A stretch of DNA of 24,747 bases from a virus. The stretch spans positions 1 through 24,747 of IMG/VR virus record IMGVR_UViG_3300009164_000341; one strand, 5' to 3'. Below are positions 1-24,747 of the stretch, one piece after another. Position numbers and translations under genes: made by a program. Under the pieces are notes generated by a model. That model saw only the letters and a list, made by a program, of their open reading frames with translations. It was not told the DNA's origin and made no database searches. The stretch's first letter is position 1; the number at the start of each line of letters is the position of its first letter.

Positions 1-237
1 GAAAGCGGCAAAATGACGCCAAAGAGTAAGAATTTGATACAAGAATTAAAAACGTTTGTTGCCCACGGAGCCAGCTTTGCTGCCAAAGAAGGTGAAACAG
101 ATGATCTAGTTATGAGTACAATTCTAGCAGTTAGACTTATTGAGCATTTAATGAAGTATGATGAACAGACATACAATGCATTAGTTGAGCGAGGCAGCGG
201 GGATTTTCTTGCTCCGATGCCAATTGGAATAATTTAA
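1..237 (+). CDS. 17: Large terminase subunit (gp17-like), C-terminal fragment
   Basis: The reading frame is open from the first base of the window, so this is the 3' end of a gene that begins upstream, not a 74-residue protein starting at the ATG at 13. The visible residues contain FVAHGASFAAKEGETDDLVM. This matches the end of the RNase H-fold headful nuclease of T4-type large terminases, where the DDLVM segment carries the last metal-binding aspartate. In the family, the protein pumps DNA into the prohead with its N-terminal ATPase and cuts the concatemer with this C-terminal nuclease. The ATPase half is outside the window. It is followed after 21 bases by an unknown gene that has its own late-type promoter. 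The short homologous stretch limits certainty. Confidence 0.8.
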   Translation, partial: ESGKMTPKSKNLIQELKTFVAHGASFAAKEGETDDLVMSTILAVRLIEHLMKYDEQTYNALVERGSGDFLAPMPIGII

Positions 238-245
238 TTAAAATA

Positions 246-253
246 GGTAAATA
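246..253 (+). promoter_or_regulatory. Late-promoter-like element, start-codon proximal
   Basis: GGTAAATA resembles the T4 late promoter octamer TATAAATA. Only five bases separate it from the ATG at 259. With T4 spacing, transcription would begin on or next to that ATG. No convincing Shine-Dalgarno sequence precedes the start. Confidence 0.45.
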
Positions 254-258
254 TATAC

Positions 259-1521
259 ATGGCAATTGATTTTAATACTGTAGCAGATAGGGTGTTTGAC
301 CAGCTCAAAGGATTCGGTTATAGCATTACTATGAACGATAAAAGTGGTAAACAAACAGCCAATGCTACAAAAGCAAGATACTTTTATAGTACAGATGAAA
401 AGTTTACTATAATCATTGACGAAAAAGAGAGAGTGATAAAAATCAAATTCGGTGATAACACAGATCGTGAAAGATTGAACAAGTTAGAAAATACCATACG
501 CAATGGTATTGCAAAAAAATTCGTTATAGGCGTAGATCTTATGCCCTATACAGGTAAAAATATTGAACCAAAGGATGTAGAAAATATGGCAAAAGTCCAA
601 GAAAGTTTAAGCCCGATACAAGGGTCTATGAAAACTAGCTATCAACAAACAGATGGCGCAAAATTAATTATTCGCCACAGCAAAGCTGTCAACGAAGAAG
701 TTATGGGTAGTAGAAGCCGTAACATCAGAGCATTGTTCATTGAGAATGCTCAAGGTGAACGCTTCCGTTATCCACAAATACATTTGGCAGGCGCCCGCAC
801 AATGACACGTCACGTCGCTGAAGGCGGCACACCATATGACGAGATTGGACTAAAGATTATTGGACTAAGCGAAGAACGCAGTCAACTAATGCAAGTTGCT
901 CGTTACATCAGAAGCCAAGGTTTACAAGAACAAGCCAATGATGTTCAATTCGCAGTTACTGGTCGTTTAACTGAAATCAAAGATTTATTGGGTCGTTATA
1001 ACACTGAACGGTTAATGGGTGATGTACACGAACAAGACGAAAATGATTTAGACGCATTAAAAGAAAAACTAACTAAAAACGTATTCGATGAAGCAATTGG
1101 TTCAATGTTACCAAGACTAAATGGCTACTTAAAAGAATATCAATCTAAGATGGAAGCTACGCAGGCATTTGATTCGTTGAAACAACAAGTGGAAGAAAGC
1201 TCTACTATAGCGGTAAGTGCGATTCCAGACTTAGATTTTACAAGTATGATTGTTTATGAAAGCCCAACTGTTAATACATCACAGTTGATTAATTTGGTTC
1301 TTCCTGTTTTGGAAGATGAAACAATTAAAAATCAATTGGCACGTGTAGCAGAAGGTGTAGCATCGGGTCATTTAGATCCAATGGCAGTGGAAAACCTAAC
1401 TCGCAGTATTATTGGCAAGAGTAGTAAGCAAACAGCAACATTTGAAGATAGCCGTTTTGAAATTGGTGCCATGTTCGAAAGTGCTTTGAAGAAATACTCA
1501 CTAGAAGAAATATTGAAATAA
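259..1521 (+). CDS. Conserved-type phage protein of unknown function, 420 residues
   Basis: I do not recognise a named family. The protein is soluble, with no signal peptide or membrane segment. The N-terminal 100 residues look like a mixed alpha/beta domain rich in Lys and Asp. Residues about 120-215 contain an Arg-rich stretch (GSRSRNIRALFIE, then ERFRYPQIHLAGARTMTRH). The C-terminal half is mostly helical, with possible coiled coil around 275-315. Its place between the terminase end and gp32, with a late-type promoter element directly at its start, suggests late expression and possibly a virion or packaging role, but this is inference from context. The ATG at 259 is the first in frame and has no clear Shine-Dalgarno sequence. 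Confidence 0.8.
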   Translation: MAIDFNTVADRVFDQLKGFGYSITMNDKSGKQTANATKARYFYSTDEKFTIIIDEKERVIKIKFGDNTDRERLNKLENTIRNGIAKKFVIGVDLMPYTGKNIEPKDVENMAKVQESLSPIQGSMKTSYQQTDGAKLIIRHSKAVNEEVMGSRSRNIRALFIENAQGERFRYPQIHLAGARTMTRHVAEGGTPYDEIGLKIIGLSEERSQLMQVARYIRSQGLQEQANDVQFAVTGRLTEIKDLLGRYNTERLMGDVHEQDENDLDALKEKLTKNVFDEAIGSMLPRLNGYLKEYQSKMEATQAFDSLKQQVEESSTIAVSAIPDLDFTSMIVYESPTVNTSQLINLVLPVLEDETIKNQLARVAEGVASGHLDPMAVENLTRSIIGKSSKQTATFEDSRFEIGAMFESALKKYSLEEILK

Positions 1522-1523
1522 AG

Positions 1524-1531
1524 AATAAATA
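1524..1531 (+). promoter_or_regulatory. Possible late promoter ahead of gp32
   Basis: AATAAATA matches seven of eight positions of the T4 late octamer. It lies just after the previous gene's stop codon. The predicted start at about 1537 coincides with the first base of an 11-bp perfect hairpin. Confidence 0.35.
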
Positions 1532-1535
1532 AATT

Positions 1536-1571
1536 CAACAGCAATTCATCCAAAAGGTTAAATTGCTGTTG
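1536..1571 (+). repeat. Perfect 11-bp inverted repeat (hairpin) upstream of gp32
   Basis: CAACAGCAATT at 1536-1546 and AATTGCTGTTG at 1561-1571 are exact reverse complements separated by 14 bases. There is no T-run after it, so it is not an ordinary intrinsic terminator. The right arm overlaps the -35 element of the gp32 promoter, so it could act as an operator in DNA, or as a 5' stabilising or processing hairpin in RNA made from 1524-1531 or by readthrough. Confidence 0.6.
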
Positions 1572-1599
1572 ACGTAACACACGATATAGTGTTACAATA
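1569..1599 (+). promoter_or_regulatory. Sigma-70-type promoter for gp32
   Basis: TTGACG at 1569-1574 and TACAAT at 1594-1599, with a 19-base spacer, somewhat longer than the 17 seen at the other early promoters in this window. The predicted start near 1606 falls at the foot of the leader hairpin at 1604-1625. Confidence 0.55.
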
Positions 1600-1603
1600 C
1601 GTT

Positions 1604-1656
1604 CATAGGATGAGAGTATCCTATGTTCCAGGCAACAAACTTTTTTAAAACCCTGG
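1604..1656 (+). promoter_or_regulatory. gp32 mRNA leader with hairpins, possible autoregulatory site
   Basis: CATAGGAT at 1604-1611 pairs perfectly with ATCCTATG at 1618-1625 around a six-base loop. CCAGG at 1628-1632 can pair with CCTGG at 1652-1656 around a single-stranded A/T-rich stretch. In T4, gp32 represses its own translation by binding a folded 5' leader followed by unstructured A/U-rich RNA. The layout here is analogous; the regulatory role is inference. Confidence 0.45.
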
Positions 1657-1677
1657 CATTTTATAAGGAAAAACATT

Positions 1678-2685
1678 ATGGCAACATTAGCAGAAATTCG
1701 CGCTAGACTACTAGAGCAAGAAACCCGCACAAGCGGTAACAAACAAAACGGCAGCGGTGATAACGCAATATTCCCGTTTTGGAACATCCCAGAAAACAGC
1801 ACAGCAGTTCTTCGTTTCCTACCCGACGGTGACGATACTAACACTTTCCCATGGCGTGAACGCCAAATGATCCGTTTGGAATTCGCCGGCGTTAAGGGTG
1901 GTGATGAAAACAAGAAAGTAACTGTTACAGTTCCTTGTATGGAAATGTGGAAAGAGACTTGTCCTATCCACGCAGAGATTCGTCCTTGGTTCAAAGATAA
2001 GAGTTTGGAAGACCTGGGTCGTAAATACTGGAAGAAAAAATCTTATGTATTCCAAGGCTTTGTTGTACAAAGCGGCTTGGCAGAAGACACTGTGCCTGAG
2101 AATCCAATCCGTAGATTGATTATCAATCCAAGTATTTTTAACATTGTTAAAGGTGCATTGATGGATCCGGATATGGAAAGTCTATTCACAGACTATGAAA
2201 ACGGTACAGACTTCCGACTAACAAAAACTACAAAAGGTCAATACGCAGACTACAGCACAAGTAGTTTTGCCCGTAAAGAGCGTGGCCTCAATGAGACAGA
2301 GCTGGAAGCAATTGCCAAACATGGCCTCTTCAATCTAAATGACTTCATGCCTAAGAAGCCCAGTAAAGAAGAAGTTGAGATCATGTATGACATGTTTAAA
2401 GCCAGCGTTGATGGCGAGTTATACGATCCTAAGCGTTGGGGTCAGCACTTTAAGCCAGCTGGTGTAAACCTTGGTAACTTGGGTGTAGCATCAGATGTTG
2501 ATGCCGCAGAGTCAAGTTTCAAAGCACCTGCTCCGGCAGCTCGTCCTGCTCCTGTAGCTAAACCTACTGTGGTAGATGATGAAGATGACGCACCTTTTGA
2601 AGTTGCTGAAGAAGCAGCCGCACCAGAAGGCAAAAAGAATGTTAATGACATTCTTGCGATGATTCGTAATCGTCAACAAAAGTAA
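1678..2685 (+). CDS. 32: Single-stranded DNA binding protein (gp32-like)
   Basis: It coats single-stranded DNA during replication and recombination and recruits UvsX/UvsY and the helicase loader in T4. The N-terminus is a short basic helical segment. The core has the typical FPFWNIPENSTAVLRFLPDG start of the OB fold and a cysteine/histidine cluster (PCMEMW then CPIH, about residues 81-93) equivalent to the zinc-binding part of gp32. At 335 residues it is slightly longer than T4 gp32 (about 300). The tail is an Ala/Pro-rich linker, an acidic patch (VDDEDD) and a final amphipathic helix, VNDILAMIRNRQQK. The acidic tail is the protein-interaction arm in T4; the last helix is also found in the protein encoded at 13214-13825. 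The start has an AAGGA Shine-Dalgarno and an elaborate leader. A hairpin terminator follows directly. Confidence 0.92.
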   Translation: MATLAEIRARLLEQETRTSGNKQNGSGDNAIFPFWNIPENSTAVLRFLPDGDDTNTFPWRERQMIRLEFAGVKGGDENKKVTVTVPCMEMWKETCPIHAEIRPWFKDKSLEDLGRKYWKKKSYVFQGFVVQSGLAEDTVPENPIRRLIINPSIFNIVKGALMDPDMESLFTDYENGTDFRLTKTTKGQYADYSTSSFARKERGLNETELEAIAKHGLFNLNDFMPKKPSKEEVEIMYDMFKASVDGELYDPKRWGQHFKPAGVNLGNLGVASDVDAAESSFKAPAPAARPAPVAKPTVVDDEDDAPFEVAEEAAAPEGKKNVNDILAMIRNRQQK

Positions 2686-2687
2686 AG

Positions 2688-2710
2688 ACAAGGGCCTCGG
2701 CCCTTGTTTA
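2688..2710 (+). terminator. Intrinsic terminator after gp32
   Basis: ACAAGGGC (2688-2695) pairs perfectly with GCCCTTGT (2700-2707) around loop CTCG, followed by a short T-run. It begins two bases after the gp32 stop. The T-run is only three or four bases long, so termination may be partial. Confidence 0.6.
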
Positions 2711-2747
2711 GTCAATGCTTAAAAAGCGTTTATTAACTAATAAAGAT

Positions 2748-3017
2748 ATGACACTACCAGACGAAAGATATCGTGCTGTATTGTGGGCAAGTAGATTCCT
2801 AGGTGAAGTTGCTCATGATGCTAAAAAGTATCCTAGAATTTCCAAACAAGTTAGACGTGAGGCTTATAGCATACTGCGTCATTTTCCCAGTGACTGGGAT
2901 ATGAAACGTGTTGCAGATAAAGTACCCGAAGTCTTCCAAGAACGTATGGAACCATTGACAAGGATGCTGGAAGTATATAAAATAGAACAAAAGGAAGAAA
3001 ATGACAAAACCATTTGA
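2748..3017 (+). CDS. BPSL0761-family-like small protein
   Basis: The 89-residue protein opens with MTLPDERYRAVLWASRFLGE and continues with a helical stretch ending in RREAYSILRHFPSDWDM. This fits the pattern of the small bacterial BPSL0761-type proteins (MTxPDERxRAV at the start, RHFP or RHYP near the middle), whose function is unknown. I chose the ATG at 2748 because the family begins there. An ATG at 2715 would add 11 residues, but it has no Shine-Dalgarno and lies at the end of the terminator. The 3' end overlaps the UvsX start by 17 bases, so the two are translationally linked. A role in recombination is suggested only by this neighbourhood. Confidence 0.7.
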   Translation: MTLPDERYRAVLWASRFLGEVAHDAKKYPRISKQVRREAYSILRHFPSDWDMKRVADKVPEVFQERMEPLTRMLEVYKIEQKEENDKTI

Positions 3018-4077
3018 CGTAAGTAAATTTAGAAAAGAAATCACTAAGAGCATTGAAGGCCTTAGCATTGGTTTCAACGATCCTACAGATTGGATCAGCA
3101 CAGGTAACTATACATTAAACTATTTGATTAGTGGCGACTTTTTCAAAGGCGTACCAATGGGCAAGGTTACTGTGTTTGCCGGCGAGAGTGGGGCAGGCAA
3201 AAGTTATATCTGCTCAGGTAATCTAGTCCGACACGCACAAGAGCAGGGCATTTATGTTGTGCTTATTGACACAGAGAACGCACTAGACGAAGCATGGCTT
3301 CACGCACTTGGCGTAGATACTGGCGAAGATAAGTTGCTAAAACTTAACATGGCCATGATTGATGACGTGGCTATGACAATTACAAAATTTGTTGCAGATT
3401 ACAAAGCAATGGCAGAAGATGCTCGTCCAAAAGTATTGTTTGTGATTGACAGTCTAGGCATGTTGCTAACACCCACAGACGTTAATCAGTTCCAAGCAGG
3501 TGATATGAAAGGTGACATGGGTCGTAAGCCTAAAGCACTTACATCACTGGTTCGTAACACAGTTAATATGTTTGGTAATCTAAACATTGGTATGGTCTGT
3601 ACTAACCACACGTATGCTAGTCAAGACATGTTTGATCCAGACGACAAGATATCTGGCGGTCAGGGTTTTATCTATGCCAGCTCTATTGTTGTTGCTATGC
3701 GTAAATTGAAACTCAAAGAAGATGAAGATGGCAATAAGACTGGTGCTCAAGTAACGGGTATTCGTGCTAGTTGTAAGATTATGAAAACTCGTTATAGCAA
3801 GCCGTTTGAATCAGTTCATGTTAAGATTCCTTATGCCACAGGTATGAGTCCTTATAGTGGCTTGTTTGACATGTTGGAAGAAAAAGGCAGTTTGAAACGT
3901 GAAGGTAACAGCTATTCCTACGTTACTAAAGATGGCGAAATCCTTAAGGCCATGCGTAAGGGTTGGAACAATGAAATGTTGGATAAAGCAATGGCAGACA
4001 TTATGCTTCGTGATTTGACTGCCGGAGTAAATACAGCAGATACAACAATCACGGAGGATATTGACGATGTTGCATGA
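3001..4077 (+). CDS. uvsX: RecA-like recombinase UvsX
   Basis: UvsX forms filaments on single-stranded DNA and drives strand exchange in recombination-dependent replication and repair. The 358-residue protein has a RecA/UvsX core: Walker A GESGAGKS at residues 61-68, the LIDTENALDE region after the second strand (about 88-97), Walker B VLFVIDS at 145-151, and the GGQGFIYASSIVVAM segment around 218-232. It is a little shorter than T4 UvsX (about 390). The start ATG at 3001 has a good AAAGGAAG Shine-Dalgarno inside the preceding gene. An 11-base overlap couples it to the next gene. gp32, UvsX and UvsY lie close together, as expected for proteins acting in one filament-assembly pathway. Confidence 0.95.
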   Translation: MTKPFDVSKFRKEITKSIEGLSIGFNDPTDWISTGNYTLNYLISGDFFKGVPMGKVTVFAGESGAGKSYICSGNLVRHAQEQGIYVVLIDTENALDEAWLHALGVDTGEDKLLKLNMAMIDDVAMTITKFVADYKAMAEDARPKVLFVIDSLGMLLTPTDVNQFQAGDMKGDMGRKPKALTSLVRNTVNMFGNLNIGMVCTNHTYASQDMFDPDDKISGGQGFIYASSIVVAMRKLKLKEDEDGNKTGAQVTGIRASCKIMKTRYSKPFESVHVKIPYATGMSPYSGLFDMLEEKGSLKREGNSYSYVTKDGEILKAMRKGWNNEMLDKAMADIMLRDLTAGVNTADTTITEDIDDVA

Positions 4078-4336
4078 TGAAGAAGTTAGTTTGATCGTTG
4101 ACACATGGACCAGTGTCAAAACTTATATTGATAAAAAAGAAAGATACGATGCTGGCAGCGCATTCTTGCGTAGTTTAGAAAATCACTATGACATGGATAG
4201 TGTGGCTGTAGAGCTTCTTGGTAATGACACCACACTGGACACAGTAATTAAGGATTTGTATACCGCCGACGATATCATTGATGAAGACGACGACTACGAA
4301 GAAGATAATTACGACTCTGACTACGACGACGAATGA
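4067..4336 (+). CDS. Small protein with highly acidic tail, unknown function
   Basis: The 89-residue protein has a helical N-terminal two thirds (MLHDEEVSLIVDTWTSVKTY onward) and a final stretch of about 22 residues that is almost entirely Asp, Glu and Tyr (DEDDDYEEDNYDSDYDDE). I do not recognise a family. The ATG at 4067 fits the GGAGG Shine-Dalgarno at 4053-4057; a TTG at 4061 is too close to it. It overlaps the end of uvsX by 11 bases and the start of uvsY by 4 bases, so the three are one translational unit. Acidic tails of this kind may bind gp32-type or DNA-binding partners, or mimic DNA, but nothing here proves that. Confidence 0.75.
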   Translation: MLHDEEVSLIVDTWTSVKTYIDKKERYDAGSAFLRSLENHYDMDSVAVELLGNDTTLDTVIKDLYTADDIIDEDDDYEEDNYDSDYDDE

Positions 4337-4794
4337 GTAATTGGTATAGACAAGTATCAGGCGACATTAGCACGTTGCCTGATGCTATTTCATATTTCGA
4401 TTCTGAATTACAAGGTGCTAGAATAGAAACTAGCCTCAAAGGTAATTTGGAAATGAATAGTAGACTTATGCCCGGCATTGTCGAGCATAGGTTCAATCAA
4501 TTACAAGAGATAGAAGCCATACTAGAATATCTTAATATACAGTTAAGAAAAAAACGAAGCGAAAGTTTTCGTAAGTTTACAGAAAATTATAATAGATCAC
4601 TGACTAGTCGAGACGCAGATCGATATGTAGATGGTGATGCAGAAGTATATAATTGGCAGTTACTTATAAATGAATTTTCAATGGTGCGTAACAAATTCTT
4701 GGGACTGCTCAAAGCTATTGATGCCAAGCAATTCCAAATTAACAACATTACAAAATTGAGAGTTGCTGGCATGGAAGACACTACTTTGGGTTAA
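4333..4794 (+). CDS. uvsY: Recombination mediator UvsY
   Basis: UvsY loads UvsX onto single-stranded DNA covered by gp32. The 153-residue, mostly helical protein is close to the T4 length (137). The C-terminal part, with YNWQLLINEFSMVRNKFLGL and then a short helix of IDAKQFQINNITKLR type, matches the pattern of T4-type UvsY proteins (aromatic-W-x-LL near residue 107, then AIxxRxFxIxxI). A basic central segment, LRKKRSESFRK, could contact DNA. The gene overlaps the acidic-tailed gene by an ATGA and lies directly downstream of uvsX, which supports the call. The stop codon abuts the first of the repeated early promoters. Confidence 0.8.
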   Translation: MSNWYRQVSGDISTLPDAISYFDSELQGARIETSLKGNLEMNSRLMPGIVEHRFNQLQEIEAILEYLNIQLRKKRSESFRKFTENYNRSLTSRDADRYVDGDAEVYNWQLLINEFSMVRNKFLGLLKAIDAKQFQINNITKLRVAGMEDTTLG

Positions 4795-4823
4795 TTGACA
4801 CAAATTGGACTCTTTGCTATAAT
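4795..4823 (+). promoter_or_regulatory. Strong early promoter, cassette copy 1
   Basis: TTGACA at 4795-4800 and TATAAT at 4818-4823 with a 17-base spacer and a TGC just before the -10. It shares TTAATTGACACAAATTGG with copies at 5078 and 5339 and starts right at the uvsY stop codon. A shared AACAAAACAGGAG leader end follows. Confidence 0.9.
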
Positions 4824-4855
4824 TGATACATAGCGTAACAAAACAGGAGTCCAAA

Positions 4856-5077
4856 ATGAATCAAGCAGAATTTGAAAGCAATGTAACTTACATAGTTCGT
4901 CCCTTGTTAAATGACAACGAACACGCTGGATTTTTTAGTGATACTGGAACATTGTTTGCCGCTTGTTCAGAAGATACTGCTCGTAGCATTTTCCATAGAT
5001 TGAGCATGGAATTTGGTGTTGGTAAAGTACAGATCAACGGTCCAATACAGGGCGAATACGCCTATGATTTTGTTTAA
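4856..5077 (+). CDS. Small early protein, unknown function
   Basis: The 73-residue protein starts MNQAEFESNVTYIVRPLLND. The ATG at 4856 is preceded by AGGAG at 4845-4849; earlier in-frame TTG codons lie in the promoter and leader. It looks like a compact alpha/beta fold without cysteines placed to bind metal and without membrane segments. I do not recognise a family. It is a single-gene unit with its own strong promoter, and its stop codon is followed immediately by the next copy of that promoter. This arrangement is typical of phage early genes for host takeover, which is inference only. Confidence 0.8.
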   Translation: MNQAEFESNVTYIVRPLLNDNEHAGFFSDTGTLFAACSEDTARSIFHRLSMEFGVGKVQINGPIQGEYAYDFV

Positions 5078-5106
5078 TTGACACAAATTGGTATTGGTGC
5101 TATAAT
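5078..5106 (+). promoter_or_regulatory. Strong early promoter, cassette copy 2
   Basis: TTGACA at 5078-5083, TATAAT at 5101-5106, 17-base spacer, TGC before the -10. The upstream part TTAATTGACACAAATTGG is identical to copy 1. Confidence 0.9.
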
Positions 5107-5136
5107 ACATACATATTAACAAAACAGGGGTTGGAA

Positions 5137-5337
5137 ATGACAGACCGCTATACAACTATTTGCTATGCCAAAAACATTCCCATTGACCAATTGGAATCTG
5201 TACGCAAAGAATACAAATTTCTTGCCAAATTGGTAGGCCGTAAATTACAAGTCCGTTTCCGTGGTCCTCGTTATGACGGAATGCGTTTATATACTAAGAA
5301 AAGACATGCTCATTCTTTTAGTGTTTATTTTGTTTAA
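5137..5337 (+). CDS. Small basic early protein, unknown function
   Basis: A 66-residue basic protein (MTDRYTTICYAKNIPIDQLE at the start; many Lys, Arg and Tyr in the second half, such as RKLQVRFRGPRYDGMR). The ATG at 5137 follows a Shine-Dalgarno-like AGGGG. No family is recognised. The basic second half and the predicted early timing are compatible with binding nucleic acid or a host protein, but this is unproven. It sits alone between cassette promoter copies 2 and 3. Confidence 0.75.
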   Translation: MTDRYTTICYAKNIPIDQLESVRKEYKFLAKLVGRKLQVRFRGPRYDGMRLYTKKRHAHSFSVYFV

Positions 5338-5338
5338 A

Positions 5339-5367
5339 TTGACACAAATTGGTATTCTTGCTATAAT
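5339..5367 (+). promoter_or_regulatory. Strong early promoter, cassette copy 3
   Basis: TTGACA at 5339-5344, TATAAT at 5362-5367, 17-base spacer. It is nearly identical to copies 1 and 2 from -35 through the leader end AACAAAACAGGAG. Confidence 0.9.
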
Positions 5368-5398
5368 ACATTTTAAGTTAACAAAACAGGAGTTTTAG

Positions 5399-6472
5399 AT
5401 GGCTAATGTAACTATTTTTGCTGGCGAGTATCGTGGCACTAAAGTTCGTAACGAGACATTCCGTTTAGTATCAGATGTTAAGTCCGGTAGCAAAGGTATG
5501 TTTGTAACAGTAGTAGATGACGGCACTCTGGGCTATAAAGGCAAAAGTGTTCGTGTTAAAATTAAAAGCATGGAGGATATTACAGTGAGTGGTCAAAATA
5601 TTGCAGATATGTCGGACAGTCAACGTCGCAAAGCAAATAAAGATGACAATGTGTTTTCATTGATGGTTACTAAAGAACCAGAAGTGTTTACAGAAACAGA
5701 TGAGCAAGCCATCGAGCGCATTCGTGAGCGTTTTGATATTCTGGATCAAATGGCAGAAGGCACCACAACAGGTGCAGTTCGCGCTATGATTGTTAGTGGT
5801 CCTCCAGGCGTAGGTAAATCCTTTGGTGTTGAGAAGGTACTCGAGCAGGCCAGTTTGTTTGACAAGATGGCTCAGCGTAAGAACCGTTTTGAAGTTGTTA
5901 AAGGTGCAATGAGTGCTCTAGGCCTGTATGCTAAACTTTACAAGTTCTCAGACGAAGGTAACGTGTTAGTGTTTGACGACTGTGACAGCATCTTGCTTGA
6001 CGACTTGTCATTGAACATTTTGAAAGCCGCATTAGACAGTTCTAAGAAACGTTATATTTCCTGGAACACTGACAGTTCAATGTTGGGACGTGAAGGCATT
6101 CCAGATCGTTTTGAATTTAAAGGTAGTGTGATTTTTATCACTAACATTAAGTTTGAGCACGTTCGCAGTAAAAAATTAAAAGACCATTTGGACGCATTGG
6201 AAAGCCGTTGCCACTATTTGGATTTGACAATGGACACACAACGTGACAAGTTCTTGCGTATTACGCAGATTGTACGTGACGGTATGTTGGATAGTTATGA
6301 TTTTGAAGATGGAGCCGCACAAGAGATCGTAGACTACATGTGGGAAATGAAAAGCCGTTTGCGTGAACTGAGCTTGCGTACAGTACTAAAGATTGCAGAC
6401 CTGCGTAAGATGAGCGCACATAATTGGAAACGTCTTGCAGAGACAACAATTTTGAAACGTGCGGAAGTGTGA
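5399..6472 (+). CDS. AAA+ ATPase, role unknown
   Basis: A 357-residue protein with two parts. Residues 1-65 look like a small beta-rich domain (MANVTIFAGEYRGTKVR to VRVKIKSMEDI). From about 105 there is a complete AAA+ module: Walker A GPPGVGKS at 134-141, Walker B VLVFDDCD at 189-196, sensor-1 FITN at 246-249 and a candidate arginine finger in LESR at 267-270. The Walker B second acidic residue is Asp rather than Glu. It is probably a hexameric motor or remodelling ATPase acting on DNA or protein in the cytoplasm; the partner is unknown. It is not obviously the gp44 clamp-loader subunit. It has its own early promoter and an AGGAG Shine-Dalgarno at 5388-5392. Confidence 0.85.
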   Translation: MANVTIFAGEYRGTKVRNETFRLVSDVKSGSKGMFVTVVDDGTLGYKGKSVRVKIKSMEDITVSGQNIADMSDSQRRKANKDDNVFSLMVTKEPEVFTETDEQAIERIRERFDILDQMAEGTTTGAVRAMIVSGPPGVGKSFGVEKVLEQASLFDKMAQRKNRFEVVKGAMSALGLYAKLYKFSDEGNVLVFDDCDSILLDDLSLNILKAALDSSKKRYISWNTDSSMLGREGIPDRFEFKGSVIFITNIKFEHVRSKKLKDHLDALESRCHYLDLTMDTQRDKFLRITQIVRDGMLDSYDFEDGAAQEIVDYMWEMKSRLRELSLRTVLKIADLRKMSAHNWKRLAETTILKRAEV

Positions 6473-6484
6473 TAAACTAAACGA

Positions 6485-6512
6485 TGCCCAGTTAATTGAC
6501 GTTAATTGGGCA
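6485..6512 (+). repeat. Inverted repeat enclosing the -35 of the protease promoter
   Basis: TGCCCAGTTAA at 6485-6495 pairs with TTAATTGGGCA at 6502-6512 (11 pairs, one of them G-T). The six bases left in the middle are exactly the -35 hexamer TTGACG. The other cassette promoters lack this repeat. It may be an operator, or a weak terminator for the ATPase gene. Confidence 0.55.
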
Positions 6513-6524
6513 TTGTGCTATAAT
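6496..6524 (+). promoter_or_regulatory. Promoter of the protease gene, cassette copy 4
   Basis: TTGACG at 6496-6501, TATAAT at 6519-6524, 17-base spacer with TGC before the -10. It is a diverged member of the early promoter family. The Shine-Dalgarno AAGGAA at 6543-6548 precedes the ATG at 6554. Confidence 0.85.
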
Positions 6525-6553
6525 AACTTTATTAAACAACATAAGGAATTCAA

Positions 6554-8692
6554 ATGAAATTCAAACCCACTCTCGTAGCAGTAGCAGTTTCTACTTTAGC
6601 ATTAAGTGTGCAGGCACAGGTATTTGCTAATAAAGAAGCAGAAACACAAACTAAATTTTTGTCAGACATTGGCGTTACACGAGATATTGTCGATGGCAAA
6701 GTTCAATCTTTGCGGCCCGGCCAGGTATTTGGAGGAGCATGGGGACGCGGTATCACAGGCAAAGGTGTTATCATTGGCATTGTTGACAATGGCTTTGATA
6801 TCAATCACAGCGATATCAAAGGTAAAGTGATTAGTCTAACTAACACAGGCACAACTGCTCTGGCAGTTGGCGTCCATGGCACTCAAATGGCCAGTATAGC
6901 CGCTGGCAAGTTAGATGGTTGGGGTACAGTTGGTGTGGCACCGGATGCTCAACTGGTGTTGTTCCAAGCAAATAGTTCTATCAGTTCATCCAATGGCTTG
7001 AGTGGTACTGGCATTAATATGAGTGCAGTAATTAAAGGTATGACATTGGCAGAACAAGCAGGTGCCACTGTTATCAATCTTAGCTTAGGTTCAAACTTTG
7101 ATCCTACATTCCAAAAAACTACAGTAGAAGTTAGCCCTGGAATCTTTAGAGCTCCGGATAATTACAATGATAAATTAACAGGCGGCAAAAGTTATTTGTA
7201 TAGTAACTCAATGAAAGATGTGGCTGCCTTTGCTAACGCAACATCTAAGTCTGTTATTGTAGTGTCGTCAGGTAACGCAGGCACAAAATACGCACAGATG
7301 CCAGCGGCATTTGTGACACAGACAGATGCCAACGGCAACTTGCTCATGGGCGGCCGTGCGCTGATTGTTGGCAACGTGGTTGGTGATGGCAAAGGTGGTT
7401 GGGTCATGAACACTGGTAGCAACCAAGCTGGCACCTTGTGTAATAGTTTTACTGGCAATGTCTGTAATGACAAATACTATGTCAAAGACTTTTATGTGGT
7501 GGCGCCGGGTACAGGTATGTGGGGAGCAGTTCCAGACGCAGGTAGAACTGCCGCGGCAATTAAAGCAGACGGCACCAACGGCGTTGGCGGCACAACAGGC
7601 ACAAGTCCTGCGGCCGCAGTGGTTAGTGGCGGTATTGCACTACTCAAACAAGCATGGCCACAACTGAGTTCGGCACAGATGGTTCAGTTAGTTAAAACAA
7701 CTGCCACTGACATGGGCGCCAAAGGTGTAGACGAAGTTTATGGCTGGGGCATGGTTAATTTTGACAAGGCCACATTGCCACAGGGTCTGCTTACTATTGC
7801 CAACTTTAAAGGTTATAATACAGCTATTCCATTAACTGCCTCAGGTGTTGCGTCTAGTGGTAGTGCTAGTCTTAAGACCAGTAGTGTGCTACAGAATGTT
7901 CAAGGCTTGGACAGTTATAATCGCAACTATACCCTGGACATGACTAGGGCAGTGGTAGCTAATCCAGTGGCAACTTATAGAGCTTCTAGTTCTTATTTGG
8001 CGCTGAGTCCAGCTAACTACAGTGAAGCATCTGTGCCAGTAAACGAAAACTACAGCATTAAGATGATGCAAAGTTTGGGTGGCTTTGCCAGCGAGGTTGC
8101 TTATACTGAACAAGGTGCTAGTTATAGTGTACAATATGGTAGCATGACAGAGAAGTCGGGTTTCCTGGGTAACTACGGCGCAGGCGCAATGGCGTTTGGT
8201 GACAGTAGTACAAGTTATTTGCAACTTGGTACCGAACATAAGTTTGGTGATGTTCAAGTATTTGGTAGCATGGGTTTTGGTGTTACTCGAACAGGAAGTG
8301 TGGCAGATTCAATGATCCAACTTGGTAATCGTATTAGTAGCCAGACTTGGAAACTAGGTGTTGCTAAGAACAATGTTTTCCAAAACAAAGACGCATTGAG
8401 CTTATCTGTTATTAGTCCTGTAAGTGTGCGTAATGGTACTGCTACAGTAACAGGCGTAACCGGCTATGAGTTTACAGACAACGGTGACGGCGCAGATGCT
8501 CGGGCTATTGTTAGCACAGAGACTATTAGTCTGCGAGCTCAAGTTAAGCCCATGGACTTGGTACTAGGTTATACTGTAATCGGCAAAGGCTATGACCGAG
8601 TTAACGTAAATGTGGCACGCCAATTTAATGTAGGCGGCGTCGTAGGCAATACAGCTAACAGCATTGGTGTACTGGCAGTCAAATCTTTTTAA
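6554..8692 (+). CDS. Secreted S8 (subtilisin) serine protease with autotransporter-like C-terminus
   Basis: A 712-residue protein. Residues 1-22 form a Sec signal peptide (MKFKP, hydrophobic core VAVAVSTLALS, cleavage near VQA-Q). The peptidase domain has all catalytic residues: Asp78 in IVDNG, His108 in HGTQMA, oxyanion Asn241 in SSGNAG and Ser351 in GTSPAAA. Beyond about residue 410 the protein is Ser/Thr/Gly-rich with alternating beta strands and ends in VLAVKSF, a terminal Phe as in outer-membrane barrel proteins. The segment ALSLSVISPVSVRNGTATVT resembles the C-terminal region of proteobacterial S8 autotransporters. It probably acts in the periplasm or at the outer surface of the host. 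Two internal cysteines (C296, C304) could form a disulfide. Its presence in a T4-like genome is unusual; acquisition from a host is likely. The target is unknown. Confidence 0.9.
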   Translation: MKFKPTLVAVAVSTLALSVQAQVFANKEAETQTKFLSDIGVTRDIVDGKVQSLRPGQVFGGAWGRGITGKGVIIGIVDNGFDINHSDIKGKVISLTNTGTTALAVGVHGTQMASIAAGKLDGWGTVGVAPDAQLVLFQANSSISSSNGLSGTGINMSAVIKGMTLAEQAGATVINLSLGSNFDPTFQKTTVEVSPGIFRAPDNYNDKLTGGKSYLYSNSMKDVAAFANATSKSVIVVSSGNAGTKYAQMPAAFVTQTDANGNLLMGGRALIVGNVVGDGKGGWVMNTGSNQAGTLCNSFTGNVCNDKYYVKDFYVVAPGTGMWGAVPDAGRTAAAIKADGTNGVGGTTGTSPAAAVVSGGIALLKQAWPQLSSAQMVQLVKTTATDMGAKGVDEVYGWGMVNFDKATLPQGLLTIANFKGYNTAIPLTASGVASSGSASLKTSSVLQNVQGLDSYNRNYTLDMTRAVVANPVATYRASSSYLALSPANYSEASVPVNENYSIKMMQSLGGFASEVAYTEQGASYSVQYGSMTEKSGFLGNYGAGAMAFGDSSTSYLQLGTEHKFGDVQVFGSMGFGVTRTGSVADSMIQLGNRISSQTWKLGVAKNNVFQNKDALSLSVISPVSVRNGTATVTGVTGYEFTDNGDGADARAIVSTETISLRAQVKPMDLVLGYTVIGKGYDRVNVNVARQFNVGGVVGNTANSIGVLAVKSF

Positions 8693-8704
8693 TAGGAGAT
8701 TAAA

Positions 8705-8872
8705 ATGTCCGAACCAATAGAACTTTATTGTACACAAGGAGATGAGGGACAATGGTTAGTTTGGTTCCCTCATCCACTTGGTGGTAAAAGTGTGCTAGAA
8801 GAGTTTGATAATGAGAAAGACGCCAGGGAATTCTGGCAGGATCAAATTGATAATGCTGATTATTCTGATTGA
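8705..8872 (+). CDS. Acidic 55-residue protein downstream of the protease
   Basis: A short open frame with ATG at 8705, a good AGGAG Shine-Dalgarno at 8693-8697 and stop TGA at 8870-8872. It begins MSEPIELYCTQGDEGQWLVW, is rich in Asp, Glu and Trp, has a single cysteine and has no signal peptide, so it is probably cytoplasmic. It starts only 12 bases after the protease stop, so the two share a transcript. No family is recognised. It could be an unrelated small early gene or a partner of the protease. The stop codon overlaps the -35 of the next promoter, the same compact stop/promoter arrangement as the other early genes. Confidence 0.7.
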   Translation: MSEPIELYCTQGDEGQWLVWFPHPLGGKSVLEEFDNEKDAREFWQDQIDNADYSD

Positions 8873-8897
8873 CTCTAATTAGTTGTCTTGTTATAAT
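8869..8897 (+). promoter_or_regulatory. Promoter of the restriction endonuclease-like gene
   Basis: TTGACT at 8869-8874 and TATAAT at 8892-8897 with a 17-base spacer. It overlaps the stop codon of the 55-residue gene. The predicted transcript starts near 8904; the leader to the ATG at 8926 has no clear Shine-Dalgarno. Confidence 0.8.
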
Positions 8898-8925
8898 ACA
8901 TATTTTAAAATAAACGAAATCGAAC

Positions 8926-9696
8926 ATGTCATTACAATTACATTCTGCTTTAGCACAGATTATTAAGATGCCTTATTTCAGGAACGAGGCATCGAGATCA
9001 GCTAAGACAAAACATGGCCACGAAGATGCAATAGCAAAAGTTCTAGAAGATAATGGCTTCACATCTAATGTTGAAAAACTACCTAAGTTTAAAAAAGAAT
9101 TTTTAAATGAATGGGAAAAGATAAATTTTCAACCTGTTGATTTCTTAGAAGAAAAAACAGACAAAGAATATAAACTAAAAAGCATGAAATGGCAAACCAA
9201 AAGATTTAAACACATGAAGCCTGGTACTTATATACAACAGCCCTGCGGTACTCATAGTTTTCCCGATTTCTTAATAAGAGATTTTGATGGTCGTTTCATT
9301 GTTTTAGAAGCTAAGAGTGGAAAAAAACAAGACGGTAAAGCTCAAAATGATGAAGCTACTACAGGGGCACCTATGTGGAATGATAACCTGCCTAAACATG
9401 GTGCTATATATGTTTACAGTAATGAAAAAAACAACAAGACAACAGTAGCATTAGGGCAGGATGTAATTGATAAAGAAGTCATTAAATTACGCGATGATTA
9501 TGATGCTGAGCAAAAATTACTCGATCAAAAATACAAAAAATTAGTAGATGAAGCAGACAAGAAAAATAGGGGGTGGAGGACTAAAGTTAGGCCTCAGAAT
9601 TTTCAAGGAGGTGGTATGGAAAAGTCAGATTGGTTCAAACATGCAGATCGCCAACCTTGCGAAGACAATGTCTTAAAATTTGCTTTAGCACAATAA
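8926..9696 (+). CDS. PD-(D/E)xK nuclease, probable type II restriction endonuclease
   Basis: A 256-residue protein with a recognisable restriction-nuclease core. SFPDFLIRDFDGRFIVLEAK gives Pro113-Asp114 and Glu128-Ala-Lys130, the PD...ExK metal-binding motif on two strands of a hairpin. An upstream helix, KHGHEDAIAKVLEDNGF, supplies a Glu (residue 33) of the kind often completing the site. QPCGTHSFPD resembles the PxGxxxxPD approach found in several type II enzymes. The C-terminal third is charged and probably coiled (residues about 180-225). The gene is followed after 8 bases by a DNA methyltransferase, the arrangement expected for a restriction-modification pair. The recognition sequence cannot be read from the protein. 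A homing or DNA-repair nuclease is the main alternative. Confidence 0.75.
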   Translation: MSLQLHSALAQIIKMPYFRNEASRSAKTKHGHEDAIAKVLEDNGFTSNVEKLPKFKKEFLNEWEKINFQPVDFLEEKTDKEYKLKSMKWQTKRFKHMKPGTYIQQPCGTHSFPDFLIRDFDGRFIVLEAKSGKKQDGKAQNDEATTGAPMWNDNLPKHGAIYVYSNEKNNKTTVALGQDVIDKEVIKLRDDYDAEQKLLDQKYKKLVDEADKKNRGWRTKVRPQNFQGGGMEKSDWFKHADRQPCEDNVLKFALAQ

Positions 9697-9699
9697 ATA
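9692..9699 (+). promoter_or_regulatory. Late-promoter-like element directly before the methyltransferase
   Basis: AATAAATA overlaps the endonuclease stop codon and ends five bases before the methyltransferase ATG, the same geometry as at 246-253 and 18500-18507. No Shine-Dalgarno is visible before that ATG. It could be chance in an AT-rich sequence. Confidence 0.35.
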
Positions 9700-9704
9700 T
9701 TGCC

Positions 9705-10598
9705 ATGAACACACATACTTTAATTTGCTCAGACAACGTGTCTGCAATGAAACAGCTTCCTGATAATTCTATAGATGCTTGTATTACAGATCCTCCATAT
9801 GGAATGGAAATTGCCGGAGTAGGTTGGGATCACAATGTTCCTCCAGTTGACACTTGGAAAGAAGTTTATCGTGTTTTAAAACCAGGTGCCTTTGTTCTTT
9901 CATTCTGTGCTCCTGAGTTCTATCATAGAATGGCCGTGGCAGTAGAAGATGCTGGCTTTTTGCCCAAGGATATGGTAGTGTGGATGGTAACAACAAAGAT
10001 GGCTAAACACAATAGAATGAAGCCAGCACATGAACCTATCTTTGTAGCACAGAAACCTTTAGAAGGTACGATAGAAAAGAATGTTGAGAAGTGGGGCTGT
10101 GGTAAAATTAATACAACCACTACTCGTGTACCATGGGATGGCAAGCCACCTACAGGTTGGATTAAAGGCGGAACACAACGCAGAGCATTTGGTGGAGATG
10201 TCGCTAAAGTAGACAAAGCATCTAAGGAAACAGAAGATGCTAATCCAAATGGCAGATATCCTAGCAATATTATTGGTCACTTTGATGAACCCGAGCATCA
10301 AAAATATTTCTATGCTCCCAGAGCTACACGCAAAGAGCGAGGAGAATATAATGATCATCCAACTCCTAAGCCTATTTCTTTAATGCGTTACTTGTGCAGA
10401 GTATACGCACCTAAGGGTGGTCTAGTATTAGATCCTTTCTTAGGTTCTGGATCTACTGGCATTGGTGCTTTACAAGAAGGTTGCGACTTTATCGGTATCG
10501 ATATGAGTGACCATTATGTTGATATTGCTACACGTAGAATTAAAGATCATTATGAAAGTCAAGAAGTTGTTGACAAACTTTTTGAATACGAATCTTAA
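9705..10598 (+). CDS. DNA methyltransferase, beta-type, probably N6-adenine
   Basis: A 297-residue S-adenosylmethionine-dependent DNA methyltransferase. Motif IV is DPPY at residues 29-32, near the N-terminus. The target-recognition region lies between about 100 and 215 (basic, with GKPPTGWIKGG and GRYPSNIIG). HPTPKP follows at 218-223, and motif I DPFLGSGSTG is at 243-252. The order catalytic motif, recognition domain, cofactor motif defines the beta class. DPPY rather than SPPY points to adenine. The longer open frame begins upstream inside the endonuclease gene, but the ATG at 9705 is the natural start, eight bases after the endonuclease stop. It probably protects phage DNA from the neighbouring nuclease or from host enzymes. 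Confidence 0.9.
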   Translation: MNTHTLICSDNVSAMKQLPDNSIDACITDPPYGMEIAGVGWDHNVPPVDTWKEVYRVLKPGAFVLSFCAPEFYHRMAVAVEDAGFLPKDMVVWMVTTKMAKHNRMKPAHEPIFVAQKPLEGTIEKNVEKWGCGKINTTTTRVPWDGKPPTGWIKGGTQRRAFGGDVAKVDKASKETEDANPNGRYPSNIIGHFDEPEHQKYFYAPRATRKERGEYNDHPTPKPISLMRYLCRVYAPKGGLVLDPFLGSGSTGIGALQEGCDFIGIDMSDHYVDIATRRIKDHYESQEVVDKLFEYES

Positions 10599-10609
10599 TT
10601 GGTAAGATT
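10591..10609 (+). terminator. Weak hairpin at the end of the methyltransferase gene
   Basis: AATCTTA at 10591-10597 pairs with TAAGATT at 10603-10609 around a five-base loop that follows the stop codon. The next bases, GCTTTATAAA, are not a clean T-run, so termination here is uncertain. Confidence 0.3.
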
Positions 10610-10624
10610 GCTTTATAAAATCTA

Positions 10625-10653
10625 TTGACAAGTATATATAATAATGTTATAGT
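10625..10653 (+). promoter_or_regulatory. Promoter of the GHKL ATPase gene
   Basis: TTGACA at 10625-10630 and TATAGT at 10648-10653 with a 17-base spacer. The -10 lies inside the left arm of the palindrome at 10645-10668. The predicted start is near 10660, leaving a leader of about 70 bases. Confidence 0.7.
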
Positions 10654-10668
10654 ATTGCTACTATAACA
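10645..10668 (+). promoter_or_regulatory. Perfect 10-bp palindromic operator over the -10 region
   Basis: TGTTATAGTA at 10645-10654 and TACTATAACA at 10659-10668 are exact reverse complements separated by TTGC. The repeat covers the -10 element and the predicted transcription start, the classic place for a repressor dimer. No obvious repressor gene is present in the module, so the regulator would be encoded elsewhere or by the host. A hairpin in RNA from upstream is the alternative. Confidence 0.65.
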
Positions 10669-10731
10669 AATAGTACCTAAACGTTTGCCTACAATAGTGA
10701 GGCTTGTTTAAAACATATAATGGAGAATATT

Positions 10732-12732
10732 ATGAAGCAATACACTGATTGCAGTTTCGTCAACACATCTGCAGAATTTGATAAAAAGTTGGCACAAGCA
10801 CCTGGGAATAAATTTCCCAGAGAAGCAATTCAAAATGGTATCGAAGCATACCTTTGTTCACAAAAAACTTTTCCTGACAAGAAAATATCTATTTTTAGAG
10901 TAAATCCTGATTACTTCTTTCCTTTTAGTGAAGCACTAAGAGCAGAAGGCTTTGATCAGCAATTATGTGCGAAGTTAGCATATCATAATTTCGGCGACGG
11001 AATGGATGCTAAAAAATTACGAAATATTTTAAATGGGGCCAGTAGCGGCGAAGAAAAGAAAATGGCTACTACAGACAATCACGGCGAGGGTGCGACCATT
11101 ACTGGACTAGCTTCTAATCAAGGAATGGGAACAGTATGGATTAGTTGCAGGGATGGTAAAGTTAGTCTGGCATGGTTACGAGTTTATCGAAATATAGAAG
11201 GATTGCGTGTTCCTGCTAAGTATAATTTCTTTGATGACGCTAAGGCCGCAAGAGCAAATTCTGGATTTGAAGATATCATTGATATTACAAATTTACCTTG
11301 TTTTAAGAAAGAAATGCTTGCCCATGATCATAACACTTTATTAGATACATCATCAGATTGGACTCTAGTTATTGCTATGGGAGATAATCCTGGACAAAAC
11401 ACAGCCGAACGTCCTTATAAAAGCGATGTTAAAGAATCCGGAGGATGGTTACAAAAAGATATAGTAAATCGATATTTTAGATTCCCGCCAGAAATTTCTG
11501 TTCGTATTATGGGAGGCTGTGGCCAAAATAGATTGCCTAATTCCTATTTCACAGTTAAATCATACGAAGAAGAAATAAATGATGCTATAAACGATGATAT
11601 AACAAAGAATACAGGTTTTAAATTTGAGTGGATCACAGACGATGATACTGGTACTAGAATAGGTTATATGTATGAACCCGATTCAGAAGGCACTAAAGGA
11701 AGACGAATTCTTGCTGTAGGCAAAGGAAATCCGTCATATTCTGCTATCATTTATAAAGACGAATGTTATAGCACTAAATCTGATACAAGGGATCACGCAT
11801 CTTGGAAATCAGTAGCGCCAGCTTGCGGTATAACGGTTAGTAATGAGAATTTTAAAATTCTTGTCGAGCTTCGTAGTAGTAAAGATATTGTTCCTAGCGG
11901 CTGGAGAAAAGATATTACATTCGAAAGCGATCCTGGTCGTACTTCAATTGATTTTGCTACTAGTTTAGCATCTGGAGAACGTATATGTGATATGGTAAAA
12001 CGTTTAATGCCTGAATGGGTTAAAGATAAATTAAAAGAATTAGATAACAGTTTAGTTGACAATTCTAATAGACAAGCTGATTTCCAAAAGAAGTTAGAAG
12101 AAATGCTTAAACCACAAAAGGCCGAAGCCGGTAATATATTCGGAACATTATTCGGCGGAGGAGCTGGAAGTGGAAAAGGCGGAGGTAAAGGATCGAAAAA
12201 TGGTGACGGCAATGGAAGTGGTAATGGTAACGGATCTGGCGGAACTGGAAGAAAGCGTCGACCTTTTTCTTGGCAAACCGGACAAGAAGTAACAGTTGCT
12301 CCGCAGTTTCCTATTATTAAAACAGTAGTAGATGAAATCGAATGGGAAACCAAAGGCGGCACTTATGACTTAGAAAATAAAGCCGCATGGTATGATATTG
12401 AAAATGAAATTCTTTGGATCAATGGTTTATATGATGTAGTAGAAAGACATTCGTCTATGTTGTTAGAAAAGTATCCATCAGATTCTTCGTCTATAGAAGA
12501 CTCAGCCAGATCCTTAGCTCGTTCTGCTATGGAAGATCGAATTTGTTGGCACATACTAAACGGACTTGCTAAAAAAGCAATATCTTCTGGTTGGAATACT
12601 GATAGTATTAACGAGTCATGGACCCCTTCAGCACTAACAGTAGGCGCCGCAGATATTATATATGCGAATGCCGATGAGTATTATACTAAGATGAGAGAAG
12701 AACGAACTAAATTAGAAAATAAAGTTTATTGA
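10732..12732 (+). CDS. GHKL (Hsp90/MutL/MORC-type) ATPase next to the restriction-modification pair
   Basis: A 666-residue protein with an N-terminal GHKL ATP-binding fold. The N-box helix is REAIQNGIEA (Glu31, Asn35), the G1 box is NFGDGM at residues 86-91, and the G2 region is NHGEGATITGL at 116-126. The usual aspartate starting the G1 box is Asn86. The middle part (about 190-415) has no recognised motif. A short coiled stretch (about 420-460) leads to a Gly/Ser/Lys/Asn-rich flexible linker (about 474-508) with a basic end (RKRR). The last 155 residues are a helical domain of unknown type. GHKL ATPases of the MutL/MORC kind occur beside bacterial restriction-modification genes, which fits this neighbourhood. 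I prefer ATG 10732, preceded by GGAG at 10722-10725, over ATG 10720. A strong terminator follows. Confidence 0.75.
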   Translation: MKQYTDCSFVNTSAEFDKKLAQAPGNKFPREAIQNGIEAYLCSQKTFPDKKISIFRVNPDYFFPFSEALRAEGFDQQLCAKLAYHNFGDGMDAKKLRNILNGASSGEEKKMATTDNHGEGATITGLASNQGMGTVWISCRDGKVSLAWLRVYRNIEGLRVPAKYNFFDDAKAARANSGFEDIIDITNLPCFKKEMLAHDHNTLLDTSSDWTLVIAMGDNPGQNTAERPYKSDVKESGGWLQKDIVNRYFRFPPEISVRIMGGCGQNRLPNSYFTVKSYEEEINDAINDDITKNTGFKFEWITDDDTGTRIGYMYEPDSEGTKGRRILAVGKGNPSYSAIIYKDECYSTKSDTRDHASWKSVAPACGITVSNENFKILVELRSSKDIVPSGWRKDITFESDPGRTSIDFATSLASGERICDMVKRLMPEWVKDKLKELDNSLVDNSNRQADFQKKLEEMLKPQKAEAGNIFGTLFGGGAGSGKGGGKGSKNGDGNGSGNGNGSGGTGRKRRPFSWQTGQEVTVAPQFPIIKTVVDEIEWETKGGTYDLENKAAWYDIENEILWINGLYDVVERHSSMLLEKYPSDSSSIEDSARSLARSAMEDRICWHILNGLAKKAISSGWNTDSINESWTPSALTVGAADIIYANADEYYTKMREERTKLENKVY

Positions 12733-12742
12733 GCAAATTAGT

Positions 12743-12780
12743 AAAAATCCTAGACTAAACATCTAGGATTTTTTATTTTA
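12743..12780 (+). terminator. Strong intrinsic terminator closing the cargo module
   Basis: AAAAATCCTAGA at 12743-12754 pairs perfectly over 12 bases with TCTAGGATTTTT at 12762-12773, loop CTAAACA, followed by a T-rich run. Because both flanks are A/T runs, it may work in both directions. Confidence 0.9.
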
Positions 12781-12784
12781 CTAG

Positions 12785-12792
12785 TATAAATA
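12785..12792 (+). promoter_or_regulatory. T4-type late promoter, perfect octamer
   Basis: TATAAATA is identical to the T4 late consensus. It lies 12 bases after the terminator stem, so it starts a new transcription unit. With T4 spacing the RNA begins near 12798, one base before the first leader hairpin. Confidence 0.65.
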
Positions 12793-12797
12793 AAATT

Positions 12798-12930
12798 ACT
12801 CCAGGTCACCGGAGTCGCTTCCTCCACTCATAGTAGTGTGTAAATTCCAGGGAGCCCAGCTGAGTGCAATGCTCAAATGGTAGACGATCCTTCTATTCCA
12901 GAGATCGTCAATGGCGGTGGCACATTTTTT
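12798..12930 (+). ncRNA. Structured leader or small RNA of unknown type
   Basis: This 133-base stretch has no convincing gene and is richer in G and C than its surroundings. Several helices can be read: CTCC/GGAG plus GG/CC at 12799-12814; CACT at 12825-12828 with AGTG at 12835-12838; alternatively CACTCA at 12825-12830 with TGAGTG at 12861-12866; and GACGATC at 12883-12889 with GATCGTC at 12903-12909, extendable by CT/AG. GTGC at 12864-12867 can also close with GCAC at 12920-12923. The competing partners of 12825-12830 suggest a switch-like leader. It fits no tRNA and no riboswitch class that I know. Confidence 0.45.
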
Positions 12931-12950
12931 TACAAAAAGGAATGTCCGAA

Positions 12951-13217
12951 ATGACAATCAAATTTTTCAAACCTTCTGACCCGCGCCTGTTTAAAGATAA
13001 ACACGAAGAATGGGTACGAGATAGTCTCAAAGTAGATAGCATAGAACAACTGGATGGTGATCCCAGTGCTTATTTTATTCTTAAATTTAAAGAACCATTT
13101 AACGACAACACCAAAGAGTTTAGAATAGTTGTAAAGCATAAAAATTTCTTTAGAGAACATTTTGTTAATTATAACGATGCGTTAGAGGTGATCAATCGAG
13201 TAAAGGAGAAACTATGA
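12951..13217 (+). CDS. Small protein of unknown function, 88 residues
   Basis: The open frame extends upstream into the structured leader, but the ATG at 12951 (MTIKFFKPSDPRLFKDK) has an AAGGA Shine-Dalgarno at a proper distance. The ATG at 12942 sits right on top of that site. The protein is charged, probably alpha/beta, with a beta-rich middle (AYFILKFKEPFNDN, then EFRIVVKHKNFF) and a C-terminal helix. No family is recognised. It shares an ATGA overlap with the next gene, so both are made from the transcript beginning near 12798. Confidence 0.75.
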   Translation: MTIKFFKPSDPRLFKDKHEEWVRDSLKVDSIEQLDGDPSAYFILKFKEPFNDNTKEFRIVVKHKNFFREHFVNYNDALEVINRVKEKL

Positions 13218-13825
13218 AGTGTCCTTTAGAAAAAACAGATCCAGGACATTACCAATACGTTGAACCAAATACAGTAAACAGTATATTAGCAATGATACGT
13301 AATCGCAATCCACCAGGCCTGCCAATTAATCGTATAAACAATCCACTAGTTTTTACAGACGAAAATGGATTTGCTAGATTAGACTTTCCAGAAAAAACAT
13401 ACTTTAGATTATTTAAACGCAGGTACAGTGAAAAGAAAAAGAAACGATTTTACGGTCCTATGTATGCAGTAATGTCAGTAGATAAACAACCCATAGCAAT
13501 AGTAACAACAAAAAAAGAAGCGTTACACATATTAAGTCAAAATCGAGCAAAGCGTAAAATATTTAAAAGACCTCATAAAGATAATAATGGAGAACGATTT
13601 GGTAATTTAGAGGTTGGTTCTTTTATATTAAAGTTACCCCGCGATTACAAGTATGATGTTAGTCATCGAGATCACCTGAATGATGTAAAGCATATAGTAG
13701 CCACAAAGAAATGTGCTGAATGTCCAAATAAGACTAGTACCAGAGGTGCATGCCATTGCGGATTTTGGAGCGTAATCAAAGACAGTACAGATGGTCGCCA
13801 ATGGTGGAGTAAGCAAGATATTTAA
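13214..13825 (+). CDS. Cysteine-cluster protein sharing the gp32 tail motif
   Basis: A basic 203-residue protein of unknown function. Residues 21-31, VNSILAMIRNR, repeat the C-terminal motif of gp32 (VNDILAMIRNR). The two DNA segments differ at many synonymous positions, so the match is kept at the protein level. A Lys/Arg-rich segment follows (about 72-79, then 112-120). Near the C-terminus CAECPNKTSTRGACHCGFW (about 173-191) places four cysteines and one histidine as in a small zinc site. The start has an AAGGAG Shine-Dalgarno and overlaps the previous gene by 4 bases. A replication role, such as a partner of the same target as the gp32 tail, is inference. Confidence 0.8.
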   Translation: MKCPLEKTDPGHYQYVEPNTVNSILAMIRNRNPPGLPINRINNPLVFTDENGFARLDFPEKTYFRLFKRRYSEKKKKRFYGPMYAVMSVDKQPIAIVTTKKEALHILSQNRAKRKIFKRPHKDNNGERFGNLEVGSFILKLPRDYKYDVSHRDHLNDVKHIVATKKCAECPNKTSTRGACHCGFWSVIKDSTDGRQWWSKQDI

Positions 13826-13905
13826 CGATATCAAAAGAAAGCTGAAAAACTCAAAGTGATTAATATAAGATTAACTGGAGAAGATCTCTTTAATTGAACA
13901 AATAG

Positions 13906-13928
13906 AGCAACCTATAGGTTGCTTTTTT
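13906..13928 (+). terminator. Intrinsic terminator before uvsW
   Basis: GCAACC at 13907-13912 pairs with GGTTGC at 13917-13922 around loop TATA, followed by six T residues. An extra A-T pair extends the stem. It closes the 12951-13825 unit. Confidence 0.85.
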
Positions 13929-13948
13929 ATGACTGAATATGTTATACT
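13919..13948 (+). promoter_or_regulatory. Promoter of uvsW with start-codon-proximal -10
   Basis: TATACT at 13943-13948 is a good -10. The best -35 is TTGCTT at 13919-13924, spacer 18, overlapping the terminator. The -10 ends six bases before the uvsW ATG at 13955, so the transcript should start at about the ATG itself. No Shine-Dalgarno is present. Confidence 0.45.
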
Positions 13949-13954
13949 GTATCT

Positions 13955-15406
13955 ATGACAGTTTGTACAATACATATCAAAGATGAAGTTAATATTAAAA
14001 TTAGCGGATTAGAAACAGCAACTCGTCGCCGACTAGAAAAAGAATTAAAGTTTTTTATGCCTTATGCCAGGCATACTCCAGCTTATAAACTAGGACGCTG
14101 GGATGGCTGTGTTGGTTTCTTTACACTAGGCGGCGCCAGCTTTTTTAATTTGCTGGATAAAATATTGCCAGTTATTGTTGATGAAGGCTACTCAGTTGAG
14201 ATTGATGATCTAAGAAAACAACACGACTTTAAGTTTCTCGAAGTAACAGAGATAACACACGAACAGACTATGTGGCCCAAAGGTCACGTTAACGAAGGCG
14301 CCCCAGTATTACTTAGAGATTATCAAGTTGATGCCATTAATAAGTTTTTAACTAATCTACAATGTGTACAAGAGATCAGCACAGGTGCTGGCAAAACAAT
14401 TACAACAGCTACATTATCTAAAAGTGTGCAGGACTATGGTAGAACACTGATTATTGTTCCCAACAAAGATCTAGTTAAACAAACATTAGAAGATTATGAA
14501 TTGTTGGGTCTTGATGTTGGTGTTTACTTTGGCGATAAAAAAGAACTAGGTAAGACACATACTATCTGTACGTGGCAAAGTCTTAACAGTGTACAAAAAC
14601 GATTTAAAGAAGGTGATAGTCCTATTAGTTTAGAAGAGTTCAGTGAAGACCTGGCCGCAATCATTGTTGACGAAGTTCATCAAGCCAAAGCAGATGTGCT
14701 CAAGGCATTACTCAGCGGCCCATTTGCCAATGTTCCTATCCGCTGGGGTTTAACAGGAACTATTCCTAAAGAAGATTTTGAGCAACTGGGTCTAGTAGCA
14801 TGTCTTGGTCCAGTGGTAAATAAGATAGCTGCCAAAGACTTACAAGACAAAGGGGTACTTGCTAATTGTCTAGTTAATATATTACAATTACAAGACACGT
14901 TATCTTATAACACGTATCAAGAAGAACTAGCATACTTGACTACAAACGTAAAACGAATTGATTTTATGGCTGAGTTCATTGGTAAACTAAGTCAGTCTGG
15001 AAACACATTGGTCTTAGTTGATAGAGTTAAAAGCGGCGAAATGTTAGTAGAGCGGCTACCTGACAGTAATTTTGTCAGTGGCGCAATGAAGACAACAGAT
15101 AGAAAAGAACAGTATGACGAAGTTAAAACGTCTACAAACAAAATTATTGTGGCGACTTATGGTGTGGCTGCTGTTGGTATTAATATACCTCGTATTTTTA
15201 ACCTAGTTCTTTTGGAACCTGGCAAAAGTTTTGTCCGTGTTATCCAAAGTATTGGTCGCGGTATAAGAAAAGCAGAAGACAAAGATCACGTAGAGATTTG
15301 GGACGTGACTAGTAGCGCAAAGTTTAGTAAACGACATCTTACTACGCGAAAGAAATATTATGAGGATGCAGGTTATCCTTATCAAGTACAAAAGGTAAAA
15401 TACTAA
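13955..15406 (+). CDS. uvsW: Superfamily 2 DNA helicase UvsW
   Basis: In T4, UvsW unwinds R-loops and branched DNA, regresses forks and helps switch from origin-dependent to recombination-dependent replication. The 483-residue protein has an N-terminal substrate-binding domain (1-115) containing YKLGRWDGCVGFF, typical of UvsW. Helicase motifs follow in order: Q-like LRDYQVDAI at 120-128, Walker A STGAGKT at 142-148, DEVH at 239-242, LTGT at 266-269, and motif VI RVIQSIGRGIRK near 425-436. Length is close to T4 UvsW (about 500). The ATG at 13955 lacks a Shine-Dalgarno and lies six bases from a -10, suggesting a leaderless start. The stop overlaps the next ATG by one base. Confidence 0.95.
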   Translation: MTVCTIHIKDEVNIKISGLETATRRRLEKELKFFMPYARHTPAYKLGRWDGCVGFFTLGGASFFNLLDKILPVIVDEGYSVEIDDLRKQHDFKFLEVTEITHEQTMWPKGHVNEGAPVLLRDYQVDAINKFLTNLQCVQEISTGAGKTITTATLSKSVQDYGRTLIIVPNKDLVKQTLEDYELLGLDVGVYFGDKKELGKTHTICTWQSLNSVQKRFKEGDSPISLEEFSEDLAAIIVDEVHQAKADVLKALLSGPFANVPIRWGLTGTIPKEDFEQLGLVACLGPVVNKIAAKDLQDKGVLANCLVNILQLQDTLSYNTYQEELAYLTTNVKRIDFMAEFIGKLSQSGNTLVLVDRVKSGEMLVERLPDSNFVSGAMKTTDRKEQYDEVKTSTNKIIVATYGVAAVGINIPRIFNLVLLEPGKSFVRVIQSIGRGIRKAEDKDHVEIWDVTSSAKFSKRHLTTRKKYYEDAGYPYQVQKVKY

Positions 15407-15906
15407 TGAATATATTAACAGTGGACAATCAAGCATTTGAATTAAATTCTTTGCCAGAAGAGGTAGATGATTTGAGGTATGCAGTTCTAGATTGGAATGA
15501 TCCGAAGAACGTGGACTATCACTTTGTGCCTTTGATCTTTATGGAAACATTCCATGCACCTGCCGCAGTGTTAAAGATTGGTGAACATATTATTCAAGTA
15601 CCCTTAGATTGGTATGTAGTTATAGGCGAAAAAGATCACGGTGATCCTGAAATTGTTCCTATTATGAATATCAATGACAGAGGTTTTAGTGCGTTTGTAT
15701 TCAATCCTATCAGTAGTTTTAGATTGGACTTTCAACCATTGGAAATTATCAATGTGTTTCAGGACATTCGCTGGTATACACCTAAACTTAAACATGGACA
15801 TATCTTGGCAGTTCCATTAGATAACAGCAATAAACCTCTATGTGCTTATTTCGTCAAGGAAACAAATAAACTTCCGGAAGTATTGTCTATTGAAAAGATG
15901 TATTGA
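15406..15906 (+). CDS. Phage protein of unknown function downstream of uvsW
   Basis: A 166-residue soluble protein, MNILTVDNQAFELNSLPEEV at the start, probably mostly beta. It has a hydrophobic and aromatic core (HFVPLIFMETFHAPAAVLKI; IIQVPLDWYVVIGEK) and no signal peptide or metal motif. I do not recognise a family. Translation is coupled to uvsW through the TAATG overlap at 15404-15408. Its last codons hold the -35 of the next promoter. Confidence 0.8.
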   Translation: MNILTVDNQAFELNSLPEEVDDLRYAVLDWNDPKNVDYHFVPLIFMETFHAPAAVLKIGEHIIQVPLDWYVVIGEKDHGDPEIVPIMNINDRGFSAFVFNPISSFRLDFQPLEIINVFQDIRWYTPKLKHGHILAVPLDNSNKPLCAYFVKETNKLPEVLSIEKMY

Positions 15907-15918
15907 AGACTGTATAAT
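15890..15918 (+). promoter_or_regulatory. Promoter with start-codon-proximal -10 for the gp62-like gene
   Basis: TTGAAA at 15890-15895 and TATAAT at 15913-15918, spacer 17. The -10 ends five bases before the ATG at 15924. No Shine-Dalgarno precedes that ATG, so a leaderless mRNA is predicted. Confidence 0.6.
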
Positions 15919-15923
15919 ACACT

Positions 15924-16412
15924 ATGGCAACTAAAGCTCCAATGTTAGACATGTTCAAGAAAGTATTGCCCGCGGCAGATACTAGGAACAAAGATTTTTA
16001 CGAGAGACTCAGTGACGAGGAAAAGAAAGGATTTAGTCCTTGGCTTATCCAACGCTATTTAAGTAGCGCAGAAAGTGCTACACCTGAAATGATTGAGCAT
16101 TACCTTATCATGACAAATAATTTAGTTAATACAGATTATAGTATAATTAAAGATCATCCAGAGTTAATGTGGAAACTAATGAGCATTGTCGGTGTTGGCA
16201 AATCAATGAAACATCCATATGTTGCCCCAGGTAAAGGTAAAAAGAAAAAAGGCAATGCTTTTAAATTGTGGTTACAGGAACAATATCCGCATTTAAATGA
16301 GCAAGAAATAGAAGTATGGTTCGGTATGTTTACTCGAGAACAAGCTAAAGACATGTTGGAACAATATCAAATTAAGGACAAAGATGTTATCGCTGGTGCA
16401 AATGACTTATAA
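15924..16412 (+). CDS. Possible sliding-clamp loader small subunit (gp62-like)
   Basis: A 162-residue, mainly helical protein. KKGFSPWLIQRYLSSAESAT followed by an Asn-rich helix (EHYLIMTNNLVN) resembles the start of marine T4-type gp62 proteins, which have an F/PW-x-I-N/Q-R-x-LS pattern then a helix. The middle is basic (PGKGKKKKGNAFKLWL) and the end is helical (LNEQEIEVWFGMFTREQAKD), also in keeping with that family. In T4, gp62 joins gp44 to load the clamp gp45. gp44 and gp45 are not in the window, and sequence conservation in gp62 is low, so the call is tentative. The ATG at 15924 has no Shine-Dalgarno and stands five bases from a -10. Confidence 0.5.
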   Translation: MATKAPMLDMFKKVLPAADTRNKDFYERLSDEEKKGFSPWLIQRYLSSAESATPEMIEHYLIMTNNLVNTDYSIIKDHPELMWKLMSIVGVGKSMKHPYVAPGKGKKKKGNAFKLWLQEQYPHLNEQEIEVWFGMFTREQAKDMLEQYQIKDKDVIAGANDL

Positions 16413-17082
16413 GTGCAAATATTGTAGTAAAGATTTTGCCAGAGAAAATACGTTGATATCACATATGTGTGAAAAGAAGCGTAGGATGAATGCCAAAGAT
16501 GACAAGCAGAATCGTATTGCTTATCAAAGTTGGTTAGTGTATAGAAAAATGATCATTACTAATGCCAAGCATGATAAGCCATATGATGACTTTATCAATG
16601 ACAGATATTACACGTCTTTCATGAAGCTGTCTAAGCATATCATTGATTTGAATTTAGATAAGCCTGAAGAGTTTGTCAAGTTTTTATTAAAGAACAGCGT
16701 TAAGATTGACGACTGGTGTAAGGCAGTTGTCTATGAAACTTATGTTAAAGATAGAACCAAAAAAGAAACTGTAGAACGAGCAATTGAGCGAAGTGTGTTA
16801 AATATGAAAGCATGGGCAGAAAAGACAGGCTTTAGTTGGGAAAATTATTTTCAACAAGTTAGCACACCAGAAGCAGTACAGGATATTAGAATGGGCCGTA
16901 TTAGTCCGTGGTGTACATTTGCCACAGACCAAGGCAGCAGACTTATTGATAGATTTGAACCCGGTCAGGTACAAAAACTAATTGAGTATATAGAGCCTCA
17001 AAGTTGGCGTGTCAAAGTTAAGAGACAACAGCAGGATGCTGATTGGGTACAACAAGTTTTTAATGAAGCGAGGATACAATGA
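16384..17082 (+). CDS. Zinc-finger protein of a type common in marine myoviruses, unknown role
   Basis: The protein opens with a single C2H2-like finger, YKCKYCSKDFARENTLISHM followed by C, giving Cys-x2-Cys and His-x-Cys ligands. About 190 mostly helical residues follow, with WAEKTGFSWENYF and RISPWC in the second half. I recall this layout from many T4-like marine phages without a known function. The finger suggests binding to DNA, RNA or a protein. Two starts are possible. ATG 16384 has an AAGGA Shine-Dalgarno at 16374-16378 and adds six residues. ATG 16402 begins right before the finger but has none. I used 16384, which overlaps the previous gene by 29 bases. The gene ends in an ATGA overlap with the next. 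Confidence 0.8.
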   Translation: MLSLVQMTYKCKYCSKDFARENTLISHMCEKKRRMNAKDDKQNRIAYQSWLVYRKMIITNAKHDKPYDDFINDRYYTSFMKLSKHIIDLNLDKPEEFVKFLLKNSVKIDDWCKAVVYETYVKDRTKKETVERAIERSVLNMKAWAEKTGFSWENYFQQVSTPEAVQDIRMGRISPWCTFATDQGSRLIDRFEPGQVQKLIEYIEPQSWRVKVKRQQQDADWVQQVFNEARIQ

Positions 17083-17327
17083 ATCAGTACAGTGAAAAGA
17101 GAAGAGTACCTAGACTCTTGGATAACCAAAAATCTAATAAGGCCAGTTTTCAAATGCTCAATGGCATGGCAGAGTTTACTGTAGATGGTGAACGTGTAAG
17201 TATGCCCACAGCAGAAGCATTTCATCGTTTACTAAAAAAGGTTGCTGTACTTGAACAACGATTAGCTGTTACTGATAATAAGGCTGCTCGAGCAGATCGA
17301 GTATCAAGGTCTAAGAATGAAAGATAA
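17079..17327 (+). CDS. Small basic protein with C-terminal coiled coil
   Basis: An 82-residue protein. The N-terminal half is basic (MNQYSEKRRVPRLLDNQKSN). The segment from about 45 to 70 (AFHRLLKKVAVLEQRLAVTD) is a short heptad-like coiled coil, suggesting a dimer. No family is recognised. It overlaps the previous gene by an ATGA and the next gene by 11 bases, so it belongs to one translationally coupled string running to 18104. Confidence 0.7.
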   Translation: MNQYSEKRRVPRLLDNQKSNKASFQMLNGMAEFTVDGERVSMPTAEAFHRLLKKVAVLEQRLAVTDNKAARADRVSRSKNER

Positions 17328-17544
17328 AGAAGATAACGTTCTAGAAGTTTATAAAGAAACATTATCATTGATCGATAAGCTAATTGTAGATTATGATCCA
17401 TTGGTAATAGCCGGAGTCATGATGGCGCAATCTTTGAGTTTGTATAAAAGTATATTAAGCGAAGAAGATTTTTCTAGTATAGTAACATCTATCATGGAAA
17501 AGAAAGACAAAGTTTATACTTTTACAACAAGGAGTTTACATTGA
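17317..17544 (+). CDS. Small helical protein, unknown function
   Basis: A 75-residue acidic, helical protein with LEVYKETLSLIDKLIVDYDP, then a hydrophobic helix (VIAGVMMAQSLSLYKSIL) that is too polar for a clear membrane span. It is followed by a helix containing EEDFSSIVTSIM. No family is recognised. Its start lies inside the previous gene and its TGA overlaps the TTG start of the DnaE-like gene, so it may be made in step with both. Confidence 0.7.
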   Translation: MKDKEDNVLEVYKETLSLIDKLIVDYDPLVIAGVMMAQSLSLYKSILSEEDFSSIVTSIMEKKDKVYTFTTRSLH

Positions 17545-18104
17545 GCACAGACGTCGACATTGACTTTGCAGACAGAGAAGAAATATTGAAATTGTTAGAT
17601 TATACTCCTGCAATGATCAAAGATGGGACCAAAGAAAAGAAACACAATACAGGCGTGTACTTTCACAACGCACCAGTGAATCCATTCACAGGGTTATCCA
17701 CAATAGATTACAAAAGTGCCGAAGACATGGGTTGGTTTAAAATTGACTTGCTTAATGTAGGCATCTACAATGACTTTGATAGCAACGAGCAGATTGACGA
17801 ACTGTTAACTAAAGAGCCAAATTGGGAGTTGTTAAACCACAAAGAAATTATAGAACAACTGTTTCATATTCACAATCATGCTGATACTGTTATGCGTATG
17901 AAGCCAGCAAGTGTGGAACAGCTAGCCATGGTCCTGGCTTGTATCCGTCCAGGGAAGAAACATTTAATTGGACAAAGTTGGTCTAAGATCAGTGAAGAAG
18001 TATGGACTAAGACCGATGACGTGTATAGTTTTAAACACAGCCACGCCATTGGATATGCTATGGCAATTGTATTGCAGATGAATAAACTAAGTTATAGCTT
18101 TTGA
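17541..18104 (+). CDS. Miniature DnaE-like protein (DNA polymerase III alpha palm/finger fragment)
   Basis: A 187-residue protein that reads like a compressed bacterial replicative polymerase. TDVDIDFADREEIL (residues 3-16) matches PDFDVDF of DnaE with its two catalytic aspartates (Asp4, Asp6 here). HNTGVYFH (36-43) matches the HAGGVVI strand. MGWFKIDLLN (63-72) matches GLVKFDFLGL with the third aspartate (Asp69). RPGKKHLIG (136-144) and FKHSHAIGYA (164-173) match RPG and F-x-KSH-x-x-AYA further on. Missing are the PHP domain, most of the palm and thumb, and the beta-binding and OB domains. Full DnaE has about 1,100 residues. The start is TTG at 17541 with an AAGGAG Shine-Dalgarno at 17529-17534. 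Activity cannot be judged from sequence. Confidence 0.75.
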   Translation: MSTDVDIDFADREEILKLLDYTPAMIKDGTKEKKHNTGVYFHNAPVNPFTGLSTIDYKSAEDMGWFKIDLLNVGIYNDFDSNEQIDELLTKEPNWELLNHKEIIEQLFHIHNHADTVMRMKPASVEQLAMVLACIRPGKKHLIGQSWSKISEEVWTKTDDVYSFKHSHAIGYAMAIVLQMNKLSYSF

Positions 18105-18460
18105 ACTAGTTGTATTTGACGACGTTTGATTCGTTTTGTAATGATATTTTGAAGACTAACTGCTTCGCCGTGCAGTATTTCAAAATCTTTAACATTATAC
18201 GTGCGTAAACTATAACTGAATTTCTTAAATTTTGGCCCTATGACTAAATTTATGGGCAATGAGCGATTGCTTTGCCACCACCATTCATCGCCCAATTCTA
18301 GAAATTCTTGCTTGTCTTCGGTACATGTAAGCACATTATAGACATATATGCTGGCCAGAGTATTGGTATAATTTTGAATAATTCCTAGAATTTCTTCCTC
18401 CCCCATTCTACATAGACTCAAGAAAGGGAATTTTTCTAATATATCGTTGTAATCTGCCAT
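18092..18460 (-). CDS. Minus-strand phage protein, unknown function
   Basis: A 122-residue soluble protein (MADYNDILEKFPFLSLCRMG at the start) with several aromatic residues (EWWWQSN) and a basic end (TKRIKRRQIQ). It converges on the DnaE-like gene, and the 3' ends overlap by 13 bases. It fills an otherwise empty interval, and an element GCTAAATA on the same strand ends six bases upstream of its ATG. These two facts make it more than a chance frame. No Shine-Dalgarno is seen. No family is recognised. It is divergent from the gene at 18513. Confidence 0.7.
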   Translation of the reverse strand: MADYNDILEKFPFLSLCRMGEEEILGIIQNYTNTLASIYVYNVLTCTEDKQEFLELGDEWWWQSNRSLPINLVIGPKFKKFSYSLRTYNVKDFEILHGEAVSLQNIITKRIKRRQIQLVQKL

Positions 18461-18466
18461 CGGTAA

Positions 18467-18474
18467 TATTTAGC
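18467..18474 (-). promoter_or_regulatory. Late-promoter-like element for the minus-strand gene
   Basis: Read on the minus strand this is GCTAAATA, ending six bases before the ATG at 18460. A start at T4 spacing would give a leader of about one base. Confidence 0.4.
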
Positions 18475-18499
18475 ACCGAATTCATTTCAATTAAAATTA

Positions 18500-18507
18500 A
18501 ATAAATA
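18500..18507 (+). promoter_or_regulatory. Late-promoter-like element for the structural-type gene
   Basis: AATAAATA ends five bases before the ATG at 18513, and no Shine-Dalgarno is present. It forms a divergent pair with the element at 18467-18474 in a 52-base intergenic space. Confidence 0.5.
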
Positions 18508-18512
18508 CAACT

Positions 18513-19295
18513 ATGAGCGACACATTTACATTATTAAGCTATCCGCAACGCAGTATACTAATATATGCCGAAGGACATAGCAGGACACAAAACATGCCAT
18601 TCAATACTACAAGAAAAACTATCTATAAGGGAGTGGATAGCACCCTGGGATTTGATGTTAAAAACCAAGACCGTAAGCCAGTTAATTTACTGGGAAAAGA
18701 TATTATGGTTAACATCATGCAAGTTAGAACTGGAGAACTTGTAGTTCAACGTAGAGCAGTGGCTGTAGAGCCAGAATCTGGATTTTGTGAGTTCACTGTT
18801 TTCAGCAGTGACCTGGTTGATTTGGATACAGGTATATATCAATTAAGTGCAGTGGTCTATGAAGCAGACGGCCGCGCAAAAAGCTTGTATACAGATCACA
18901 ATCGCAGAGTTACTTTGGAGTTAGAAGTAAGTGACGGAGCATATCCAAAATATTTACCAAGTGTAGGTCTAACATTTACACAACTAGGTAGCACTTGGAT
19001 TAGTCAACCTATCCCTAGTAACTTACAAAAGAATGATAGTAGTACATTGCATACTATACAAATTGGTGTCACCAATTACACCGGTACAGTTGAAGCACTA
19101 GTTAGTTTAGAATACGATAGTGGCGGGAACTATTTTCCAGTTAAATTTGTCAATGATAAATTCCAAATTCAGTTTGATGGCATAACAGACATTCAGGGTT
19201 GGAACTTTATAACAGATGCTCGCTGGGTGAAGATATTATATACTCCGGATAGCAATAACGCCGGAACAGTTGACAAAATACTTTACAGAAGTTAA
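18513..19295 (+). CDS. Probable virion structural protein, beta-rich
   Basis: A 260-residue protein built almost entirely of beta-type segments. The first half (FDVKNQDRKPVNLLGKDIMV to LELEVSDGAYPKY, about 45-150) resembles an Ig-like or baseplate-type beta sandwich: modified-chain phrases such as KPVNLLGKDI and TGIYQLSAVVYEADGRA are common in phage tail and baseplate proteins. The second half (about 155-258) looks like a second sandwich. There is no signal peptide. It has a late-type promoter element, which supports a virion role. The exact part of the particle is not known. The fold call is an impression from the strand pattern only. Confidence 0.65.
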   Translation: MSDTFTLLSYPQRSILIYAEGHSRTQNMPFNTTRKTIYKGVDSTLGFDVKNQDRKPVNLLGKDIMVNIMQVRTGELVVQRRAVAVEPESGFCEFTVFSSDLVDLDTGIYQLSAVVYEADGRAKSLYTDHNRRVTLELEVSDGAYPKYLPSVGLTFTQLGSTWISQPIPSNLQKNDSSTLHTIQIGVTNYTGTVEALVSLEYDSGGNYFPVKFVNDKFQIQFDGITDIQGWNFITDARWVKILYTPDSNNAGTVDKILYRS

Positions 19296-19307
19296 AATAG
19301 TAAGGTC

Positions 19308-20279
19308 ATGTCGGCCTTACAAACACTATTACAATCACGCATAAACGGTAGACCTAGCCCCAAGGGTTGGGTTAGCTTCAACTGTCCAATGTGCGTGGTA
19401 AATGGACAAAGTCGATTAGATACAAAACGTCGTGGTGGTATGATGTTTAATCCAGACGGAGCAGTTAGTTATCATTGCTTTAACTGTAATTTTAAAACAA
19501 GTTGGACACAGGGCAGAACACTGAGCTTTAAGATGCGTAAATTTATGCGTCAACTGGGTTTTGATGAAGCAGAAGTACAGCGTCTAAACTTAGAACTGCT
19601 AAGCCAAGCAGATGTAGAAACATTAGTACAACGTGAACCGGAACCAACATGGACTCCTAGTTGGCCTGACTACGATCTAGGATTTGAAGTAAGACCTTTA
19701 GACACTCCTGAGAAAATAGAATACCTACAACATAGACAAGTATATGATCTAGCAGTATGGTTAGAAACAGACACAACATACGCAGGATTAAACAATAGAG
19801 CTATACTGCCACTGACTTATGAAAATAGAATAGTAGGTTTTCAAAGTAGATACGTTGGAGAAATACCAGAGAAGTTTTCTAAGTATTATAAAAAAGCACC
19901 AGCAGACTATGTGTTTGGCCTAGACAACCAACGAGACAACAGACAGTTTGTTATCGTCACAGAAGGTGAGATGGATGCGTTACTGACCAGCGGGTTAAGT
20001 ATTGGCAGTAATAATTTAAGTGATAATCAAGCACAACTGATAGAAGACTTAAATATAGAGCCTATCGTGATTCCAGACGCAGATAAAGCAGGCAGAGACC
20101 TAGTAGAACGTGCCGCGGATTACGGGTGGAGTGTAAGTTTTCCTGAATGGGAGAACTGTAAAGACGTCAGTGACGCAGTAATGAAATATGGACGCTTGTT
20201 TGCTATTCACAGCATACTACAAGCCGCAGAACACAGTCCAACAAAAATTAGATTAATGGGAAAGAGATATTGTCAATGA
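19308..20279 (+). CDS. 61: DNA primase, gp61-like
   Basis: Primase makes the RNA primers for lagging-strand synthesis with the gp41 helicase. The 323-residue protein has an N-terminal zinc ribbon with Cys26-x2-Cys29 and Cys57-x2-Cys60 and the usual YHCFNCNFK turn. A central region with RAILPLTYENRIVGFQSRY is typical of TOPRIM primases. The TOPRIM motifs are VTEGEMDAL (Glu219) and PDADKAG (Asp257, Asp259). T4 gp61 has about 340 residues. The start codon at 19308 has AAGG only two bases upstream, a poor site, so translation may be weak. The stop overlaps the helicase ATG by four bases, so helicase and primase are coupled, as suits a complex acting together. Confidence 0.93.
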   Translation: MSALQTLLQSRINGRPSPKGWVSFNCPMCVVNGQSRLDTKRRGGMMFNPDGAVSYHCFNCNFKTSWTQGRTLSFKMRKFMRQLGFDEAEVQRLNLELLSQADVETLVQREPEPTWTPSWPDYDLGFEVRPLDTPEKIEYLQHRQVYDLAVWLETDTTYAGLNNRAILPLTYENRIVGFQSRYVGEIPEKFSKYYKKAPADYVFGLDNQRDNRQFVIVTEGEMDALLTSGLSIGSNNLSDNQAQLIEDLNIEPIVIPDADKAGRDLVERAADYGWSVSFPEWENCKDVSDAVMKYGRLFAIHSILQAAEHSPTKIRLMGKRYCQ

Positions 20280-21733
20280 GTAATGAAGTAAAAGAATATA
20301 GTGCAGATCTACAAAAGTTATTTTTAGAATTTCTAGTAAGCGACAAGGAACTACTAAGCCGTTGCCAAAACGTTTTAGAAAGTGCTTACTTTACCAGAAG
20401 TTTACAAGCCACAGCAGAGTTTATTAAAGAGTATGCTGGCAAGTATAGTGATTGTCCCACAGTAGAACAAATCAAAGCAGTAACAGACACAGACCTTAGA
20501 GTTATTCCAGGTGAAGCAAGCAGTCACAAGGAATGGTTCCTAACAGAATTTGAACAGTTTGCTAGACACAAAGCATTAGAGAAGGCTATTCTTAAAAGTG
20601 CCGACTTGTTGGATAAACAACGTTATGGTGAAGTAGAGAAACTTATCAAAGATGCCAGTAACATCGGATTGCCCAAGAGCTTTGGCACTGACTACTACGC
20701 AGACCCCATGGGTCGACTAATGTTGCTTAAGAATCAAAACGGCGGCACAAGTACAGGTTGGAAGACTATTGATGAAAAGTTGTACGGTGGATTTAACAGA
20801 GGTGAACTTAATATCTTTGCTGGCGGCTCAGGCGCAGGCAAGAGTTTGTTCTTACAGAACTTAGCATTAAACTGGAGCCTGCAAGGACTTAATGGCGTTT
20901 ACTTTAGTTTAGAACTCAGTGAAGGCCTATGTAGTATGCGTATGGATGCCATGCTTATGGGTATAGCAACTAAAGAGATTTACAAAAATATTGAAGAAGT
21001 TGATACTACAATTAAATATAAAGGTAAAAAAGCTGGCAAGTTACAAATTGTACAGCTCACAGCAGGCATTACTGTCAATGACTTAAAGTCATGGATTAAA
21101 GAATTTCAGATACAGCACAATAACAAAATTGACTTTGTAGTAGTGGACTACTTAGATTTGATGACACCGGTATCCGTAAAGATATCAGCAGAGAATACAT
21201 TTATCAAAGACAAGTATGTATCAGAAGAACTTAGAGCAATGGCAGTTCAGGACAAATACTTGTTCTGTACAGCAAGTCAATTGAATCGAGGCGCTGTGGA
21301 AAGTGTTGAATTTGATCATAGCCACATCAGTGGCGGCCTATCTAAGATTCAAACAGCTGACAATGTTATTGGTATCTTTAATAGTATAACAATGCGTGAA
21401 CGTGGTAGAGTACAATTACAATTTATGAAGACACGTAGCAGTAGCGCAGTTGGTACAAAAATTGAATTAGATTTTAATACTACCAGTCTGCGTATTATAG
21501 ACTTGGATGAGGACAGTGCGGCCGCGCCAACTACAGCAGATGTTTTGTATAATAAATTACAGAGACAGAGTCAAGTTGAAGGAACAACTAACACAACATC
21601 TAGTGTCGGGTGGGAAAAGCCAAAAGCCAAAGAAGGCTTTAGTTTAGAGACACCCCAAAAGAATGAGCCCAAGATTCCGATTAGGACAATGGACTCTAGT
21701 AGTAAATTAGCTAATATTCTTAAAAAAGGTTAA
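20276..21733 (+). CDS. 41: Replicative DNA helicase, gp41-like (DnaB family)
   Basis: Hexameric 5'-3' helicase of the replication fork. The 485-residue protein has a helical N-terminal domain (1-140) and a RecA-like C-terminal motor. Walker A is GGSGAGKS at 183-190, YFSLELSEG follows at 209-217, Walker B is DFVVVDYLDL at 286-295, and the HISGGLSKIQTADNVIGI region is of DnaB type. A disordered Ser/Thr/Lys-rich tail ends in a short helix, SKLANILKKG, which may contact a partner. Length is close to T4 gp41 (475). The ATG at 20276 is in an ATGA overlap with the primase stop. It converges with the minus-strand gene at 21730, overlapping by four bases. Confidence 0.95.
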   Translation: MSNEVKEYSADLQKLFLEFLVSDKELLSRCQNVLESAYFTRSLQATAEFIKEYAGKYSDCPTVEQIKAVTDTDLRVIPGEASSHKEWFLTEFEQFARHKALEKAILKSADLLDKQRYGEVEKLIKDASNIGLPKSFGTDYYADPMGRLMLLKNQNGGTSTGWKTIDEKLYGGFNRGELNIFAGGSGAGKSLFLQNLALNWSLQGLNGVYFSLELSEGLCSMRMDAMLMGIATKEIYKNIEEVDTTIKYKGKKAGKLQIVQLTAGITVNDLKSWIKEFQIQHNNKIDFVVVDYLDLMTPVSVKISAENTFIKDKYVSEELRAMAVQDKYLFCTASQLNRGAVESVEFDHSHISGGLSKIQTADNVIGIFNSITMRERGRVQLQFMKTRSSSAVGTKIELDFNTTSLRIIDLDEDSAAAPTTADVLYNKLQRQSQVEGTTNTTSSVGWEKPKAKEGFSLETPQKNEPKIPIRTMDSSSKLANILKKG

Positions 21734-22221
21734 TTAGTTTTCATATCACGCATACTGGCCACCGGCAATGCAGTATCAGGGGCTCCTATTTCAGGAGTCT
21801 TTGTTGTTTGTGGAGATGCGGCCGGCCAGCTTGACGATGCGTCATTGCTGCCAGACGTGGTATCTTGGACATCTTTATTCAAGTCGCTTTTCAATCTCTG
21901 AAACAAACTATTGTCTTCGGCAACATAACTTAGTACAGTTTCAAGCAAATCCATTAATGCAGTCATTTGACGCAAATTAGGACGATGATTCATATACATA
22001 GCTCTTACACCAGCTTTTAGATCATTGAAATGATCCTCGTCTACGGCATCTTTAATAGCTGTCAATCTAACCATTGTGCGTGAAAAACTGCTGTTATCAA
22101 TTTCTTTACCGGCGCCAGCCATTTCTGGATCATGGCGTGCGGTATCGCCTATATCTTCTTGGATAGCCCGTAGTTTGTTCAGTACTGAACCCATATCAAA
22201 ATTAGTCTTAGAAAATGTCAT
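21730..22221 (-). CDS. Minus-strand phage protein, unknown function
   Basis: A 163-residue protein: a helical, charged N-terminal part (MTFSKTNFDMGSVLNKLRAI, then DNSSFSRTMVRLTAIKDAVD) and a Ser/Thr/Pro-rich disordered C-terminal third. It has an AGAGGGAA Shine-Dalgarno and a late-type promoter element on the minus strand. No family is recognised. The late signal, the helical head and the flexible tail would suit a virion or assembly protein, but that is inference. It diverges from the gene at 22279 and converges with gp41. Confidence 0.75.
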   Translation of the reverse strand: MTFSKTNFDMGSVLNKLRAIQEDIGDTARHDPEMAGAGKEIDNSSFSRTMVRLTAIKDAVDEDHFNDLKAGVRAMYMNHRPNLRQMTALMDLLETVLSYVAEDNSLFQRLKSDLNKDVQDTTSGSNDASSSWPAASPQTTKTPEIGAPDTALPVASMRDMKTN

Positions 22222-22240
22222 GTTTAGTTCCCTCTTAAGA

Positions 22241-22260
22241 TTATTTATCTTAGATAAATA
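22241..22260. promoter_or_regulatory. Divergent late promoter pair in one palindrome
   Basis: TTATTTATCTTAGATAAATA contains GATAAATA on the minus strand (22242-22249) and GATAAATA on the plus strand (22253-22260), separated by three bases. The two octamers point away from each other toward the genes at 22221 (minus) and 22279 (plus). Both genes have good Shine-Dalgarno sequences. Confidence 0.65.
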
Positions 22261-22278
22261 TTTGATAAGGAATTAATT

Positions 22279-22539
22279 GTGCGTAAGCAAACTAGATCAA
22301 TATTAGAAGAAATTACAAATATCGTGCCACAGCGTGATAAAGAAGGCTTTGTAGAAAACAAGGCTATCAATGTCATCGCCAGCACCAAATACCTTGTCGA
22401 ATATATACAAGAGAATTTCAGCCAAGACCAAAGCGATGATTTATTAAAGAGATTATTCAACAGTCTTAAGACTGGGGATGAATCCAAGTTCCGCAGAGGC
22501 ATCAAACAAATAAAAGAGTCAAAACATGGAACAATTTGA
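22279..22539 (+). CDS. Small helical phage protein, unknown function
   Basis: An 86-residue protein starting at GTG 22279 with a GATAAGG Shine-Dalgarno at 22264-22270. It is helical and basic/acidic mixed: RKQTRSILEEITNIVPQRDK, a middle helix, then RLFNSLKTGDESKFRRGIKQ. I recall similar short proteins in other marine T4-like phages but know no function. It overlaps the next gene by 14 bases. It has a late promoter, so virion assembly is possible. Confidence 0.75.
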   Translation: MRKQTRSILEEITNIVPQRDKEGFVENKAINVIASTKYLVEYIQENFSQDQSDDLLKRLFNSLKTGDESKFRRGIKQIKESKHGTI

Positions 22540-23314
22540 AGATTTACAAGCATGGGATTTAATGGTCGAAAGTCGCCAATATAGGGCTAACGGTGCCCGT
22601 GGGTTAAATCTACGAAATGTTGCAGATTTTGCATTTTTGGATTTGTTGTCATTGTTTATATTACACAGTGAATACGAAACAGCACCAATAGCAGCCAAAT
22701 ATGCAGACTCCACTATGAGCTATAGAAACTTTGCTAAAGCAAGATTGAGTGGCACAGACTTGTATGTTAGCATGAACATATTAAGTGATCCAACCAGTGT
22801 ATTCAGTCACAAAATATCACAAAACACAGATGCAGATGCTATATTAAGAAGCAAGTTAAAACTCAACTTGCCCACTGTAAAACGTTATTTGGATTTATTA
22901 GCAGATGGTAGCATGACAAAAGATGATGCTTCGACTTTATTCTTACGTTTAGAAAAACAATTAAACATTACAGACAGCAAATTAAGAAGCGTTCGTAGAC
23001 TAGTTCAGGATTGGCCAGCACTTAATACGATGCAACGTGAATTGGCCACAACAAAGATGTTACAATATTATAAAAAGTTTGCCAAGCGCAGTGAAATGTC
23101 AGTATTTTTAAGCGATTTAGCACAAGGCAAAGGCTATGAAATGCGTGGCGGCATCGACGCTGAATTAGCCAACCTGGGTTATACAGGCCATAGCGTAAAG
23201 GACAAAGATAGTCAAGCTCATCACGATAAACATGACCATTCATGGTCTAAAATAGCCAGTGATTTGCTACCTGCCGCGGGATTTTATGCGGGATACAAGC
23301 TAGCAAAACGCTAA
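22526..23314 (+). CDS. Phage protein of unknown function, late region
   Basis: A 262-residue, mostly helical protein (MEQFEDLQAWDLMVESRQYR at the start). The middle contains LNLPTVKRYLDLLADGSM and a helical pair around residues 140-195. A His/Asp/Lys-rich patch (SQAHHDKHDHSW, about 232-243) precedes a short hydrophobic Gly/Ala-rich end (LLPAAGFYAGYKLAKR) that may insert in or lie on a membrane. The His-rich patch could bind metal. There is no family match by eye. It starts inside the preceding gene and shares its late transcript. Confidence 0.75.
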   Translation: MEQFEDLQAWDLMVESRQYRANGARGLNLRNVADFAFLDLLSLFILHSEYETAPIAAKYADSTMSYRNFAKARLSGTDLYVSMNILSDPTSVFSHKISQNTDADAILRSKLKLNLPTVKRYLDLLADGSMTKDDASTLFLRLEKQLNITDSKLRSVRRLVQDWPALNTMQRELATTKMLQYYKKFAKRSEMSVFLSDLAQGKGYEMRGGIDAELANLGYTGHSVKDKDSQAHHDKHDHSWSKIASDLLPAAGFYAGYKLAKR

Positions 23315-23319
23315 AAGAA

Positions 23320-23331
23320 GATAAATAAATA
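23320..23331 (+). promoter_or_regulatory. Late promoter for the small structural-type gene
   Basis: GATAAATAAATA contains two overlapping late octamers (GATAAATA and AATAAATA). Predicted starts are near 23333 or 23337, at the foot of a hairpin GAAAC/GTTTC at 23335-23349. Confidence 0.55.
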
Positions 23332-23370
23332 CAAGAAACTTAATGTTTCGAATGATTAAAGGAGTCTATC

Positions 23371-23748
23371 ATGACAGCAAGAGTAAACGGTTCAGTTGGT
23401 ACTACAGACGGTGGTATCTATAATCCAGGTCAGAGCTTGGCATTTTTCAAGATCACAGTTAAAGACGGTTCTGCCGCCGCTGTTGATCTACGTAGCAGTG
23501 ATGGTACAGGTCAAGCATTAGAAGCGATCTTCTTTGCCTTCCCAACAGGTATCATTGCTTATGACAGCGCAAACGCTAACACAGGTGTTATCCATGTTAT
23601 CGTCGACGGCCACGCTGCTCACACAGTTGCTAGTTTACAAGCCGCACTTCGTGCTTTAGGCACAAGCGTCGGTAGCGACGGCAAAGATACTTCTGGCACA
23701 GTTGTTGAAGCTGGTGCTGGTTTTACAGTATCTGCTAGCGCAGTTTAA
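23371..23748 (+). CDS. Probable small abundant virion protein
   Basis: A 125-residue Ala/Gly/Ser/Thr-rich protein with beta-type segments (SLAFFKITVKDGSAAAVDLR; TGVIHVIVDGHAAHT), no cysteine and no signal peptide. Composition and length suit a capsid decoration or other small virion protein. It has the best expression signals of the late block: a double late octamer, a 5' hairpin, an AAAGGAG Shine-Dalgarno and its own strong terminator. I infer high late expression from these. No family is named. Confidence 0.7.
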   Translation: MTARVNGSVGTTDGGIYNPGQSLAFFKITVKDGSAAAVDLRSSDGTGQALEAIFFAFPTGIIAYDSANANTGVIHVIVDGHAAHTVASLQAALRALGTSVGSDGKDTSGTVVEAGAGFTVSASAV

Positions 23749-23773
23749 TCCTAAAAGTTTACGGGATGGGAAG

Positions 23774-23804
23774 CCGCAGTATCGCAAGATCTGCGGTTTT
23801 TCTT
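23774..23804 (+). terminator. Intrinsic terminator after the small structural-type gene
   Basis: CCGCAG at 23774-23779 pairs with CTGCGG at 23791-23796 around an 11-base loop, followed by five T residues, C and three more T. Confidence 0.8.
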
Positions 23805-23827
23805 TGCCTCCTACTTTTGTTTTATAA

Positions 23828-23835
23828 GGTAAATA
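23828..23835 (+). promoter_or_regulatory. Late-promoter-like element for the gene at 23854
   Basis: GGTAAATA, the same variant as at 246-253. Here the predicted start near 23841 leaves a leader of about 13 bases that just contains the AAAGGAAG Shine-Dalgarno. Confidence 0.4.
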
Positions 23836-23853
23836 GTTAAAAGGAAGTTTAAT

Positions 23854-24297
23854 ATGCAAGCAACAGCAAGAACAGGTGAATATATTGGAGGTAATATCGA
23901 GTACTTTACTTGTTATACCTTAATAGATATCACTGACTCAGGAACTTACGACCCCACAGCAGGCCAGGCCTACGAACAAGCACAGAATTTAAACGCATTA
24001 CTACAAGCCATTAGTTTAGGCAGTCAACCAATTTTAACCAGTGTGGAAAAATTAACAGCGGCAGATATGGATGATTTTGAATTTGGCAGTGACTTCACTG
24101 GTACTCATAACATGTGGGTATTGCGATTTGCCAGTGAAAGAGTTGGCAGTATCACAGTTAATATATTAGTAAGAGACATAGATGGCTTACCTGTATACGA
24201 TGATTTGGATGAAACAGCTACATTTGATTCGAATGTATTCGAAACCAACGATCCAACACAAACAAACATATATTTTATCCGCAACGACAATCTATAA
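23854..24297 (+). CDS. Probable virion protein, unknown
   Basis: A 147-residue acidic protein (MQATARTGEYIGGNIEYFTC at the start) with beta-type segments and a middle helix (AYEQAQNLNALLQAISLG). MWVLRFASERVGSITVNILV is followed by an acidic stretch (RDIDGLPVYDDLDETATFDS). There are no metal or membrane motifs. It follows a strong terminator and has a late-type element and a clear AAAGGAAG Shine-Dalgarno, so it is a separate late unit. A structural role is inferred from position and composition only. Confidence 0.7.
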   Translation: MQATARTGEYIGGNIEYFTCYTLIDITDSGTYDPTAGQAYEQAQNLNALLQAISLGSQPILTSVEKLTAADMDDFEFGSDFTGTHNMWVLRFASERVGSITVNILVRDIDGLPVYDDLDETATFDSNVFETNDPTQTNIYFIRNDNL

Positions 24298-24301
24298 TTT
24301 A

Positions 24302-24309
24302 GATAAATA
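24302..24309 (+). promoter_or_regulatory. Late-promoter-like element for the holin-type gene
   Basis: GATAAATA, identical to both octamers of the palindrome at 22241-22260. The predicted leader from about 24315 to the ATG at 24393 is some 78 bases long, with no strong hairpin. Confidence 0.45.
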
Positions 24310-24392
24310 TTACAAACATTTCGGCACCGCACCATTGGCACAAACTTAGGCATTTGAGATAAGAAGAACACATTTATAAGGAGTTCGTGTTA

Positions 24393-24698
24393 ATGGCATC
24401 AGCAACAGAGAGACTAGGAATAGTCGAAACAAAGGTCGAGAATCTTAATGAGAAACTTGACGACTTAAAAGTAGACGTAAAAGACCTGCACGATTGTCTA
24501 GATAAAACTAGAGATACTATTGAAGAAAAATTAGAACAGATGTATCAAGCTAGTTGCGCTCAACATGCCGAAATGTCTAAAAAGATTTCGACTATGGAAA
24601 AGTTCAAAGACAAATGGATGTATACATTCGGTGGCGGCATGATAGTGGTAAGTTGGGCAAGCGCACATGCAGATAGTATTATAGCAATATTAAAATGA
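24393..24698 (+). CDS. Coiled-coil protein with C-terminal membrane segment (XhlA/holin-like)
   Basis: A 101-residue protein. Residues 1-70 are a long heptad-patterned coiled coil (LGIVETKVENLNEKLDDLKV and onward). About residues 76-98 form a membrane segment (MYTFGGGMIVVSWASAHADS plus IIAIL) with a short basic end. This is the layout of XhlA-type phage proteins found with holins in lysis modules; a tail or membrane-tether role is also possible. The ATG at 24393 suits the AAGGAG at 24378-24383 better than the GTG at 24387. It overlaps the next gene by four bases. Confidence 0.75.
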   Translation: MASATERLGIVETKVENLNEKLDDLKVDVKDLHDCLDKTRDTIEEKLEQMYQASCAQHAEMSKKISTMEKFKDKWMYTFGGGMIVVSWASAHADSIIAILK

Positions 24699-24747
24699 TG
24701 GAATTTGAAGTCATAGTCGAAGACACAGAAGAGCCTTTAACAGAGGC
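24695..24747 (+). CDS. Unknown gene cut by the window end
   Basis: ATG at 24695 overlaps the previous TGA (ATGA), and the frame stays open to the last base. The visible residues are MMEFEVIVEDTEEPLTEA, acidic, too short for assignment. The second ATG at 24698 could also be the start. Confidence 0.6.
   Translation, partial: MMEFEVIVEDTEEPLTE

What the first reader, a model, noticed from the sequence alone, without database searches (positions are those of the whole stretch)
8869..12780. Phage-borne endonuclease, methyltransferase and GHKL ATPase module
Three genes in a row encode a PD-(D/E)xK nuclease (PD at residues 113-114, EAK at 128-130), a DPPY methyltransferase and a 666-residue GHKL ATPase. 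They are bounded by their own promoter and a 12-bp-stem terminator inside a T4-like replication region. MutL/MORC-type GHKL ATPases are known next to bacterial restriction-modification genes, but a complete three-part set as cargo of a T4-like phage would be a distinctive weapon against competing phages or host DNA. Linking the three into one system is inference from adjacency.
Basis: partly seen in the sequence, partly recalled or inferred. Interest (0 to 1): 0.85.

Follow-up and report, generated by a model that had tools for sequence, protein, structure and literature searches.

The report
Phage restriction-modification pair beside separate ATPase
A large T4-like virus of bacteria carries its own small DNA-cutting and DNA-protecting enzyme pair, a recurring toolkit probably used against host or rival-phage DNA, and next to it lies an uncharacterised ATP-driven protein that on present evidence is a separate gene rather than a third part of the same weapon.

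Summary
The three genes are real and the motifs are as described. Two of them form a unit. The nuclease (8926-9696) lies beside or one gene from a DNA methyltransferase in all 13 informative loci found (phages, cyanophages, a Helicobacter phage). Its PD...ExK residues are invariant in 13 homologues. This is most simply a phage-encoded, type II-like restriction-modification pair. The methyltransferase partner has been exchanged: the window nuclease's closest relative (58% identical, sister at 95/95 support) sits beside an unrelated TSPPY methyltransferase. No recognition site or activity could be tested.

The third gene (10732-12732) is a genuine GHKL/Bergerat ATPase by conserved motifs and fold comparison. 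It is separable: it has its own promoter with an operator-like palindrome. In its closest relative (51%) it lies 9 kb from the restriction pair. Its other phage relatives and two complete cyanophage genomes carry one element without the other. It belongs to an uncharacterised ATPase family, sparse in Alphaproteobacteria, sometimes beside Gabija or metallo-beta-lactamase genes, with Asn replacing the usual adenine-contacting Asp. T4 rIIA, MORC and Hsp90 are superfamily-level relatives only.

A three-part weapon is not supported, though not excluded. Interest is moderate.

The parts
8869..8897 (+). sigma-70-like promoter TTGACT-17-TATAAT before the nuclease
   Evidence: 11 of 12 matches, TG before the second hexamer; consensus match only
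8926..9696 (+). PD-(D/E)xK endonuclease, 256 aa (PHROG 18119, unknown function)
   Evidence: P113, D114, E128, K130 invariant in 13 homologues
9705..10598 (+). beta-order DPPY amino-methyltransferase (probably m6A), 297 aa
   Evidence: 8 bases after the nuclease stop; 75% identical homologue overlaps the nuclease gene in G001
10625..10653 (+). separate sigma-70-like promoter TTGACA-17-TATAGT for the ATPase
   Evidence: 11 of 12 matches
10645..10668 (.). operator-like perfect inverted repeat TGTTATAGTA-ttgc-TACTATAACA overlapping the -10 box
10732..12732 (+). GHKL/Bergerat-fold ATPase, 666 aa, uncharacterised family; accessory gene, probably not part of the restriction pair
12743..12773 (+). 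intrinsic terminator, 12-bp stem, 7-base loop, T-rich tail

Best explanation
Two independent cargo units lie side by side in a variable stretch of a T4-related, possibly jumbo, phage. Unit 1 (8869-10598) is a compact type II-like restriction-modification pair. The DPPY methyltransferase marks the phage's own DNA at a short site, probably as N6-methyladenine. The PD-(D/E)xK nuclease cuts the same site where unmarked: host chromosome, plasmids or a second phage. Shown: two genes, intact catalytic motifs, recurrent pairing. Inferred: shared site, activity and target. Unit 2 (10625-12773) is a separately promoted, probably repressor-controlled gene for a GHKL ATPase that should dimerise on ATP binding and act as an ATP-driven clamp on DNA or a partner protein. 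By its company in bacteria it is likely a conflict gene (counter-defence or exclusion), but its target is unknown.
For: Nuclease adjacent to, overlapping or one gene from a methyltransferase in 13 of 13 informative loci: window; G001; S-SKS1; S-CAM4 and AG-345-F15, one gene between; L009, L010, L011, L012, L033, L036, L038; Helicobacter phage. Catalytic residues invariant. Window nuclease and L009 nuclease are sisters (95/95) yet have non-homologous methyltransferases, so pairing with some methyltransferase is what is kept. ATPase separable: own promoter and palindrome; 9 kb away in G001; G002-G005 have the ATPase without the nuclease; S-SKS1, S-CAM4 and eight viral contigs have the nuclease without the ATPase. 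Fold search: MORC3/MORC2 best at 3.6e-5, then Hsp90, GyrB, MutL.
Against: No recognition site, cleavage or methylation was tested. The nuclease model is too poor (pLDDT 48) for a fold assignment and no PDB sequence matches it. The MTase is better conserved between window and G001 (74% of aligned codons) than the nuclease (44%), so the nuclease could be drifting in some lineages. All three genes do occur together in both phages with the closely related ATPase, so a functional link is not excluded. Most records are fragments.
Confidence: 0.7

Rival explanations
1. The three genes form one integrated system in which the GHKL ATPase loops or remodels DNA to license cleavage, as proposed for MORC/paraMORC-containing restriction systems.
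For: Direct adjacency in the window; all three genes in G001 as well; Iyer 2008 (PMC2292703) describes MORC-type ATPases in restriction operons, a minority without helicase.
Against: Separate promoter; 9 kb and several genes apart in G001; no nuclease in G002-G005 and no ATPase in complete S-SKS1 and S-CAM4 or in the other nuclease contigs; none of the bacterial ATPase loci compared carries this nuclease family.
Confidence: 0.12
2. The nuclease is a repair or mobile (Vsr-like or homing) enzyme and the methyltransferase is an orphan that only shields phage DNA.
For: Orphan methyltransferases are common in related phages (Melnitz gene 5, PMC9004378). The nuclease's fold is not confirmed. The pair is split by one unrelated gene in two cyanophages.
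Against: Pairing with a methyltransferase in 13 of 13 loci, often with overlapping genes, and with three non-homologous methyltransferase types; Vsr nucleases accompany C5-cytosine methyltransferases (established knowledge), unlike here; no homing-type motif family matched.
Confidence: 0.13
3. The ATPase is a diverged counterpart of T4 rIIA, a GHKL protein listed among poorly understood counter-defence proteins of jumbo phages (PMC7824862), unrelated to restriction.
For: GHKL N-terminus with variable C-terminus and T4-like context; profile comparison aligns the ATP-binding region with T4 rIIA (probability 72%, E 3.5e-5, 106 columns).
Against: Similarity is confined to the superfamily motifs; no PHROG named rIIA matches any of 15 members; the same profile also picks up HtpG/Hsp90 genes; the family continues into bacterial chromosomes and plasmids.
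Confidence: 0.2
4. The ATPase is a chaperone-like or topology factor for phage replication.
For: Lies amid replication genes; gyrase B, Hsp90 and MutL are among the fold matches.
Against: Sits in curli and cyclase neighbourhoods in relatives, has no match in the 50,697 phage records searched, and is a sparse accessory gene in bacteria.
Confidence: 0.1

Closest known systems
Chlorovirus virus-encoded restriction-modification pairs
   Same: Virus carries adjacent methyltransferase and site-specific endonuclease genes; endonuclease thought to degrade unprotected host DNA (PMC7019647)
   Different: Bacterial host here; sequence relation not tested; virion packaging and site unknown here
Marseillevirus GATC restriction-modification system
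   Same: Virus-encoded neighbouring REase and MTase; REase not recognised by standard domain searches (PMC7253447)
   Different: There host DNA is not degraded; here the target is unknown
Mom-REase fusions of jumbo phages (PMC7824862)
   Same: Same predicted logic: modify own DNA, cut others'
   Different: Momylation and fused domains there; separate amino-methyltransferase and nuclease here
Synechococcus phages S-SKS1, S-CAM4/ACG-2014j and marine virus AG-345-F15
   Same: Homologous nuclease (30-34%) and methyltransferase (53-63%), same order
   Different: Shorter nuclease (about 177 aa), one intervening gene in two of them, no ATPase
MORC/paraMORC ATPases of restriction operons (PMC2292703)
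   Same: GHKL fold; top fold matches are MORC3 and MORC2
   Different: No helicase operon; Asn in place of the G1 Asp; C-terminal half unassigned
T4 rIIA
   Same: Phage GHKL protein with a divergent C-terminus
   Different: Only superfamily-level similarity

Membership tests
Type II restriction-modification system | Separate REase and MTase genes, closely linked | tested here: met
   8 bases apart in window; linked in 13 of 13 informative loci
Type II restriction-modification system | Nuclease with intact catalytic motif | tested here: met
   PD-x13-ExK in the window; the P, D, E and K are invariant in 13 homologues; fold itself not confirmed
Type II restriction-modification system | DNA amino-methyltransferase with intact motifs I and IV | tested here: met
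   N6_N4_Mtase 2.5e-34, PADLOC MTase_II 2.2e-39
Type II restriction-modification system | Both enzymes act on the same site and methylation blocks cleavage | not testable with these tools
   needs enzymes or long-read methylation data
PD-(D/E)xK superfamily | Core alpha-beta fold around PD...ExK | tested here: inconclusive
   model pLDDT 48; the weak AvaII rows (E 1.9 and above) in Foldseek are not evidence
GHKL ATPase superfamily | Bergerat N, G1, G2 and G3 motifs and fold | tested here: met
   E31, N35, G88, G90, G118, G120, T211 invariant; Foldseek MORC3 3.6e-5, Hsp90, GyrB, MutL. The G1 Asp is Asn (position 86) in 14 of 15 aligned rows
MORC/paraMORC in restriction operons | Conserved operonic association with helicase, nuclease or methylase | tested here: not met
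   adjacent in the window only; not adjacent in G001 and no nuclease of this family in G002-G005
MORC/paraMORC in restriction operons | Phylogenetic placement within the MORC/paraMORC clade | not tested
   no reference set assembled; the A2 profile finds no MORC sequence in the PDB
T4 rIIA | Sequence relation beyond the ATP-binding motifs, or rIIA PHROG match | tested here: not met
Known or candidate defence systems in PADLOC 2.0.0 | Model match for the nuclease or the ATPase | tested here: not met
   none for the nuclease or any aligned ATPase member; the MTase matches generic MTase_II models

The most novel reading that the evidence does not exclude
The three genes are one system: an atypical GHKL ATPase with altered nucleotide recognition (Asn instead of Asp in the G1 box) controls a phage-borne restriction enzyme, for example holding cleavage until the phage genome is methylated or directing it to incoming DNA. 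Both phages with the close ATPase homologue do encode the pair.
Probability: 0.12. Interest if true: 0.8.

Novelty: new member of a known kind. Interest (0 to 1): 0.45.

Why it matters
It documents an uncharacterised nuclease family that recurs in T4-like, cyanophage and Helicobacter-phage genomes always beside or close to a methyltransferase, of three non-homologous types. This is a testable example of phages carrying complete restriction-modification as a weapon rather than only orphan methyltransferases as a shield. It also defines an uncharacterised GHKL ATPase family shared by phages and alphaproteobacterial chromosomes and plasmids.

Tried and rejected
Pfam, NCBIfam, PHROGs and PADLOC on the ATPase and nuclease: no informative family. 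PDB sequence searches with the nuclease, A1 and A2: nothing useful. AlphaFold of the nuclease from 5 sequences: pLDDT 48, Foldseek meaningless. T4 rIIA and gp39 against a two-sequence profile: no match; with 15 sequences rIIA aligns only over the ATP site. The low-scoring genomic matches of the ATPase profile are at least partly HtpG: three of six inspected showed an Hsp90 N-terminus. IetA/IetS reading of the AAA+ plus subtilase genes upstream: AAA+ has no PADLOC match and the subtilase only a generic one. Nuclease in 399 Pseudomonadota genomes: one weak hit over 62 profile positions in an unrelated-looking frame, taken as chance. S-CAM4's gene between nuclease and methyltransferase is not the TSPPY methyltransferase.
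Full report
WHAT IS THERE. The window is a 24,747-base viral contig with T4-like replication genes: gp32-like SSB, UvsX, a UvsW-type helicase, primase and a DnaB-like helicase. The DnaB-like helicase is closest to that of the jumbo phages PA5oct/Paride (48-53%) and Atu_ph07, so the phage may be of jumbo type. The nuclease has PD at 113-114 and EAK at 128-130, and the methyltransferase has DPPY and DPFxGSG. The ATPase start with the better ribosome-binding site is 10732 (666 aa). The promoter before the nuclease and the 12-bp-stem terminator after the ATPase are present. Promoter-like sites as a class are at chance frequency in this AT-rich stretch (15 found, 14.8 expected); these two are the best matches, each 11 of 12.

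NUCLEASE AND METHYLTRANSFERASE FORM A PAIR. tblastn against 50,697 phage records returned ten with the nuclease. Nine are six entries of S-CAM4/ACG-2014j, two of S-SKS1 and AG-345-F15, and those same nine head the list for the methyltransferase at 53-63% identity. In S-SKS1 the two genes overlap; in S-CAM4 and AG-345-F15 one unrelated gene lies between them. In the Helicobacter phage the nuclease follows a different, NPPF-type methyltransferase. Viral contigs L009, L011, L012, L033, L036, L038 and the truncated L010 have the nuclease followed at once by a third, unrelated TSPPY methyltransferase. G001, the contig with the closest ATPase, has nuclease and DPPY methyltransferase overlapping by 8 bases, the methyltransferase 75% identical to the window's. 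That makes 13 of 13 informative distinct loci linked to a methyltransferase. A gene placed at random among about 200, with a few methyltransferases per genome, would be expected within one gene of one in only a few per cent of cases (my estimate, not computed). P113, D114, E128 and K130 are invariant in 13 homologues that share 25-58% identity with the window.

PARTNER EXCHANGE. In a nuclease tree the window and L009 are sisters (95/95 support), 58% identical, yet one is paired with a DPPY and the other with a TSPPY methyltransferase. The L009 contig has no DPPY methyltransferase match, and the window has no TSPPY one, though both are fragments. The nuclease therefore keeps a methyltransferase beside it while the methyltransferase itself is replaced. 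This is what selection for self-protection predicts, and it argues against a chance association. Whether the site changed with the partner is unknown. The deeper branches of this tree are unresolved.

THE ATPASE IS A GENUINE BUT UNCHARACTERISED GHKL PROTEIN. Alone it matches no family. One phage relative at 51% (L001, on G001) opened the way to nine bacterial relatives in a genome scan, all Alphaproteobacteria where the record title names a group, six plasmid records and further phage relatives at about 28% or less (L026-L029). In the 15-row alignment E31, N35, G88, G90, G118, G120 and T211 are invariant and match the Bergerat boxes. A ten-sequence AlphaFold model (mean pLDDT 57, so only moderate) matches MORC3 (3.6e-5), MORC2, Hsp90, gyrase B and MutL. 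The Asp of the G1 box is Asn in 14 of 15 rows, the exception being the distant L030 (DNGVGM). In known GHKL enzymes that Asp contacts adenine (established knowledge); the consequence here is untested. About 6 of 385 sampled genomes of the class carry a homologue well above the background; the weaker hits there include HtpG.

THE ATPASE IS SEPARABLE FROM THE PAIR. G001 carries the ATPase at 18303-20249 and the pair at 7454-9095, about 9 kb apart. G002 (338 kb), G003, G004 and G005 carry the ATPase without the nuclease. Complete S-SKS1 and S-CAM4, the AG-345-F15 contig and eight nuclease-bearing viral contigs lack the ATPase. In L026-L028 the ATPase sits beside a CHASE2-type cyclase and near curli genes; in L001 a similar cyclase and a curli-like gene lie within a few kb (these neighbours were assigned by eye). 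In bacteria it is followed by GajA/GajB of Gabija in two plasmids (GajA and GajB models matched for L025; annotation and order similar in L023), by a metallo-beta-lactamase-fold gene in L020 (PADLOC candidate PDC-M48B, 1.2e-92) and weakly in L043, and preceded by a conserved 73-aa ORF in several. This company suggests a conflict role but is a handful of cases, not a statistic.

HOW IT PROBABLY WORKS. The methyltransferase marks phage DNA; the nuclease cuts unmarked copies of the site. Chloroviruses offer the closest functional parallel: adjacent virus-encoded pairs whose endonucleases are thought to degrade host DNA, and which were reported not to be responsible for exclusion of other viruses (PMC7019647). 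The marseillevirus pair does not degrade host DNA (PMC7253447), so the target must be tested, not assumed. The same logic has been predicted for Mom-REase proteins of jumbo phages (PMC7824862). The ATPase should dimerise and hydrolyse ATP like other GHKL proteins; its partner is unknown. Counter-defence of the kind suggested for rIIA (PMC7824862) is an analogy, since detectable sequence similarity to T4 rIIA does not extend beyond the ATP site.

VERDICT. Observation confirmed, with an extra promoter. Restriction-modification pair: well supported, activity untested. Three-part system: not supported but not excluded.

Noticed in passing
window 6554-8692: A 712-aa subtilase (Pfam Peptidase_S8 7.6e-30) with a signal-peptide-like start and a beta-barrel-like C-terminal half, resembling an autotransporter; no phage relative by tblastn. 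Barrel reading is by eye.
   Followed up: partly
window 5399-6472: AAA+ protein (phrog_1250) directly before the subtilase; the AAA+ plus S8 order recalls IetA/IetS defence, but PADLOC finds no match for the AAA+ protein.
   Followed up: partly
L026 1-4000, L028 1049-4276, L001 637-1764: Curli-like genes (CsgF-, CsgG- and CsgA-like repeats) with a FecR-like gene close to the ATPase in related phages; CsgF/CsgG are known in pelagimyophages and Melnitz, which were reported to lack CsgA/CsgB, so the CsgA-like repeats may be new. Assigned by eye.
   Followed up: no
L001 2803-4851, L026 7865-9976, L028 8018-10069: CHASE2-like membrane protein with a C-terminal adenylate/guanylate-cyclase-like domain in phages, next to or near the ATPase (by eye).
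   Followed up: no
L020 7661-8755, L043 3533-4684, L030 2-1147: Metallo-beta-lactamase-fold gene beside the GHKL ATPase relative in three separate loci; the L020 one matches PADLOC candidate PDC-M48B, the L030 one is by eye only.
   Followed up: partly
L014 5584-5811, L017 5531-5809, L018 5691-5948, L019 5528-5809: Conserved 73-aa ORF immediately upstream of the bacterial ATPase gene, not found in the phage loci compared.
   Followed up: no
L004 6520-7473, L006 4503-5900: Different unrelated genes between nuclease and methyltransferase in cyanophages; the L006 one looks ParB-like by eye.
   Followed up: no
L011 2741-3976 and 5610-6878: Two further related methyltransferase-like genes (51% identical) flanking the nuclease-TSPPY pair.
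   Followed up: no
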